Assembly (NCBI GenBank): GCA_006226595.1
Contig: SBGP01000069.1
Span: 1 to 64,000, forward strand
DNA from: Deltaproteobacteria bacterium
Lineage (GTDB): Bacteria; Myxococcota_A; UBA796; GCA-2862545
Direction of reading: 5' to 3'
Length of the DNA: 64,000 bases
Shown: positions 1-64,000 of the stretch, piece by piece
How positions within the stretch are numbered: position 1 is the first letter of the stretch
Layout: each line of letters begins with the position of its first letter
The notes under the pieces: generated by a model
What the model saw: only the letters and a program-made list of their open reading frames with translations
Databases searched by the model: none
What the model was told of the DNA's origin: nothing
Made by a program: the position numbers and the translations under genes

Positions 1-59
1 CGAGCCCCCCGCCGAGCGGCGCCACCGTGCGGCCAGGGTTGCGGGTGCGCGCGGCTGCC

Positions 60-638
60 ATGGCGCTGTGGTGGCGAGACCTGCTCGCGCTGTGGAGGCT
101 GGAGCGCAGCCTCGTGCTCGGCGCGCTGTTCGTGTCCGGTCCCGCGTGGGCGGTGCAGCACGCGGCGGTCGCGAACTACCCGCTGGCCGGCGAGAGCGCG
201 ACCCGGGCTGGGTTGCTGGTGCTCACCATCGCGGGCTCGGTCGCTGCCTCCGCGGTCCTCGCGCTTCCCGGCCACCTCGGCCGACAGCTCGACCCTCGCC
301 GCGCCCCGTTCACGCCGGCCGCGCGCGCCAGTCTGCTCGCCGCGGTCGCTGCCGGTCTCGGCCTGCCCACGTTGATCGCGGTGTTCGCCGGCGGGAGCGA
401 GGGACCGCTGCGTCTGGTCACCCAGCTGCTCGCCGCCTCCGCGGGCGCCGCGTGGTTCGCCGTGGGTCTGGGACGCCGCACGGATGCCGACCGCACGACC
501 TACCTCTGGTGGCTGCTCGTCCTGTGCGGGCTCGCCTTCGTCCCCTCGCCGGGACAGCCCCTGGGCGCGCTCGCGCTCACCGCGCTGGCGGCCTGGGGCA
601 CGAGTCGCACCCTGGCTCGTGCGAGGCGCCTGCCATGA
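60..638 (+). CDS. Hydrophobic membrane protein, probable ABC-transporter permease partner
   Basis: This 192-residue protein, counted from the ATG at 60, has about five hydrophobic stretches separated by short charged loops, for example residues around VLGALFVSGPAWAV and LLVLTIAGSVAASAVLAL. It has no domain I can name. Its stop overlaps the start of the following ABC ATPase by four bases (ATGA), so the two are probably translated together and this would be the membrane part, or one of them, of that transporter. The frame stays open to the left edge of the window and I see no clear ribosome site before 60, so the true start may lie outside. The role is inferred from context alone. Confidence 0.6.
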   Translation: MALWWRDLLALWRLERSLVLGALFVSGPAWAVQHAAVANYPLAGESATRAGLLVLTIAGSVAASAVLALPGHLGRQLDPRRAPFTPAARASLLAAVAAGLGLPTLIAVFAGGSEGPLRLVTQLLAASAGAAWFAVGLGRRTDADRTTYLWWLLVLCGLAFVPSPGQPLGALALTALAAWGTSRTLARARRLP

Positions 639-1240
639 CCCTGGTCCTCGACCACCTCGGCTTCGCCTACCCCGACGGCACCGCCATCGGGCCTGTGTCC
701 CTGCGTGCCGACGCCGGGGTCGTGCGCCTCCACGGCGAGAACGGCACGGGCAAGTCCACCCTTCTCCGCGTGATCGGCGGCGTGTTGCCGGCGAGCGAGG
801 GCACCGTGCGCCTCCACGGACGCGATCCCTTCGCGGAGGCCCCGGTGCGCGCCCACATCGGCGCCGTCACCGCGGACCCGGAACTGCCGCCCTTCCTCAC
901 CGCCACCGAGGCCTGGCAGCAGTGGGCCGCATTTCGCGGCAAGCCCGACTGGGACGGCGCTTCCCGCCTCGAAGCCCTGGGCCTGCCCCCTCACCTGCGA
1001 CTGGGGCACATGAGCAGCGGACAACGGCGCCGGGCCGAGCTCGTCGCGGCGCTGGCCGGTGATCCCTCGCTGCTGCTGCTCGACGAGACCTTCACCCACC
1101 TCGACGATGCCGGCGTGGCCTGGCTCGCCGCTGAGATCGAGCGCGGACGGGCCCAGCGCGTGGTGTTGCTGGCCCACCACGGCACGCCACCGGTGGGCAT
1201 CGACGACACCGTGGTGGTGCCGCCCGCACGCCGGCCGTGA
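635..1240 (+). CDS. ABC transporter ATP-binding protein (short)
   Basis: This 201-residue nucleotide-binding subunit should hydrolyse ATP to drive a membrane exporter. Walker A is GENGTGKST at 34-42, the signature is MSSGQ at 126-130 rather than LSGGQ, and Walker B with the catalytic Glu is LLLLDE at 146-151, followed by a D-loop HLDD and a switch His (LAHHG). It is near the lower size limit for this family, like heme-export CcmA-type ATPases, but nothing else here supports a cytochrome-maturation role. It starts inside the stop codon of the upstream membrane gene, which fixes the start. The transported substrate cannot be told from the sequence. Confidence 0.85.
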   Translation: MTLVLDHLGFAYPDGTAIGPVSLRADAGVVRLHGENGTGKSTLLRVIGGVLPASEGTVRLHGRDPFAEAPVRAHIGAVTADPELPPFLTATEAWQQWAAFRGKPDWDGASRLEALGLPPHLRLGHMSSGQRRRAELVAALAGDPSLLLLDETFTHLDDAGVAWLAAEIERGRAQRVVLLAHHGTPPVGIDDTVVVPPARRP

Positions 1241-1286
1241 GCGGCGCCTCGACGCGAGATACAGCCCCTCTCCCAATGGAGAGTCC

Positions 1287-2972
1287 ATGTCCCTCGATGC
1301 TTTGTCCCGCGGCTTTCGCGACCAGTACCTGAGCTACGACGAGATCACCGCGCAGCTGCGCGCGTGGGCCGATGCCTATCCGGACCTCGCGCATCTCCAG
1401 AGCCTGGGACAGACCCCGGAAGGACGCGAGCTGTGGCTGCTCACCGTGGGACGCGACCGCGATCGCACCCGTCCCTCGGCATGGGTCGACGGCAACATGC
1501 ACGCGAGCGAGCTCGCCGGCTCCTCGGTGGCCCTGTCGATCGCCGAGGACCTGCTCCGCCTGCACACCGGCGAGGTGCCCCACGACCTGCCCGAGGCGAC
1601 GGCCGAGGTCCTCGCGGACAGCCTCGTGTTCGTCATGCCCCGGATCAGCCCCGATGGCGCCGAGGCCGTGCTCACCACCGGTCGCTACGTGCGCAGCGTG
1701 CCGCGGGACGAGCGCCCGAACCAGCCGGTGCGGTGGATCGCCGAGGACATCGATGGCGACGGCATGGCCTACGTCATGCGCATCGAGGACCCGACCGGCG
1801 AGTTCGTCGAGAGCAAGGCGTTTCCCGGCCTGCTCGTGCTCCGCGAGCCCGGCGATCGCGGCCCCTTCTACAAGGTGTGGCCCGAGGGACGCATCGAGGG
1901 CTTCGACGGGCACCACGTCCCAGACCCGAACTTCCTCGGCGACAACTACCCCGACCTCAACCGCAACTACCCCTTCGACTGGCGCGGCGACCATGACCAG
2001 GCCGGCGCCGGCGACCACGCGGGCAGCGAGCCCGAGACACGCGCCGTGGTCGACTTCGCGCGACAGCACCCCGAGATCTTCGCGTGGCTGAACCTGCACA
2101 CCTTCGGCGGCGTCCACATCCGCCCGTGCGGCGACAAGCCCGACACGAAGATGAACCCAAGCGACCTCGCGCTGTATCGCTACCTGGGCGAGCGGGCCGA
2201 GACCCTCACCCGCTACCCGATGGTCTCTGGGTTCGAGGAGTTCACGTACACGCCGGATACGCCGATCCGCGGCGACCTGTCCGAGTGGGCGTACAACGAG
2301 CGCGGCTGCGTGGCCTGGGTGTGCGAGATCTGGGATCTGTTCGCCCAGCTCGGCATGGAACGCCCCAAGCGCTTCGTCGACTACTACACCAACCTCACCC
2401 GCGATGACATGGTGCGGCTCGCCGAGTGGGACCGCGACGTGAACGACTCGCGCGTGGTGCGGCCGTGGAAGCGCGTCACCCACCCGCAGCTCGGGGAGGT
2501 CGAGGTCGGCGGCATCGATCCGCGCATCGGCTGCTGGAACCCGCCCCCACACCTGCTCGGCGAGGTGTGCACCGGCTTGTCCCAGCTGTGGCTGGAGACC
2601 ACGGCGCTGTCCCCGCGCATCGAGGTGAGCAGCGAGACCGCGTCGGTCGGTGACCTCACCCGGGTCACGCTGACGGTGCGGAACACCGGCTACCTGCCGA
2701 CCAGCGGCCTCGACTCCGCCGAGAAGCTCGCGCACGTCGAGCCCCTGCGCGTCGAGATCGTCGATGGCAAGCCGGCCACCGAGGCCGACCGTCGCCGCGA
2801 GATCGGGCACCTCCAGGGCTGGGGCCGAGGCCGAGGAAGTGGGGCCGGCGCCCTGTACTTCCTGCGCAGCGCCGGGTCCGTGAGCACGCGCACCGTCGAG
2901 CTGCTCGTCGACGGTCCGGTGACCCTGCGGGTCGGCAGCTGCCGCGTCGGGTGGACCTCGATCACCGTGTGA
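1287..2972 (+). CDS. M14-family zinc carboxypeptidase
   Basis: This 561-residue metallopeptidase should remove C-terminal residues from peptides or cell-wall peptides. The M14 zinc site is complete: HASE gives H72 and E75, and the third ligand is H271 in NLHTFGG. The substrate-binding pair is in NRNYPFDW and the catalytic Glu is E347 in WVCEIWD. The C-terminal 150 residues look like a beta-sandwich (TRVTLTVRNTGYLP), common in long bacterial members. No signal peptide is visible, so it may be cytoplasmic or exported by another route. GGAGAG lies just before the ATG at 1287, which decides the start. It stands alone between the ABC genes and a kinase gene. Confidence 0.88.
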   Translation: MSLDALSRGFRDQYLSYDEITAQLRAWADAYPDLAHLQSLGQTPEGRELWLLTVGRDRDRTRPSAWVDGNMHASELAGSSVALSIAEDLLRLHTGEVPHDLPEATAEVLADSLVFVMPRISPDGAEAVLTTGRYVRSVPRDERPNQPVRWIAEDIDGDGMAYVMRIEDPTGEFVESKAFPGLLVLREPGDRGPFYKVWPEGRIEGFDGHHVPDPNFLGDNYPDLNRNYPFDWRGDHDQAGAGDHAGSEPETRAVVDFARQHPEIFAWLNLHTFGGVHIRPCGDKPDTKMNPSDLALYRYLGERAETLTRYPMVSGFEEFTYTPDTPIRGDLSEWAYNERGCVAWVCEIWDLFAQLGMERPKRFVDYYTNLTRDDMVRLAEWDRDVNDSRVVRPWKRVTHPQLGEVEVGGIDPRIGCWNPPPHLLGEVCTGLSQLWLETTALSPRIEVSSETASVGDLTRVTLTVRNTGYLPTSGLDSAEKLAHVEPLRVEIVDGKPATEADRRREIGHLQGWGRGRGSGAGALYFLRSAGSVSTRTVELLVDGPVTLRVGSCRVGWTSITV

Positions 2973-3033
2973 TCCACGGCCTCGTGGCCCGCGCGTGCCG
3001 CACCCCGGTTCGCGTGGCGTATGCTCGCCCGCG

Positions 3034-6000
3034 ATGGCGATCGATCTTGGCCCCTTCCGACTTCAGCAGCCCATTGCCGCCGGTGGCATGGGCCAGGTGT
3101 GGCAGGCGGAGCACCGCGCTCAGAAGGTGCCCGTCGCGATCAAGGTGCTCGCCGGCAACATGGCCGACGACGAGCAATACCTCTCGTCCTTTCGCGACGA
3201 GGTGCGCGCGGCGGCTCGGCTCGACCACCCGAACATCGCGATGGTGCTCGACCACGGTGAGATCCCGACCGACGCGGCGGCCGCGTCCAACGGCGAGCTG
3301 ACCGCCGGGGCCCCCTGGCTCGCCATGGAGCTCGCGAGTGGCGGCACCCTCAAGGGCCTCGCGGGCGAGCTGCGCTGGTCCGAGCTCAAGCCGGTGCTGC
3401 TCGCCATCCTCGACGCACTCGCCCACGCCCACGCCCGCGGGGTCATCCACCGCGATCTGAAGCCTGGCAACGTGCTCATCGCGACGCGTCACGACATGCG
3501 GCCCGGGCTCAAGCTCACCGACTTCGGCATTGCCCACGCCATCGGGGACGTCGACAAGAGCGGCGAGCAGGACCAGTGGATCGCCGGTACGCCGATGTAC
3601 ATGTCACCCGAGCAGATCATGGGCGAGTGGCGAGACTACGGTCCGTGGAGCGACCTGTACTCGCTCGGCTGCATGGCCTACCTGCTCGCCACTGGCCGCG
3701 GCCCGTACGACAAGAAGTCCGGCCACGCGCTGATGATGTCGCAGCTGCACAACGAGCCCATGCCCTTCGACCCGGTGCACCGCATGCCCGCGGCCTTCGA
3801 GGACTGGCTGCTCAAGCTGATGGCCAAGGACCGCTACGCACGGTTCCAGTGTGCTGCGGACGCGGCCCGCGAGCTGATCGCGATGGACGCGGACAGCACG
3901 GGCGACATGGCCCCCTTCGCCGAGCTCGACCCCGAGGTCTCGCGCTCGCTGCGCGTCACGCTCGACGAGCGCACCTGCCTCGGCGAGACGTGGCGACTCG
4001 CGCTGGTCGAGGCTCCCACGCCACCGGGCTTCTCGGACACGTGGAGCACCGAGATCGACAGCCCGCCGGGCGCCGAGCCCATGCCGAGCACCGCTCAGCT
4101 GCAGCCCCTGTCCGGACGGCGCGTGCCCCCCGTGTGGCGACGACCGATGCCCACGCCTCCCCCGCCGAAGCTGATCGGTGCCGGTCGCTCCCTGGTCGGA
4201 CTGCGACCGATTCCCCTCGTCGGACGCGAGCGCGAGCGCGACGAGATCTGGGAGGCGCTGGCACGCGTCGAAGCCGCGGGTCGCGCCGAGGCCATCGTGG
4301 TCCGCGGTGCCGCCGGCACCGGCAAGTCGCGCCTCGTGCAGTGGGTCTGCGAGCGCGCCCACGAGGTCGGCGCGGCGCGCTACGCCATCGCCCGCTTCTC
4401 GCCAAATGTCGACGGCGGCGAGTCCATCCGGCGCATGGGCGAAGCGGAGATCCGAACCGGTCGCCTGCCCCGTGAGAGCGTGCGCAAGCGCGTGCAGACC
4501 TTCCTCCGCGCGCATGGAAACGCCGATCAGGAGGACATGGAGGTCCTCACCGAGATCGTGCAGCCCGCGACCCGGCGCGACCTCGAGCGGGGCGCGACCC
4601 CGCGACGACTCACCACCCCGCGGCACTACTACAGCGGCACCCGGGTGGGCATCGCCGCGATGGCCCGCCAGCGACCGGCCATCGTGTGCCTCGACGACGT
4701 GCACTGGGGCGCCCACGGGTTGTCCCTGACCCGACACATCCTGCGCACACAGGCCGAGTCGCCGTGCCCGGTCTTGTTCCTGCTCACGCTGCGCGAGGAG
4801 GGCCTGGCCAACCGCCCCGAGGAGGCCGACGGGCTCGCGAAGCTGCTCGCGATGGCCGGCGTGCGCGAGCTTCGCCTCGCACCGCTCGACGAGATCGAGC
4901 AGCAGGGCCTGGTCCGCGGCATGTTGGGCCTCGAGGAGGGGCTCGCCGCCCAGGTCGCCGAGCGGGCCCAGGGCAACCCGCTGTTTGCGGTGAACCTCGT
5001 CGCGGACTGGGTGCAGCGCGGCATCCTCGAGGCATCGCCGCACGGCTACCGCCTCGCGAAGGACGCGGACGCCGCGATTCCCACGTCCCTCTCCGAGGTG
5101 TGGGTCGCGCGCATCGACCGCGTGCTCGCCGAGTTCCGCGACGAGGCGCGCAGCTACCTCGAGATCGCCGCCATCCTCGGACCCGAGGTCGACGCGGACG
5201 AGTGGCGCCAGGCCTGCGACGATCCACAGGGCTTCTTCGGAAAGCGCTTCCCCGGCGACACGGCGCTCCGCGCATCGCTCGTGGACCGGCTACTCGCCGA
5301 GTCTCTCGCCACGGGCACCCCGGCGCGGTGGTCCTTTGCCCACACCATGCTGCGCGAGGCCCTGTGGGCGTCGAGTCGCCAGGGTGGTCGGTGGCAGGCC
5401 CAGAACCTCGCCTGCGCGATGATGCTGTGGGCCCGCTCCCCGTCCAAGCTCCAGAGCCCGGCGGAGCGCCTCGGCACGCACCTGCTCGAGGCGGGCCAGC
5501 TCGATCAGGCGATCGAGCCTCTGCTCGGCGCCGTCGAGATCCGGCTGATGTCGGCGGGCCCCAAGCCCGCCCTGGCACTGCTCGATCGGCTCGACGCCGC
5601 GATGCGCGGCAAGGTGCACGACAGCGACAAGCGCTGGGGTCCCGTGCTGGTCAATCGCGCGCGGGTACTCCGCGGGCTCGGTGAGCTGTCCCGCGCCGCG
5701 GAGAGCGCGACGCAGGCGCTGATCTCCGCACGTCGCAATGCGTGGGGCGGCAGCGAACGCCACGCGCTGCATCAGCTCGGACTGCTCGCGCTGGATCTCG
5801 GCCAGATCGACGTCGCCGGCGAGCGCTTCACCGAGTTGCTCACCCTGGCGACGAGCACGGCTGCCAAGCGCCACGTGGGCCTCGCTCGCGCGGGACTGGC
5901 CGAGGTCGACCGCCGAAAAGGGCGCATGGACGCCGCGGCCAAGGGTCTTCGCGAGGCGGTCGAGATCCTCGAGCAGGCCGGGGACCCCAACGAGGCCGCC

Positions 6001-6597
6001 CGGGTGTGGCGCCGCATGGCCGCCCATGAGGAAGACCGTGGCGCCCTCGGGTTCGCGGCAAAGCTGTACGCCGAGGCCCTGGCCTACAACGAGCGCCTGG
6101 GTCTGTCCCAGGGAGTCGCCACCTGCCGCTTCGGCCTCGGGCGCGTCCATGCGAAGCTCGGCGAGCCCGAGCTGGCCGCGCACCACCTCGTCGACGCCGT
6201 GTCCCGACTCGACTCCCTCGGCGACCCTGCGGTGGGTGACGCGCGGGCCCTGCTCGTGTGGTGCCGCGTCGATCACAACGACCTCGCCGGAGCCTGTCGC
6301 GCCGCGCGTGAGCTCTCGGGTGCGCTGACGGCCCTCGAGCACGACGCCCGCGTCGCCGCGAGCCTCGCCATCCAGCTGCTCCACGCCGTGCAGGCGGGTC
6401 AGTGGGAGCGCTTCGACAGCCTTGCCACCGAGCGAGGTCTGCTGCGCGCTCACGCCGAGCCTCTCGTCGCCTGGACCCTCTCGTCGGCCGCCCTCGCCGC
6501 CGACCGCCGCCACCAGTCCGAGCGCGCCACCCGGGTGCGAGACGCCGCGAGCCGCGCGTGGATGCTGCTCGGACAGCCGGAGCCCGTGCCCCAATGA
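3034..6597 (+). CDS. Ser/Thr protein kinase fused to AAA-type ATPase and TPR-like repeats
   Basis: This 1187-residue signalling protein has an N-terminal PknB-like kinase: glycine loop AAGGMGQV near 15-22, Lys37 in VAIK, HRDLKPGN from H139, DFG from D163, and SPEQ in the activation segment. A Pro-rich linker (about 350-385) leads to an ATPase with Walker A GAAGTGKS near 425-432 and an LDDVHWG Walker B, the AAA_16 / guanylate-cyclase-associated type. The last 450 residues are helical repeats rich in Ala and Leu, like TPRs. I chose the ATG at 3034 because the residues upstream lack kinase similarity and the kinase begins at once. It ends in an ATGA overlap with the FAD oxidoreductase gene. Confidence 0.9.
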   Translation: MAIDLGPFRLQQPIAAGGMGQVWQAEHRAQKVPVAIKVLAGNMADDEQYLSSFRDEVRAAARLDHPNIAMVLDHGEIPTDAAAASNGELTAGAPWLAMELASGGTLKGLAGELRWSELKPVLLAILDALAHAHARGVIHRDLKPGNVLIATRHDMRPGLKLTDFGIAHAIGDVDKSGEQDQWIAGTPMYMSPEQIMGEWRDYGPWSDLYSLGCMAYLLATGRGPYDKKSGHALMMSQLHNEPMPFDPVHRMPAAFEDWLLKLMAKDRYARFQCAADAARELIAMDADSTGDMAPFAELDPEVSRSLRVTLDERTCLGETWRLALVEAPTPPGFSDTWSTEIDSPPGAEPMPSTAQLQPLSGRRVPPVWRRPMPTPPPPKLIGAGRSLVGLRPIPLVGRERERDEIWEALARVEAAGRAEAIVVRGAAGTGKSRLVQWVCERAHEVGAARYAIARFSPNVDGGESIRRMGEAEIRTGRLPRESVRKRVQTFLRAHGNADQEDMEVLTEIVQPATRRDLERGATPRRLTTPRHYYSGTRVGIAAMARQRPAIVCLDDVHWGAHGLSLTRHILRTQAESPCPVLFLLTLREEGLANRPEEADGLAKLLAMAGVRELRLAPLDEIEQQGLVRGMLGLEEGLAAQVAERAQGNPLFAVNLVADWVQRGILEASPHGYRLAKDADAAIPTSLSEVWVARIDRVLAEFRDEARSYLEIAAILGPEVDADEWRQACDDPQGFFGKRFPGDTALRASLVDRLLAESLATGTPARWSFAHTMLREALWASSRQGGRWQAQNLACAMMLWARSPSKLQSPAERLGTHLLEAGQLDQAIEPLLGAVEIRLMSAGPKPALALLDRLDAAMRGKVHDSDKRWGPVLVNRARVLRGLGELSRAAESATQALISARRNAWGGSERHALHQLGLLALDLGQIDVAGERFTELLTLATSTAAKRHVGLARAGLAEVDRRKGRMDAAAKGLREAVEILEQAGDPNEAARVWRRMAAHEEDRGALGFAAKLYAEALAYNERLGLSQGVATCRFGLGRVHAKLGEPELAAHHLVDAVSRLDSLGDPAVGDARALLVWCRVDHNDLAGACRAARELSGALTALEHDARVAASLAIQLLHAVQAGQWERFDSLATERGLLRAHAEPLVAWTLSSAALAADRRHQSERATRVRDAASRAWMLLGQPEPVPQ

Positions 6598-7886
6598 GCA
6601 TCGCCGCGCCCCCTCGCATCGCCGTCATCGGCGCAGGTCCTGCGGGCCTGGCCGCCGCCATCGCCCTGACCGAGCGAGGTCACACCGTGCGCGTCTTCGA
6701 GAAGGAGGCGACGGTCGGCGGCAAGTGCCACAGCCTGCACTACGACGGCTACGCCTACGACCTCGGTGCCAACCTCACGACCCCGCGCTACCGCGAGGTC
6801 CGCGCTCTCGCGCGGCTACTCGATCTCGAGCTCCAGCCGATGCACGAGCGGCGGGTCGTGTCGATCAACGCCGAGAGCATCCCGAGCCTCGCCGACGCCG
6901 GTCCCCTCGCCCGCACGCTGATCCGCGGCATGGCCCGCGCCTATGTCGCGCTGCGCGCCCACACGGGCGTCGACAAGCCTGGCTACGCGGAGATCGGCCC
7001 GCACGTGCGCAAGCCCTTCCGCGAGTGGCTGCAGATGCACGGGCTCGCGCGCTTCCGCGATCTGTTCGCGAACCTGTTCATCGCGTACGGCTACGGCGTG
7101 ATGGACGCGTTGCCCGCCGCGTACGCACTCAAGTTCTTCGATCGCATCCACTTCGACGCCGCCATCGACACCGTGCTCGGCAAGGACGTGGAGACCACGC
7201 TCACGTTCACCGCGGGGTTTCAGGCCCTGTGGGACGCCGCGGTCGCCCACTACGGCCTCGACGTGAAGTGCGAGGCCACGGTCCACGCCATCGTGCGCGG
7301 CGAAGACCAGGTGCGGGTGACGTGGACGGACGCGGATGGCGACTCCTTCGAGGAGGACTTCGACCACCTCGTGCTCGCCTGCCCGCTCCAGGACACGCCG
7401 CAGTTCCTCGACGTCAGCGACGAGGAGGCCGATCTGTTCGGGCAGATCAAGACCTACGACTACTACGTGACCGCCGCGGTCCTCGAGGGCGTGCCCGACG
7501 CGAGCACCTTCGTGTACCCCTACTCGACCCGGTGGACGCCCGGGCAACCGACCGTGTTCTACCCGCCGGTCCTCGGCTCTCCGAACGACGTGTTCGTGTT
7601 CTACAGCTACGGCGACGAGAGCACGACGGTCGACGAGGTGCGCGCGAACCTGCGCGCGGTGGTCGAGGCCCCACCCTTCTCGGGTCGCGTCGTCGACATC
7701 CTCCACACCCAGCACTGGCGCTACTTCCCCCACGTGGACAGCGCCGCGATGCAGGCCGGCTTCTTCGAGCGCCTCGAGGGCCTGCAGGGGCACAACCGCA
7801 CCGTGTACGTGGGTGAGGTGTTGTCCTTCCCGCTGGTCGAGCTCGCGGTGCAGTACGCGCAGGCCCGGGTTGCCGAGCACTTGTGA
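6594..7886 (+). CDS. FAD/NAD(P)-binding amine-oxidase-like oxidoreductase
   Basis: This 430-residue flavoenzyme belongs to the protoporphyrinogen-oxidase / phytoene-desaturase / amine-oxidase superfamily. The dinucleotide-binding motif VIGAGPAGLAAAIAL occupies 11-25, followed by a Glu (FEKEATVGGKCHS) that should hold the ribose of FAD. The C-terminal FAD motif is weaker (RTVYVGEVLSFPLVELAVQYAQ). The substrate is unknown. The ATG lies in the stop codon of the upstream kinase gene, so the two are translationally coupled, which is an odd partnership. The next gene starts 71 bases on behind its own operator-like site. Confidence 0.82.
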   Translation: MSIAAPPRIAVIGAGPAGLAAAIALTERGHTVRVFEKEATVGGKCHSLHYDGYAYDLGANLTTPRYREVRALARLLDLELQPMHERRVVSINAESIPSLADAGPLARTLIRGMARAYVALRAHTGVDKPGYAEIGPHVRKPFREWLQMHGLARFRDLFANLFIAYGYGVMDALPAAYALKFFDRIHFDAAIDTVLGKDVETTLTFTAGFQALWDAAVAHYGLDVKCEATVHAIVRGEDQVRVTWTDADGDSFEEDFDHLVLACPLQDTPQFLDVSDEEADLFGQIKTYDYYVTAAVLEGVPDASTFVYPYSTRWTPGQPTVFYPPVLGSPNDVFVFYSYGDESTTVDEVRANLRAVVEAPPFSGRVVDILHTQHWRYFPHVDSAAMQAGFFERLEGLQGHNRTVYVGEVLSFPLVELAVQYAQARVAEHL

Positions 7887-7898
7887 GCTTCGGAAGAT

Positions 7899-7913
7899 CC
7901 GGGTTGCACCCGG
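7899..7913 (+). other. Short perfect hairpin after the oxidoreductase gene
   Basis: CCGGGT-TGC-ACCCGG forms a perfect 6-bp stem with a 3-base loop, 12 bases after the stop of the FAD oxidoreductase. There is no T-run after it on either strand, so I do not call it an intrinsic terminator; it may slow polymerase or protect the 3' end. Confidence 0.35.
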
Positions 7914-7923
7914 CACCGAACGA

Positions 7924-7943
7924 ACTTACTTCCGCGTAAGTAA
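7924..7943. promoter_or_regulatory. Palindromic operator-like site before the ILVBL-like gene
   Basis: The AT-rich stretch ACTTACTTCCGCGTAAGTAA stands out in very GC-rich DNA. It reads as ACTTAC-n6-GTAAGT (7924-7941) and, shifted by two bases, as TTACTT-n6-AAGTAA (7926-7943). Such nested palindromes resemble operators of TetR-type repressors, several of which control acyl-CoA metabolism. It lies 14 bases before the ATG at 7958, overlapping where a transcript would begin. No regulator gene is adjacent, so the cognate protein is unknown. Confidence 0.5.
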
Positions 7944-7957
7944 ATCAGGAGAGTCCG

Positions 7958-9685
7958 ATGGACGGTGGCAGCCGCGTAGCCGAGGTCCTGCAAGCGCACG
8001 GTGTGCGCTTCGTCTTCACCCTGTGCGGGGGCCACATCTCCCCGATCCTGGTGGGCTGCGAGAACCGCGGCCTGCGCGTGATCGACGTGCGGCACGAGGC
8101 GAACGCCGTGTTCGCCGCCGATGCCGTGTCGCGACTCACCGGTGTGCCCGGCGTCGCCGCGGTGACCGCGGGTCCGGGCGTGACCAACACGATCACCGCG
8201 ATCAAGAACGCGCAGATGGCCCAGTCGCCGCTAGTGCTGCTCGGCGGCGCCACCGCGACCGTGCTCCGCGGTCGTGGCAGCCTCCAGGACATCGACCAGA
8301 TGGCCTTGATCAAGCCGCACGTGAAGTACGCCGCCCGTCCGAACACCGTGCGCGAGATCGTGCCGGCCCTCGAGCGCGCCTTCCACGAGGCGGTGAGCGG
8401 CGTGCCGGGCCCGGTGTTCGTCGAGCTCGCCGTCGATCTGCTCTACGACGAGGAGGTCGTCCGCGAGTGGTACGTGAACAAGACCGACCGACCGGCCCGC
8501 AACCTGGGTGAGGCGGCGATCAAGAACTACCTGAAGGTCCACCTCGCGAACCAGTTCGCGTTCAAGGACTTCCGCGAAGCGAACCCGCCGGAGTCGGCGG
8601 ACGTGCCGACCCACACCGACCGCCAGGTTCAGAAAGCCGCGGACATGCTGCGCCGGGCGGAGCGCCCCGTGCTGCTCGTCGGCTCGCAAGCCATGCTCCA
8701 CCCGCGCCGGGTCCACGAGCTTGCCGCGGCCGTCGAGAAGCTGAACATCCCGGTGTTCCTCTCGGGCATGGCCCGCGGGCTGCTGGGCAAGGACCATCCG
8801 CTGCAGATGCGTCACAAGCGCGGCAAGGCCCTCAAGGAGTCCGACGTGGTCGTGCTCGCCGGCACGCCGATGGACTTCCGGCTCGACTACGGCGGGCACA
8901 TCGGTCGCGCGAAGGTGATCAGCGTCAACCGCGACGCCGACGACCTCACCAAGAACCGCAAGCCCGAGCTCGCGGTGCTCTCGGACCCGCACCAGTTCCT
9001 CGTCGACCTGGCCGACATCGGCGCCCAGCCCACGCGGCCCGACTGGTACGAAGCGGTGAAGGGTCGCCATGACGCGCGCTGCGCCGAGATCGACGCGATG
9101 GCCGACGCGCCGGTGGACGCGCACCTCAACCCGATGAAGGTGTGCCAGTCGCTCGAGAAGCACCTCACCGAGGACAGCATCCTCGTCGTCGACGGCGGCG
9201 ACTTCGTGGCCACCGCCGCGTACATCTGCCAGCCCCGCAAGCCGCTCTCGTGGCTCGACCCCGGCGTGTTCGGCACCCTCGGCGTCGGCGCCGGCTTCGC
9301 GCTCGGTGCCAAGCTCGTGCGACCCGAGGCCGACGTGTGGCTGGTGTACGGGGACGGCTCGGCAGGCTTCACCATCGCCGAGTTCGACACCTTCGTGCGC
9401 CACGGGGTCGCGGTGAACGCGCTGGTCGGCAACGACGCCGGCTGGACGCAGATCGCCCGCGACCAGGTGACCATGCTCGGCTCGGACGTCGCGGTGAAGC
9501 TGCGTCACACCGACTACGACGTCGTCGCCAAGGGTTTCGGCGCGCAGGGCATCCGCATGGACGAGGACAAGCGCATCGACGCCGACTTCTCGCAGGCGCT
9601 CGAGGCGTCGCGCGGCGGCGAGCCCGTGCTCATCAACGCGCTCATCGGCCGCACGAGCTTCCGCGACGGCTCGATCTCGATGTAG
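7958..9685 (+). CDS. ThDP-dependent 2-hydroxyacyl-CoA lyase / acetolactate-synthase-like (ILVBL/HACL2 type)
   Basis: This 575-residue protein has the three-domain ThDP fold. The activating Glu is E47 in [13 protein letters not shown], and the cofactor motif is GDG at 465-467 followed by [12 protein letters not shown]. Its text is strikingly close, as I recall it, to animal ILVBL (HACL2): [10 protein letters not shown] near the start, [52 protein letters not shown] and the ending [19 protein letters not shown] cleaves 2-hydroxyacyl-CoA in fatty-acid alpha-oxidation, which is more likely here than acetolactate synthesis because no small subunit is present. AGGAG stands 6 bases before the ATG. 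The stop abuts the stop of the convergent gene (TAGCTA). Confidence 0.85.
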
Positions 9686-11605
9686 CTACTCGCACTCCGC
9701 GTCGGTGAGCAGCGCGGCGAGCGCGAACGCCGGCCGGTTCGTGTCGACCCGATCGATGCCGCTCTTCAGGCGGTAGGCGTCGCGCTCTCCAGCGAGGCGT
9801 CCCGCCTCGTCGCGCTGGCGCACCGTGTCGGCGAGCTGACGCATCGCGAAGCGGTAGTTCCGCGCCGCCTCGACCGTGTCCTCGTCGCGGAGGTCGAGCA
9901 TGGCGTAGCGAAGCTCTGCCCACGTGGCCTCGCGGTGCCAGTGCTTGGCCTCCGCGTCGGCGGCCTCGGCGGCCTCGGCCCACGCGGTCTCGGCGCAGCC
10001 CCCGATGGCGAGCGCGAGGCTGCCCGGCTTGCGCGAGCGCGGAGTCGCGGGTCCGCGGTCCATGTCGGGGTCGATGAGCTCCTCGTCCTCCGGAAGCTCC
10101 TCCTCGGCGGGCTCGCCGGCCTTGCTCTGCGCCCACAGGTCGAGCTGTGGCGCGAGCGTCTCCATGCGGCGGGACCAGGCGCCCTTGTCGCCGGTGGCGG
10201 CGAACATCGCCACGTGCAGCTCGATGGCTTCGGCGAGCTTCGGGGACAGGGCCTCGCCAAAGTCCGCCGTCGCCGAGGTGAACGCCTCGGCATCAGGCAG
10301 CTCGCCCTTCGCGAGCCAGCCGTCGAGCGCAGCCTTCGCGCGCTGCTCGGCCGAGCGCTCGGCGCGGGCCGGATGCTCGACCACGCGCGTGAGCACCGCA
10401 TCGCGGCCCTCGCGCACCGCGACGTACACGACCTGGGTGTGGTCGTCGACGGCGTACACGAGCTCGGCGCGCTCGGGCTCCACGTGCAGCGCCACGAGTG
10501 CATCCTCGGACAGCTGGCCGCGAACCTTGCGAAGCGCGGTCTGGACGTCCGCGGGAGAGCGCTCGAGCTCGAAGCTCACCGCCCATGGCGACTGTCCGTG
10601 GACCAGGCTCACCGTCTCGTTGCCCGCAGCGTCGCGGTCCTGCCAGGTCGGCGCGGCCTCGGGCTGCACGCCCTGCCACGCCAGCGCACGGGTGCGGTCG
10701 TCCCCGGCCCAGGTGCGGCGCACACTGGGGCTCTCGCCCCCCGCACTTCCCGTGTCGATCGCCGCGTCGAGCACCTGCGGGCGAAGCTCGCGCTCGAGCA
10801 GCAGCCGCTTGCGCGTGTCGCGCACGCCGGTGAGCCGGGCCCGTCCCAGGCGCGTGCGCTCGAGCTCGCCGCCACGAAACGCGCGAAGTCCCGTGATCAG
10901 GGCCTTGGCGTCGCCCTTCCAGCTCACGTCCAGCGCACAGGTCCAGCTCTTGTCGTCGGTGCACCACGGCGCCGCGAGCGCGAGCTGCAGGCCGTCGGCC
11001 CGACCGCCCTTCACCGCCTCGCCGACGCGGGTGACGAGCTCGGCATGTGCTGCCCTGGCCGTGCCCTCCTCGCCGAGCATGCCGAGCAGCTCGAAGTTCT
11101 TGCGGTAGCCGATGCCGGCGGCCTCCTCGGACAGCCCGTCCGGGGCGCAGCGCCCGGCCCACTCCTCGGCGGCGCTCACCGCCTCGGTGCACGCGGTGCC
11201 CATGCACTCGGTGAGCTTGTCGAGCAGCGGGTCGCGGTCCCTGGCGCAGCCGAAGACGAGCAATCGCGCGTCGACATCGGCATCGATGGCCTCGAGCTTG
11301 CCCCAGCGCTCGACCCAGTCGGCGTTCGGGTAGCCCTCCTTGAACTTCGCCTCGCAGCCAGCATCGACGGCGAGGAACTCGGTGTGGGCCTGCTCGCACT
11401 TGGCGAAGAAGGCCTTCCACTTGTCGCTGCGTCCCTGGGTGGCCGCGACGCGGGCGGTCTGGGCCGGGTCGGCGGACGGCGAGCAGGCGCGCGCGGGCTC
11501 GGCGTAGAACGCATCGAGGCGGTCCCGGCACTCCTTGCGCGACAGCTCCTGGCTGTACGCGACGGTGGGCAGGGCGAGCAGGACGAGGAGAGAGCGAAGG
11601 AGCAT
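9686..11605 (-). CDS. Secreted protein of unknown function, acidic segment
   Basis: This 639-residue protein begins with a clear signal peptide (MLLRSLLVLLALPTVAYSQE), so it is exported. The mature part is Ala/Glu-rich and largely helical, with several Cys in its first 200 residues (for example ECRDRLDAF, KCEQAHTEF, CAPDGL) and a strongly acidic stretch EEELPEDEELIDPDMDRG in the C-terminal third. I recognise no domain. It lies downstream of the ECF sigma gene on the same strand with a 74-base gap, so it could be a target or partner of that sigma factor. It is not an evident anti-sigma factor, since no transmembrane helix follows the signal peptide. Confidence 0.75.
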   Translation of the reverse strand: MLLRSLLVLLALPTVAYSQELSRKECRDRLDAFYAEPARACSPSADPAQTARVAATQGRSDKWKAFFAKCEQAHTEFLAVDAGCEAKFKEGYPNADWVERWGKLEAIDADVDARLLVFGCARDRDPLLDKLTECMGTACTEAVSAAEEWAGRCAPDGLSEEAAGIGYRKNFELLGMLGEEGTARAAHAELVTRVGEAVKGGRADGLQLALAAPWCTDDKSWTCALDVSWKGDAKALITGLRAFRGGELERTRLGRARLTGVRDTRKRLLLERELRPQVLDAAIDTGSAGGESPSVRRTWAGDDRTRALAWQGVQPEAAPTWQDRDAAGNETVSLVHGQSPWAVSFELERSPADVQTALRKVRGQLSEDALVALHVEPERAELVYAVDDHTQVVYVAVREGRDAVLTRVVEHPARAERSAEQRAKAALDGWLAKGELPDAEAFTSATADFGEALSPKLAEAIELHVAMFAATGDKGAWSRRMETLAPQLDLWAQSKAGEPAEEELPEDEELIDPDMDRGPATPRSRKPGSLALAIGGCAETAWAEAAEAADAEAKHWHREATWAELRYAMLDLRDEDTVEAARNYRFAMRQLADTVRQRDEAGRLAGERDAYRLKSGIDRVDTNRPAFALAALLTDAECE

Positions 11606-11679
11606 GGCGAACCGCGGGCTGTGAACGGACGAACCCGCCGCGGGCGGGTCCCCATCCGGAGGGGCACTGTAACCCCGAC

Positions 11680-12195
11680 TCAGCAGCCGCACTGCCGCTC
11701 GATCGCGACGACCTCTCCTTCTTCCCAGCCGACGTGGCAACACGCGAGCAGCTCGCCCTTGAGCATGGCCCGACCGCGCTGCACGCGGCTGCGCGCACCG
11801 GAGAGCGAGAGCTCGAGCTCCCGCGCGAGCTCGGCCTGGGACAGGCCATCGAGGTCCACCCGGCGCACCGCCGTGCGATACGGCTCGGGCAGCGCGTCGA
11901 CGAAGGATGGCAACCAAGACGCGACCTCGGTCGTCGCCTCGGGCTCGTCGGCCGCACTCGCGAGCTCGGGAAGCTCCGCCGAGACGCGGCGCGTGCGGAG
12001 GTGGTCGATCCACACGCGCCTGGCCACCGTCGCGACCCAGGCGTCGAGGCGCTCGATCGGCTCGTCTCCCTGGCTCAGCGCGCGGTGCACGCGGAGCAGC
12101 GTCTCCTGCACCAGGTCATCCGCGTGCTCGGGATCCAGGCGGCGCATGCGGGCGTGCAAGGTGCGCCGGAGCTCGGCATAGCGCGCGTCGGTCAT
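11680..12195 (-). CDS. ECF RNA polymerase sigma factor with C-terminal Cys motif (CorE/SigZ-like)
   Basis: This 171-residue sigma-70 family factor has region 2 (HADDLVQETLLRVHRAL, then AWVATVARRVWIDHLR) and region 4 (LPEPYRTAVRRVDLDGLSQAELARELELSLSGARSRVQRGR). The tail holds C152, C153, H154 and then C169-G-C171. In Myxococcus CorE proteins a C-terminal Cys-rich domain senses copper or cadmium directly and replaces an anti-sigma factor; SigZ-type sigmas have a similar CCH...CGC ending. The same direct metal or metalloid sensing is inferred here. Its ATG overlaps the stop of the ArsI/CadI-like gene (ATGA), so the enzyme and sigma factor are co-translated, which would suit autoregulation. Confidence 0.85.
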   Translation of the reverse strand: MTDARYAELRRTLHARMRRLDPEHADDLVQETLLRVHRALSQGDEPIERLDAWVATVARRVWIDHLRTRRVSAELPELASAADEPEATTEVASWLPSFVDALPEPYRTAVRRVDLDGLSQAELARELELSLSGARSRVQRGRAMLKGELLACCHVGWEEGEVVAIERQCGC

Positions 12196-12617
12196 GCGCA
12201 GCAGGCTCCGCCAGCGCTGGTGAGCACCGGGCTGTCCTCGCCACGCGGCACGTGGTCGCCGTCGTCGACCATGGTGTAGACCTCCCACGCGCGCCCGTCG
12301 GGATCGTGGACCCAGGCCTTGTTCTGGCGGGACCAGCAGCAGGTCACCTCGCCCTCGACGAGCACGTCCAGGCCGGCCTGCTCGAGTCGCTTCCACGTGG
12401 CCTTCGTGTCGCCAGGCTCGACGAGCTTGATGCCCATGTGGTTCGGGCCGGGCTCCGGCTCGCCCACCATGATCGCCAGCGCGATCGGCACGCCAGCGGG
12501 CTGAAAGCGCAGGTAGTCCTCACGGACCTTGTCGGGCTCGGTGCCGAGCAGGGTCGCGTAGAACGCGCGGGAGGCGGCGAGGTCGCGGGTGTGCAGGGAG
12601 AGATGGACGCGGGTCAT
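12192..12617 (-). CDS. ArsI/CadI-type glyoxalase-fold dioxygenase
   Basis: This 141-residue vicinal-oxygen-chelate protein is of the ArsI/CadI family. ArsI breaks C-As bonds of trivalent organoarsenicals using Fe(II), while CadI is cadmium-induced. The expected iron ligands are present at H5, H60 and E112, and the vicinal cysteine pair that binds the arsenical is C93-C94 in VTCCWSRQNKAWVHDPDG. A second CC pair ends the protein (GGACCA). AGGAGGT lies 5 bases before the ATG, a strong site that fixes the start. No arsR, arsM or acr3 gene is nearby; the only partner is the Cys-tailed sigma factor, with which it overlaps by four bases. Confidence 0.85.
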   Translation of the reverse strand: MTRVHLSLHTRDLAASRAFYATLLGTEPDKVREDYLRFQPAGVPIALAIMVGEPEPGPNHMGIKLVEPGDTKATWKRLEQAGLDVLVEGEVTCCWSRQNKAWVHDPDGRAWEVYTMVDDGDHVPRGEDSPVLTSAGGACCA

Positions 12618-12751
12618 GAGACCTCCTGTGTGGTTGTGCTCGGAAAGACGAAGCAGCGCCACGACCGACGCAAGAAAGTCGACGCGCCTCGATGGGGCTG
12701 GTGCGAAAACGTCGCCGGGTGCACCGCGAAGGCCGCTAGGATGCGCCTCCC

Positions 12752-14836
12752 ATGCTGCTCCTCCTCGCCACGCTCGCTCTCGCGGAAGAACCGGCCACCG
12801 CCCCGGTGCTCGTCGTGCTCGGCAGCCGCGAGGCCGTGGAGCCCTTCGACGTGGCCCGGCAGGTGCGCTCGGTCGACGAAGACCCCCTCGCCTTCGACGT
12901 GATCGAGCGGCTCGAGTCCGAGCCCGGCGTGCACATGCAGCGAACGCATCGCGGCGCAGGCAGCCCGTTCCTCAGGGGCCAGGTCGGTCCCCAGAACCTC
13001 GTGCTCGCCGACGGTCTGCGCCACAACCTCTCGACCTTTCGCACCGGTCCGAACCAGTACCTGAACCTCGTCGAGCCCCTCGGCGACAGCCTGGAGGTCC
13101 TCCGGGGCCCGAGCTCGGTGCTGTATGGAACCGGGGCCATGGGTGGCGTCATCGCAGTGCGTCAGACCGCCGTCGCCCCCGGACAGCGCGTGCTCGCGAC
13201 CGGACGCGTGGCCTCCGCGGATCTCGGGGTCGGCGCCACGATCGTGGCCGAGCAGGCCGAGGGCGATCACTTCGTGCGCCTCGGACTGAGCGCCGCCGAA
13301 CACCAGGGCCTGCGCACCGGCTCGGGCAAGGTGGCTCCGTGGTCGGACTTCGCGCGGCAGGGCTGGCTCGCCCACGCGGGCGTCGGGCTCGGCGCGCACA
13401 CGGTCACCGCGACGACCCGGGGTGTGCGACTCGACGACGCCGGTCGAACCGACGCACTGGCCGAGGGTGATCTGCGTCGCTACGACAACACGGACTCGCT
13501 GAGCTCGCTCTCCTGGCGGTTCGAGCAGGGACGCACCACGCTGACGACGCGGGTTGGCGCGCACCTGTGGTCCGAGACGCAGGACCGCACCGGGTGCGCG
13601 ACCGAAGGCGACCGACTCGCCGATCGCGCAGGCTGTCTGGAGGAGACGGCCATCACCGGCAAGAGCGAGCGCCGGGACCGCGTCAGCGCGGGGCTTGCCT
13701 CCACGCAAGCCACCCTGGATCTGGCGCCGCTTCGGGTGGTGGTCGGCGGCGAGGGCCAGGTCGAGCGCGTGGCGAGTTTCCGGCGAGACCAGGCGCCCGG
13801 TGATGACTGGGTCGCACGCGACCGCGGCAACTTCTCGCCGGGATCGTCCTTCGCGGTGGGCGGTGCCTTCGCGCACGGCGAGCTCGACGCGATGAGCGTG
13901 GGGCCGGGGCTCGTGCGCCTCCGCGGCGGGGCCCGCCTGTCGCACTACCGCGTGCACGCCGAAGACGTTCCCCTGCCCGACGGGGACGGCACGGTCGACG
14001 ATGCGACCACCGGGCTCGTCGGCTCGGCGAGCGTGTCGTGGCTCGCGCCGGGCCTGCACGCATGGGCCGGAGCCTATCAGGGCTACCGCGCCCCCAACCT
14101 CGAGGAGTCCACCCTGTTCGGCCCCGAGGAGTCCCGCTTTTCCGTGCCGAACAACCGCTTGAGGCCCGAGCGCAGCGACACGGCGGAGCTCGGCCTGCGA
14201 GCCCGCACCCCCGCGGCGAGCGGCAGCGTCGTGCTGTGGGCGAGCCGGACGGCGGATGCCCTCGACGACGCCCCGACGACGTGGCAGGGCGCAACCGAGA
14301 CCGCCGACGGACTGGCGTACAGCCACCGCACGAACGTGCCGGGCGCGCGCTACCTCGGTGCCGAAGGCGAGCTGGCGACCACGGTCGGTCCTATCCAGGC
14401 CCGTGCGCACGTCGCCTGGACACGCGGCACGCTCGACCTCGACGACGGCTCCTCCCCCGCGCGGCGCGTGCCCCCCGTGCACGGTGGCGGCGAGCTCAGC
14501 CTCGCCCCCGCCCGTCAGCCGTGGCGACTGTCGCTGTTCGCCGCGGCCGCTGCGCCACAGCGCCGCCTGCACCCCGGTGATGAAGCAGACCTGCGGATCT
14601 GCGCCACCGCACCGGAGACGGCCACGACCTGGGCCGACCTCGGCCAGACGTGCCCCGGCACGGACGGCTGGGTCGAGCTCGGAATCGGCGGGACCACGGC
14701 TCTCACCGAACAGATCCGTGCGATCGTAGAGGTACGCAACCTCACCGACCGCGCCTACCACACCCACGGCTCCGGCATCGACGCCCCTGGCATCGACGTT
14801 CGGGCCGCCATCCACGCGACCTGGGAACGCCGATGA
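12752..14836 (+). CDS. TonB-dependent outer-membrane receptor
   Basis: This 694-residue outer-membrane transporter has a short signal peptide (MLLLLATLALAEE). A plug domain follows, with the marks FLRGQVGPQNLVLADGLR and DSLEVLRGPSSVLYGTGAMGGVI, then a beta-barrel that ends in a TonB-receptor C-terminal pattern (EVRNLTDRAYHTHGSGID ... IHATWERR). The ligand cannot be read from the sequence. The downstream phosphoesterase lipoprotein starts inside its stop codon, so a phosphorus-containing ligand or a product of that enzyme is one possibility. No clear Shine-Dalgarno sequence precedes the ATG; I chose it because the signal peptide starts there. Confidence 0.88.
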   Translation: MLLLLATLALAEEPATAPVLVVLGSREAVEPFDVARQVRSVDEDPLAFDVIERLESEPGVHMQRTHRGAGSPFLRGQVGPQNLVLADGLRHNLSTFRTGPNQYLNLVEPLGDSLEVLRGPSSVLYGTGAMGGVIAVRQTAVAPGQRVLATGRVASADLGVGATIVAEQAEGDHFVRLGLSAAEHQGLRTGSGKVAPWSDFARQGWLAHAGVGLGAHTVTATTRGVRLDDAGRTDALAEGDLRRYDNTDSLSSLSWRFEQGRTTLTTRVGAHLWSETQDRTGCATEGDRLADRAGCLEETAITGKSERRDRVSAGLASTQATLDLAPLRVVVGGEGQVERVASFRRDQAPGDDWVARDRGNFSPGSSFAVGGAFAHGELDAMSVGPGLVRLRGGARLSHYRVHAEDVPLPDGDGTVDDATTGLVGSASVSWLAPGLHAWAGAYQGYRAPNLEESTLFGPEESRFSVPNNRLRPERSDTAELGLRARTPAASGSVVLWASRTADALDDAPTTWQGATETADGLAYSHRTNVPGARYLGAEGELATTVGPIQARAHVAWTRGTLDLDDGSSPARRVPPVHGGGELSLAPARQPWRLSLFAAAAAPQRRLHPGDEADLRICATAPETATTWADLGQTCPGTDGWVELGIGGTTALTEQIRAIVEVRNLTDRAYHTHGSGIDAPGIDVRAAIHATWERR

Positions 14837-17289
14837 CCCCGCGCCTCACGCCGTTGCTCGCGCTGCTCGCCCTCTCTGCCTGCAAGAAGGACGACCAGGA
14901 CACGGGCACGCTCCCCCCCTGCTACGTCGACGAGGTCCCGCCCGAGGCCCAGCGCCGCTTCGGGCCCCAGGAGGACGGTAGCTTCATCAGCTTCGGTGGC
15001 CGGTTGATCCAGCCGGCGGGCCCGACGGTGAACATCGCGAACATGCCGATCGATCTCGCGGTGCACCCGGACGCAAGCACGGCGTACATCGTCACCGTCG
15101 ATCGCGGAGATACGTCGATCCAGGTCCTCGACCTCGACACGCTCACCGTGAGCCAGACGCTGCAGACGGGCCACCTGAACCACGGCATCGTCGTCGACGC
15201 GGCCGGCACGACGCTCTACGCCGCAGGCGGCGCCGCCGAGCAGATCTACGTGTTCGACATCGCAATCGACGGCAGCCTCACCGTGGGCACGAACATCCCC
15301 GTCTCGGGCTCGCGCATCGCGGGCCTCGCGCTGTCCGCGGACGGAGGCACGCTCTACGCCGCGAGCTTCACCCGGACCGAGGCCTACGAGATCGACACGG
15401 CGACGGGCGCGGTGCTCCGCACCTTCGACACCTCCACGAACGGCTGGGACGTCGAGCTGCTGCCGACCCGCAACGAGCTGTACATCAGCGACCTCGATGG
15501 CACCGAGCTCAGCGTCGTCGACCTCGCGAGCGGCACCGAGACCGCGGTGATTCCCGTGCCGGTGAGCCCGGCCGGCATGGCGGTGAGCGCGGACGAGGCG
15601 ACCGTGTTCGTCGCAGTCTCGAACGGCGACCGGGTCGCCGCCGTCGACACGGCCACGGCCAGCGTGCGCGCCGAGGCCGACGTCACCGAGCACGACCTGC
15701 TCGACGCGGACGGCCTGCCCCTCGGCAACAGCAACATCAACGCGGTGTGGCTCGATGGCGACCGCCTGTACGCGAGTCGCGGATCGGACAACGCGGTGAG
15801 CGTGCTCGACGCCGCGACCCTCGAGGTGCTCGGCGCGATCCCGACGGCCGAGTACCCGACCGAGCTCCAGGTCGTCGGCGACACACTGGTCGTCGCCGCG
15901 TACACCGGCAGCGGCGAGCAGTCCGGCGCGGTCTCCGCCATCGACCTGGCGGGGCTCGACCTCGCGCTGTCCGCCGAGGACGTCGCGTCGCTGTACGCGA
16001 GCCCGACGGAGCGCTTCCCGTTCAGCTGCGACGACGGCTTCTTCCCGATCCCGACGAGCCCGGAACAGGTCTCCCCCATCGAACACGTCGTGCTCGTGGT
16101 CAAGGAGAACAAGACCATGGACTGCCTGTTCGGCGACATGGTGCACCCCGGGCTGACCCTCGACCCGGCGTCGCAGCGCTGGCCGAGCGAGCTCACGCCG
16201 AACCAGCGCCAGCTGATCCGCAGCTTCAACAGCGCCGACAACTTCTATGTCGACACGCGTGAGTCCGACTCGGGGCACGTGATGCTCACCTCGACGCACC
16301 TGACGCACTGGGTCGAGTTCCAGTGGGTCGAGACGTCGCGGGTCGGCGCCTCGCTCGCGTGGCCCCTGTCGGACATGGCGATGCCGACCACCGGCAACTT
16401 CTTCACGCACCTGCACGAGCACGGAAAGAGCCTTGCGATCTACGGCGAGATCGTCGGCGTGAGCGCCGAGGCCTCCGACGGCACGCGCATGGCCGAGTAC
16501 ACCGACACCGACTACCCCGGCGGTCCCGCGATCAACTACGCGGTGCCCGACGAGGAGAAAGCCGCGTACATCGTCGAGGAGTGGCTCGACGACGGCCTCG
16601 CCGACTTCACCTTCGTCAGCTTCCCGAATGACCACACCAACGGCACCGGGTCCGGCGACCCGACGCCGGAGTCGATGATCGCCGACAACGACCGGGCGGT
16701 GGGCGTACTCATCGAGGGCTTGTCGACCTCCGAGTACTGGGAGAAGTCGCTGGTCATCGTCCTCCAGGATGACCCGCAGGGCTGCGGCGACCACGTCAAC
16801 GACAGCCGCTCGCCGTTGTTCGTGGTCAGCCCGTGGGCCAAGCGCGGCGGCTACGTGAGCCCGACGACGAGCAACTTCCTGTCGGTGTTCGCGACCATCG
16901 AGCGCATTCTCGCCGTGCCGCCCATGGGGCGCCCGGACGCCGCCGCCGTGCCGCTGTGGGACTTCTTCACCCCGGATGCGGACTTCAGCCCGGTGATGGC
17001 CGTCGACCGTGTACCGCCCGAGACCAACGCGGTAGACGCGCTCGGCGCCGACGAGAAGTGGGACCTGGCGGGGCCCGACCGCGACCCGCGCTACGCCGCC
17101 TTCCTCGACATCTACGGCCGCTACCGGATGGGCTTCATCTCCCGCGAGGAAGCGGAGGCCGCGATGCGCCTGCCGCACATGGACAAGGACGAGGAGGAGT
17201 GGGAGGAGCTCGAGGAGGAGTCCGAGGAGGACAGCTTCGCGTACGACCGGGACCTGCAGTGGTACCGGGAGTGGTCGCGCGGTCGCTAG
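14833..17289 (+). CDS. Lipoprotein with YVTN-like beta-propeller and phosphoesterase (AcpA/PLC-like) domain
   Basis: This 818-residue protein begins with lipobox LLALSAC (Cys16). Residues from about 50 to 390 form repeated propeller blades such as HPDASTAYIVTVDRGDTSIQVLDL and SADGGTLYAASF. From about 417 a PF04185-type phosphoesterase domain begins with HVVLVVKENKTMDCLFGDM, followed by SDSGHVMLTSTH, and further on come SFPNDHTNG, VIVLQDDPQGCGDHVNDSRSPLFVVSPWAK and TSNFLSVFATIERIL. This matches acid phosphatases and phospholipases C of that family. The last 60 residues are very acidic (EEEWEELEEESEED). The ATGA overlap with the TonB receptor implies the pair acts together at the outer membrane, perhaps releasing and importing a ligand. 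Confidence 0.85.
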   Translation: MTPRLTPLLALLALSACKKDDQDTGTLPPCYVDEVPPEAQRRFGPQEDGSFISFGGRLIQPAGPTVNIANMPIDLAVHPDASTAYIVTVDRGDTSIQVLDLDTLTVSQTLQTGHLNHGIVVDAAGTTLYAAGGAAEQIYVFDIAIDGSLTVGTNIPVSGSRIAGLALSADGGTLYAASFTRTEAYEIDTATGAVLRTFDTSTNGWDVELLPTRNELYISDLDGTELSVVDLASGTETAVIPVPVSPAGMAVSADEATVFVAVSNGDRVAAVDTATASVRAEADVTEHDLLDADGLPLGNSNINAVWLDGDRLYASRGSDNAVSVLDAATLEVLGAIPTAEYPTELQVVGDTLVVAAYTGSGEQSGAVSAIDLAGLDLALSAEDVASLYASPTERFPFSCDDGFFPIPTSPEQVSPIEHVVLVVKENKTMDCLFGDMVHPGLTLDPASQRWPSELTPNQRQLIRSFNSADNFYVDTRESDSGHVMLTSTHLTHWVEFQWVETSRVGASLAWPLSDMAMPTTGNFFTHLHEHGKSLAIYGEIVGVSAEASDGTRMAEYTDTDYPGGPAINYAVPDEEKAAYIVEEWLDDGLADFTFVSFPNDHTNGTGSGDPTPESMIADNDRAVGVLIEGLSTSEYWEKSLVIVLQDDPQGCGDHVNDSRSPLFVVSPWAKRGGYVSPTTSNFLSVFATIERILAVPPMGRPDAAAVPLWDFFTPDADFSPVMAVDRVPPETNAVDALGADEKWDLAGPDRDPRYAAFLDIYGRYRMGFISREEAEAAMRLPHMDKDEEEWEELEEESEEDSFAYDRDLQWYREWSRGR

Positions 17290-17292
17290 CTG

Positions 17293-19824
<2,532 letters not shown>

Positions 19825-19888
19825 GTCACCTCGATAACCAACGGCTGCCGCCGCGCGCTTTCAGCGTGCAACAGCAGGCCGAGTGCGC

Positions 19889-21814
19889 TCACTCGTCCGC
19901 CAGGAACTCGTGCTCGTACTGCACCTGGATCTCGAACTGAGGCGGCTCGCCCTCGAGAAGCAGGTTCCGCGCGAGCAGGAAGCCGGCGTGGTGACCGGCG
20001 GTGTCGAGGCGGTTGGTCTGGCCCAGGTCACGGTGCGAGAGCACCACCTCGAACATGCCGTCCTCGTCGGCCTCGATCTCGGTGTGGTTGAGGCTGATGG
20101 TGTGCCGCGTGTAGTCGAGCGACTCCATCCACGCGTTGTACAGCACCAACGAGAAGTAGCGGCTGGTGGGCAGCTTCGCGCGCACCCGCATGCACTGGTC
20201 GCGCCCGAAGCGGTACCAGCACACCTGGTAGGTGTTGTCCGGGGTCGGGAACAGGGCCTCGCCGGGGATCTGGATGAACTGGTTCAGCGCCGCCTTGTTG
20301 GCCATCTGGTAGGCCATGAGCGTGCGCTCGAACACCGCCTTGAGCATGCGCTCGGAGAGGTAGATGCGCCGCGCCATCCAGCTCGCGTCGAGCGGCGTGG
20401 GCGCCGGAGGCTCGCCGAGGAGCTCGATCTCGACGGACAGCGGCTCCTCGGTGTCGCGGTTGGTGAAGTACTGGCGCACCATGACCGCGGTCTCGTCGCC
20501 GTCACCGACGAGGGTCGGGAAGCCCTCCTGCGCGGTGGTCGCGAGGCGGATCTCGAAGCTGCGGTCGGCGTTCAGCGGGATGTCCTGGTCCACGAAGCGG
20601 TTGCCGATCCGACCGCCCTTTCCGTAGTACAGGATGCCCGCGTAGTTCGTGCCCTCGGGGATGCGGCCGCGAAGCGCGTACACGCGCCCGTCGTCGAGGC
20701 GGATCGGCGCGCGCAGGTAGTCGGTGTCCGGGTTGTCCGCGAACATCTTGCGATGCGGCCCCTCGGCGTGGCGGAACTCCGGGTTGTCGACGGTGCTGTG
20801 CTCGACGAAGGTGTCCACACTCTCGGCAAGCATGCGAAGCAGGAAGCGCCGTCCCTCGACCGCGTCGAGGTCCATGGGCAGGTCGATGTCCTTCTCGAGC
20901 TTCTTCGCGTAGTCGAACAGCGACTGCATCGCGTCCGAGAGACGGGCGATCGGCGGCAGGTCGAGGGCATCGAGGTCGTAGCCGAGCTCGGTCGCCAGGG
21001 CCTTGGTCTCGGCGGAGACCGAGCGCGGGTCGAAGCTGCGCAGCCACTTGGTTGCCAGCGACGGGTCGATCTTCTTGCGGCCCGCCATGTTCGGGTCGCC
21101 GATGGCCCGGGCCCCCTTGGGGCCGGAGATCATGCGCTTGTCGTCGCCGTAGGGGTCGGCCATCGCCGGCGCGTACTCGAGCCCGAGGGTGTCGCAGATC
21201 CGCCGGAGGCTGGCCTCGCGGGTCTCGGGCGAGTTCACCAGGTCCTCGTAGGTGACGCGGCACCAGCGGTCCTCGGGCAGCGTGGCCAGGAACTGCTTGC
21301 AGTTCTCGTTGCTGCTGCGCCACACGCCCTCGGCGCCACCCTCGAAATCACCGAGCATCACCTCGGCCATCGGCATGTTCTGCCAGCTCTTGATCACCGA
21401 GCCGGGGTGGCGGACGATCCACACGAAGCGGGCCTCGGGGTACCACTCGAGCAGCTTGGGAAGGCGCTCGGGCATCATCGCCAGGTGCGGGCACTTGTCG
21501 ATGATGAACTTGTCGCCGACGAGCTCCTGCAGGTGGTCGTAGACCTCGGGCACCGTCTTGTCCGCGAGCCGGGCCACGTGCTCCTTGGCCTCGTCCACGG
21601 TGCTGCCGGTGAGCTCGAGCACCGCACGCCGCAGGCCGCCCTTCTCCCAGAAGCGCGCTTCCATGTGCTTGGTGCGCTCGGCCATGGTGTCGTACGGGGC
21701 GAGCACCATCTCGGGAGGCGAGAACAGCTGGGGGTGGCCGGCGAGCATCACGCGCAGCAGCGTCGTGCCGCTGCGACCGGAGCCAATCACGAAGTGGACG
21801 GGGCGTCGGGACAT
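19889..21814 (-). CDS. Sulfotransferase with C-terminal DUF1214-like domain
   Basis: This 641-residue protein has an N-terminal PAPS-dependent sulfotransferase domain: the 5'-phosphosulfate loop GSGRSGTT is at 11-18 and the 3'-phosphate motif RFVWIVRHPGSVIKSW at about 129-144. The domain runs to about 330. The last 240 residues, with NTYQVCWYRFGRDQCMRV, RYFSLVLYNAW, RHTISLNHTEIE and FEVVLSHRDLG, look like the beta-rich DUF1214 fold found in DUF1254/DUF1214 proteins. I recall no common fusion of these two. GGAGGT is 5 bases before the ATG. It lies between two kinase genes on the same strand, with gaps of 23 and 64 bases. The acceptor of the sulfate is unknown. Confidence 0.82.
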   Translation of the reverse strand: MSRRPVHFVIGSGRSGTTLLRVMLAGHPQLFSPPEMVLAPYDTMAERTKHMEARFWEKGGLRRAVLELTGSTVDEAKEHVARLADKTVPEVYDHLQELVGDKFIIDKCPHLAMMPERLPKLLEWYPEARFVWIVRHPGSVIKSWQNMPMAEVMLGDFEGGAEGVWRSSNENCKQFLATLPEDRWCRVTYEDLVNSPETREASLRRICDTLGLEYAPAMADPYGDDKRMISGPKGARAIGDPNMAGRKKIDPSLATKWLRSFDPRSVSAETKALATELGYDLDALDLPPIARLSDAMQSLFDYAKKLEKDIDLPMDLDAVEGRRFLLRMLAESVDTFVEHSTVDNPEFRHAEGPHRKMFADNPDTDYLRAPIRLDDGRVYALRGRIPEGTNYAGILYYGKGGRIGNRFVDQDIPLNADRSFEIRLATTAQEGFPTLVGDGDETAVMVRQYFTNRDTEEPLSVEIELLGEPPAPTPLDASWMARRIYLSERMLKAVFERTLMAYQMANKAALNQFIQIPGEALFPTPDNTYQVCWYRFGRDQCMRVRAKLPTSRYFSLVLYNAWMESLDYTRHTISLNHTEIEADEDGMFEVVLSHRDLGQTNRLDTAGHHAGFLLARNLLLEGEPPQFEIQVQYEHEFLADE

Positions 21815-21837
21815 CAGGACCTCCGAAGGTCGCCAGC

Positions 21838-24800
21838 CTACCCGCTGCGGTCCCGCGACGCCGTGAGCATGTCGTGGACTCGCTGCACCTCCTCGCGAGC
21901 CCCAATGTGTCGTGCCGGAAGATCCGCCTCGGCCCGCGCCAACAAAGCTTGTGCGCGTGCGCGATGACCGCGTTCGAGCCACATGCCGGCCCCCATCGCG
22001 AGGACCTCGACCCAGGTCGCGGGATCGCCCACGGAGCGAGCGAGGTCGATCGCCCGGGTCGACAGCGCGGGCGCCTCGTCCGCGAGCGGCTCGAGCCGCG
22101 CCACCCACGCGAGCCAGTAGCTCTCGAAGCGCGGGTTGTCGGCGCCATGCGCGAGGCTCGCCGCCTCTCGAAGGGCGGCCACGGCCGCCTCGTGGTCGCC
22201 GAGCTTCTCGTGGAGGATGCCGAGGTTGCCGAGCGCGATGCCCTGGTAGCGGCGATAGCCCAGCTGGGTCTGCACCTCGAGCGCCTTCTGCATGCGCGGG
22301 AGCGCCTCTTCGTAGCGCCCCTCCATCGCGTACACGAGGCCCAGCGAGCCCACGGCGTGCGCATGGGAGCGCCAGCGTCGCAGTCGCTGGTGGATGTCGA
22401 TCGCCGCCTCGAAGTACGCGCGTGCGAGGTCGAAGGCGCCCGACTCGAGCGCGAGGTTCCCGAGGTTGCCGAGCACGCCGCCCTCGGTGGCGAGGTCGCC
22501 GGCGCTGCGGGTGAGGACCAGCGCGCGCTCGTAGGCTGCACGGGCCTCGTCCGGCCGCCCGGCCTGGCCGAGCGCCACAGCGAGGTCGGCATGACTCACA
22601 CCTTCCCATCGCCGCTCGCCCGCCAACCGCTGGAGGCGCACGGCCTCCCGGAAGCAGGCTTCAGCCTCGGCGATGCGCCCGCCCTCGAGCAGACAGGTGC
22701 CGCGCTGGGCCTGAATCATGCCCTCGAGGTGCCCATCGCCGGCCTCGCGCGCGCAGCGAAGGCCGGGGTCCAGCGCCGCGAGCGAACCGGCGAGGTCCGC
22801 GTTGCGGTTGCAGGCCAGTCCGAGCACCAGGAGGGCCATGGCCCGGGACGACAGCGAGAGGTCGGCCATCTCGCTCACCCGCTGGGCGAAGTTCACCATG
22901 CGCGCGTGGGCGGCCTGGTTCTCGAGCACGGTCAGGGCGGCGCGGAGACAACGGAGCGCCGTCTCGCCCTGTCCGGCGGCGATCGAGCGCTCCAGCGCGG
23001 CGATCATGTTGTCCGCGGAGCGAAGCAGGTCCGTGCGGTCCTCGGCCGCGTTCATCTCGAGCGCACGCAGGCGCTCCACCGGCCAGCGCTCCGCGTAGAA
23101 CCGCGCATGGCGCCACTCGGCGGCGCGGACCACGTCGTCTCCGCGCTCCGCGAGGCGGGCGGCCGCGAAGTCCCGCACACTGACGAGCAGCCGAAAGCGG
23201 CCATAGTCGGCGACATGGAGCATGGAGCGATCGACGAGAGCCTCGATGGTCGCGAGCACGTCGTCCGCGGAGAGGTCGAGCACGGCCTCGGCGGCGGACA
23301 GCGCGAACGGGCCGGCGAACACGGACAGCTCGGCCAACGCGCGACGGTGCGCCTCGGAGAGCAGCTCCCAGCTCCACGTCAGCGCCGCATTCAGCGTCGC
23401 GTGCCGGTCCTCGCCCGCGGCGCGAAGCACGCCCTTGCCCAGTCGCTCGAGCACGTCCTCGACCGAGAGCACGCCGAGGCGTCCCGCGGCGAGCTCCAAC
23501 GCCAGCGGAAGGCCATCGAGCTTGACCGCAAGCTCTTCGAGGGCCGGGGATGGCGTGAGCTCTACGCCGCGAAGCCGAGCGCGGGCCACGAGCAGCGCCA
23601 CCGCCGCATCGGGGGACAACGGCGCCAGATCGTGGATGCGCTCGTTCGGATGGTCGACCTTCTGGCGGGAGGTCGCGAGCAAGCGCGCCTCGGGCGCAGC
23701 CTCGAGCAGCGGAGCGAGCATGCCGCCCACTCCCGGGATCTGCTCGACGTTGTCGAGCACCACCACGAGCTCTCCCCGCGCGGCCAGCGCCGCACCGAGC
23801 TGCTCGGCGACGTGGCGATCGGCCAGGGGCACGTCCAGCGCACGCCCGAGTGCACCGGCGAGGCCGTCCTCGTCGCGCACCTGGGTCAGGTCGAGGAACA
23901 GTCCGTCGGCTCCGCGGCTCTCGGCCCAGCGGCGGGCCAACCGTGCGGAGAGCCGGGTCTTGCCCACGCCAGCGGGACCGCGGAGGGTGATCAGCCCGCC
24001 CTCGTCGAGCCAGGCGAGAAGCTGGTCCTCGATCTCGCCCCGGCCGATGAAGTCGTCGGGCTCGCCGGGAATCGCCGCACTCCAGGCCGGCAGCTCGCGT
24101 CGCACGCCGAGGTGCTCGACCAGCGAGGCGCCGTCGACCTCGAGCGCGGCGAGGGCGCGCGCCATGTCCTGCATGTCGAGGAATCGCTCGGCCGGTTCGT
24201 TCGCGAGCGCCCGGGTGAGGATGGGCCGCAGCCACGCGGGACCGATTCCGGCGTCGAGCACGTACTCCTGCGTGTCGTCGGGGTCCCCGAAGCTCGTGTC
24301 CAACCAGGTCGAGGCCGATGCCTGTCCTCGCGCACCCGTCGCGAGGTGGAGAAGCGTCGCTCCCAGTGCGTACACGTCCGCGCGTGGGTCGACGGCCCCC
24401 CCGCGGGCCTGCTCTGGTGGCATGTACCCCGGGGTGCCGCGAACCCGGCCGTCCCCGTCGAAACCGCTGGCCCGGGCGATGCCGAGGTCCGCGACCTTCA
24501 CCGCCCCCGCTTCGGTGTACAGCAGGTTGTCCGGCTTGAGGTCGAGGTGCACGAGCCCCAGCGCCTCGTGGGCGTAGTGCAGCGCCTCGCACACCTGCAG
24601 ACCGACGTCGACCACGGCCCGAGGCGGCAGCGGAACCCGCGTGAGGATCGACCCGGCGCAGCGCTCCATCGCACAGAACCACTGCCCATCGACCTCGCCG
24701 ACCTCGTACACGTCGACGAGGTGCGCATGGCGCAGCAGTCCGCCGAGGCGGGCCTCGCGGCGCAGCACCGCGCCATCGCCGGCGAGCACTTTCACGGCCA

Positions 24801-24906
24801 CCGGCCGCTCCACGCCACCCGGACCCGCGAGCGTGGCGTCGTACACGCGGCCCGCCCCCCCTTCTCCGAGGAGGCGATGCAAGCGGTACCGGCCGAGCGC
24901 TCTCAC
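21838..24906 (-). CDS. Ser/Thr kinase - NB-ARC-like ATPase - TPR signalling protein (non-RD kinase)
   Basis: This 1022-residue protein has a kinase at about 5-255 (GEGGAGRV, K39), then an AfsR/NB-ARC-like ATPase with Walker A GPAGVGKTR at 310-318, VVVLDNVEQ at 381-389, and LLATSR, and finally a long TPR region with repeats such as GNLGNLALESGAFDLARAYF and GNLGILHEKLGDHEAAV. The kinase is unusual: the catalytic loop reads HLDLKPDN (120-127) with Leu in place of Arg, and the metal loop is DLG (140-142) rather than DFG. The catalytic Asp and Lys are kept, so it could be active without activation-loop control. The start is GTG; no strong ribosome site is visible. It is divergent from the terpene operon, 79 bases away. 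Confidence 0.88.
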   Translation of the reverse strand: MRALGRYRLHRLLGEGGAGRVYDATLAGPGGVERPVAVKVLAGDGAVLRREARLGGLLRHAHLVDVYEVGEVDGQWFCAMERCAGSILTRVPLPPRAVVDVGLQVCEALHYAHEALGLVHLDLKPDNLLYTEAGAVKVADLGIARASGFDGDGRVRGTPGYMPPEQARGGAVDPRADVYALGATLLHLATGARGQASASTWLDTSFGDPDDTQEYVLDAGIGPAWLRPILTRALANEPAERFLDMQDMARALAALEVDGASLVEHLGVRRELPAWSAAIPGEPDDFIGRGEIEDQLLAWLDEGGLITLRGPAGVGKTRLSARLARRWAESRGADGLFLDLTQVRDEDGLAGALGRALDVPLADRHVAEQLGAALAARGELVVVLDNVEQIPGVGGMLAPLLEAAPEARLLATSRQKVDHPNERIHDLAPLSPDAAVALLVARARLRGVELTPSPALEELAVKLDGLPLALELAAGRLGVLSVEDVLERLGKGVLRAAGEDRHATLNAALTWSWELLSEAHRRALAELSVFAGPFALSAAEAVLDLSADDVLATIEALVDRSMLHVADYGRFRLLVSVRDFAAARLAERGDDVVRAAEWRHARFYAERWPVERLRALEMNAAEDRTDLLRSADNMIAALERSIAAGQGETALRCLRAALTVLENQAAHARMVNFAQRVSEMADLSLSSRAMALLVLGLACNRNADLAGSLAALDPGLRCAREAGDGHLEGMIQAQRGTCLLEGGRIAEAEACFREAVRLQRLAGERRWEGVSHADLAVALGQAGRPDEARAAYERALVLTRSAGDLATEGGVLGNLGNLALESGAFDLARAYFEAAIDIHQRLRRWRSHAHAVGSLGLVYAMEGRYEEALPRMQKALEVQTQLGYRRYQGIALGNLGILHEKLGDHEAAVAALREAASLAHGADNPRFESYWLAWVARLEPLADEAPALSTRAIDLARSVGDPATWVEVLAMGAGMWLERGHRARAQALLARAEADLPARHIGAREEVQRVHDMLTASRDRSG

Positions 24907-24985
24907 GGACGAAGCCTACCCTGTTGCAGCGTGTAGTCGGCACCCGGCGGCCATCGGGACAGGTTTCCTCCACCCGGAGGTGCCG
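24907..24985. promoter_or_regulatory. Divergent intergenic region between kinase gene and terpene operon
   Basis: These 79 bases separate the GTG start of the minus-strand kinase gene from the ATG of the prenyl synthase gene, so promoters for both must lie here or inside the genes. I see a clear ribosome site for the prenyl synthase (CGGAGGTG, about 24975-24982) but no convincing -35/-10 pair. Confidence 0.4.
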
Positions 24986-26017
24986 ATGGCTGCTGTCCAA
25001 TCTCTGTTCGACGCCCGCATGAGCGGCATGCCGAGGCGACGACTCGGACTCGCCGAGGCCAAGGAGCGCTGGGGCAGCCTGATCGAGCATCGCCTGCGCC
25101 ACGCCGCACAGACCGACGGCTTCCTCGGCGGGATGCTCGACTACCAGCTCGGCACCGGGGGAAAGCGCCTACGCGCGCTGCTCCCCTCGCTCGTCGCCCA
25201 CAACCTCGGCGGGGATGGGCACGCCGCCCTCGACCTCGGCGTCGGCCTCGAGCTCCTCCACAACGCCTCGCTCGTGCACGACGACTGCCAGGACGGCGAC
25301 CTGCAGCGGCGCGGCGTCCCCACACTGCACGCACGGTGGGGCACCGCCCAGGCCATCAACGCCGGAGATGCCCTGATCTTCCGGGCCTTCGCGGCGCTCG
25401 CCGCCACACCGGTCGCCGACCGCGTGCTTCCCCGCGTGTCCGAGGCCATGGTTCGCCTCACCCAGGGCCAGTGCAGCGATCTGCGCCTCCAGGAGACCCA
25501 CCGCGTGCACCGCGCCCAGCCCCTGGCCACCTACCTGGCGATGGCCGAGGCGAAGACCGCGGCCCTGTTCGCGCTCGCACTCGAGCTCGGCGCCATCGCC
25601 GCCGGCGCCCCGAGCAAGGTGGTGGCCGACGCCGGGGACTACGGTCGCGAGCTGGGCCTGTGCTTTCAGGTCCGGGACGACCTCCTCGACGTCGTCGGCG
25701 GCAAGGGGCGCCTGGTCGGCGGGGATGTGGTCGCCGGCAAGCTCACCTTCCTCGTCGCCTGGAGCTACGAGCACGCCCCCGCCGCCGAAGTGCAGCGGCT
25801 GCGCACCCTGCTCGCGACGCCGGCCGACGAGACGTGCGAAGCGATGGTCGCCGAGGCCATCGACCTGCTGCACGCGGTCGGCGCCGTGGAAGCCGCCGTG
25901 GCCTGGCTCTCCGCCAGCCAGGCGCGCATTGCCTCCCATCCGATGCGCGATCTCGTGCCCGGCCTCGCTGAAGCCTTCGCCGCCGCTGTTCCCACTGCCA
26001 TCGGAGCTCCCGCATGA
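24986..26017 (+). CDS. Polyprenyl diphosphate synthase, likely GGPP synthase
   Basis: This 343-residue enzyme of the trans-isoprenyl diphosphate synthase family condenses isopentenyl diphosphate units. The first aspartate-rich motif is DDCQD at 99-103, and the second is DDLLD at 231-235 in FQVRDDLLDVVGG. GGKRLR lies at 58-63. The two residues before the first motif are not both bulky aromatics (SLVHDD), which fits a product of C20 or longer. It is the first gene of an operon whose next gene, a class II diterpene cyclase, overlaps it by four bases and would use geranylgeranyl diphosphate. GGAGGTG precedes the ATG by 4 bases and decides this start over earlier in-frame ones. Confidence 0.9.
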   Translation: MAAVQSLFDARMSGMPRRRLGLAEAKERWGSLIEHRLRHAAQTDGFLGGMLDYQLGTGGKRLRALLPSLVAHNLGGDGHAALDLGVGLELLHNASLVHDDCQDGDLQRRGVPTLHARWGTAQAINAGDALIFRAFAALAATPVADRVLPRVSEAMVRLTQGQCSDLRLQETHRVHRAQPLATYLAMAEAKTAALFALALELGAIAAGAPSKVVADAGDYGRELGLCFQVRDDLLDVVGGKGRLVGGDVVAGKLTFLVAWSYEHAPAAEVQRLRTLLATPADETCEAMVAEAIDLLHAVGAVEAAVAWLSASQARIASHPMRDLVPGLAEAFAAAVPTAIGAPA

Positions 26018-27513
26018 GCCGCGACATGATCGATCTGTTCCAGAGCCTCTTCGACGAGCGACGCGACGCGCGCGGTGCGGGGGCGGTGAGCCCCGCGGCC
26101 TACGACACGGCGTGGGTGGCGATGGTGCCCGACCCCACGGATCCGACGCAGCCGGCGTTCCCGCGCGCCCTGCCCGCACTGCTTGCCATGCAGGAGCCGA
26201 ACGGTGCCTTCGCCGCGCAGTTCCCGTACAACCTCGTGCCGAGCCTCGCCGCGGCCCTGTGCCTCGCACGCATCCCCTGGGGTGGCGAGGAGGCCGAGAA
26301 CGCGCGGCATCGCGTGGTCGGCTGGCTGCGCGAGGCGCTGCCCCGCTGGGACGTGGCACGCTTCGAGGCCATCGCGTTCGAGCTCGTGGTGCCGCACCTG
26401 CTCCGAGAGCTCGATGCGGAGGGCATTCACCTCGCGTTTCCCGCGCGGGAGCGACTGCTCGCACTGTCGGAGGCCAAGCTCGCCCTGCTCGACCCGGAGA
26501 GCCTGTACCGGCGGCCCTCCCCCCTCGTGTACTCGCTCGAGGCCTTCGAGGGACGCCTGGACTACACGCGCTGCGGCGGTCTGAAGCGGCATGGCGGCTA
26601 TGGCGCCTCGCCGGCGGCCACGGCAGCGGCACTGATGCACGGCCACTGGGACCCGGACGCGGTCGCCTGGCTCTCCCGCGTGGAACGCGGCGGTGCGCTG
26701 CCCGTGGTGTGGCCCATCGATCACTTCGAGATGTCCTGGGCGACCTGTGACTTCCTGCGCGGCAACCCCGGTCGACGCCGCACCCTGCCGCGGTCCGTGG
26801 TCACCGAGCTCACGCAGGCCCTGTCGCAGGCGTGCACGCCCGAGGGCGTTGCGACGAGCGCCGGCGCGACGTGGCCCTGCAATGCCGACGACACCGGTGC
26901 GAACCTGGCGGCGCAGCTGTACCTCGGGCTGTCCCCCGACGTCGACGTGCTCTTCCGCTGGTTCCGCGGCACGCACTTCACGACCATGGAGGGGGAGCGC
27001 AACCCGTCGCTCTCCACCAACGCGCACGTGCTCGAGGCCCTCGCCATCGCCGACCCGACGCCGCGGCGCCAGGACGCGGGCGAAGCCGCCGCGCGCTTCC
27101 TGCTCGACAGCCAGGCGGCCGACGGCAGCTTCACCGACAAGTGGCACGCGAGCCCGTTCTACGCCACGGCCTGCGCCGTGCACGCGCTTCGGGCCTGGGG
27201 CGGCGCGCACGTCCAGCCCGCCCTGGCCCGCGCCCGTCGCTGGGTCCTCTCCCAGTTCCGCGACGAAGGCGGCTGGGGGCGCTTCGCCGCGACCTCCGAG
27301 GAGACCGCCTACGCCGTGGCCGTGCTCGGGACCGACCGCACCGAGCCGAGGACCGCCCAGTGCCTGTTCGCCGCCCGCGAGCTGCTCGAGGGCCCGGTCA
27401 TCCGCGCCGACCTGTGGGTCAGCAAGCAGCTGTACACCCCCGAGCGCGTGGTCGAGGCGACCGTCCTCTCCGCCCGCCAGGACCTGGCCGAGCTTCGCCA
27501 TGTCGCAGCCTGA
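26014..27513 (+). CDS. Class II diterpene cyclase (copalyl-diphosphate-synthase-like)
   Basis: This 499-residue protein matches bacterial class II diterpene cyclases in length and motifs. PAAYDTAWVAM (27-37) is their N-terminal mark. The catalytic region reads PCNADDTGAN, with N290-A291-D292-D293 in place of the usual DxDD; the middle Asp, which is the general acid that protonates the substrate, is kept as D292. QW-like repeats such as SQAADGSFTDKW and FRDEGGWGRF follow. It should cyclise geranylgeranyl diphosphate to a bicyclic diphosphate. No DDxxD of a class I synthase is present, so a partner is needed to remove the diphosphate. It overlaps both neighbouring genes. Confidence 0.87.
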   Translation: MSRDMIDLFQSLFDERRDARGAGAVSPAAYDTAWVAMVPDPTDPTQPAFPRALPALLAMQEPNGAFAAQFPYNLVPSLAAALCLARIPWGGEEAENARHRVVGWLREALPRWDVARFEAIAFELVVPHLLRELDAEGIHLAFPARERLLALSEAKLALLDPESLYRRPSPLVYSLEAFEGRLDYTRCGGLKRHGGYGASPAATAAALMHGHWDPDAVAWLSRVERGGALPVVWPIDHFEMSWATCDFLRGNPGRRRTLPRSVVTELTQALSQACTPEGVATSAGATWPCNADDTGANLAAQLYLGLSPDVDVLFRWFRGTHFTTMEGERNPSLSTNAHVLEALAIADPTPRRQDAGEAAARFLLDSQAADGSFTDKWHASPFYATACAVHALRAWGGAHVQPALARARRWVLSQFRDEGGWGRFAATSEETAYAVAVLGTDRTEPRTAQCLFAARELLEGPVIRADLWVSKQLYTPERVVEATVLSARQDLAELRHVAA

Positions 27514-28252
27514 TCCCGCTCACCACGCGAAGTGGCGGAGCCGAGGCCGATGGATGGCCGGCGGGCTCGTGGTCTGCCTGCTCGCCATCGACGTGGCGCG
27601 ACGCGCGGGTGGTGTCGCGGCCTCCCCGCCACTCGATCTCGCACCCGGCGCGGAGCTCGCGGTGCTCGCCCTGCTCGCGGCGCTGTACGCCGTCGGGCAG
27701 AAGGTCGCCGACCTCACGCAGGAGCACGGCCTGGCACCGCGCCCGTGGCTGCACCTGGGGTACGGCCTCACCGCCGTGTGCTTCGCCCTGCTCATCCCGT
27801 TCACCGCCGGCGCGACCATGCTCGTCGTGCAGTCCGCGTTTCACGGCGTGATCAAGGGCAAGGTGGATGCGCCGGCCCACTTCGTCGCCGGACTCGTGAT
27901 CTGTCCGCTCGCCATCGCCGTGTTCGCCGCGTTCCCTGGGGCGCGCGTGGACTGGCTCGCCGCGGGGCTGCTGCTCGCGGGCTCGGTGGCGTGGATGTGG
28001 GCCAACAACGCCCGGCTGGGACTGGGTGACCACCTGTTCCACCAGGTACGGGGGGACTCGATCCTTCTCCTCGCCGTGTGCACCGCCATCGACGCACCCC
28101 GCTTCGCGCCGATCCTGGTCGTCGTCGCGGTCGAGCACCTCGCCTACGCCGCGACGAAGAACCTGGCGATGCGCTTTGCGTGGTACACCGACGGAGCCGA
28201 GCTCGTGCCCGAAGACGGCGACCGCCTGGGTCTCGCCTTCCACCGCCACTGA
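27500..28252 (+). CDS. Seven-helix membrane protein in the terpene operon
   Basis: This 250-residue protein has about seven hydrophobic helices, for example GGLVVCLLAID, ELAVLALLAALYAVG, TAVCFALLIPFTAGATMLVV, HFVAGLVICPLAIAVFAAF and WLAAGLLLAGSVAWMW. I do not recognise its family. It starts 14 bases inside the cyclase gene, so it is co-expressed with it. Polar residues between helices include NNARLGLGDHLFHQ, DAPRFAP and VEHLAYAATKN. The size and topology recall membrane terpene cyclases of the Pyr4 type, and UbiA-type cyclases are another possibility, but no diagnostic motif proves either. It could equally be a transporter or an accessory protein. Confidence 0.7.
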   Translation: MSQPDPAHHAKWRSRGRWMAGGLVVCLLAIDVARRAGGVAASPPLDLAPGAELAVLALLAALYAVGQKVADLTQEHGLAPRPWLHLGYGLTAVCFALLIPFTAGATMLVVQSAFHGVIKGKVDAPAHFVAGLVICPLAIAVFAAFPGARVDWLAAGLLLAGSVAWMWANNARLGLGDHLFHQVRGDSILLLAVCTAIDAPRFAPILVVVAVEHLAYAATKNLAMRFAWYTDGAELVPEDGDRLGLAFHRH

Positions 28253-28255
28253 CGA

Positions 28256-29170
28256 TCAAGCCAGGGGCCGGACCTCGCCCACGGACGCCGCCAGACGTAC
28301 CTGGCGCGTGCTCGGTCGGTGCTCGAAGAAGTCGGCCGCGCCGAGCACGCCCGCCTCTCCGACCTGCTGGTACGCGCGGCACAGGTGCACGGTCAGCGTG
28401 CGCGGCCCGACCCTGAGCATCTTCGCGAGCTCCTCCCGATGCACCCAGCCCTGTTCGGCGGTGGGTAGCCCCGCACTCGCGTCGTCGAGCTTGAGCCGCG
28501 CGAGGGTGAGCATCATGTAGTGGTACGAGCGCGGTGCGAGCTCGCTGCGCCACCCCTCGGAGCGCAAGGCGACGCGCACGTACTCCTCGTCCTGGCTGAC
28601 CTCGAAGTCGACGGTGATGTCCTGAACGTCGGGCATCACGTCGGCGGACTCGAAGGTCGCCTCGAGCGGTGTGGGCAGGAACAGCTGCCAGGGCTGACCG
28701 CCTGCGGCGACGATCTCGCCGTCGTGCACCACGCGCTGTTGCTCGCCGTCCTCGACGACCCAGCCGAGGTCCGGGTCGAAAAGCAAGACCAGCTCGGGTT
28801 CCTCGGAGGATGGGAGGAGGATCAGGCCGTCGGCGGGCTGAACGACGCGCTCTCCGCTGCGGGCGAGGGCCAGCGGCGCGCTCGCGTCGACCAGACGCCA
28901 CTCCGCCTCGCCGGTGCCGAAGGCGAGCTCGTCCCCCGCGTCGAGGCACCGCGCGACACCCGGATCGAGCGCCTCACCGCCGACCCTTGTGCCGTTTCGG
29001 CTACCGAGGTCGCGCAGCACCCACGTCTGACCGGTCCACGTGAGGCTCGCGTGACTCGCCGACACATCTGGTTGTTCCAGCCGAAGCTGGCACGACTGGG
29101 CCCGGCCGATCACCGTGTGCGCCACCAGGGGGACGCGCCGGTGTGAGCCAATATGAAGCAGCTCTCCCAT
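28256..29170 (-). CDS. FHA-domain protein with C-terminal winged-helix-like region
   Basis: This 304-residue protein has an N-terminal FHA domain (about 12-90) that should bind phosphothreonine: VIGRAQSCQLRL holds the conserved Arg, then VSASHASLTW and LRDLGSRNGTRVGG. The middle part is beta-rich. The C-terminal 70 residues, WVHREELAKMLRVGPRTLTVHLCRAYQQVGEAG, look like a helix-turn-helix or winged helix, so it may bind DNA or a partner when phosphorylated. It is divergent from a kinase gene only 32 bases away, which suggests a kinase-reader pair. The ATG at 29170 is chosen because the FHA fold starts within ten residues. Confidence 0.82.
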   Translation of the reverse strand: MGELLHIGSHRRVPLVAHTVIGRAQSCQLRLEQPDVSASHASLTWTGQTWVLRDLGSRNGTRVGGEALDPGVARCLDAGDELAFGTGEAEWRLVDASAPLALARSGERVVQPADGLILLPSSEEPELVLLFDPDLGWVVEDGEQQRVVHDGEIVAAGGQPWQLFLPTPLEATFESADVMPDVQDITVDFEVSQDEEYVRVALRSEGWRSELAPRSYHYMMLTLARLKLDDASAGLPTAEQGWVHREELAKMLRVGPRTLTVHLCRAYQQVGEAGVLGAADFFEHRPSTRQVRLAASVGEVRPLA

Positions 29171-29173
29171 GCG

Positions 29174-29186
29174 GCGTAGTATACGC
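29174..29186. promoter_or_regulatory. Short palindrome in the FHA/kinase divergent gap
   Basis: GCGTA-GTA-TACGC is a perfect inverted repeat with 5-base arms. It occupies much of the 32-base gap between the divergent FHA and kinase-FGE genes and contains GTATAC, which could serve as a -10 element in either direction. An operator shared by both genes is possible but unproven. Confidence 0.35.
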
Positions 29187-29202
29187 AGCCTCTGGAGGGT
29201 TG

Positions 29203-31572
29203 GTGTCGCGGTTTGGTCGCTACGAAGACCTCGGGCTGATCGCGGAGGGCGGCGCCGGCGCCGTACACCGGGTGCGCGACCCGGACCTCCGGCGGACCCT
29301 CGCCATGAAGATCCTGCGCGGCTCCGAGGGCCCACCCGATCCGCGGTTCATCGACGAGGCCCAGGCCACCGCCCAGCTGCAGCACCCCGGCGTCGTGCCC
29401 ATCCACGAGATCGGGCAGCTTCCGGACGGGCGCTGGTACTACACGATGGAAGAGGTCCGCGGCCAGACGCTGGATGCCGCCATCCAGTCCTTGCATCTCG
29501 CCTCGGCCCACGGATGGCAGGCGAGTCGCGAGGGCTGGACCCTCCGCCGGCTCGTCGACGTCGTCCGTCGCGTGGCCGAGGTCATCGCCTTCGCCCACGA
29601 GCGCGGCGTGCTGCATCGCGACCTGAAGCCGCGGAACATCATGCTCGGCGCGTTCGGCGAAGTCCGAGTGCTCGACTGGGGCCTGGTGAAGATCGTCCAC
29701 GGAGAGAGCTCCGCGCACGTCGCGACCGACAGCTCGGTGAGCGACACTCACCACACGCGACACGGCGTGGTCGCGGGAACACCGGCGTACATGGCGCCGG
29801 AGCAGGCGCGGGGCGCGCTCGACGAGCTGGGACCCCACACCGATGTGTACGCGCTCGGTGCCCTGCTCTACGAGCTCCTCGCCGGCCGGCCGCCTTACCA
29901 GGGGCCCACGGGCCGCGCGGTGCTCACCCAGGTGCGCCGCGGAGCGCCTCCGCCGCCATCCAAGCCCTGGCCGCTGCCCGAAGACCTGGTCGCGCTGTGC
30001 TCGCGGTGCATGAGCCGCGACATCGCCGGGCGCCCGGCCTCGGCGGCACGGGTGGCCACCGCACTCGGCGAGTGGCTCGACGGCGTGCTCGCCCGTGAAC
30101 GCGCCGAGGAGCTCTGCGACGAAGCGGACGAGGTCGCCCGCGAGTCGCGCAAGCTCGCGGCGCTCGCGGAGGCCCGAGAGCGCGAGGCGGAGCAGGCCCT
30201 CGCCGCCATCGCCGAGACCGCGCCGGTCGCCGAGAAGATCGACGCGTGGACGCTTCAGGACGAAGCCCGTGACCTCGCGACCCGGGCTCGCGTGCTCCGC
30301 AGCCGAAGCGTGCAGATCCTCGAGTCCGCCCTCCGGCTCGTCCCCGACCTGCACGCGGCCCACACCCGGCTCGCCGACCACTTCCACGAGGAGCATGCCC
30401 GCGCTCTCCAGCTGCGCGACCCCGCCGCCGCCATGGTCAACGAGGAGCGCCTGCGAGAGCACGACCGGGGGCGCTGGTCGGCGTACCTCGAAGGCTTCGG
30501 CGAGGTCGCGCTCCTCACCGAGCCACACGAGGTGTCGGCGCGCGTGTTCCGGTACGTCGAGCACGAGCGACGCCTGGTCCCGGAGCTCGTCGAGTCGCAC
30601 GAGCGCCTGCCCGAGCGGCTGCATCTGACCCACGGGAGCTACCTGCTCGAGCTCTCGGCCCCGGGCCACGACACCGTGCGCTACCCGGTCGAGGTCGAGC
30701 GGGGCGCGGCCTGGTCGTCGACGAACCCCGAGGGCGAGGTCGAGCCCGTGGTGCTGCCGACGGCGGGCACCGTCGCCGAGGGCGAGGTGTTCGTGCCACG
30801 CGGCTGGTTCCGGGCGGCCGGTGACCCGACGACCGTGCCCAACCACCCGGAGCGGCGCCTGTGGGTGCACGACTTCATCCTTCGCGAGCACCCCGTCACC
30901 AACCGCGAGTACATCGCGTTCCTCGACGACCTCGTCGCGCAAGGTCGCGACGACGAGGCCCTGCGCTACGTGCCCCGCGAGCGCACCGGCGAGCGTCAGA
31001 TGTGCTACGGCCGCGGCGACGACGGGCGCTTCTTCCTGCGTCCCGACCCCGACGGCGACGAGTGGTTGCCGAACTACCCGGTGGTCATGGTCGACTGGTT
31101 CTGCGCGCACGCCTACTGCACGTGGCTCGCCGAGACCACGGGCAAGGCCTGGCGTCTGCCTGAAGAGTGGGAGTGGGAGAAGGCTGCGCGTGGCGTGGAT
31201 GGGCGCCACTTCCCCGTCGGCGACTACCTCGACCCGACGTGGGCGATGACCCGGCGCAGCCACAAGGGCCACCCGCTGCCCGCAGAGATCGGCACCTTTC
31301 CCCTCGACCTCAGCCCCTACGGCGTGAACGGTCTCACCGGCAACGCACGGGACTGGTGCCGCAACGAGTCGCTCCGCAACAAGTTCCGCGAGGTGCCGGG
31401 TCCGGACCGGGTGCAGCTCAGCACCGACATGCCGGAGCCCCTGGGCCTGCGCGCGAACCGCGGTGGCAACTGGCTCGCAGAGCCCGTACTGGCTCGCTCG
31501 GCCCAGCAGTTCGCCTACCGCGCCAACGACGTGTTCGCGTACATCACCATCCGGCCCGCGCGCACGCCGTGA
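29203..31572 (+). CDS. Ser/Thr kinase fused to a formylglycine-generating-enzyme (FGE/SUMF1) domain
   Basis: This 789-residue protein has a kinase at about 8-290: AEGGAGAV, K36, HRD at 138-140, and DWG at 158-160 in place of DFG, a variant common in planctomycete and myxobacterial kinases. A charged coiled-coil region (about 300-370) and a beta region follow. The FGE-sulfatase fold begins near 525 (VPRGWFRAAGD), with REHPVTNREYIAFL, VVMVDWFCAHAYCTWLAE (627 onward), WRLPEEWEWEKAARG and LTGNARDWC. Such domains in kinases often bind ligands rather than modify sulfatases. The GTG at 29203 follows GGAGGG; longer starts would run into the divergent FHA gene. It overlaps the next gene by GTGA. Confidence 0.87.
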   Translation: MSRFGRYEDLGLIAEGGAGAVHRVRDPDLRRTLAMKILRGSEGPPDPRFIDEAQATAQLQHPGVVPIHEIGQLPDGRWYYTMEEVRGQTLDAAIQSLHLASAHGWQASREGWTLRRLVDVVRRVAEVIAFAHERGVLHRDLKPRNIMLGAFGEVRVLDWGLVKIVHGESSAHVATDSSVSDTHHTRHGVVAGTPAYMAPEQARGALDELGPHTDVYALGALLYELLAGRPPYQGPTGRAVLTQVRRGAPPPPSKPWPLPEDLVALCSRCMSRDIAGRPASAARVATALGEWLDGVLARERAEELCDEADEVARESRKLAALAEAREREAEQALAAIAETAPVAEKIDAWTLQDEARDLATRARVLRSRSVQILESALRLVPDLHAAHTRLADHFHEEHARALQLRDPAAAMVNEERLREHDRGRWSAYLEGFGEVALLTEPHEVSARVFRYVEHERRLVPELVESHERLPERLHLTHGSYLLELSAPGHDTVRYPVEVERGAAWSSTNPEGEVEPVVLPTAGTVAEGEVFVPRGWFRAAGDPTTVPNHPERRLWVHDFILREHPVTNREYIAFLDDLVAQGRDDEALRYVPRERTGERQMCYGRGDDGRFFLRPDPDGDEWLPNYPVVMVDWFCAHAYCTWLAETTGKAWRLPEEWEWEKAARGVDGRHFPVGDYLDPTWAMTRRSHKGHPLPAEIGTFPLDLSPYGVNGLTGNARDWCRNESLRNKFREVPGPDRVQLSTDMPEPLGLRANRGGNWLAEPVLARSAQQFAYRANDVFAYITIRPARTP

Positions 31573-32303
31573 GCGACGCGTTTGCGCCCCCGGACGGGGA
31601 CACCGACCTCGATCTGTACGGCGTGGTCGTGCGCTCGGAGAGCTACCGCGCCCTGGACCGGGGCCGCCGCGAGGCGGTCGCCCACCTGTGCCGCCTGCCG
31701 CCCGCACATGCCGACGCACTGACCGCCAGCGGCCTGCCGCTGGTCGTGCGCATGGCCCCCTCCGCCGAGGAAGCCGGCTTTCTCGCCGCGGTGCTCAAGG
31801 CAGGCACCGGGCTCCCTGTACGCGCCGAGGTTCCGCCCAGCCTCGCCTCCACCCTGGCGATTCCGCTCGTGTGCGCCGGGTTCGCGGCGGTGCTGTGCCT
31901 CGAGGCCTTTGAGGACCGCTTCCTGTCGATCGGCGAGGCGCTGCTGTTCATCGCCATCGCCATCGTGCCGCCCGTCGCCTCCACCGTCGCCCTCCGTCGG
32001 CGTCGCCACAGCCACGTGTTGCCCACCGCCCTCGCGGAGCAGCAGTCCCGTCTGCCCCTGCGCGACCCCGGCACGGCCCGCGGGGCGGCGTGGCTCGGCC
32101 AGCAGGGCGCCCACCTCGCCGCCGAGCCCCCCGGAAGCCCCGCCTGGGCCCAGCGTCTGATGGCGCTGGCCGATGCGCACCTGCATGCACGACAGATCGA
32201 GCTTGCGCGCCGCTGCGCATTGCTCGGGCTCGCGCGCTGTCCCGAGCACCAGGGCTTCGCCGGCATCCTCGCGACGACGGAGCGCAAAAGCGGGGTACAA
32301 TGA
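31569..32303 (+). CDS. Two-helix membrane protein of unknown function
   Basis: This 244-residue protein has an acidic N-terminus and two adjacent membrane helices near 98-118 (STLAIPLVCAGFAAVLCL) and 124-144 (IGEALLFIAIAIVPPVAS). The soluble C-terminal part is Ala- and Leu-rich, with a helical-repeat look (WAQRLMALADAHLHARQIELARRCALLGLARCPEH, in pieces). The GTG start overlaps the stop of the kinase-FGE gene (GTGA), so it is probably the membrane partner of that kinase. No family is recognised. Confidence 0.7.
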   Translation: MSDAFAPPDGDTDLDLYGVVVRSESYRALDRGRREAVAHLCRLPPAHADALTASGLPLVVRMAPSAEEAGFLAAVLKAGTGLPVRAEVPPSLASTLAIPLVCAGFAAVLCLEAFEDRFLSIGEALLFIAIAIVPPVASTVALRRRRHSHVLPTALAEQQSRLPLRDPGTARGAAWLGQQGAHLAAEPPGSPAWAQRLMALADAHLHARQIELARRCALLGLARCPEHQGFAGILATTERKSGVQ

Positions 32304-32307
32304 GGAC

Positions 32308-32751
32308 ATGCTCCTCCTCCTCGTCAGCCTGGCCTTCGCGACTCCGGAAGACGCCGAGGAGCACCCACCGCTGCCGTCGGTGGATGGCCCCCTGCTGCTG
32401 CCGCCCGTCGACCTGCCCGCGCGACCCGACCGCTGGCCCGAGCTCGAGACGCTGTCGCGCAAGCGCAACCGAAGGGCCGCGCTGACGGTGATCTCGGGCA
32501 CCGGGCTCGCGGCGGGCAGCATGATGATGGTCTCGGCGCTGCAGGCGACGTGCGACAACCTCTCACGCTGCCCCAGCGGCCCGCCGACCTTCTACCTGGG
32601 CGGCACCCTCGCCGCGGGCGCGCTGCCCGTGTTCCTCGCGGGAAGCATCCACTGGTCACGCGGAAACCAGGCCGTGCGGCGGGAAGTGTTCGCCGCCGAG
32701 GTGTCGCTGGCGCCGACCGGAAACGGCGTCGAGCTCGCGGGCCGGTTCTAG
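32308..32751 (+). CDS. Small exported or membrane protein of unknown function
   Basis: This 147-residue protein starts with a short signal-like segment (MLLLLVSLAFATPED). It has an internal helix pair around ISGTGLAAGSMMMVSAL and YLGGTLAAGALPVFLAGS, separated by CDNLSRC, which may be disulfide-bonded in the periplasm. It follows the previous gene by 4 bases, with GAGG before the ATG, so it belongs to the same operon. Its TAG stop lies inside a 14-base match to the end of the nearby transposable element. Confidence 0.65.
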   Translation: MLLLLVSLAFATPEDAEEHPPLPSVDGPLLLPPVDLPARPDRWPELETLSRKRNRRAALTVISGTGLAAGSMMMVSALQATCDNLSRCPSGPPTFYLGGTLAAGALPVFLAGSIHWSRGNQAVRREVFAAEVSLAPTGNGVELAGRF

Positions 32752-32761
32752 CAGGCTGCTG
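32748..32761 (+). repeat. Solitary match to the MITE terminal inverted repeat
   Basis: CTAGCAGGCTGCTG matches the CTAG target plus terminal repeat of the element at 36112-36339 (CTAG then CAGRCTGCTGAA). As at that element, the TAG is the stop codon of the upstream gene. No second end is seen within 300 bases, so this may be a decayed or solo end, or chance. A GC hairpin (CGGGC-GCTT-GCCCG, 32763-32776) follows, without a T-run. Confidence 0.4.
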
Positions 32762-32869
32762 GCGGGCGCTTGCCCGGCAAGGCACGTCATCGAGTTCGCG
32801 AGTTCCGTGCCCGCGAAACACGCCGTTGCAGGACCCGGATCCGCCCCGAACCGACGTTACGCTGATTTC

Positions 32870-33826
32870 ATGGCCCGACTCCTCCCCGCACTGCTGCTGC
32901 TCACGGCCTGCAACCCGCCTCTGCGCTTCGAGGAGGTGTGGAACGAGGAGGACGGCGCACTCGTCAGCATCTGGGGGCCCTCTCCCGACGAGGTATGGAC
33001 GGTCGGCGGGCAGATCGAGCAAGGCGCGGCCTGGCGCGGCTCGGGCGAGGACTGGGAGGCCATCGAGGTTCCTCAAGGCGTCGGACTGCTCAACTGGGTG
33101 CACGGCACGGGTCCCGACGACCTGTGGCTCGGTGGCATCCAGGGTGCGCTCCTGCACTGGGACGGTAGCGCGCTCACCGACGAGAGTCTCGATGTCCCCG
33201 AGGCGATCTGGGGCCTGTATGCCGATGCCAGCGACGAGGTGTACGCCGTGGGCGGCACCTCCGCGTGGGGTGGAGAAGGCGCGAGGGCCTGGCGGCGCGA
33301 CGCGACCGGATGGAGCGAGATCTCGCTGTCGTCGCCAGCGAGCGACGCGTCCAGCCTGTTCAAGACGACCCGCATCGGCGACGACATCTGGCTGATCGGC
33401 GGCGCCGGCGTCGCACTGGCCGGGCGGGGCGACAGCTTCACCAGCGTGCCCAGCGGCACCGCCGAGGACCTGGTGACGGTGACCGCCTTCGACGGCGGCG
33501 CCCTCATTGTCGGCGGACGCATCACCGGCACCGCGTGGACCGCGACCACCGAGGGCTTCACCGAGGTCGCGCGAACCCCCGCCGGCCTGTTCGGGGTCAC
33601 CGACCTCTTCGACGGCAGTGCGCTGGTCAGCGGCGTTCGCGGCTATGCCGCGCGTATTCACGACGTCGGCGGGGACAACGAGCTCGAGCAGCTCGACACG
33701 CCGAATGAGCTGCTGCTCCACGCCGTCTACGCCTTTCCCGACGACCTCACCTACGCGGTCGGCGGCAATCTCGACTCTTCAAGCGGCCCCTACCGGGGCA
33801 CCCTACTCATGGCACGGACCCCCTGA
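32870..33826 (+). CDS. Lipoprotein with beta-propeller-like repeats
   Basis: This 318-residue lipoprotein has the lipobox LLLTAC (Cys14). The mature part has repeats of about 45 residues with the pattern GPSPDEVWTVGG, GTGPDDLWLGG, ADASDEVYAVGG, GDDIWLIGG and PDDLTYAVGG, typical of six- or seven-bladed propellers that sit on cell surfaces. I see no catalytic residues. It lies 8 bases before the four-heme lipoprotein gene on the same strand, and may form an operon and an envelope complex with it. The ATG at 32870 is chosen for the lipoprotein signal. Confidence 0.75.
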   Translation: MARLLPALLLLTACNPPLRFEEVWNEEDGALVSIWGPSPDEVWTVGGQIEQGAAWRGSGEDWEAIEVPQGVGLLNWVHGTGPDDLWLGGIQGALLHWDGSALTDESLDVPEAIWGLYADASDEVYAVGGTSAWGGEGARAWRRDATGWSEISLSSPASDASSLFKTTRIGDDIWLIGGAGVALAGRGDSFTSVPSGTAEDLVTVTAFDGGALIVGGRITGTAWTATTEGFTEVARTPAGLFGVTDLFDGSALVSGVRGYAARIHDVGGDNELEQLDTPNELLLHAVYAFPDDLTYAVGGNLDSSSGPYRGTLLMARTP

Positions 33827-33834
33827 GGCTCCAC

Positions 33835-36111
33835 ATGCGAGTGACCACACCCCTCCTCCTCGCGCTCATCGGCTGCGGCGGCAGCGCACTGCCAGACCGC
33901 GACCTCCACATCTGGGCGGACGCCCCCGGCGACCCCATCGCGGGTCTCGACGCCGAGACCCTCGCGCTGTACGAGCGCGGTCGCGAGGTCATGGCACGCT
34001 CCTTCTCGGAGCCCGAGGGCCTCGGGCCCACGTTCAATGCCGACTCCTGCGCGGGCTGTCACCAGTTCCCGGTCGCTGGCGGCAGTGGACCTCGGTACCG
34101 CGACTTCTTCCTCGTGCGCGCCGACCGCGGAGACGGCGTGCTCGTCGATGTCGGCACCAACGGCGAGTCGCCGGTCCGCAACCTGTACGCCGTGGGCGAC
34201 GGCCACATCGCCGAGCCCGCGAACGCCTCGGTGTATGCGCGCCGCAACGCGCCGAACGCGATGGGCATCGGCCTGCTCGCATTCGTGCCCGAGTCCGAGA
34301 TCCTCAAGCGCGAGGATGTCGACGACCGCAACGGGGACGGCATCAGCGGCAAGGCCAACTACGAGGCGGGCCACATCGGGCGCTTCGGCGTGAAGTCACA
34401 GGCCACCTCGCTCGAGTCGTTCAACCGCGGCGCGTTCTTCAACCAGATGGGTATCACCACCGACCCGCTGTTCTACAGCTTCCCGGACCAGCCCGTCGCC
34501 AGCGTGTCCCCCACCCTGCTCGACTACCTCGTGCCGAGCGCGTACGCGCAGGTCGCCGCAGCCGACGAGCCCACGGTCGACGACGATGATGCGCCCGATC
34601 CGGAGCTGTCCAACGAGGACCAGGAGGCACTGCTCGTGTTCTCCACCTACCTCGCGCCGCTGCGCCCCCGAGAGCCCGGCGATGCCGAGAAGGCGGGCGC
34701 GAAGCTGTTCAAGAAGGTCGGTTGCGCGGACTGCCACGTGCCGGCCCTCGACTCGACCATCGGCCCGATCCCCGCGTACTCGGACCTTCTCGTGCACGAC
34801 ATGGGCCCGGACTTCGCGGACGACATCACCGTCGCCCTTGCCGACCCCAGCGAGTTCCGGACCGCGCCGCTGTGGAACCTGAGCCTGCACGGCCCCTTCC
34901 TGCACGACGGGCGGGCCGAGACCATCCACGACGCCATTCTGATGCACGGCGGAGAAGGCGAGACCTCGCGCGATGCCTACGCCGAGCTCTCCGCGGACGA
35001 GCAGGCCCAGGTCCACGACTTCCTCGTCGGCCTCGGCGGCTGGGACCCCGAGCACCACGTGCTCATCCAGCCCGACGACGTCGTACCCGCCGCCGGCGAG
35101 AACGGCGGACCCGCGCGCACACTGGCCGGCGCAGAGCTCGAGCTGTGGCTCCAGGGCCGCGCCATCTTCGACGAGACGGTGACCGTGGACGAGGGCCTTG
35201 GCCCGGCGTTCAACGCGGACTCCTGCCGCGCCTGCCACCAGGACCCGGTGCTCGGCGGAGCGGGCGGGATCGACACGAGCGTGATCCGCTTCGGCAGCTG
35301 GGTCGAGGGCACCTACGTCGGCCTCGGCTCGCCGGTGCTCCCGCGCATGGTGGTCCCCGGCGAGCGGCCGCCGCGACTGCCAGACGAGACCACGGTCGTC
35401 GAGCTTCGTCAGCCGCCCACGGTGCTCGGCACCGCCGAGCTCGATGCGATCAGCGACGTCGCCATCCTCGCGAACGAGGACCCCGATGATCTCGATGGGG
35501 ACGGCATCTCCGGCCGAGCGCGCCTGGTGAATGGCATGGTCGGCCGCTACGGGTGGAAGGCCCAGGTCCCGACCGCCGCCGACTTCGCCGCCGACGCGCT
35601 GCTCAACGAGGTCGGCCGCACCATCGACGGAAGCCTGTCCCCGTTCACCGGCACCGACGACGACGACCACCCGGACCCGGAGCTCGACGAAGCCGGCTAC
35701 GAAGCCCTCGCGTTCTTCCTGCAGAACCTCGGGCGCCCGGTGCCGGTCTCGGAGGATGCGGCCGCCGAGGCGGCGGGCGAGGTCCACTTCCTCGCCGCGG
35801 GCTGCGACAGCTGTCACCTGCCCGCCCTCGACGGCGTGCCCGCGTACTCCGACCTGCTGCTCCACGATGTCGCCCCGAACCGCGAGGCGCTCGTCGATCA
35901 GGAGCCCGGCCTGCTGCCCACCGAGTTCCGCACGCCGCCCCTGTGGGGTGTCCGCGACACCGCGCCGTACTTGCACAACGGCAGCGCGAGCAACCTCGTC
36001 GATGCCGTGCTCCTCGGGCACTTCGGCGAGGCCGACGCCGCGCGCGCCTATGTCGAGGGGCTCAGCGAGTCCGAGCGGGCCGAGCTCACCGCGTTCCTGC
36101 GCAGCCTCTAG
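33835..36111 (+). CDS. Duplicated di-heme (DHOR/DUF1111-type) c-type cytochrome lipoprotein
   Basis: This 758-residue protein is a tandem repeat of the di-heme oxidoreductase family, which resembles MauG and cytochrome c peroxidase. Four heme c sites are visible: CAGCH at 72-76, CADCH at 297-301, CRACH at 464-468 and CDSCH at 657-661. Each half repeats GLGPxFNADSC, DDxDGDGISG, and FRTxPLW with a following H[DN]GRA/SA segment. A lipobox (LLALIGC) anchors it, probably in the periplasm or at the outer surface. It should carry electrons or act as a peroxidase; the substrate is unknown. GAGG precedes the ATG. The TAG stop is part of the CTAG that borders the transposable element. Confidence 0.88.
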   Translation: MRVTTPLLLALIGCGGSALPDRDLHIWADAPGDPIAGLDAETLALYERGREVMARSFSEPEGLGPTFNADSCAGCHQFPVAGGSGPRYRDFFLVRADRGDGVLVDVGTNGESPVRNLYAVGDGHIAEPANASVYARRNAPNAMGIGLLAFVPESEILKREDVDDRNGDGISGKANYEAGHIGRFGVKSQATSLESFNRGAFFNQMGITTDPLFYSFPDQPVASVSPTLLDYLVPSAYAQVAAADEPTVDDDDAPDPELSNEDQEALLVFSTYLAPLRPREPGDAEKAGAKLFKKVGCADCHVPALDSTIGPIPAYSDLLVHDMGPDFADDITVALADPSEFRTAPLWNLSLHGPFLHDGRAETIHDAILMHGGEGETSRDAYAELSADEQAQVHDFLVGLGGWDPEHHVLIQPDDVVPAAGENGGPARTLAGAELELWLQGRAIFDETVTVDEGLGPAFNADSCRACHQDPVLGGAGGIDTSVIRFGSWVEGTYVGLGSPVLPRMVVPGERPPRLPDETTVVELRQPPTVLGTAELDAISDVAILANEDPDDLDGDGISGRARLVNGMVGRYGWKAQVPTAADFAADALLNEVGRTIDGSLSPFTGTDDDDHPDPELDEAGYEALAFFLQNLGRPVPVSEDAAAEAAGEVHFLAAGCDSCHLPALDGVPAYSDLLLHDVAPNREALVDQEPGLLPTEFRTPPLWGVRDTAPYLHNGSASNLVDAVLLGHFGEADAARAYVEGLSESERAELTAFLRSL

Positions 36112-36339
36112 CAGACTGCTGAAGAAATCGGACCGAGTGGTCTGAGGGCCGTTTTGCGTATTCGGCCGGTCGTGCAGCGATTCCCCGAAAGTCGGGCCCG
36201 CAGGGTCGGCGAAAGGACCTTGGCCCTTGGCCAAGGTCACCGTAGGGGAGGGAACGTGCTGAAGCACGTGACTGACGAGACGACGGGCGAAGGCGTGAAA
36301 CGGGTCCAGAGCACGACGGGAGAGTTTTTCAGCAGCCTG
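36112..36339. mobile_element. MITE-like element, 228 bp, flanked by CTAG
   Basis: The ends are imperfect inverted repeats: CAGACTGCTGAAGAAATC on the left (36112-36129) and CAGGCTGCTGAAAAACTC read inward on the right, matching at 15 of 18 positions. CTAG flanks both sides (36108-36111 and 36340-36343), as expected of a 4-base target duplication. The interior holds no plausible transposase. It contains a 12-base palindrome CCTTGGCCAAGG (36225-36236) and a hairpin ACGTGCT-GA-AGCACGT (36254-36269). The end sequence resembles inverted repeats I remember from IS1182-type elements, but that is from memory. The element lies exactly between two convergent genes and makes part of both stop codons. Confidence 0.75.
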
Positions 36340-37320
36340 CTAGGCCAGCTGCGACGGCTTGAGGCCCGGGGACCTGCCCGCGGCCTCGGCCTCCCGTACC
36401 AGCGCCACGAGGCGTCGGTTCATCGGCGTCGGCACCCCATGCGCCTCGCCGAGTGCGACGATCACACCGTTCAGGTCGTCGATCTCGGTCGGCTTGCCCC
36501 GGGTGACGTCCTCCCACATCGAGCTGCGCGCCTGGGGATCGACCTTGAGCATCGACCGCGCGACCAGCCGAAACAAGGGCGTCGGCAGGCGCAGCGCGAA
36601 GGGCGCGAGGTTCGGGAGCAGCTTGCCCAGACGCACCGGCGGCTTGCCCGCGGCGGTGAGCACTGCCCGCGCCTCGTCCATGGTCGCGGCGAGCACCCGG
36701 CGGTAGCCCGGGTCCATGAGCTGCTCGCGTAGCGGCAGGTCCGCCAGCGCGTTCACGGCGTTGTTCACGTTGAACACGAGCTTCGCGGCGAGCACCCGAT
36801 CCATGTCCGCCCGCTCGAGGACCTCGAAGCCCGCGTCGCGAAGCGCACGCGCGAGGGCCACCGACTCCGGGGCGGCCTCGACGGCGACGGGACCGCTGGT
36901 GCCACGCTTGAACGCGGCGTCTGCCGTGCGCACGACGTTGAACGAGATCATGCCGGCCAGCACGCGCTGATCGGGCATCACCGCCCGCAAGCGCTGGGCG
37001 TTGTCGAGGCCGTTCTGGCAGCTCATCACCGGCATGCCGGCGGGAAGCACCGCGGCGAGCTGCTCGCCCGCGGCGGTGGTGTCCTTGCCCTTCACCGCGA
37101 CGAGCACGGCATCGCAGTCGGCGAGGACCTCGGGCGAGGTCACCACCTGCGGGTGCACGCGAACCGGCGGCCCGGAGAGATCGGTGAGCGAGAGGCCGTC
37201 CGCGGCGATGGCCTCCGCGAGCCACGGCCGGCCGACGAGCACGACCTCGTGACCCGCCGCGGCGAGCTGACCGCCCAACCAGCACCCGATGGCTCCCGCT
37301 CCGTGCACGCCAAGCTTCAC
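36340..37320 (-). CDS. panE: 2-dehydropantoate 2-reductase-like (ApbA/PanE family)
   Basis: This 326-residue NADPH-dependent reductase of the ketopantoate family should act in pantothenate and coenzyme A synthesis, or on a similar 2-keto acid. The nucleotide motif GAGAIGCWLGG is at 7-17. VAVKGKDT and SCQNGLDN hold the family Lys and Asn, and KLVFNVNNAVNAL holds the catalytic-helix Lys. WEDVTRGKPTEIDDLNG is the usual C-terminal motif. The GTG start has GGGGGAGGT 4 bases upstream. Its stop TAG is formed by the CTAG at the right border of the small element. No other CoA gene is near, so the symbol is tentative. Confidence 0.82.
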   Translation of the reverse strand: MKLGVHGAGAIGCWLGGQLAAAGHEVVLVGRPWLAEAIAADGLSLTDLSGPPVRVHPQVVTSPEVLADCDAVLVAVKGKDTTAAGEQLAAVLPAGMPVMSCQNGLDNAQRLRAVMPDQRVLAGMISFNVVRTADAAFKRGTSGPVAVEAAPESVALARALRDAGFEVLERADMDRVLAAKLVFNVNNAVNALADLPLREQLMDPGYRRVLAATMDEARAVLTAAGKPPVRLGKLLPNLAPFALRLPTPLFRLVARSMLKVDPQARSSMWEDVTRGKPTEIDDLNGVIVALGEAHGVPTPMNRRLVALVREAEAAGRSPGLKPSQLA

Positions 37321-37507
37321 GGCACCTCCCCCTCCCGGCGTATCGCAAGCACCCCCGCGCGCCACCGTGCGCTGTTCGAGGCCCGCCTGGTCCTCCCAGC
37401 GTGCACGCGTCGTCGTCGCCGGGTGCGCGTCTGCTGGCGGCGAGACAAACCGTGGCATGCATCCGCCAGGTCTTCCCTACAAGATGAATGATGGGAGGAA
37501 TGTGCTG
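37321..37507. promoter_or_regulatory. Divergent intergenic region, panE-like gene / unknown gene
   Basis: These 187 bases are one of the few sizeable gaps in the window and should hold promoters in both directions. I see the two ribosome sites (GGAGGT on the minus strand near 37325, GGGAGGAA at 37493-37500) but no convincing promoter consensus. In-frame ATG codons at 37457 and 37484 lack a ribosome site. Confidence 0.4.
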
Positions 37508-38416
37508 ATGGTCTCCGTGTGGCAGGGTTTCGACTTCTCCTGGGACAACGCACCGCATCGCCTGAACGAGCTCACCTCTGTGACCGAGGGCGACCAGGTA
37601 CGGCACGCGTTCACCGTGGGACGTGTGCCCGACACCGGGCTCGCGCGCAGCTGGGTGACGCGGCTGGCCGCCGACGGCGTGCGCGCCATCGACGGGTGCA
37701 GTCGCGTGGAGCTCCATGCACCCCTCGGCGAGCGCGCCGCCGGGGGCACCGGCGTGGTGCGGGTACCGGTCGTCGGCGCCGCCACCGCCATCCTCCGCGG
37801 CTTCTCGCTCAAGTGCGAGAGCTGCGATGTCGGCCTCCACACCCGCGGCTTCGGCATCGATCTCGAAGACCTCCGCGTCCGCGACGGCTTCCTCGAGTTC
37901 TCGCCCACCGCCTGGGTGCACGCGGCGAACAGTCCCGACCCGATCACCACGGGTCGCGGCGACTACGCGTACAGCATCGAGCTCGAGTGGAGCGTGCTCA
38001 GCGGCGCGCCCGACGCCGTGTCCTTCGCCGAGGCCACGCCCGTGGTGCACCGTCACCGCGGTCGCCCGAGCGACCTCGTCGGAGAGCTCGCCGATCCGGG
38101 CACCGACCATGCGGTGCTCGGCGTGCGCGGCCTGTCCGTGTCCCAGGAGTACCGCGGCCGCTGGGGACGCGACGGGCGCTTCCTGCGCCGGGTCCAGGCC
38201 GGTGTGGACGACGTCGACCACCGCGCCGGGCGCTTTCGGCCGCACCTGCACTTCACGAACAAGGGTTGGATCACCTACCCGGTCCAGGTCGAGCAGCGGC
38301 TGCATACGACGCTGATCGGCTTCTCATCAGGCGAAGCGAAGCGTCAGCGCGTCGAGACCCGCATCCGAACCGGCATCGGCGACGGCGGTCGCGCCATCGA
38401 GTCGCTCCCGCGCTGA
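37508..38416 (+). CDS. Conserved-looking soluble protein of unknown function
   Basis: This 302-residue protein has no signal peptide, membrane helix or domain that I recognise. It starts MVSVWQGFDFSWDNAPHRLNEL and is rich in predicted beta-strands (GTGVVRVPVVGAATAILRGF, HLHFTNKGWITYPVQVEQRL in part). A CESC pair lies near the middle. Codon use and GC content match the neighbours, so it looks like a real gene. GGGAGGAA 7 bases upstream supports the ATG at 37508 over two earlier ones. It is divergent from the panE-like gene and 42 bases before a small lipoprotein gene. Confidence 0.65.
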   Translation: MVSVWQGFDFSWDNAPHRLNELTSVTEGDQVRHAFTVGRVPDTGLARSWVTRLAADGVRAIDGCSRVELHAPLGERAAGGTGVVRVPVVGAATAILRGFSLKCESCDVGLHTRGFGIDLEDLRVRDGFLEFSPTAWVHAANSPDPITTGRGDYAYSIELEWSVLSGAPDAVSFAEATPVVHRHRGRPSDLVGELADPGTDHAVLGVRGLSVSQEYRGRWGRDGRFLRRVQAGVDDVDHRAGRFRPHLHFTNKGWITYPVQVEQRLHTTLIGFSSGEAKRQRVETRIRTGIGDGGRAIESLPR

Positions 38417-38458
38417 AAGCTCGGGGCAGGTTCCGCGTTCCCCCGGCCCGGAGGAACG

Positions 38459-38938
38459 ATGACCCGCCTGTTCGCCCTGCTCACCCTCGCCGCCTGCGGC
38501 TCCCCTGCCCCCATCCACGACGTCCCCGACCTGCCCCCCGAGAGCACGGGACTGATGGCGCGCATCAGCGCCGCGAGCTGCGGTCTCGACGTGACCACGT
38601 GGTCGATCGACCTGCACAGCGAGAAGCTCACCGTGCGCACCGTGGACGGCGAGACCCACGAGCTCACGCTGCCCGCCGCCGGCGCCCCCTGCGTGCTGCC
38701 CGCCGCCTACGACCTCGATCTGGACGCGCTGATCGCGCTGTCCGCGCCCTGCGCCGAGGCGCTGGGCAGCGTGGGCGGCTCTCGCCTGCTCACCCCCGAG
38801 CGCGCGAGCTGGGTGTCGTGGAATCCCGAGCACCTGCTCATCACCGTGCCCGAGACCGAGCCCACGAGCATCCCGAGCGGCCGCGACGTGGCGATTGCCC
38901 TGCCCACCGGCCGCTGCAGCGCCGCGGTGATGGACTGA
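38459..38938 (+). CDS. Small lipoprotein of unknown function
   Basis: This 159-residue protein has the signal MTRLFALLTLAAC with lipobox LAAC at 10-13. The mature part includes four more Cys (SCGLDV, APCVLP, APCAEA, GRCSAA), which could make two disulfides in the periplasm. No domain is recognised. GGAGGAA lies 4 bases before the ATG. Its TGA stop touches the stop of the convergent Rieske gene, forming TGATCA. Confidence 0.72.
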   Translation: MTRLFALLTLAACGSPAPIHDVPDLPPESTGLMARISAASCGLDVTTWSIDLHSEKLTVRTVDGETHELTLPAAGAPCVLPAAYDLDLDALIALSAPCAEALGSVGGSRLLTPERASWVSWNPEHLLITVPETEPTSIPSGRDVAIALPTGRCSAAVMD

Positions 38939-39985
38939 TCAGCCGAGCAGCTTGCCACACAGATCGTGGAAGTGCCGCAGCGCGTCCTCGTGCATCGGCG
39001 CGTACTGGACCGGACGCGCGAAGCGCGAGCGCATGCCGCGCATGGCCCGGCTGACGACCTCCTGGTCCTCGAACTCCGTCTGGTGCACGTCCGCGCCCGC
39101 ACCGACGCCGAGCTTCTCGGGGTCCGAGACGTAAGTCAGGTAGCTGATCCGACACGCCTCGGGGCCGACCGGCTGGACCACGTTCAGGGACAGGCCCCAC
39201 GGGTAGAAGTTGAGCATCGTGCCGGGGAACAGCCACAGGTAGTACGCGGCGATGCGGCGACCGTGATGGGGATGACCCACCGGCAGGTCGAAGCAGTCCT
39301 CGCCCTCGCGGGCCTCGCCGACCTGGAGCACGCTCCACTCGAAGCAGTGCACCTCGTAGGTCGCGATGTCGATGGCCGCGGCCAGAGCCGGGTGCACGTA
39401 CGGGATGTGCATGCCCTCGAGGTAGTTGTCGACGTACAGCGCCCAGTTTGCGGGAATCGGGTAGTGGACCGAGCGCTCGGCATCGAAGGCGAAGCGGCTC
39501 CAGTCGAGGAAGTCGAGGTACGGCGCGCTCTCGCCGATCAGCTCGTCGAGCGACATGACCGGGTCGAGGCTCACGAAGAGCAGCGGCCCGAAGCGCGACA
39601 CGTCGACCTTGGACAGGTGGTCCTGGGGACGCGGAAGCCCGCAGCCCTCGAAGCCCGGCGCCGCCTCGAAGGCGCCGTCCAGACCGAACCGACGACCATG
39701 GTAGGGGCAGCGAAGGCGCCGGCACGGCCCTTCCTCGGTGACGATCACCGCGCCGCGGTGCGTGCACACGTTGCCGAGGGCGTGCAGCTTGTCGCCCTGA
39801 CGGGTGAGGACCAGCGGCTCGTCGAGGCAGCCACCGAGCAGGGTGTAGGGCACGGCGTAGCCCGACTCGGGCAAGCGCCACACGTCGGCGGCGAAGTGCC
39901 AGGTCCGAGGGAAGAGCTGCTCGCGCTGCGCTTCATAGACGTCGCGATCCCGGTAGAACGCCGGGTCGGTACCGCGCAGGTTCAT
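38939..39985 (-). CDS. Rieske 2Fe-2S ring-hydroxylating oxygenase alpha subunit
   Basis: This 348-residue oxygenase has a complete Rieske centre: C74-T-H76 in CTHRG and C93-PY-H96 in CPYHGRRF. The mononuclear iron site follows in DNYLEGMHIPYVHP, with H193 and H198; the electron-bridging Asp is D186. The carboxylate ligand is probably in FEDQEVV near the C-terminus. The general pattern is like choline, carnitine and glycine-betaine monooxygenases. No reductase or ferredoxin gene is near, so electrons must come from elsewhere. Its ATG overlaps the stop of the lipoprotein gene upstream (ATGA). The substrate is unknown. Confidence 0.88.
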   Translation of the reverse strand: MNLRGTDPAFYRDRDVYEAQREQLFPRTWHFAADVWRLPESGYAVPYTLLGGCLDEPLVLTRQGDKLHALGNVCTHRGAVIVTEEGPCRRLRCPYHGRRFGLDGAFEAAPGFEGCGLPRPQDHLSKVDVSRFGPLLFVSLDPVMSLDELIGESAPYLDFLDWSRFAFDAERSVHYPIPANWALYVDNYLEGMHIPYVHPALAAAIDIATYEVHCFEWSVLQVGEAREGEDCFDLPVGHPHHGRRIAAYYLWLFPGTMLNFYPWGLSLNVVQPVGPEACRISYLTYVSDPEKLGVGAGADVHQTEFEDQEVVSRAMRGMRSRFARPVQYAPMHEDALRHFHDLCGKLLG

Positions 39986-40629
39986 TCGACCCAGTCCGGC
40001 ATCGCGCCACCGGCGAGCATCACCGCCAGCGTCTCGTGCATGTCCTGTCCGTAGGTGAGCGGGTCCTCGGTGCTCGTCTGGGGGGCCTTGAGGCGCTCGA
40101 TGAACTGGAACTCGGTGACCGCATCGTCGGTCGCGAGGAGCACGATCGAGCCTTCCTGGAGGTCGATCAGCGACGAGCCCTCGGTCTTCTGGAAGCGAAT
40201 CGCGTAGCGCTCGGGCGCGTCCACGTCCCCGCCGGCGAGGTCACCGCGGTAGGTCAGGTCCCACTCGAGGGTGATGATGTCGTTGACCGTGACGTGGTTG
40301 ACGAAGGTCAGGTCGTACTCGGGCTCGACGTCGTAGGTCGTCTCCCACGCGTCGATGTCGCGGCGGTCCGCCATCGCGGGGCCGTCACTGCGCATGAGCT
40401 CCCACACGTCCGCGATGTTCGCGTGCAGGTAGCCGCGTACGTGGGCCCAGTTGTAGTCGTCGGACTCTCCCACCGTGGACGTGGTCGTCTCGGGGTAGTC
40501 CTCTCCGCCCGAGGGCGCGGGAGCCTCGACCGCCATGTCCTCGAGCGGCTCCAGGCCCTCGGGAAACGGGGTCTTCACGTCGCGCTGGCACGCGACCAGC
40601 AGCAGCACGAGGGGGTACACAGCGCGCAC
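39982..40629 (-). CDS. Lipoprotein, unknown function, coupled to Rieske gene
   Basis: This 215-residue protein has signal MRAVYPLVLLLVAC with lipobox LLVAC at 10-14. The mature part has an acidic Thr-rich linker (EDYPETTTSTVGESDDYN) and then an alpha/beta domain with alternating strands (DLTFVNHVTVNDIITLEW, YAIRFQKTEGSS, SIVLLATDD) that could be START/SRPBCC-like, though this is only a guess from pattern. The GTG at 40629 is preceded by GGAGG with a 5-base gap, which favours it over earlier ATGs. Overlap with the Rieske oxygenase gene implies a shared role, perhaps in substrate delivery. Confidence 0.7.
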   Translation of the reverse strand: MRAVYPLVLLLVACQRDVKTPFPEGLEPLEDMAVEAPAPSGGEDYPETTTSTVGESDDYNWAHVRGYLHANIADVWELMRSDGPAMADRRDIDAWETTYDVEPEYDLTFVNHVTVNDIITLEWDLTYRGDLAGGDVDAPERYAIRFQKTEGSSLIDLQEGSIVLLATDDAVTEFQFIERLKAPQTSTEDPLTYGQDMHETLAVMLAGGAMPDWVE

Positions 40630-40713
40630 GGCAGCCTCCGGGGGGCGCATCTTAGCGGGAAAGGCTGGCAATCGTCAGCGACAACCGCGCAAATCGCCCC
40701 GAGTCCGCGCGGA

Positions 40714-41199
40714 TCAGGACTTGGGCTCGCGCTTGCGGGGGTCGGGCAGGATGGTGCCCTCGAAGTGGGTCAGCGTCTTGAGGAGCACGACGGCAATCGC
40801 CGAGATCAGCATCGCCGAGATCGGGAAGCCACTGCCGATGAGCACGCCCACGGCGCCGAGGAACCAGATGGTCGCGGCGGTGGTGAGCCCGTGTACGCCC
40901 CCTCCCTCGCGCAGGATGGTGCCCGCGCCGAGAAAGCCGATGCCGGTTGCGATCTGTCCCGCCATGCGCCCCGGGTCCCCGGCGCCTTCGACCAGCACCG
41001 CCCCGGTATGCATGTACAGGGTGGCGCCGAGGCACACGAACACGCAGGTCTTCACGCCCGCGGGGCTACGTCGCGCGCGGTCGTAGCCGATCATCGACCC
41101 GCAGAGCACCGCCGCGGCGAGCTGGGCGGCACGCGCTGGCCCATCCGCGGCGATGGCGTCGAGATCGCCCGAGAGCATGGTGACCAGGGAATCGAACAT
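40714..41199 (-). CDS. MgtC/SapB-family membrane protein
   Basis: This 161-residue inner-membrane protein has about four to five helices and the MgtC/SapB family marks: RAAQLAAAVLCGSMIGYDRARR, SPAGVKTCVFVCLGATLYM, and QIATGIGFLGAGTILREGG followed by GLTTAATIWFLGAVGVLIG. MgtC proteins modulate membrane potential, phosphate or magnesium handling in other bacteria. This is the short form lacking the C-terminal ACT-like domain. It stands alone on the minus strand, with gaps of 84 and 51 bases to its neighbours. Confidence 0.85.
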   Translation of the reverse strand: MFDSLVTMLSGDLDAIAADGPARAAQLAAAVLCGSMIGYDRARRSPAGVKTCVFVCLGATLYMHTGAVLVEGAGDPGRMAGQIATGIGFLGAGTILREGGGVHGLTTAATIWFLGAVGVLIGSGFPISAMLISAIAVVLLKTLTHFEGTILPDPRKREPKS

Positions 41200-41250
41200 G
41201 GGCCTCCACGACGATCGTAGCGCGTGGCGGCCTCCGTCCGCGAGCCCGGC

Positions 41251-42099
41251 TCAGCGCCGGATGGACACGCCGGTGCCGTAGCCCATGCCGCGCGTCGCGT
41301 TGCGGGCCCACACGTCCGCGGCCAGGCGCCCCTCGATGGCGATGCCCTCGGCGACATCGAAGAGCACGACCGGGCCCGTCGACAGGTTCTCGGCCGTGAC
41401 GCCGTCGTCGGCAGCCAACGATTTCTGGCCATCGACCCGGAGGATCGCAATCAGTCGGCCCTTGGTGAGTCCGAGACCGGCACCGAACCGCAGTCGGTCG
41501 GAGAACGCGAGGTCACCCGTGCCGTTCCACCCGAGGAAGACCTCGGTGCGATGCTGGTAGCCGAGGGCCGCCTCGCCCCACAGGGGCCCGCCGAAGCTCG
41601 CGCCGCCGAGCAGCCATCCGGTGAAGTCGAGCTGGCCCTCGCCCGCGAGTGGGAACAGCTCCTCGTACCCGCCGAAGGCATCGCCGACCGAGTCGTTCGC
41701 GTACATCGGAATCTTCGCCTCGAAGGCCACGGAGAGTGGCCCGCCGTCGGGCAGGACCGAGGTCTGCACCGAGAGCCGCAGGTCGCCGAGCCGGCGCGTC
41801 GTCGCCCGCGGATGCAGGCCCCCCTCGGGCGGGCCCAGGTACAAGGTGTTGCTCGCGAAGGGTGCCTGCACCGAGACCATCAGCGGGTGCGTCTTCAGCA
41901 GGCCGACCTCGCCATACACGCCGACCTGCCACCCGAGGAAGCGCTGTCCCTCGGTGGAGACGACGTCGGCGGCCTGGTAGGTCCCCGCGGCGTACAGATC
42001 GACGCCGGTCTTCGCGTAGTAGCTGCCCAGGCTGCGCGTCCACGCGCCGGCCTCCGCCACCCCCGGGAGGAGCAGCGCGGCGAGGAGCAGGCGCATCAT
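41251..42099 (-). CDS. Outer-membrane beta-barrel protein coupled to molybdoenzyme
   Basis: This 282-residue protein has a signal peptide (MMRLLLAALLLPGVAEA) and then a chain of amphipathic strands rich in Gly and aromatic residues (SYYAKTGVDLYAAGTYQ, GWQVGVYGEVGLLK, AALGYQHRTEVFLGW, RFGAGLGLTKG), as in small outer-membrane barrels. It starts in ATGATG: the upstream gene's TGA lies between the two possible ATG codons, so either 42099 or 42096 is the start, and both imply translational coupling with the sulfite-oxidase-like gene. Its cargo or role is unknown. Confidence 0.75.
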   Translation of the reverse strand: MMRLLLAALLLPGVAEAGAWTRSLGSYYAKTGVDLYAAGTYQAADVVSTEGQRFLGWQVGVYGEVGLLKTHPLMVSVQAPFASNTLYLGPPEGGLHPRATTRRLGDLRLSVQTSVLPDGGPLSVAFEAKIPMYANDSVGDAFGGYEELFPLAGEGQLDFTGWLLGGASFGGPLWGEAALGYQHRTEVFLGWNGTGDLAFSDRLRFGAGLGLTKGRLIAILRVDGQKSLAADDGVTAENLSTGPVVLFDVAEGIAIEGRLAADVWARNATRGMGYGTGVSIRR

Positions 42100-43082
42100 G
42101 CGACCACCAGCTCGATTTCCATGCCGCCGTCGTAGCCGTTGAGGCGGTTGCTTCCGCCCGGGTCGTCGACCGAGCGCGCGCCGGAGGCCGTGGTGATCCG
42201 CGTGCGGATGCGGAGGCGTCCTCGCTTGCGCGGGGTCCACTCGTAGCGCCACAAGGTCCAGATGTTCGCGCCCGGCGAGTAGTCGAGCTCGCAGACTTCC
42301 CAGGTCTCGCCGTCGTCGAAGGTGATCTCGACGGTGTCGACGGGGTCTTCGCCGGCGTAGGCGGTGCCGACGAGCGCGACGGTCTCGCCGCGCGCCACGG
42401 TCGCGAGGTTCGGCGGAGACTTGATGAACGCGTTCGGCTTGTAGGTGCCGTCCTTCTCCCAGTTCCGCTCCTGCCAATACCCGATGTACGGCTCGTCGGT
42501 GAAGAACAGCCGCGCCGGCCACTTCACGTTCTTGATGCCGTAGCGTCCCGGTACGAGCAGGCGGCAGGGCGCGCCGTTGGCCCGGGGAAGCGGCTCGCCG
42601 TTGATCTCCCACACGAGCCACACGGGCTTGTCGAGGTCGTCGATGGGAAAGCTGTCGTGGTAGCCGTCCATGCCCTCGAAGCCGAGCTCCACGATGCTCG
42701 GGTCGATGGCGACCCCGAGGTCGTCGAACAGATCCAGGAGCGGGATGCCGCCGAACAGCGCGTTGTCGATGTTCTGGAGCCGCGGGCTGCTGCCGATGCA
42801 CTGCAGCGTGTGCTCGAACACGACCGGCGTGTACCCGGCGAGGGTCGTCGTATCGAAGCTCGCCACGACCTCGCCGCGGTCCTCGATGGCGCAGGACCAG
42901 GCGTCCACGTCGAACTGGGGCACGCTGCTGTACGAGTAGCGGTAGAAGTCCTCGAGCGCCGAGATCGGCGGGATCTCGTCGATGAACTCGCCCGGTGGAA
43001 GCACGAGCTTGTCGCAGCCCGGCAGGGCCACGGCGGAGGCGCCTCCGAGGAACAGGATGCGGCGGCGGGAGAAGTCGGCCAT
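42096..43082 (-). CDS. Sulfite-oxidase-family molybdopterin oxidoreductase, exported lipoprotein
   Basis: This 328-residue molybdoenzyme starts with a Tat-like signal (SRRRILFLGG) that ends in a lipobox (ALPGC, Cys23), so it is probably folded in the cytoplasm, exported and lipid-anchored. The Mo-coordinating Cys is C95 in HTLQCIGSS. GAPCRLLVPGRYGIKNVKW and the C-terminal dimerisation domain (TVEITFDDGETWEVCEL, WTLWRYEWTPRKRGRLRIRTR in parts) are typical of the sulfite oxidase / YedY group. Heme domains are absent. A barrel protein gene overlaps its 3' end. The substrate may be sulfite or an S-oxide, but is not proven. Confidence 0.87.
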   Translation of the reverse strand: MADFSRRRILFLGGASAVALPGCDKLVLPPGEFIDEIPPISALEDFYRYSYSSVPQFDVDAWSCAIEDRGEVVASFDTTTLAGYTPVVFEHTLQCIGSSPRLQNIDNALFGGIPLLDLFDDLGVAIDPSIVELGFEGMDGYHDSFPIDDLDKPVWLVWEINGEPLPRANGAPCRLLVPGRYGIKNVKWPARLFFTDEPYIGYWQERNWEKDGTYKPNAFIKSPPNLATVARGETVALVGTAYAGEDPVDTVEITFDDGETWEVCELDYSPGANIWTLWRYEWTPRKRGRLRIRTRITTASGARSVDDPGGSNRLNGYDGGMEIELVVA

Positions 43083-43185
43083 GTCAGATGCTAGCTCCGC
43101 TTGGGCAAATCACGCGTCTGTGGTGGGATACGCCGCGGGGCCGAGACCGGTTACCGCATCGCGCAGTTTTCTTGTCGAGGTGCAC

Positions 43186-43905
43186 GTGCAGCCGATCCAG
43201 CTCACTTCTTTCCGCGGCGACTGGCCCCTGCCCTCTCCGAGTCCGTTCTGCCTCAAGCTCGAGACCTGGTTGCGCATGGTCGGGCTGCCGTACGAGCTCG
43301 ACCCTCGCGAGGGGCCGCCGCGGTCACGGTCGGGCAAGCTCCCGTACGTCACGCTGCCCGACGGCGCCATCGTCGACGACAGCCAGCGCATCCTCGAGCG
43401 GCTCACCTCCGAGCACGGGCTCACCCTCGACGCGCACCTCGACGAAGACCAGCGCGCCACCTCGCTCCTCGTGCGTCGCCTGGTGGAGGACCACCTGTAC
43501 TTTGCGACCCTGGCGAGCCGTTGGCTCGACGACCGCCTGTGGCACGAGACCGCCCGCGCCTACTTCGGGCACCTGCCGTGGCCGCTGCGCGCCGTGGTCC
43601 CTTGGTTCGTCCGTCGCAAGGTGCGGCGCGACGCGTGGGGGCACGGGGTAGGCCGCCGACCGCTGGAAGAGGTGTACGCGCACGCTGTGGACGATCTGCA
43701 GGCGCTGTCCCACGTGCTCGCCGACCAGCCCTTCTTCCTCGGGCGCCCGTGCACCACCGACGCCGTCGTGTTCGGAACCCTCGAGAACATCCGCGCGGTT
43801 CCCCTCGACTGGCCCGGCAAACACGCGCTCGACGACCTCGACAACCTGCTCGCATTCTGCGACCGGATGCGCGCCGAGTACTGGGGCAGCGACTGGCCGG
43901 CCTGA
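43186..43905 (+). CDS. GST-like protein of the metaxin/FAXC type
   Basis: This 239-residue protein has a thioredoxin-like N-terminal half: LTSFRGDWPLPSPSPFCLKLETWLRMVGLPYEL in pieces, then SGKLPYVTLPDGAIVDDSQRILERL. An all-helical C-terminal GST domain follows, with RLVEDHLYFATLASRWLDD and DQPFFLGRPCTTDAVVFGTLENI. These marks are those of bacterial homologues of failed-axon-connections and metaxin proteins rather than classical glutathione transferases. GAGG 5 bases before the GTG at 43186 decides the start; GTG 43180 would lie in the ribosome site. It is divergent from the molybdoenzyme gene and 163 bases before maeB. Confidence 0.8.
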   Translation: MQPIQLTSFRGDWPLPSPSPFCLKLETWLRMVGLPYELDPREGPPRSRSGKLPYVTLPDGAIVDDSQRILERLTSEHGLTLDAHLDEDQRATSLLVRRLVEDHLYFATLASRWLDDRLWHETARAYFGHLPWPLRAVVPWFVRRKVRRDAWGHGVGRRPLEEVYAHAVDDLQALSHVLADQPFFLGRPCTTDAVVFGTLENIRAVPLDWPGKHALDDLDNLLAFCDRMRAEYWGSDWPA

Positions 43906-44068
43906 GATGCCAGCCCGCTCCGGCCAAACCGCCCGACGCCCACGCACCCTGAACGCCGATTCATGCGTTTCAACGCACACATCGCGGCGTCACAGTTCGT
44001 TCACCGGGCTTGACCGCAGCCCCTCTGGGTGTGAGGGTACCGCCCCCCTGCATGTGAAGAGGAAACGG
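43906..44068 (+). promoter_or_regulatory. Leader region of maeB with tentative promoter
   Basis: This 163-base gap should hold the maeB promoter. TTGACC at 44010-44015 could be a -35 box, but the sequence 17 bases on (GAGGGT) is a poor -10, so the call is weak. A small hairpin TGCGTT-TC-AACGCA lies at 43964-43977. AGAGGAAACGG stands before the maeB ATG. Confidence 0.3.
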
Positions 44069-46323
<2,255 letters not shown>

Positions 46324-46327
<4 letters not shown>

Positions 46328-46863
46328 GCGGCAACCCCGCTCCGAGCGAGCGGCTGAGCTACCGCCCGTGGGATGCCGAGACCGACGCCGACGCCGCGTT
46401 CGCGATCTACGGCAACGAAGAGGTCACCCGCCACATCGGCGGGTACACCCCCTCCACGGTCGAAGAGGCCGCGACCATGCTCACGAAGTGGGGCCGAGCC
46501 ACCGCCGCGTATGCGCCCCGCTACAACGTGTGGGCCGCAGTGCACGAGGGCCAGGTCATCGGCGCCGCCCTGCTCAAGCCCCTGCCCATCGTGGTCAAGG
46601 GCCAGCGCACCATCACGGACGACATCGAGATCGGCTGGCACCTCGGCCGCGACTGGTGGGGCCAGGGCTTCGCCACCGAGATGGGACGGGCGATGATGCG
46701 CCACGGCTTCGAAGACCTCGGTCTGACCGAGCTCAACTGCGTGATCGAGATGGAGAACGAGCGCTCGGTGGCCGTCGCTCGGCGCCTGGGCCTCAAGCCT
46801 CAGGGCAGCACCGCGCAGTGGTACGCGAAGACCCTGCTGCACTTCAAGACCTGGCCTCAGTAG
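46324..46863 (+). CDS. GNAT-family N-acetyltransferase (RimJ-like)
   Basis: This 179-residue acetyltransferase has the pattern LSYRPWDAETDADAAFAIYG at the N-terminus, DIEIGWHLGRDWWGQGFATEMGRAMM (motif A, binding acetyl-CoA) and LTELNCVIEMENERSVAVARRLGLK (motif B). This is the RimJ/RimL branch, which acetylates protein N-termini or small amines. The GTG start overlaps the maeB stop, so it is the second gene of that operon. Its end overlaps the convergent lipoprotein gene by 7 bases. The acceptor is unknown. Confidence 0.85.
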
Positions 46864-48110
46864 CGGACGACGCCCTGGCCGGTCGCGAGGTCCAGCGCGC
46901 GTAGCGCGTGCGCACTGTCGCCGACGTAGTCGAGGTAGGTCTGCTCGTTGCTGGCCTTCACCGTGTCGAGCTTGCCGTAGATGCCGAGCTTGTCGATAGC
47001 GATGACCGTCTTCACCAGCTGGTCAACCGCGAGCTCCATCTGCGCGCGCTGAGCCTCGCTCGGCTCGATCAGGCCCATCGCCTCGGCCTTGTACAGGGTC
47101 TCGACCCAGTGTCCGAGGAACTTGAGCCGCTGCTCGATGAGCACGACCTGGTACTCGGGGTGCTGCTTGAGCAGGCCGTCGACGAGCTCGACCTCGAACG
47201 GAAGCCTAGGGAAGAGCACCGCAAGCTCGGCGGAGATCTTGTCCTTGTCCGCGTCGCTACCGTAGCCCTTGCCGACAGCGAACATCGCGCCCTGGAGCAT
47301 GTGCGCGCCGCCGCACGTGTAGCCGAAGATGCCCTGCTTCCGCTTCTGCAGGGGCGCACCCGCCGCGAACGCATCGTGCATGAACTTCGTATCCGCGGCG
47401 AGCTTGGCCACGACGTCGCTCGTGTACTTGTCGAGCGTCATCTCGTGGCCATCGGCGGTCCACGCGAGCTCGCCTGGCGCCCAGGTCGCGATGGCCTGCA
47501 GGGCCCAGGGCGCGTCGTTGTAGCTGTCGAAGCCCGTGCGGTCACCGTGGGTCCAGCTGCGGGACAGCGCGTGGAGGTACAGGTCGGACACCGGATGCGT
47601 CGTGCCGGCGACCTGCACCTCGCGGTTGGCGGGGACGCCAATCTCGGTGAAGGCCTTGAGCAGCAGCTCGGCGTGCGGCTGGATGCGCACGGCGCCGCGG
47701 CTCGTCGGGAAGCGCACCAACGTCTTGCCGGCGACGTCCACCTCTTCGCCATAGTCGGCGAAGGTCGCGTCCACGGCGCTGCGGCCATCGGGAAGCGCGA
47801 GGTCCGGCCCGAACGCGAGCAGTGCGTGACCCAGCGCCCACGGGTGGTCGCCGACCACCGCCTCGGCGCGAACCACGGCGTCGAGTCGCTCGCGCGCCGC
47901 CGCAAGCTCGGGGGTGCTCGCCACGGGGTGCGGCACTTTCGCCTCGTGCGTCGGCGCGGTGATCACGGCGACATCGGGAAGCACGGTCGCTGCGCTGGGC
48001 GCGGGAACCGGTGCAGCGGCGGGGGCCGGCTCGGACGGCGCAGACGCGCTCGGTGAAGGCTCGCTCCCGCAGGCCGCGAGGAGGAGCGCGAGCAGCGTCG
48101 TCGACCTCAC
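46857..48110 (-). CDS. Large lipoprotein of unknown function
   Basis: This 417-residue protein has signal VRSTTLLALLLAAC with lipobox LLAAC, then a low-complexity Pro/Ala/Ser linker (about 16-45) and a helical domain. Conserved-looking pieces are HPWALGHALLAFG, YGEEVDVAGKTLVRFP, SWTHGDRTGFDSYNDAPWALQAI and YTCGGAHMLQGAMFAV, the last perhaps an active or cofactor site, but I do not know the family. The GTG start overlaps the stop of the upstream propeller protein gene (GTGA), so both probably work at the same envelope site. Confidence 0.75.
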   Translation of the reverse strand: MRSTTLLALLLAACGSEPSPSASAPSEPAPAAAPVPAPSAATVLPDVAVITAPTHEAKVPHPVASTPELAAARERLDAVVRAEAVVGDHPWALGHALLAFGPDLALPDGRSAVDATFADYGEEVDVAGKTLVRFPTSRGAVRIQPHAELLLKAFTEIGVPANREVQVAGTTHPVSDLYLHALSRSWTHGDRTGFDSYNDAPWALQAIATWAPGELAWTADGHEMTLDKYTSDVVAKLAADTKFMHDAFAAGAPLQKRKQGIFGYTCGGAHMLQGAMFAVGKGYGSDADKDKISAELAVLFPRLPFEVELVDGLLKQHPEYQVVLIEQRLKFLGHWVETLYKAEAMGLIEPSEAQRAQMELAVDQLVKTVIAIDKLGIYGKLDTVKASNEQTYLDYVGDSAHALRALDLATGQGVVRY

Positions 48111-49894
48111 GACCCGGTGCCGGTGTTCGTCAGCGTGATCGCGTCGTCCTGGAGCACGAACAGCACCCCGTTGATCACGTGGAAGCGCGGCTTCGCGGTG
48201 TTGCCCTCGAAGGTGCCCTCCCACTCGAGCTTGCCGGGCTTCTTGAACTTGAGCGCGCGGCCGCTGTCGGTGAGCACCCACAGACGCTTGCTGTCGTCGA
48301 GGGCCACGTCCCAGTATTCGAAGTCGGTCCCGAGCTCGGCCTCGCCGAGGATGGGGCCGTGCTCGAAGCCATCGAGGCTGAACATCACGAGCTCGCGGCC
48401 CTGGATCAGCCCGAGCTTGCCGTTCTTGAGCCCGACCACACCGCTGGCTCCGCCGTACTCGAGCACGAACTGGGCTTCGCGGATGCCCGTGAGACTGTAC
48501 ACGCCGACCTCGTCGCCGAGGACGGCGACCAGCCGGCCCTTCACGTACTCGAGGAAGCCCTGGCCGCCGACGCCCGCCGCCGGCGAGGAGCCGAGGTCGC
48601 TGTCGAAGCTGCGCAGATGCTTGCCGTCGCCGTCGAAGACCTGGATGCGTCCGGTCACGTCGAGCACCGCGAAGCTGTCGCCGTCCTTGCCCGGGATGAC
48701 CGCGACGTCGAGCGGGTTCACGAAGCCGCCGTCCGCCTCGGAAGGCAGACAGCCGGTCACGTAGAACGCCCGCGTGCCGAGGAACCACCGGTTCGCGATG
48801 TCCGGCGCGTCACACGCGCCCCAGGTGCCGACGAGGGCGCCCTGATCGTCGAAGCGCTGCACGCGGTGGTTGCCGATGTCGGCCACGTAGGTCTGGCCGA
48901 GCGAGTCCGCCTCGAGGTTCAGCGGCTCGCCGAACCCACGCAGCGCGCCAGGCTCCCAGCCAGAGCGGCCCCAGTTCGGCACGGGAGACGCGCCACCGAG
49001 CAGCTCCTGGTAGGCGTAGAACATCTCGGTCTTGAGCTCGAGGGCCTTCTGGGACTTCGCCCGCGCCCGCGCCGCCGCCAGCTCGACGCCCGGAATGCCG
49101 TTCGGGTTCTTGAGCTTGAGCAGGGCCTCGACCGCGATGTCCGAGCTCGGCACGGCATGCACGCGGAAGCCATACGGCACCGAGGTCGCACGGCTGTGAA
49201 GCGCGGCGAGGCCGTCGGCCGAGAACGCGATGAGCTCGTCGAGGGCCTCGCGGTCCTCGTCGTTGTCGGAGAGCGCGGCGAACAGTTCCTCGACCCGCTC
49301 CTTCTCGCGCTCGAGGCTGCGCTTGCCCGCGTCGCTGTCCAGCCAGCCAAGGGTCTTGTCGACCTGGCTCGGCACCTCGCCGGAGACGAAGTTGACGGCG
49401 ACCTCGGCAATCGCCGCGCGCTCGTCCACGAAGTTCGGGTACACCTCTTCGACCCGAATGCGCAGACGAGAGGCCTGGACCGGCTCCTCGAGACGGATGT
49501 CCGCGCGACCCGGCGCGGCATCGCTGAAGTCCGGGATGCGCGCCTCGATCTCGACGTCGTCGCCACCGGTACCACTGAAGATCAGGGTGACGGTCTTCGC
49601 GCGGGCGTGCGTCCGCAGGCTGCGGCGCCCACGGCTGAGCTCACCCGGCCAGATCGACACGGACTCGATGGTCCGCGTGCGGTCCAGACCGAGCTCGAGC
49701 CACGGCAACTCGCCGTCCTCGTTGTCCTGGATCCACGCGGTCTGCAGGTGGCCGTCGAAGGCCATGGCGGCCCGGTGGGTCGTGCCCTCCGGGTCCTTGT
49801 ACTCGCTCGAGGCCTTCACCGAAGAGGCGGCGGACGCAGGCAAGGCCCACAGAAGCGCACAGGCCGTCAGCGCCCTGAACTTGGTCGCGATCAT
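48107..49894 (-). CDS. Exported protein with discoidin-like domain and NHL beta-propeller
   Basis: This 595-residue protein has a signal peptide (MIATKFRALTACALLWALPASA). An N-terminal discoidin/NADase-type carbohydrate-binding domain follows: AAMAFDGHLQTAWIQDNEDGELPWLELGLD is its mark, given here in outline. A helical middle section leads to a propeller with NHL-type blades such as GEPLNLEADSLGQTYVADIGNHRVQRFDDQG and FVNPLDVAVIPGKDGDSFAVLD. It probably binds surface polysaccharide or envelope partners. GGAGA precedes the ATG. It is first of a two-gene unit with the large lipoprotein. Confidence 0.8.
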   Translation of the reverse strand: MIATKFRALTACALLWALPASAASSVKASSEYKDPEGTTHRAAMAFDGHLQTAWIQDNEDGELPWLELGLDRTRTIESVSIWPGELSRGRRSLRTHARAKTVTLIFSGTGGDDVEIEARIPDFSDAAPGRADIRLEEPVQASRLRIRVEEVYPNFVDERAAIAEVAVNFVSGEVPSQVDKTLGWLDSDAGKRSLEREKERVEELFAALSDNDEDREALDELIAFSADGLAALHSRATSVPYGFRVHAVPSSDIAVEALLKLKNPNGIPGVELAAARARAKSQKALELKTEMFYAYQELLGGASPVPNWGRSGWEPGALRGFGEPLNLEADSLGQTYVADIGNHRVQRFDDQGALVGTWGACDAPDIANRWFLGTRAFYVTGCLPSEADGGFVNPLDVAVIPGKDGDSFAVLDVTGRIQVFDGDGKHLRSFDSDLGSSPAAGVGGQGFLEYVKGRLVAVLGDEVGVYSLTGIREAQFVLEYGGASGVVGLKNGKLGLIQGRELVMFSLDGFEHGPILGEAELGTDFEYWDVALDDSKRLWVLTDSGRALKFKKPGKLEWEGTFEGNTAKPRFHVINGVLFVLQDDAITLTNTGTGS

Positions 49895-49940
49895 CGCTGT
49901 TCTCCGTAGAAGGCAACCCGCGAGCGGGCGACCTTCAGCC

Positions 49941-50279
49941 CTACATGCCGGAGTCGTTCTGGCAGATGTACGCCAGCTCACAGGACTCGGGCAGGGTCTC
50001 GCCGTCGCCACAGGGATGCTTCTTCATCTCCTTGAGGCACTTGCCGGCGGCCTTCTTGTCGTAGACACACCCCGAGACCTGCGCCTCGTAGCGGCCACCA
50101 AAGGAGGGCACGCACGTGTCCATGTCGGTCCAGCCGTTGAACTCGAGCACCGCAGAGTCGACGCACTGCTCGACCACGGCCCACTCACAGTAGGCCTCCG
50201 CGAAACGCACCGGGTAGTCGTCCTGCTTCACACCGCAGGCGGTGAGAACGAGGGCAGCGAGGATGGGCCAAGCCCGCAT
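49941..50279 (-). CDS. Small Cys-rich lipoprotein, paralogue A
   Basis: This 112-residue protein has lipobox LVLTAC and eight further Cys in the mature part, in an order shared with the next small lipoprotein: an AEAYCEWAVVEQC helix, a VYDKKAAGKCLKEM helix and a C-terminal CQNDSGM. Disulfides in the periplasm are likely. The function is unknown; such small lipoproteins are numerous in myxobacterial genomes. GGAGG stands 6 bases before the ATG. It is 46 bases upstream of the discoidin/NHL gene on the same strand. Confidence 0.78.
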   Translation of the reverse strand: MRAWPILAALVLTACGVKQDDYPVRFAEAYCEWAVVEQCVDSAVLEFNGWTDMDTCVPSFGGRYEAQVSGCVYDKKAAGKCLKEMKKHPCGDGETLPESCELAYICQNDSGM

Positions 50280-50389
50280 GAGGAGCCTCCAAGTTGGGCG
50301 CTACTCTATCGAAGGCGCCGGGCGTATACCAGCGATACCGCGCGATTTGCAGCCGGCCGGCCGCCAGAATCGCGTCCCCGAAACGAGAA

Positions 50390-50416
50390 GACCCCGCGGC
50401 CGAAGCTCGCGGGGTC
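50390..50416 (-). terminator. Intrinsic terminator after small lipoprotein B
   Basis: GACCCCGCG (50390-50398) and CGCGGGGTC (50408-50416) make a perfect 9-bp GC-rich stem with a 9-base loop. Read on the minus strand, TTCTCGTTT follows, so it suits termination of the gene at 50439-50756, whose stop is 22 bases upstream. Confidence 0.65.
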
Positions 50417-50438
50417 CTTGGTCCGAAGACCGACATGA

Positions 50439-50756
50439 TCACATGCCGGAGTCGGTGGCCTCGCAGACGTTGCCACAGGCGGCCGGGAACTGGTTGATGA
50501 AGTCCATGGCGTCCGCACACTCGGTCACGGCGGCCAGGCCATCCACGCAGTCCTTGGCGGCGGTGCTGTCGTAGTTGACGCACTCGCCTTCCTCACCGCC
50601 CTCTTCGGCGGCGGGGCAGTCGGCCTCGCTGGCGTAGATGCCGCAGAGAACCGCGACACGGCAGCTCTCGGCCGCCAGGTCGTCGCCGAACTTGTCCTCG
50701 GAGTAGCCACAAGCGGTCATCGCAGCGATGGCGCCCAGGAAAATGATGTTGCGCAT
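50439..50756 (-). CDS. Small Cys-rich lipoprotein, paralogue B
   Basis: This 105-residue protein has lipobox AAMTAC and the same plan as the lipoprotein 160 bases downstream: an AAESCRVAVLCG helix, a YDSTAAKDCVDGLAAVTEC helix and the ending CEATDSGM. It is more acidic (AAEEGGEEGEC). AAGGAG lies 7 bases before the ATG. It has its own terminator and a 208-base leader containing TTGACA, so it is a single-gene unit, possibly strongly expressed. Its function is unknown. Confidence 0.78.
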   Translation of the reverse strand: MRNIIFLGAIAAMTACGYSEDKFGDDLAAESCRVAVLCGIYASEADCPAAEEGGEEGECVNYDSTAAKDCVDGLAAVTECADAMDFINQFPAACGNVCEATDSGM

Positions 50757-50776
50757 ATGCGTCTCCTTTGAAGTTT

Positions 50777-50791
50777 CCTGGCGGGGCCAGG
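50777..50791 (-). other. 5'-leader hairpin of small lipoprotein B
   Basis: CCTGGC-GGG-GCCAGG forms a perfect 6-bp stem just upstream of the ribosome site of the gene at 50439-50756. It may stabilise the mRNA or tune translation; it has no T-run. Confidence 0.35.
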
Positions 50792-50819
50792 CAACGCCAC
50801 AGTTACCAGTTCGATCCGG

Positions 50820-50856
50820 ATCTGTCCACCGAATGACAAGCCTGCCGAACTGTCAA
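50820..50856 (-). promoter_or_regulatory. Candidate promoter of small lipoprotein B
   Basis: On the minus strand TTGACA (50856-50851) is an exact sigma-70 -35 box in a less GC-rich patch. The -10 is not clear: the hexamer 17 bases on is TTCGGT. The stretch also reads TGACA-n12-TGTCA, an inverted repeat. The palindrome GATCCGGATC lies at 50813-50822. Confidence 0.35.
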
Positions 50857-50904
50857 CGGATCGAAAAGCCGCGGCGTAAGCCCGTTTCGAAGGCCCGAGC
50901 AAAA

Positions 50905-50925
50905 CCCGCATTCTTCCGTTGCGGG
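50905..50925 (-). terminator. Intrinsic terminator after proC
   Basis: On the minus strand CCCGCA-n9-TGCGGG is followed at once by TTTT (50904-50901). The stem has 6 bp and lies 39 bases after the proC stop. This is a modest but typical rho-independent terminator. Confidence 0.55.
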
Positions 50926-50964
50926 GGCGCCGGGGGGTGTTGCGCCGATCGGGAGTTGATCCGC

Positions 50965-51801
50965 TCAGCTACGGGAAGATCGGCCGGAGGGCTCCTCATC
51001 CTGTCCCAGGCCACCCGCGACCCGCGCCGCCTCCTGGATGGTTCGCGCCAGCGTCGAACGGATCCGCCCGTCTTCCATGGTCAGCAGGCCTGCGATGGTG
51101 CAGCCGGCCGGGGTGGTGACCCGGTCCTTGAGGGCCGCCGGGTGCTCGCCGCTCTCGAGCACCAGCCGAGCCGCCCCCTGCATGGTCTGAGCGGCAAGCT
51201 CGACCGCCACGTCCCGCGGCAGGCCCATCATCACGCCGCCATCGGCGAGGGCCTCGAGCACGACGCAGGCAAAGGCGGGACCACTGCCGGACAGGCCGGT
51301 CACCGTGTCCATGTGCTTCTCGTCCAGGGTACGGACCCGGCCGATGGGCTGGAAGATGTGCTCGGCGAGCGCGATGTCCTCACGGGTCGCGTGGGTGCCC
51401 GGCGAGAGCACGGTCATGCCCTCGCGGATCACGCTGGGCGTGTTCGGCATGGCACGGATCACGCGAGCCCGAGGGGCCCAGCCCTCGAGCTGGGCGTTGC
51501 GCACACCCGCGCAGATGCTGATCAACAGCGTGCCCTCGAGGTCGTCGGCCACGTCCTGGATCACGCCGGAGGCGACCTGCGGCTTCACGCACAGCACCGC
51601 GACGTCGGCGAGACGCGCCGCATCGGCGTTGCTCTCGAACACGCGGATGCCGTAGCGCTCGGCGAGCTGCTGGCAGCGCTCGGGGCGATGGTGGGTGGCG
51701 AGCAGCTGCTCGGCAGGGAGGGCACCGGCCGCGAGGAGACCACCGAGGATGGCCTCGCCCATCGTGCCGCACCCGAGGATGGCGAGGGTGGGAGTGGACA
51801 T
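50965..51801 (-). CDS. proC: Pyrroline-5-carboxylate reductase
   Basis: This 278-residue enzyme makes proline from pyrroline-5-carboxylate with NAD(P)H, the last step of proline synthesis. The dinucleotide motif is LGCGTMGEAILGGLL at 9-23, VLCVKPQ follows, then MPNTPSVIREGMTVL. The signature LSGSGPAFACVVLEALADGGVMMGLPRDVA is complete, as is DRVTTPAGCTIAGL. The length is normal. AGGAGG lies 5 bases before the ATG. It is a single-gene unit, divergent from an EamA transporter and ending in a hairpin with a T-run. Confidence 0.93.
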   Translation of the reverse strand: MSTPTLAILGCGTMGEAILGGLLAAGALPAEQLLATHHRPERCQQLAERYGIRVFESNADAARLADVAVLCVKPQVASGVIQDVADDLEGTLLISICAGVRNAQLEGWAPRARVIRAMPNTPSVIREGMTVLSPGTHATREDIALAEHIFQPIGRVRTLDEKHMDTVTGLSGSGPAFACVVLEALADGGVMMGLPRDVAVELAAQTMQGAARLVLESGEHPAALKDRVTTPAGCTIAGLLTMEDGRIRSTLARTIQEAARVAGGLGQDEEPSGRSSRS

Positions 51802-51854
51802 GCGGCCTCCTCACACGCTCGACGCCGATTGGCGAGCCGAGTACACACGGCGGC

Positions 51855-52715
51855 ATGCCGGTGCCCCCGCACGTCTACGCCGTCGTCGCCGTCGCCCTGC
51901 TCGCCATCTCCGCGGCAGGGGTGCTCGTGCGTGGCGCGGAGGAGGCGCACCCGCTGGTCGTCGCCCTGTGGCGCACGCTCGCGGCCTCGGTGTTGCTCTC
52001 CCCGGCCATTCGCCGCGTGTCTCGCGAAGATGCCGTGCGCATCGGCTTCGCGGGCGCACTGCTCGCGCTGCACTTCGGCAGCTGGTTCGGGTCGCTGCAC
52101 CTGACCACCGTGCTGCGCTCCACCGTGCTCGTCACACTGGCGCCGATCTGGGTCGGACTGCTCGAGTGGGGGGTGCTGCGCTCCCCTCCCCCGCGACGAT
52201 TCTGGACCGGGGTCGGCATCGCCCTGCTCGGTGTCGCGCTGATGGCCAGTGAGCGCGGCGAGGAGGCGAGCCTCGCCGGCGACGCCCTGGCGCTGGTCGG
52301 CGGGATCTCGGGCGCCGGGTACTTCTTCCTCGGAAAGACCGTGCGGGCACGCGTCGGCATCGGCACCTACGCCTCGCTCGTGTGTCTCGCGGCGGCGGCG
52401 AGCCTGCTTCCGGTGGTGCTCGTGCTCGACCTGCCCATGGGAGGCTTTCGCACCGACACGTGGCTGTGGATCGCCGCCCTGGCCCTCGGTCCGCAGCTGC
52501 TCGGTCACAACGGCCTGAACTACGCGCTCGCGTACATCCCGGCCGCCCGCCTCACCTCGCTCACCCTGCTCGAGCCGGTGGGCGCGGCCTTGCTCGCGTG
52601 GCTGCTCCTCGGCGAACAACCGGCCGCCGCTGCCGCACTCGGCGGTGGGCTCGCGGTGGTCGGCGTGCTCGCCGCGGCGCGCGAGGAGCGCGAGGACCCC
52701 GCTACGGCTGGATGA
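51855..52715 (+). CDS. EamA/DMT-family transporter
   Basis: This 286-residue inner-membrane protein has about ten helices in two EamA repeats, for example VYAVVAVALLAISAAGVLV, TVLVTLAPIWVGLLEW, WTGVGIALLGVALMA, LTLLEPVGAALLAWLLLGE and GGGLAVVGVLAA. Family members export amino acids, nucleotides or drugs. The substrate is not evident; the divergent proC gene hints at amino acids but weakly. Its 3' end overlaps the convergent PHP lipoprotein gene by 14 bases. Confidence 0.85.
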   Translation: MPVPPHVYAVVAVALLAISAAGVLVRGAEEAHPLVVALWRTLAASVLLSPAIRRVSREDAVRIGFAGALLALHFGSWFGSLHLTTVLRSTVLVTLAPIWVGLLEWGVLRSPPPRRFWTGVGIALLGVALMASERGEEASLAGDALALVGGISGAGYFFLGKTVRARVGIGTYASLVCLAAAASLLPVVLVLDLPMGGFRTDTWLWIAALALGPQLLGHNGLNYALAYIPAARLTSLTLLEPVGAALLAWLLLGEQPAAAAALGGGLAVVGVLAAAREEREDPATAG

Positions 52716-55239
52716 CCAGCGGATCGAGCGGCGGCGTCCACCCGTCTCCGCCGACGTCCACGTAGAACGAGCCGGTCATCGCCCATGGCGTGCGGCTCGA
52801 CAGCGGACTCATCGGCGCGTCGCCCTCGGCGACCACGTGGTACACCGCATCCGCGTCCGGGGAGAGCGTGAAGCTCGCGGTGGTGGCGGTCACGGTCTCG
52901 AGCGGCAAGCCGTTCTCGTAGAGGATCAACCGGTCGACACCGATCCAGCTCGGCGAGCGCGCCTCGACGTCGAGGGTCGTCCCCGGCGTCAGCGTGCTTC
53001 CCGGCTTCTCCGAGAGCGCGAGGAACGGTCCGCGGGTCACGATGGTGTCGCCGCGCCCGTAGACCTCCATCAGCGCGTCGGGGCTGTACGCCGAGACCTG
53101 GTCGCTGCCGAAGCCGAGCCAGGTCGCCGACAGGCCGAACATCGAGTTCAGGTGCCCGTGGGAGTCGCTCACGCCTGTGGGAACGACCTTCACGCCTCGG
53201 CTCACCAGGTCCAGGTACAGCGGCAGGTACTCGTCGTAGGACCCGGCATTCATCAGCTCCATCGCGTCGAAGTCCGAGGTGTAGCGCTCGGCGTCGGAGA
53301 TCAACCCGGGCTCCCACTCGGCGAACTGGAACATGCCGGAGTCGAGTGGATGGTTGAGCTGAAGCACGAACTCGCCGTGGTGGTCCCGAAGGCGCTGCAC
53401 CATCTCGGCGGTGCTCACCTCGAAGTTCCGCCACCAGGGCACCGCCCCGCCATTGGCCCCGTCGGTGTGGACCAGCGGATACAGGTTCATGTGGCCGCGG
53501 GTCGGTGGCGACCACTCGGTGGCGACCACGCTCGCCAGGCGGTCCGAGAGACCGGCCGCCCCGATGATCGGCGCGTAGTCGGCCACGTGGTCGTGGTCGG
53601 TGCCGAAGTGCAGCTGCAGGCCCACGCCCGCCGCGCCGAGGATGCGCTCCTCCATGGGCACGGCGGCGTCCGACGAGGGCGATGCGTGGATGTGGGGGTC
53701 GCCGAGCAGGTAGCCGCCGTGATCGATGGCCGCGCCGAGGTCCGCACTCACCTCGACGGTCTGACCGGCGACGACCGTGATCGTCTCTTGATGCAGCTCG
53801 TGGCGCAGTCCGCGGTGCACGAGCACCGTGTACTCGCCCGGGAGCACGTCCAGGGTGAGGTCGTCCACGCCCCAGCCGACGCTGCCCCCGTCCGGCTCGC
53901 CCCGAAGCAGGCGCCGGTCGTCGGCCGGTCCCGCGCTCGCGGTGGCGCGCAGGCGAGCCTCGAACGGTCCGCCGTCGGTGGCGGCGATGTGGACCTGGCC
54001 GGGCTGGGCGAGGGTGAGGTCGGTGGACGTACCCCGTCCCTGAGCGAACGCGGGCCCGGGAGCTCCCTCGGCGAGTGCCGTCAACGCTTGCGCGGCGGGA
54101 ATGTCGGCGCCGTAGGCCGAGATCCCGGGCGCACCCTCCGGAAGGTCGAAGAACATGCCGCGGCCCCGGCCATCGACGAAGGTGGTCGCGGTGCCCGTCG
54201 GCGCCAGCGCCGCGAAGCGGCCGTCGGCATCGGTCACGGCCACGGTGAACGGCTCGCCATCGACGAGGATGTGCACGCGAGCGCCCGCCACGGGCCCGTC
54301 CGGGGCCGTCACCTGGCCGTCCACGGTCTGGGTCGCCCGGCCGTCGAGCGCGAGCCAGGCGTCCGTGAGCGTCGCGAGGTCCGGTCCCACCCCGTAGTAG
54401 CGGGTGTAGGTCGCGGTGCCGCCCGCGGGGATGTCCAGCGGCTCGCCCTGCCCGGCCGAGGCATCCGCGATCTCGGCGATCAGTCCGAGCGCTCCGGAGT
54501 CCAGCTCGCCGCCAGGCGGCGGAAACAGGGCCACGGCCACCTGGTTTCGCAGGCCCATGAGCCCCGAGTAGAGCCGTCCACCGCTGCTCACGCCATCGAG
54601 GCCGGTGCCGGGCTCGTAGGTCTCCATGGCCTCGAGCGAGCCCATGATGATGTCGCCAGGCGCCACGCTCACCGCGTCGTCGCCGGGGTTGCGCACGGTG
54701 GTCTCGACCTCCATCAGCCACGAGCCCGGCGCGAGCCGATAGCGGACCTGGAGCAGCAAGTCGTCGTGCTGGATCAGGTCGGGAGCCTCGAGCGCCCCCT
54801 CCGCGAGCTCGAGCTCGCCCTCCTGCCCGACGACGAGGAGGGAGGCGGCACCGCCATCGGCGCCATCCACCTCCACGAAGTAGGCCTCCGGATCGATGAG
54901 TCGCCCGAACCCCACCATGCCGGCCCACTCGTCGACCGCATCGCGCCCTGGCACGCCCTCGGGGCGCACGATGTCCGCGTCGATCACGCCGCCGCCGCTG
55001 CCCACGTAGTACGAGCCCTCGCGGTCCGACTGGATCACGAAGCGCACGCGGTCGTTGTAGAGCAGGTAGTCGCCGACGCGGCCTTCAGCGGAGATGCCGC
55101 CGAATAGCGAGGCTTCGTCGACGATCAGGCCCGCGCGGGCCGACTGCTCGTCGAGCATCTCCGTGAGGTCGACCGGATCCCGGGTCTCCGGGGAGCTGCC
55201 GGTGCACGCGATGAGGGCGAGAAGGAGAAGTGGGCGCAC
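52702..55239 (-). CDS. CehA/McbA-type PHP-fold metallohydrolase, lipoprotein
   Basis: This 845-residue protein has the lipobox LLALIAC (Cys12). The first 480 residues are beta-rich, including a carboxypeptidase-regulatory-like repeat (VDGQVTAPDGPVAGARVHIL). The PHP metal site starts with DPHIHAS (D514, H516, H518), then HFGTDHDHVADY and GVSDSHGHLNSMFG. This is the CehA/McbA family, whose characterised members hydrolyse carbamate insecticides and other esters. Natural substrates are unknown, and surface attachment suggests an extracellular one. The GTG at 55239 follows GGAGG by 4 bases, which decides the start over longer frames. Confidence 0.85.
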   Translation of the reverse strand: MRPLLLLALIACTGSSPETRDPVDLTEMLDEQSARAGLIVDEASLFGGISAEGRVGDYLLYNDRVRFVIQSDREGSYYVGSGGGVIDADIVRPEGVPGRDAVDEWAGMVGFGRLIDPEAYFVEVDGADGGAASLLVVGQEGELELAEGALEAPDLIQHDDLLLQVRYRLAPGSWLMEVETTVRNPGDDAVSVAPGDIIMGSLEAMETYEPGTGLDGVSSGGRLYSGLMGLRNQVAVALFPPPGGELDSGALGLIAEIADASAGQGEPLDIPAGGTATYTRYYGVGPDLATLTDAWLALDGRATQTVDGQVTAPDGPVAGARVHILVDGEPFTVAVTDADGRFAALAPTGTATTFVDGRGRGMFFDLPEGAPGISAYGADIPAAQALTALAEGAPGPAFAQGRGTSTDLTLAQPGQVHIAATDGGPFEARLRATASAGPADDRRLLRGEPDGGSVGWGVDDLTLDVLPGEYTVLVHRGLRHELHQETITVVAGQTVEVSADLGAAIDHGGYLLGDPHIHASPSSDAAVPMEERILGAAGVGLQLHFGTDHDHVADYAPIIGAAGLSDRLASVVATEWSPPTRGHMNLYPLVHTDGANGGAVPWWRNFEVSTAEMVQRLRDHHGEFVLQLNHPLDSGMFQFAEWEPGLISDAERYTSDFDAMELMNAGSYDEYLPLYLDLVSRGVKVVPTGVSDSHGHLNSMFGLSATWLGFGSDQVSAYSPDALMEVYGRGDTIVTRGPFLALSEKPGSTLTPGTTLDVEARSPSWIGVDRLILYENGLPLETVTATTASFTLSPDADAVYHVVAEGDAPMSPLSSRTPWAMTGSFYVDVGGDGWTPPLDPLVIQP

Positions 55240-55312
55240 GAGGCCTCCGAGAACGTCCAAGTATGCCCGACGCCGCGCGCCCTCACCTGTTTTCAGACGA
55301 CTGTTTGCGAAT

Positions 55313-55819
55313 TCACGGCAGGCGCCGCACCGCCGCCGCAAGGCCGCGAGTGTGGGCATCGAGGACGCCCGCTTGTTCGAGAGCATCCGCGAGGCGCAGC
55401 AGGTACTCGCGGTTCGCACCGCTCGGCCCGTGGGAGCGCGCGATGTGCGCGGCCATGGCCGTCACCGTGTCCGGCCCCAGCCACTCCGGGTTGTCGGGCG
55501 TCGCGACGAAGGTGCGGGCGACCACCGGTCCGTGCTCGGCGTGCACCTGGCGCTCGACGAGCTCATAGCCGCCCTGCTCGCGGACATCGAGCCGCGCCAT
55601 GGTCGTCTCCGCCGTGTCGGCGGGCAGCTCGAACACCACCCCCCAGACCGCCTCTCCGGGCACCAGGGTCACCACGCGCCCCGGTGCCTCCGGCGTGCCG
55701 CGATGATCCGGACTGCCCTGCCAGAACCTCCGTTCCCAGCCGTCGAGGCGCGCCCAGTACCGCCCCGCGAACGGGAAGTCCGGTCGCCAGATCAGCGAGC
55801 CGTAGCCGAACACGTTCAT
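55313..55819 (-). CDS. Gamma-glutamylcyclotransferase (ChaC/GGCT-like)
   Basis: This 168-residue protein begins MNVFGYGSLIWRPDFPF, the family's substrate-binding loop, and has the catalytic Glu E81 in LDVREQGGYELVE. It should release 5-oxoproline from gamma-glutamyl peptides such as glutathione. VWGVVFELP is another family mark. No strong ribosome site precedes this ATG, and an upstream in-frame ATG exists, but the fold begins here. It stands alone between the PHP lipoprotein and the macroglobulin gene. Confidence 0.85.
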   Translation of the reverse strand: MNVFGYGSLIWRPDFPFAGRYWARLDGWERRFWQGSPDHRGTPEAPGRVVTLVPGEAVWGVVFELPADTAETTMARLDVREQGGYELVERQVHAEHGPVVARTFVATPDNPEWLGPDTVTAMAAHIARSHGPSGANREYLLRLADALEQAGVLDAHTRGLAAAVRRLP

Positions 55820-55968
55820 CGCAGGGCTCGCGCGGGGGGCGGAGAGTGATGCATGTCGCATCCTAACGAGAGGCCCCAGCAGGCCCGCGGCGCTGGCCCG
55901 AAGGCCCGCGGCGTGCGAGGCTTTGACGACGGACGGTGCGTCGCCCCCACGGCGCACCCGGAGGCTCC

Positions 55969-58900
55969 ATGCGACGCGTCTTGCTGCCGGCATCGACCGG
56001 ATTGCTCACCCTCGGTCTCGGCCTCGCCTGCTTCGGCGGCGGTGGTGGCGCCGATCCCGCCGTCGAGGCGGCCATCGAGGATCTCGACGGCACCGCGCTC
56101 GTCGCCGACGACGTGCCCGTGCTCGCGCCGATCTCGATGAGCGAGAGCGGTCGACCCACCGAGGATCTCGGCAACGGCGTCCAGGTGTTCCAGGTGTCTC
56201 CCGTCGGCACGGACCGCCGACCGCTCCAGGCGGCCGTGGTGTTCGACCGGGCGATGGTCCCGCTCACCGGCCTCGCCGACATGAACGCCAAGGTCCCGCT
56301 CACCTGCGATCCCGCCTCCGGCCTGTCCGGGCGCTGGGCCGGCACCTCGACTGCGGTGATCGCTCCCAAGGACGGCGCCTTCCCGCTGGCCACGAAGTTC
56401 ACCTGCTCCGTGCCCGCCGGCACCGCCGCGATCGACGGCGTCGCCCTCGAGAAGCCGCTCACGTGGACCTTCGAGACCGCCCGCCCGCGTGTGCGGTCGG
56501 CGACCCCCTACCGCGGCGCCCGTCGCTGGGACCCGAGCCAGCCGCTGTCGGTGAGCTTCGACCAGCCCGTGACCCTCGACAGCGTGAAGTCTCGCGTCTC
56601 GGTCCAGGCCCAGGGCGGCGCGAAGGTGCCGTTCACGGTCGAGGCCGACCCCGAGGCCGAGAACACCTTCCTGATCAAGGCCGAGCTCGCCAAGGACACC
56701 GGCTACGACCTCACCGTCGACGCGGGCGTGCTCGCCACCGCCGGTCCCTTGGCCTCGACCGAGCGTTTCTCGACCGACTTCCGCACCTACCCGCCCCTCG
56801 CCGCGTCCTATGACGAGCCGACGGGGGACAGCGTCGATCCGCACACCTCTCTCCGCCTCGACTTCACCACGCCAGTGTCGCGCGACGAGGTCAGCGAGCA
56901 CCTCACGGTGACACCCGAGCCTCCGGGCTGGGAGCCGCCGACCGGTGAGTGGACCTCGTCCTCCTTCTGGTACTGGACCCGCTGGGAGCCGCGCACGCGG
57001 TACACCGTGACGCTCGCCGCCGGCGTCGAGGACGAGTACGGCCAGAAGCTCGAGCAGCCCCTGTCCTGGTCGTTCACGACCGGCGACTACCAGCCGCACC
57101 TCAACGTGCCGCAGGGCCTGGCGCTCGTCGGTGCGAACAACCCGGCCGAGCTGCCCATGCAGCACCTGAACCTGCAGGGAACGCAGGCGCGCGTCGTTCG
57201 CCTCGACCCGAGCCGGGTGAACCCCTTCGAGTGGTGGAAGGCGGCCGAGCCCGCGCTCAACGGCGTCGCCAGTGTCCCCGTCAGCCCGGGTCCGGAGGCG
57301 AACCGCGTCGCGCGTGCCGACGTGGCCTTCGCCAACGCTCTCGATGGCGGCTTCGGCTGGGTCGCCACCGACGTGACCGCGGACAACCTGCGCAACTACC
57401 AGGGCAAGCTCCGCAACCACCGCGGCCTGCTCGTCGTCACCGACCTCGCGGGCACGCTCAAGCTGTCCCCTGGCAAGAGCGACGTGTGGGTCACCTCGCT
57501 CGAGAGCGGAAAGGCGGTGAGCGGCGCCTCGGTCGAGCTCATGAAGGGCTCGAGCGCGGTCGCCAAGGCGACGACGGACGGCGATGGACGGGCGCACTTC
57601 GACGTCGGCCCGGAGACCGGCTGGCGCCAGTGGGGCGACGACAAGTTCTGGGCCCGGATGACGCTCGGCAAGGACGTGAGCCTCGTCACCCAGAACATGA
57701 ACGACGGCATCGGTCCGTGGGCCTTCGACATCTACACGGACTTCGAGCCCCGCGGCTTCGCGATTGCCGCCCACGGCTACGCGGACCGCGGCGTGTACCG
57801 CCCCGGCGACAAGGTCTACGCCCGCGCCACCTTCCGCAAGCAGTCGGCCGAGGGCCTGGAGCTGCCGAGCGGGGAGGTCACGTGGACGCTCTCGGATCCC
57901 GAGGGCAGCGAGGTCGCGACCGGCGAGGGCAAGCTCGACGCCCGCGGAGGCGTCAACGTCGAGACCGCCATCCCCGAGGAAGGCATGCTCGGCGGCTGGG
58001 ACCTCCGGGTCAACGCCAAGGGCGACGACTGGAACCGCAGCGTGTACATCCAGGTGCCGGCCCACGCGTACCGCGAGCCCGCGTACCGCGTCTCGGTGAG
58101 CGCGGATGCCGACGCCATCGCCGGCGACAAGGCCACGGCCACCGCCCAGGCTCGCTACCTGTTCGGTGCTCCCCTGCCCCGCGCCAAGGTGAGCTGGCAG
58201 AGCTGGTCCGAGAACGAGAGCTTCGCCCCCGATGGCTGGGATGGCTGGTCCTTCGGCCCCCCGCCCCCGTCGTGGTGGGAGGACGAGCACGACAGCGGCC
58301 CAACGATCTCCCAGTCCGAGCGCGGCGAGGTGCTCGACGGCAAGAGCACGTTCACCGTCGACATCCCGAGCGTGGACCGGCCCGTGCGCCTGTTCCTCGA
58401 GGCCGGCGTCGAGGACGTCGACCGTCAGTACATCGCGAACAACACGAGCCTGATGGTGCATCCGGCCGCCGTGTACGGAGGCGTGCGCCCCGGTGAGCGC
58501 ATGCCCACCGCCGGCGAGTCCACGTGGGTCGAGGTCGCCGCGGTCAGCCCGGAGGGCAAGGCCACCGCAGGCATCGACCTGGCCGTGAAGGTCGTGCGCA
58601 CCACCTGGGATTCCGTGCGCGAGAAGGGCATGGACGGCCGCTGGCGCTGGGTCACCAACAAGACCGAGACCGAGGTCCACCAGGAGAGCGTGTCGAGCGG
58701 CGCCACCGCGAAGCGCGTGAGCTTCACGCCCACCGAGCCAGGACGCCACACCGTGTTCGTCACCGCCACCGACGGCAAGGGCCGCACCGCGACCGCCGAG
58801 GAGACCCTGTGGGTCACGGGCGCCGGCTACACCCCGTGGGCCCGTCGCGACGACGGCCTGCTCGCGCTGATCCCGGACAAGGAGGTGTACGCGCCCGGCG

Positions 58901-61593
58901 ACACCGCGCACATCCTCGTGCAGTCGCCGATGCCCGGCCTGTCCGCGCTGGTCACCGTCGAGCGCGAGGGCGTGCTGCACTCGCAGGTCGTGGAGCTCGA
59001 GGGCACCGCCGAGACCGTGGACATCCCGATCACCGACGCCTTCCGGCCCAATGTGTTCGTCTCCGTCGTCGCGATCACCGGAGCCGGTCCCCAGGATGCG
59101 CCCGACAAGGGCCGACCCGAGGTGTTCGTCGGCATGAAGCACCTGTCGGTCGAGACCGAGTCCGAGCACCTCGCGGTCACGGTCACCCCGAAGAAGGACG
59201 TGTACCGCCCCCGCGACGAGGTCGAGGTCACGGTGAAGGTGGAGCGCGCCGGCGACGCCGTGAGTGGTGCCGGCGTCACGCTGTACGCCGTCGACGAGGC
59301 GGTGCTCTCGCTCACCGCATACAAGACCCCGGACGCGCACGGCGCGATGTACGCCGACCGCGCGCTGTCTACGCTCACCGCGGACGCACGCACCGGCGTG
59401 CTCGACCGGTCGAGCTACCTCACCAAGGGCGCGAACCGCGGCGGTGGTGGCGGCATGGGGGACGGCCCCCAGCTGCGCACCGACTTCGTGACCACCGTCA
59501 CCTGGCAGCCGAACCTGAAGACCGGGGCCGACGGCACCGTCACCGCCAGGTTCAAGCTCAAGGACAACCTCACGACCTTCCGGGTGATGGCGGTGGTCGA
59601 CGACCAGGCCACGGGCTTCGGCTCCGGCGAGCGTGAGATCACCGTCACGCGGCCGATCCTCGCGCGACCGGCGCTGCCGCGCGTGCTGCGTCCCGGCGAC
59701 ACCTCGTTCGCGGGTGTGGTCGTGCACAACAACACCGACGACGTCGCCGAGATCCTCGTCGAGGGCAGTGTGACGGGCCCGGTGACCCTCGAGGGCTCGC
59801 CGACCACCATCTTCCTCGCTCCCGGAAACGCCAAGGAAGTGCCCTTCCGCCTGTCTGCGACCGGCGAGGGCACCGCGACCTTCGACTTCCTCGTGAGCAG
59901 CGGTCCCGAGAAGGACGGCGTGCGCCACGAGATCGAGGTGGTCAAGGACCTGGTCCGCGAGGTGGTCGCCTCCTCCGGGTCGCTGGAAGGCTCCGCCGCC
60001 GAGGCCATTGCGCTCCCCAAGGGCGTCGTGCCCGACGAAGGCGGACTGCAGGTCGATCTGGCCACCACCGCCCTGGTCGGCGCCGGCGCGGGGCTCGACT
60101 ACCTTGTCGAGTACCCCCACGGATGCGTGGAGCAGCGCACGAGCCGTGCCCTGGGCAGCCTCATGGCGCTCCGCGTGCGTGAGTCCGCGGGCGTCGACGT
60201 GCCCGAGGCCAACCTCCGCGCCAACGTGGAGGGCGTGCTCGCCGAGCTCGCCGAGTTCGAGCATCCGAGCGGAGGCCTCTCCTACTGGAAGGGCGGCGGC
60301 GGCCAGTACGCGAGCGTGATGGGCACGGCCTACGCGGTCGAGTTCATGGGCCGCGCCAGGGAAGCCGGGTTCACGGTGAACGAGGACCTGCTCGACAAGA
60401 ACGCACGCTTCCTGCGCGAGGCCGCCCGCGGCAAGTACACGCCGAGCTGGTGGAACCCCCTCGCGTCGAAGTCCGCGCGGGCCTCGGTGGCCCTGGCCCT
60501 CGCCCGCATCGGCAAGGCCGACAGCGGCCTGCACAACGAGCTGTTCAACGCCAAGCGCGAGCTGTCGACGGTCAGCGTGGCCCAGCTCGCGAACGCCATC
60601 GCGATCAGCACCGGCCCCGACCGCCGCACCAAGGCCCTCGTCTCCGAACTCGAGTCGCGCATGTTCATCGAGGCCAGCGCCGCGACCGTGCGCGAGGAGG
60701 AGGGCGGCAAGTACCGGGTGCTGTGGGGAAGCGACGACCTCGCCTCCGCGGCCACCCTCGAGGCCCTGCTCGCCATCGACGACAAGCCGGCGCTCGGCCC
60801 GAAGCTCGCCCTCGGCCTCGCCCAGAGCCGCAAGCACGCCTACTGGGCCAACACCCGCGGCACCGCGGGCGTGCTCGCCGCACTCGCTGGCTACGCCGAC
60901 CGCTTCGAGGCGGGAGGCGGCGAGGTCGCGGCCACCGTGGCCCTCGCCGGCAAGGAGCTGTACGGCGAGAAGCTGAAGCTTCCCGAGAGCGCCGCGGTCA
61001 CCGTGCCGCTTGCCGAGCTGAAGGACGGCAAGCTCGCCTTCGAGTCCGACGGTGGGCGCCTGTACTACCAGTCGCGACTGTCCTACGTGCTCGAGGACGC
61101 GCCGCCCACGGACCACGGGTTCACCATGATCCGCAAGCTCGAGCTCGTCGACGGCGGCACCCCCGAGGGCCGCGTCGTCGCGGGCGCGTCCCTGAGGGTC
61201 ACGCTGCAGGTGATCACTCCGGTCACCCGCTATGACGTCGCCGTCATCGACCGCATTCCGGCGGGCCTCGAGCCCGTGAACGGGAGCTTCGCCACCGCGA
61301 GCAAGGCCCCCGAGCAGCCCCCCGAGCCCGGTGAGGGCAGCGCCGAGGTCCCCGCGTGGGGCGGTGACTGGGTGTTCGATCACAGCGAGATCGACGACGA
61401 TCAGGTGCGCCTGTACGCCGACTGGATGCCGCCCGGCATCCACACCTTCCGCTACCAGGTGCGAGCGACCAGCCCCGGCGACTACGCACATCCCCCGGCC
61501 ACGGTCGAGGAGATGTACGAGCCCGAGAACTTCGGACGCACGGGTGGCGGCCGTCTCGTGGTCGGACGGACCGCGGAGATCGCGGCCCAGTGA
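55969..61593 (+). CDS. Alpha-2-macroglobulin-family lipoprotein
   Basis: This 1874-residue protein has the signal MRRVLLPASTGLLTLGLGLAC with a lipobox, so it is anchored in the envelope. Repeated beta-sandwich MG domains follow (for example DVWVTSLESGKAVSGASVELMKGSS and ADRGVYRPGDKVYARATFRK). The thioester motif is CVEQ at 1386-1389 in YPHGCVEQRTSRALGS, followed by an alpha-helical toroid. Bacterial macroglobulins trap foreign proteases in the periplasm by covalent linkage. The gene directly precedes the PBP1C gene with an overlapping start, the pairing known from Escherichia coli yfhM-pbpC. GAGG lies before the ATG. Confidence 0.92.
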   Translation: MRRVLLPASTGLLTLGLGLACFGGGGGADPAVEAAIEDLDGTALVADDVPVLAPISMSESGRPTEDLGNGVQVFQVSPVGTDRRPLQAAVVFDRAMVPLTGLADMNAKVPLTCDPASGLSGRWAGTSTAVIAPKDGAFPLATKFTCSVPAGTAAIDGVALEKPLTWTFETARPRVRSATPYRGARRWDPSQPLSVSFDQPVTLDSVKSRVSVQAQGGAKVPFTVEADPEAENTFLIKAELAKDTGYDLTVDAGVLATAGPLASTERFSTDFRTYPPLAASYDEPTGDSVDPHTSLRLDFTTPVSRDEVSEHLTVTPEPPGWEPPTGEWTSSSFWYWTRWEPRTRYTVTLAAGVEDEYGQKLEQPLSWSFTTGDYQPHLNVPQGLALVGANNPAELPMQHLNLQGTQARVVRLDPSRVNPFEWWKAAEPALNGVASVPVSPGPEANRVARADVAFANALDGGFGWVATDVTADNLRNYQGKLRNHRGLLVVTDLAGTLKLSPGKSDVWVTSLESGKAVSGASVELMKGSSAVAKATTDGDGRAHFDVGPETGWRQWGDDKFWARMTLGKDVSLVTQNMNDGIGPWAFDIYTDFEPRGFAIAAHGYADRGVYRPGDKVYARATFRKQSAEGLELPSGEVTWTLSDPEGSEVATGEGKLDARGGVNVETAIPEEGMLGGWDLRVNAKGDDWNRSVYIQVPAHAYREPAYRVSVSADADAIAGDKATATAQARYLFGAPLPRAKVSWQSWSENESFAPDGWDGWSFGPPPPSWWEDEHDSGPTISQSERGEVLDGKSTFTVDIPSVDRPVRLFLEAGVEDVDRQYIANNTSLMVHPAAVYGGVRPGERMPTAGESTWVEVAAVSPEGKATAGIDLAVKVVRTTWDSVREKGMDGRWRWVTNKTETEVHQESVSSGATAKRVSFTPTEPGRHTVFVTATDGKGRTATAEETLWVTGAGYTPWARRDDGLLALIPDKEVYAPGDTAHILVQSPMPGLSALVTVEREGVLHSQVVELEGTAETVDIPITDAFRPNVFVSVVAITGAGPQDAPDKGRPEVFVGMKHLSVETESEHLAVTVTPKKDVYRPRDEVEVTVKVERAGDAVSGAGVTLYAVDEAVLSLTAYKTPDAHGAMYADRALSTLTADARTGVLDRSSYLTKGANRGGGGGMGDGPQLRTDFVTTVTWQPNLKTGADGTVTARFKLKDNLTTFRVMAVVDDQATGFGSGEREITVTRPILARPALPRVLRPGDTSFAGVVVHNNTDDVAEILVEGSVTGPVTLEGSPTTIFLAPGNAKEVPFRLSATGEGTATFDFLVSSGPEKDGVRHEIEVVKDLVREVVASSGSLEGSAAEAIALPKGVVPDEGGLQVDLATTALVGAGAGLDYLVEYPHGCVEQRTSRALGSLMALRVRESAGVDVPEANLRANVEGVLAELAEFEHPSGGLSYWKGGGGQYASVMGTAYAVEFMGRAREAGFTVNEDLLDKNARFLREAARGKYTPSWWNPLASKSARASVALALARIGKADSGLHNELFNAKRELSTVSVAQLANAIAISTGPDRRTKALVSELESRMFIEASAATVREEEGGKYRVLWGSDDLASAATLEALLAIDDKPALGPKLALGLAQSRKHAYWANTRGTAGVLAALAGYADRFEAGGGEVAATVALAGKELYGEKLKLPESAAVTVPLAELKDGKLAFESDGGRLYYQSRLSYVLEDAPPTDHGFTMIRKLELVDGGTPEGRVVAGASLRVTLQVITPVTRYDVAVIDRIPAGLEPVNGSFATASKAPEQPPEPGEGSAEVPAWGGDWVFDHSEIDDDQVRLYADWMPPGIHTFRYQVRATSPGDYAHPPATVEEMYEPENFGRTGGGRLVVGRTAEIAAQ

Positions 61594-63806
61594 GTGCGCC
61601 CGGGTCGCGCCGACGCCGGATCCTCGCGGGGCTCGGCGTGCTCGGGCTCGCGCTGGCCGTGGGTCTGGCGTGGCCGACTCCCAACGACTGGTTCGCGCCC
61701 ATCGAGAACCGGCAGGTCCTCGACCGCGACGGGCACGTGCTCGCCGAGCGCGCGGTGCCGAGCCGGGGAAGAGCCGAGTGGGTCGAGCTCGACGAGGTCT
61801 CTCCCCACGTGGTCCAGGCGCTGATCGCCGCCGAAGACCAGCGCTTCTGGCGGCACCCCGGCATCGATCCGCTGGCGATCGCGCGCGCCGCATGGGCCGA
61901 TGTGCGCGCCGGCGGCGTGGTCCAGGGTGGCAGCACGCTGACGATGCAGACCACCCGCGTGCTCGCACCACGGCCACCCGGACTCGGCGGCAAGCTCGTC
62001 GAAGCCTGGCGCGCCGTCCGCCTCGACCTGCACCTCGACAAGCGCGAGATCCTCACCTGGTACCTCAACCGGGCGAGCTTCGGGCCGGGTACGGTCGGCA
62101 TCCAGGCCGCAGCTCGCCAGACCTTCGACGAGGAGGCCCGCAGCCTGTCGCTCTCCGAAGCCGCACTCCTCGTCGGCGCCCTCCGCGCCCCTTCCCGCTT
62201 GCATCCCTCCGTGGACCTCGATGCCGCGCGGACCGAGCGACACCGCGTGCTCGAGCGCATGCGGGTGACCGGGGTCATCGCCGCCGAGGAGGCCGAGCGC
62301 GCGGAGGCCGAGCCCATCGAGCTCCGCCGGCCCGCATCTCCGGGAGACGCCCCGCACTTTGCCGCCCACCTGCTCGCCAGCCACCCCGACACACGTATTC
62401 ACAGCACCCTGGACCTGCGGCTGCAGCGCGAGGTCGAGGCGGTGGTCGCCGAGCAGCTCGCGCGGCTCTCGGGGCGCTCGGTGGACCATGCCGCCGTGCT
62501 CGTTGCCGAGCTCACCGACCGCGGTCCGGTGGTGCGCGCGTGGGTCGGCTCCGGCGACTGGACCGCCGACGACGGCGAGAACGACGGCGTGCGCACCCTG
62601 CGCTCACCAGGAAGCGCCCTCAAGCCCTTTCTGTACGCGCTGGCCTTCGAGAAGGGCTGGTCCGCCAGCGACGTCCTCGCGGACCTGCCGGTGTCGTACA
62701 CGACGAGCCACGGCTCGTGGTCGCCGCGAAACTACGGCGAGGACTTCGCCGGACCCGTGTCCCTGCGTACCGCGCTCGCGACCAGCGCGAACATTCCCGC
62801 GGTTCGCCTGCTCGACGACCTCGGCGTCGCCACGCTCCAGGAACGCCTCGTCGCGCTCGGCCTGCCGCTCACCGAGCCCGCGAGCAGCTATGGGCTGGGC
62901 CTGGCTCTCGGCGGTGGCGAGGTCACCCTCGAGCAGCTCGTCACCGCCTATGCCGCCCTGGCCGACGGCGGGCGCTGGCGTCCCCTGGCCCTCGCCGACG
63001 CTCCCGAGGTCGAGGCCGTGCCCGTCTACCCGCCGATGGCCGTGTGGCAGGTCGCGGACGTGCTCTCCGATCCGGTGGCCCGCGCCCCGGGCTTCGGCCG
63101 TGACTCGGTGCTCGCCCGCGCGTACCCCGCCGCCGCGAAGACCGGCACCTCCACGGGCTTTCGCGACAACTGGACCGCCGGGTTCACCGACCGCTGGGTA
63201 GTCGGCGTGTGGGTCGGCAACTTCGACGGCAGCCCGATGGGCGACGTGAGCGGCATCACTGGAGCCGGCCCGATCTGGGCGGCGACGATGGACCTGGCGA
63301 CCGGGGGCGAGAGCCGACCGTTCGATCCGCCGGGCGCCACGATCGAGCGGCAGACCTGCGCGCTCTCGGGCCTCACGCCGGGGGCTCACTGCCCACGCAC
63401 CCACGACCACCGCGTGCCCGCCGACAGTCCCGCGCCCGCGACCTGCGACTGGCACGACGCCTGCGGGGTGCGCTGGCCCGCGGAGTACCTGGGCTGGGCC
63501 ACCGAGCGTGGCTTGCTCGGCGCATGTCAGGGCGGCGGGGCCGGCGCGATCGCCTACCCGACGGACGGCGCGGTGCTCTACGTGGACCCCCGCCTGCCCG
63601 CCGCACACCAGCGCGTCCCTCTTCGCGCCGCGGCCCCGGCCGGCGCTCGCGCGACCTGGCACGTCGATGGCCGGGCGATCGCCGAGGTCGACGCCGAGAG
63701 CACGGCCCTGTGGACGCCCACCACCCGCGGCGAGCACGAGGTCAGCCTGCACCTGGATGGCGAGGAGGTCGGTCGGGTGCGGGTGACCGTGGGTGGCGTC
63801 GAGTAG
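61590..63806 (+). CDS. pbpC: Penicillin-binding protein 1C
   Basis: This 738-residue bifunctional peptidoglycan synthase has an N-terminal membrane anchor (ILAGLGVLGLALAVGLAW). The GT51 glycosyltransferase domain has the catalytic Glu E82 in AAEDQRFWRHPGID and GGSTLTMQ. The transpeptidase domain has SALK at 342-345, SAN, and KTGTS from K517. A C-terminal BiPBP-like beta domain ends the protein. The length is typical of PBP1C. The GTG start overlaps the macroglobulin stop (GTGA), so repair synthesis and protease trapping are made together. Confidence 0.93.
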   Translation: MSAPGSRRRRILAGLGVLGLALAVGLAWPTPNDWFAPIENRQVLDRDGHVLAERAVPSRGRAEWVELDEVSPHVVQALIAAEDQRFWRHPGIDPLAIARAAWADVRAGGVVQGGSTLTMQTTRVLAPRPPGLGGKLVEAWRAVRLDLHLDKREILTWYLNRASFGPGTVGIQAAARQTFDEEARSLSLSEAALLVGALRAPSRLHPSVDLDAARTERHRVLERMRVTGVIAAEEAERAEAEPIELRRPASPGDAPHFAAHLLASHPDTRIHSTLDLRLQREVEAVVAEQLARLSGRSVDHAAVLVAELTDRGPVVRAWVGSGDWTADDGENDGVRTLRSPGSALKPFLYALAFEKGWSASDVLADLPVSYTTSHGSWSPRNYGEDFAGPVSLRTALATSANIPAVRLLDDLGVATLQERLVALGLPLTEPASSYGLGLALGGGEVTLEQLVTAYAALADGGRWRPLALADAPEVEAVPVYPPMAVWQVADVLSDPVARAPGFGRDSVLARAYPAAAKTGTSTGFRDNWTAGFTDRWVVGVWVGNFDGSPMGDVSGITGAGPIWAATMDLATGGESRPFDPPGATIERQTCALSGLTPGAHCPRTHDHRVPADSPAPATCDWHDACGVRWPAEYLGWATERGLLGACQGGGAGAIAYPTDGAVLYVDPRLPAAHQRVPLRAAAPAGARATWHVDGRAIAEVDAESTALWTPTTRGEHEVSLHLDGEEVGRVRVTVGGVE

Positions 63807-63837
63807 TACGGTCGCCCGACCCTGACTCGGAGATCGG

Positions 63838-64000
63838 ATGTCCCGCCTGCTCGCCCTGCTGTTGCTCGCCGGCTGCCCCAAGCCCGCCCCCACCGAGCCC
63901 CCGGCGGCGGCGGTCGAGCCCGCCCCCGAGCCCGAGGCCCCCGCGGACCCGATCGAGGCCAGGTTCCAGCAGGCGGATGCCAGCGGCGACGGTGCGATCC
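63838..64000 (+). CDS. Lipoprotein with EF-hand-like motif, cut by window end
   Basis: The first 54 residues are visible. MSRLLALLLLAGC ends in lipobox LAGC, followed by a Pro/Ala/Glu-rich linker and then DASGDGAI, which looks like the start of an EF-hand calcium loop. GGAGAT lies 5 bases before the ATG. It is 31 bases after pbpC and may be in the same unit. The 3' part lies outside the window. Confidence 0.65.
   Translation, partial: MSRLLALLLLAGCPKPAPTEPPAAAVEPAPEPEAPADPIEARFQQADASGDGAI

Follow-up and report, generated by a model that had tools for sequence, protein, structure and literature searches.

The closest described operon is the isotuberculosinol operon of Mycobacterium tuberculosis, which encodes the class II cyclase Rv3377c, the synthase Rv3378c and the GGPP synthase Rv3383c (PMC3470408). 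By analogy it is the architectural precedent for the three-gene operon described here, since a GGPP synthase and a class II cyclase stand together in both and the terminal step falls, or in our case would fall, to a protein outside class I. The two differ in the protein concerned: Rv3378c is soluble and has a solved fold, whereas ORF3, the third product of our operon, is a membrane protein that matches no solved chain. A second point of reference is CseDCS, the bifunctional ent-kaurene synthase of Candidatus Sericytochromatia (PMC11469919). The class II domain of CseDCS is apparently among the nearest to ORF2, the second product of our operon; however, CseDCS carries a class I domain of its own while ORF2 stops after the gamma-beta domains, and its catalytic-base motifs LHS/PNV read VYS/PVV in ORF2.

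Membrane proteins offer two further comparisons. In the Pseudonocardiaceae loci L035, L048 and L050 of our census (see below), the class II cyclase is accompanied by a polytopic membrane protein and not by a class I synthase, much as in our operon, but that protein belongs to the UbiA family (Pfam, 2.5e-20) and bears NxxxDxxxD, neither of which holds for ORF3, and the loci include a P450 whereas none adjoins ORF1 to ORF3. The bacterial Pyr4-like cyclases (PF25129; PMC13307353) are, like ORF3, compact membrane proteins of similar length; they differ from it in reaction logic, share no sequence or profile similarity with it, and possess an N-I-x-W-E motif and a C-terminal D..Y that it lacks.

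The operon and its two assignable enzymes

The window, that is the whole stretch of 64,000 nucleotides analysed here (contig SBGP01000069.1 of a Deltaproteobacteria bacterium, positions 1 to 64,000), holds three overlapping genes on the plus strand (Table 1), just as a sequence-only reading of this DNA had placed them. ORF1 and ORF2 share 4 nt (26014-26017), and the 14 nt shared by ORF2 and ORF3 (27500-27513) imply translational coupling. Because both flanking regulator genes lie on the opposite strand, the three genes form an isolated operon; the FHA gene among these neighbours is a multicopy paralogue without a close orthologue. Neither a P450 nor a class I synthase nor any further evident tailoring gene belongs to the transcription unit. 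A class I synthase, whose absence from the operon was already remarked on in the sequence-only reading, was not found elsewhere in the genome either: PF19086 has no match there. It has none in the control genomes, but the same profile picks up the class I domains that adjoin related cyclases. Beyond the divergent kinase, the window also encodes a sulfotransferase-family protein for which a diterpene alcohol would be a conceivable substrate. High GC, the abundance of kinases and the kinase-FGE fusions hint at Myxococcota as the phylum.

Table 1. Genes of the operon and its surroundings, in window coordinates
Feature	Position	Strand	Assignment	Basis or remark
Sulfotransferase-family gene	19892-22609	-	sulfotransferase-family protein	PF13469, 5e-32; outside the operon
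Ser/Thr kinase gene	start 24906, runs left	opposite to operon	Ser/Thr kinase with AAA/TPR regions	regulator, flanks the operon
ORF1	24986..26017	+	trans-isoprenyl diphosphate synthase, likely of GGPP type	DDCQD and DDLLD, PF00348
ORF2	26014..27513	+	class II (gamma-beta) diterpene cyclase	NADD at residues 290-293, AFE123 Mg motif
ORF3	27500..28252	+	orphan polytopic membrane protein	250 aa; 232 aa from the start at 27554
FHA gene	ends 28256	opposite to operon	FHA-domain protein	regulator, flanks the operon
Ser/Thr kinase fusion gene	29143-31569	+	fusion of a Ser/Thr kinase with a formylglycine-generating-enzyme-like domain	

ORF1 has the polyprenyl synthase fold with both Asp-rich motifs, so that its earlier assignment as a GGPP-type synthase is borne out (PF00348, 2e-58). 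Its top PDB match is geranylgeranyl pyrophosphate synthetase 1wy0 (1.8e-37), it is 36% identical to the CrtE-like synthase in the carotenoid cluster of the same genome (contig 85), and a GGAGG lies a few nucleotides upstream of its ATG. The likely product, judged from these relatives, is GGPP. Positions -5/-4 of the first motif are Ala/Ser, with the same local sequence as in the CrtE-like synthase, and this is compatible with a longer chain, hence the chain length and with it the word "diterpene" are inferred.

ORF2 can be clearly assigned by homology to the class II diterpene cyclases related to ent-copalyl diphosphate synthases, in agreement with the sequence-only reading. The nearest solved structure is such an enzyme (5bp8, E 3.6e-42 over residues 23-487), Pfam matches are PF13243 (1.6e-13) and PF13249 (1.2e-6), and the AYDTAW motif is present. 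In class II cyclases the middle Asp of DxDD is the proton donor, and (G/A)xE is the Mg-binding motif of the bacterial enzymes (PMC11795633). Across 87 aligned bacterial cyclases, both Glu123 of the ORF2 (G/A)xE motif and the middle Asp292 of its NADD are invariant, and the change of the first Asp of DxDD to Asn is found in two. This departure from DxDD could mean a weakened cyclase. The one other NADD enzyme of the alignment (L038:2282-3655, plus strand) comes from an Anaerolineae MAG, on a short contig that also bears an Rv3378c-like gene. Since VYS and PVV stand where gibberellin-type CPS enzymes have their base motifs LHS (histidine) and PNV (asparagine), the exact product of ORF2 is unpredictable.

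In the tree, ORF2 sits on a long branch and groups with Thermoflexales cyclases and with L027, a Sericytochromatia protein in which class II and class I domains are fused and which appears to be the published CseDCS (SH-aLRT 91; ORF2 is 37% identical to L027). Cyclases of the diterpene type are scarce in the phylum: a search of 379 of its genomes with ORF2 returned only ORF2 itself and one diterpene-type cyclase (L006), the remaining matches being short alignments to longer squalene-hopene-type proteins; a third diterpene-type cyclase of the phylum is that of Paraliomyxa (L065). The genome of ORF2 also encodes, on contig 112, an unusual cyclase-oxygenase fusion (L144:1806-4886, minus strand), a protein of 1027 aa in which a squalene-hopene-type cyclase with DNDD (PF13243, 2.7e-64) is followed by a C-terminal MpaB/rubber-oxygenase domain (PF09995, 5.2e-25).

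Partners of related class II cyclases

The sequence-only reading had stated that a soluble class I synthase normally completes the reaction after a class II cyclase. We compared 86 cyclase loci, made up of 80 loci from 84,980 species together with plasmid loci and L006, and classified the genes within about 5 kb of each cyclase with home-built profiles, representatives being confirmed by Pfam or PDB matches. A class I synthase occurs in 25 of these loci, of which the 80 are those nearest to ORF2 and not a random sample, a count limited to the flank examined. Another 32 have a UbiA-family membrane protein and 17 an Rv3378c-like protein, each without a class I synthase, and 12 have none of the three, several of these being short contigs; the set includes near-duplicates such as L028/L029 and L084/L089. 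The word "normally" was thus too strong and the absence of a class I synthase from our operon is less odd than had been claimed, as only 25 of the 86 related loci have one nearby. Bacterial class II cyclases commonly stand next to a partner from outside class I.

The 32 UbiA-type loci (L035, L048, L050 and 29 more) are actinobacterial, mostly from Pseudonocardiaceae, and many also hold a P450. Two representatives of the UbiA-family proteins were confirmed by Pfam, and the proteins possibly form a group of UbiA-type diterpene synthases or prenyltransferases. Rv3378c-like genes (L028:2001-2945, plus strand, and 16 more) occur in Chloroflexota and one member of the Rubrobacteraceae, for the most part directly adjacent to the cyclase; the Rv3378c-like synthase of the Thermoflexales locus L028 matches PDB 3wqm at 7.9e-11.

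ORF3, a membrane protein without a recognised family

The codon score of ORF3 in its own frame, 0.35, is on the level of ORF1 (0.31), while the other five frames score between -0.76 and 0.08; this marks it as a genuine gene rather than a frame that is open by chance. Its GC content at the three codon positions is 0.76/0.49/0.89. Translation could equally plausibly begin at an in-frame ATG at 27554, which GAGG precedes by a few nucleotides. The protein had been described as one of 250 residues with seven helices, of which the membrane character stands, while the length depends on the start and the helix count may be seven or eight: 7-8 hydrophobic stretches can be discerned, and single-sequence AlphaFold2 models from either start are all-helical, with eight helices followed by a C-terminal one, at low confidence (pLDDT 48.6 and 47.5 for the two start codons). 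Fold comparison, the check proposed with the sequence-only reading, was made with these models, which are too poor for it because the protein has no homologues, and the best Foldseek match (E 2.6) is noise.

Even when matches with E as high as 10 are admitted, ORF3 has none in Pfam, NCBIfam or the sequences of the PDB, and PHROGs gave only noise. No homologue was found in its own class (71 genomes, including the other genome of its genus), its own phylum (379 genomes) or the phyla of three cyclase loci (301, 296 and 329 genomes), a total of about 1,310 genomes spread over four phyla, nor did an exact-pattern search through 84,980 species or searches of viral contigs and plasmids yield one. What did appear were short alignments with per-genome E values of about 1e-3, which were judged to be chance; of the three inspected, one fell in an EF-hand/FG-GAP-like repeat protein, one in an MFS-like transporter and one in another gene but out of its frame. 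Without homologues the conserved residues of ORF3 are unreadable, and with the gene in its own genome only, a conserved association with the cyclase cannot be shown.

None of the diphosphate-binding, phosphatase or prenyltransferase motifs is recognisable in ORF3, and a CDP-alcohol motif was sought and is absent. A PAP2 phosphatase, one of the folds named in the sequence-only reading, was rejected at sequence level, given that the motifs KX6RP, PSGH and SRX5HX3D are absent and Pfam yields no match. A class I terpene synthase was rejected at the same level, as DDxxD and NSE are absent and the protein is polytopic where class I enzymes have a soluble alpha fold.

Readings of the third gene

We read the operon as a cassette of GGPP synthase, class II cyclase and a membrane terminator that removes or transfers the diphosphate, a reading to which we give about even confidence. 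By homology, ORF1 would make GGPP from C5 units, and ORF2 would protonate and bicyclise it to a labdane-type diphosphate, such as copalyl diphosphate, with the diphosphate retained. ORF3, translationally coupled to ORF2, would then take up this lipophilic diphosphate at the membrane and either ionise it and quench the cation, hydrolyse it, or transfer the diterpenyl group to an acceptor. In doing so it would occupy the place of Rv3378c in the M. tuberculosis operon and, apparently, that of the UbiA-family protein in many actinobacteria. This terminal step is a proposal from two considerations, the position of ORF3 in the operon and the need of the pathway, and the sequence of ORF3 points to no particular chemistry. 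The cassette reading further agrees with the three overlapping genes running in one direction between divergent or convergent neighbours, and with the diphosphate-removing partners held by the nearest relatives of ORF2, namely the fused class I domain of L027 and the Rv3378c-like protein of L028. Speaking against it are the missing motifs and homologues of ORF3, its confinement to one genome and the possible weakening of ORF2 by NADD. That ORF3 represents a new family of integral-membrane enzymes that remove or transfer the diphosphate of class II products, one more solution in addition to UbiA, Rv3378c and the class I alpha fold, is a tentative proposal and on balance an unlikely one.

An exporter or accessory membrane protein would fit the operon position equally well. 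Such an ORF3 would perform no chemistry and would move the cyclised diterpene or its alcohol into the membrane or through it, or anchor the soluble ORF1 and ORF2 there, which suits a small polytopic protein that lacks a catalytic motif. Housekeeping phosphatases can strip the diphosphate from cyclised prenyl diphosphates, and so could make the alcohol themselves. On the other hand, ORF3 matches no transporter family in Pfam or NCBIfam, and the slot next to the cyclase in related loci is usually taken by an enzyme that acts on the diphosphate, so that we consider this role doubtful, though a serious competitor.

A lower probability still attaches to ORF3 being a species-specific orphan, unrelated to terpenes and co-transcribed by chance. 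Its restriction to a single genome, with neither the other genome of the genus nor the rest of the class holding it, would be expected of such a gene, but the overlap with ORF2 and the coupling it implies speak against chance, and ORF2 itself is almost absent from the phylum, so that the whole operon is patchy and not ORF3 alone.

The least probable case is that of a Pyr4-like or UbiA-type cyclase or prenyltransferase diverged below sequence detection. Size and helix number recall Pyr4-like proteins, as the sequence-only reading had pointed out, and UbiA-family proteins are common beside class II cyclases in Actinomycetota. The Pfam searches covered both Pyr4-TMTC (PF25129) and UbiA (PF01040), and neither matches ORF3. 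For profile comparison, Pyr4-like cyclases were taken from actinobacterial genomes with PF25129 and aligned; hhalign gave ORF3 a probability of 0.3% against them, whereas the control, a divergent Pyr4-like protein that shares about 26% identity with the remaining ones, scored 95.6% against these. The conserved acid motif N-[IVL]-x-W-E and the C-terminal D..Y are absent. Against the UbiA proteins of the cyclase loci the probability was 0.4%, and NxxxDxxxD is absent. Moreover, Pyr4-like cyclases initiate by protonation, as type II enzymes do (PMC13307353). As they protonate alkenes and do not remove diphosphate, an ORF3 of this type would duplicate ORF2 rather than complement it, and could not stand in for a class I synthase as had been envisaged. 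We therefore regard kinship to either family as very improbable.

The operon is then an ordinary start of a diterpene pathway joined to an unassigned last gene, and its novelty rests wholly on ORF3. Many bacterial class II cyclases in our census have no class I partner nearby, so that predicting a pathway on the assumption of such a partner will often give a wrong result. If ORF3 does carry out the terminal step, it would represent a new family of membrane proteins in terpene biosynthesis, one that is invisible to homology-based genome mining.

Follow-up and report, generated by a model that had tools for sequence, protein, structure and literature searches.

A 228-bp inverted-repeat element between two convergent stop codons

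The window, that is, the whole stretch of 64,000 nucleotides analysed here, carries two convergent genes, one of di-haem cytochrome type and one panE-like, and between their stop codons a short inverted-repeat element bounded by CTAG on both sides (Table 1). The preliminary description of this DNA had recognized an element of 228 bp between the CTAG at 36108-36111, supplying the TAG of the cytochrome gene, and the CTAG at 36340-36343, supplying on the other strand that of the panE-like gene, and this proved right to the base. Both open reading frames end in an intact TAG (CTC TAG and GCC TAG, respectively), so that the accompanying claim of an insertion neutral for both proteins stands. The start of the panE-like gene was set at 37320 by a codon-model call within an open reading frame reaching 37458.

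Table 1. Features of the element and its two flanking genes (positions in the window)
Feature	Position	Strand	Remarks
Di-haem cytochrome-type gene, 758 aa	33835..36111	+	Ends CTC TAG at 36111, in the left CTAG
Left CTAG, target-site copy	36108..36111	.	TAG stop of the cytochrome gene; element-free orthologues also end in CTAG
MITE, long form, non-autonomous inverted-repeat element, 228 bp	36112..36339	.	
Left terminal inverted repeat, CAGACTGCTGAAGAA	36112..36126	+	
Segment of ~50 bp missing in the ~185-bp copies	36194..36247	.	From copy alignment and repeat search
Right terminal inverted repeat, CAGGCTGCTGAAAAA (minus-strand reading)	36325..36339	-	
Right CTAG, target-site copy	36340..36343	.	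Minus-strand TAG stop of the panE-like gene; orthologue in G001 ends GCC TAG
panE-like gene (ketopantoate reductase type; name from the preliminary description)	36340..37458	-	Ends GCC TAG at 36340, in the right CTAG

The terminal 19 nt of the two ends are complementary at 17 of 19 positions, as against a maximum of 14 among 20,000 random 236-nt segments of the same DNA. The element folds much more stably than its dinucleotide shuffles (z = -7.6 as DNA, -8.0 and -7.0 as RNA); its stem is due to the long inverted repeats, and a perfect hairpin (36216-36225/36229-36238) lies inside the segment missing from the shorter copies. Short, with terminal inverted repeats and without a transposase gene, the element has the build of a MITE. 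Elsewhere in the window, a lone CTAGCAGGCTGCTG end without partner lies at 32748-32761, right where the gene at 32308-32751 has its TAG stop, and is a probable remnant of another copy.

Copies of the element and their empty sites

A search of the 7.23 Mb of the genome itself (117 contigs) revealed dozens of copies, the best of which is 87% identical to the window element across its full length. The 19-mer CTAGCAGGCTGCTGAAAAA gave 59 matches at up to 3 mismatches and the reversed control pattern none, and after removal of duplicates the family numbers 60 distinct ends, hence at least 30 insertions, so that the further copies with the same ends anticipated by the preliminary description do exist and are dispersed, as expected of a MITE. 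Many contigs terminate inside a copy, indicating that the family breaks the assembly. Alignment of 13 copies resolved two forms, the long one of 236 bp found in the window and one of ~185 bp without about 50 bp around the hairpin at 36216-36238. In long copies (L002 and L030, for example), the sequence on either side of the missing part is retained, which makes the short form appear to be a deletion derivative of the long one. Two remnants of 56 and 63 bp (L098 and L035, respectively) have kept both ends.

Across the order, the distribution is patchy: 54 ends were counted here, against 1 in G001, a sister genome of the same genus, 34 in G017, which belongs to another genus of the same family, and a few in others. 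In G001, a degraded copy (L066, contig 58) lies between dnaN and recF, with the ATG of recF directly after the right CTAG. The ends in G017 are mostly of the variant CTGCAAAA, and this genome carries a second CTAG MITE family with ends CTAGCAGGCTGCTGCAAAA (L295-L314), several ends of which lie not at a stop but 12-29 bp before a gene reading away from the element. Behind the single ends in C103, C112, C116 and others, we found no full insertion sequence, only remnants.

Comparison with G001, the one same-genus genome used for empty sites, was informative at three other copies. The L002 site, between a response-regulator-like gene and rpmB, reads CGTCCCTAGACGG in G001 and holds a single CTAG. 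For the L022 site, between lon and a Cys-rich gene, the G001 sequence is CTCGAGAGCTAGAGCCC, and for the L007 site, between a SURF1-like gene and a cytochrome c gene, it is GTCGAGGACTAGCGGATCGC; in both of these, one CTAG ends the two convergent genes. The filled and empty sites differ by the element and one CTAG, save that some additional bases are seen at L022 and a spacer of 61 bp at L007. The L002 and L022 elements are thus flanked by two CTAGs where G001 has one, and the L007 element has CCAG as its right copy. The empty sites of these copies, as distinct from the window locus, therefore reveal the target-site duplication expected of a MITE, which is formally indistinguishable from a CTAG carried on one end of the element. 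The L007 spacer (1686-1746), which contains a terminator-like hairpin, has CTAG-type words at its borders and is absent at the orthologous site of G001, is possibly another small insertion.

At the window locus, G001 has no element at the orthologue of either flanking gene. Its cytochrome orthologue (74% identity) ends CTC TAG, as does a more distant one in G013 (56%), and its panE orthologue (71%) ends GCC TAG; as these element-free orthologues end in CTAG, both CTAG stops predate the insertion. The two orthologues are not neighbours in G001, where the cytochrome gene faces a convergent gene of LysR type and a sulfotransferase gene follows panE, and for this reason the fused single-CTAG junction is not visible at this locus. 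Hence, the junction predicted by the preliminary description was recovered at the L007 and L022 sites and not at the window locus itself.

Altogether, we consider the window element to be, with high probability, one copy of a MITE family that inserted at CTAG through an IS5-type transposase acting in trans. An alternative, which we hold to be unlikely, is that the cytochrome and panE genes, each with a CTAG stop of its own, once had a copy apiece at these stops, and that homologous recombination between the two copies joined the gene ends around a hybrid element, in which case a fused CTAG never existed here. In G001 both genes do have CTAG stops next to other neighbours, and the orthologue of the sulfotransferase gene adjacent to panE in G001 now lies at window positions 19889-21814, 14.5 kb from panE at 36340, so that the stretch with the cytochrome gene has been rearranged between the two species. 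Against such an origin, the reciprocal product was not found (for the LysR-type gene, the own genome offers nothing closer than a match of 36% identity), the rearranged stretch bears neither a CTAG nor an element on its sulfotransferase side, and a CTAG serving as both stops is common among convergent genes here (10 of the 62 pairs in the 464-kb control set described below).

CTAG as target word and the placement of copies

As control set we used 464 kb of the same genome, made up of L218-L237 and the window, with genes called by a simple codon model trained on the control DNA in place of standard annotation. CTAG occurs 96 times in this DNA against 417 expected from trinucleotides, a depletion of about fourfold and the strongest among the tetramers checked. 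Outside the elements, 52 of the 92 control CTAGs are TAG stops, and only 10-11 are intragenic though 92% of the control DNA is coding. With CTAG confined mainly to stops, an element that requires this word lands at gene ends, in keeping with the earlier proposal that CTAG targeting favours stop codons, which is upheld by these 52 stops and by the 37 of 60 element ends that abut one. The entire window holds nine CTAGs, two of them at the element.

In placement tests that were chosen after the first copies had been seen, these 37/60 ends abutting a stop compared with 62/184 control CTAG flanks (p = 0.0002), 55/60 ends faced a gene running toward the element compared with 92/158 non-coding control flanks (p = 7e-7), and 12/14 complete copies lay between convergent genes compared with 25/92 control CTAGs (p = 4e-5; 11/13 and p = 1e-4 without the window copy). 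At 51 of the 60 ends, the stop of the facing gene is within 30 bp. The convergent excess also holds against stop-codon CTAGs alone (12/14 versus 23/52, p = 0.007), so that, going beyond the distribution of CTAG, it requires selection or function in addition. Copies with both stops exactly at the two CTAGs (3/14, namely L001, L010, and L098) were not significantly enriched over the 10/92 controls (p = 0.37). Placement at stops was likewise seen for the separate G017 MITE family (9/29 ends versus 11/132 control flanks, p = 0.0025) and, by a cruder open-frame test, for element flanks in other phyla (54/150 versus 89/737, p = 3e-11).

We propose the following course of events. A transposase of IS5 type, no longer present in the assembly, would have recognized the CAGGCTGCTGAAAAA ends in trans and placed the element in a palindromic CTAG, with duplication of this word. 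In this genome of 70% GC, CTAG is rare, formed mainly by the last base of a final codon and TAG, and sometimes common to two convergent genes. The word being palindromic and reading TAG on both strands, its duplication would leave each convergent gene with its last codon and its own intact TAG, so that neither protein would be altered. Insertions inside genes or between cotranscribed genes were probably lost by selection, and such purging of harmful insertions would leave the surviving copies mostly between convergent genes.

The same placement raises the alternative, in our view rather improbable, that copies were kept as two-way transcription terminators or as stabilizers of RNA ends between convergent genes. 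The orientation of the facing genes (55/60 ends, 51 of them within 30 bp of the stop), the convergent excess over stop-codon CTAGs (p = 0.007) and the very stable folds of the element are all consistent with it. Nevertheless, the intrinsic terminator pattern, a G+C-rich hairpin directly followed by a T run, was found at 0 sites between 35600 and 36850 on both strands, and a search of Rfam with the element gave no match. Among the 13 complete or nearly complete copies, two-sided change was seen in 2 of the 57 predicted pairs, with an unfavourable covariation term of +2.36, so that the element displays neither the compensatory changes nor the Rfam family of a structured RNA. On these results, the role as terminators or insulators that the preliminary description had thought possible for the interior hairpins is not supported. 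Moreover, the 56- and 63-bp remnants occupy the same kind of site, and loss of insertions from tandem junctions and from genes yields the same pattern without function; the convergent excess fits a terminator role and the purging of harmful insertions equally well. It seems more doubtful still that the MITE family was recruited genome-wide as a boundary of convergent genes, at which the transcripts arriving from either side are ended or trimmed; if this were true, CTAG transposition would give a compact genome with overlapping convergent stops its 3'-end regulatory hairpins.

This family is a clear and countable example of how a target word can render a transposon nearly harmless, as CTAG is depleted in the host except at gene ends and the element duplicates this stop-bearing word, both convergent TAGs being kept. 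It can now be tested what share of the success of bacterial MITEs is due to a target word restricted to stop codons, and whether overlapping genes acquire 3'-end hairpins from insertions of this kind.

Same-end transposons and related systems

Public genomes belonging to many phyla contain exact 19-mer ends, in at least 116 stretches. Three of these are complete insertion sequences, 1291-1310 bp long and bounded by the same ends, from Gemmatimonadales (L125), Terriglobia (L126), and Acidobacteria (L169), and at seven further loci the same transposase, whole or partial, stands beside one matching end, so that the ends of the MITE are also those of autonomous elements. Its earlier designation as a MITE is borne out by the terminal inverted repeats, by the 60 distinct ends, and by these same ends on insertion sequences elsewhere. 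The three complete elements, with their CTAGCAGGCTGCTGAAAAA ends, share with the MITE the terminal 19-20 nt and the CTAG borders (one right border reads CTAA, and one inner right repeat is degraded); they differ from it in their 1.3-kb length, transposase gene, dissimilar interior and hosts, which are Gemmatimonadales, Terriglobia, and other Acidobacteria.

The transposase of the same-end elements is a protein of about 364 aa with DUF772 and DDE_Tnp_1 domains. Family models were run on the L169 transposase, which is 58-76% identical to those of L125 and L126; it passed the IS5 family model NF033581 (267 bits, cut-off of 140) and scored below the cut-off of the IS1182 model NF033551 (198 bits, cut-off of 270; E = 3.5e-58). 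The same-end elements thus carry a transposase of IS5 type that is related to IS1182 and below its cut-off, which corrects the preliminary description, where an IS1182-like transposase had been guessed. Membership of the element in the IS1182 family, to which the match to NF033551 and the targeting of palindromes by some members (PMC5678879, citing Siguier et al.) would lend themselves, is very unlikely given these scores and given that IS1272, of the IS1182 family, replaces its target inverted repeat without duplication (PMC5678879), at variance with the single-CTAG empty sites described above.

That the element is a chance palindrome or a REP-type extragenic repeat and no transposon derivative, as its hairpin-rich, intergenic, and repeated character might suggest, is scarcely credible and was rejected, being already contradicted by the defined CTAG ends, the length of about 185-236 bp, the single-CTAG empty sites, and the transposase-bearing elements with the same ends.

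The own genome gave no match to PF13751, PF05598, or the L169 protein, so that the same-end transposase for which the preliminary description had proposed a search was not found in it; an autonomous partner in the same genome is a common and not a defining trait of MITEs. None was detected in 20 other genomes of the family either, apart from one weak match of 26%. The partner has therefore been lost or is missing from the draft assembly, which may lack repeats, and with no such transposase nearby in the family we infer the mobilizer from distant genomes of other phyla. There is precedent for orphan MITEs, which lack a working transposase, in Haloquadratum (PMC3119063).

The closest described case is MITEPsy1 of Pseudomonas syringae, an element of 100 nt with 18-nt inverted repeats containing CTGAAAAAG, which is found inserted after CTAG or YTAA, 4 nt being duplicated, and is probably moved by the IS5-family ISPsy2 (PMC3189936). 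Both are short non-coding elements with a CTAG-type target, a 4-nt duplication, and an IS5-family transposase as likely mover, so that the kind is already known. MITEPsy1 has six copies, two interrupting loci, two intergenic, and two inside other transposons (PMC3189936), whereas the present family has at least 30 insertions, most of them at convergent stop codons, and no transposase in the assembly; its stop-codon niche is unusually clear. IS1272 and the IS1182 family offer a related DDE transposase and, in some members, palindrome targeting; IS1272 takes the place of a target stem-loop and leaves no duplication (PMC5678879), whereas here one CTAG becomes two. Searches of open-access papers gave none that describes CTAG elements at stop codons, and none joining CTAG-duplicating MITEs with four-base convergent overlaps. 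Such overlaps (CTAG, CTAA, TTAA, and TTAG) are themselves known (PMC2174442); the shared-stop junction that they form is the insertion site here, and in the part of that paper available it is not treated as a transposon target. The window also has a natural element-free site of the targeted kind at 17286-17296, where two convergent genes each have their own CTAG stop, 7 bp apart.
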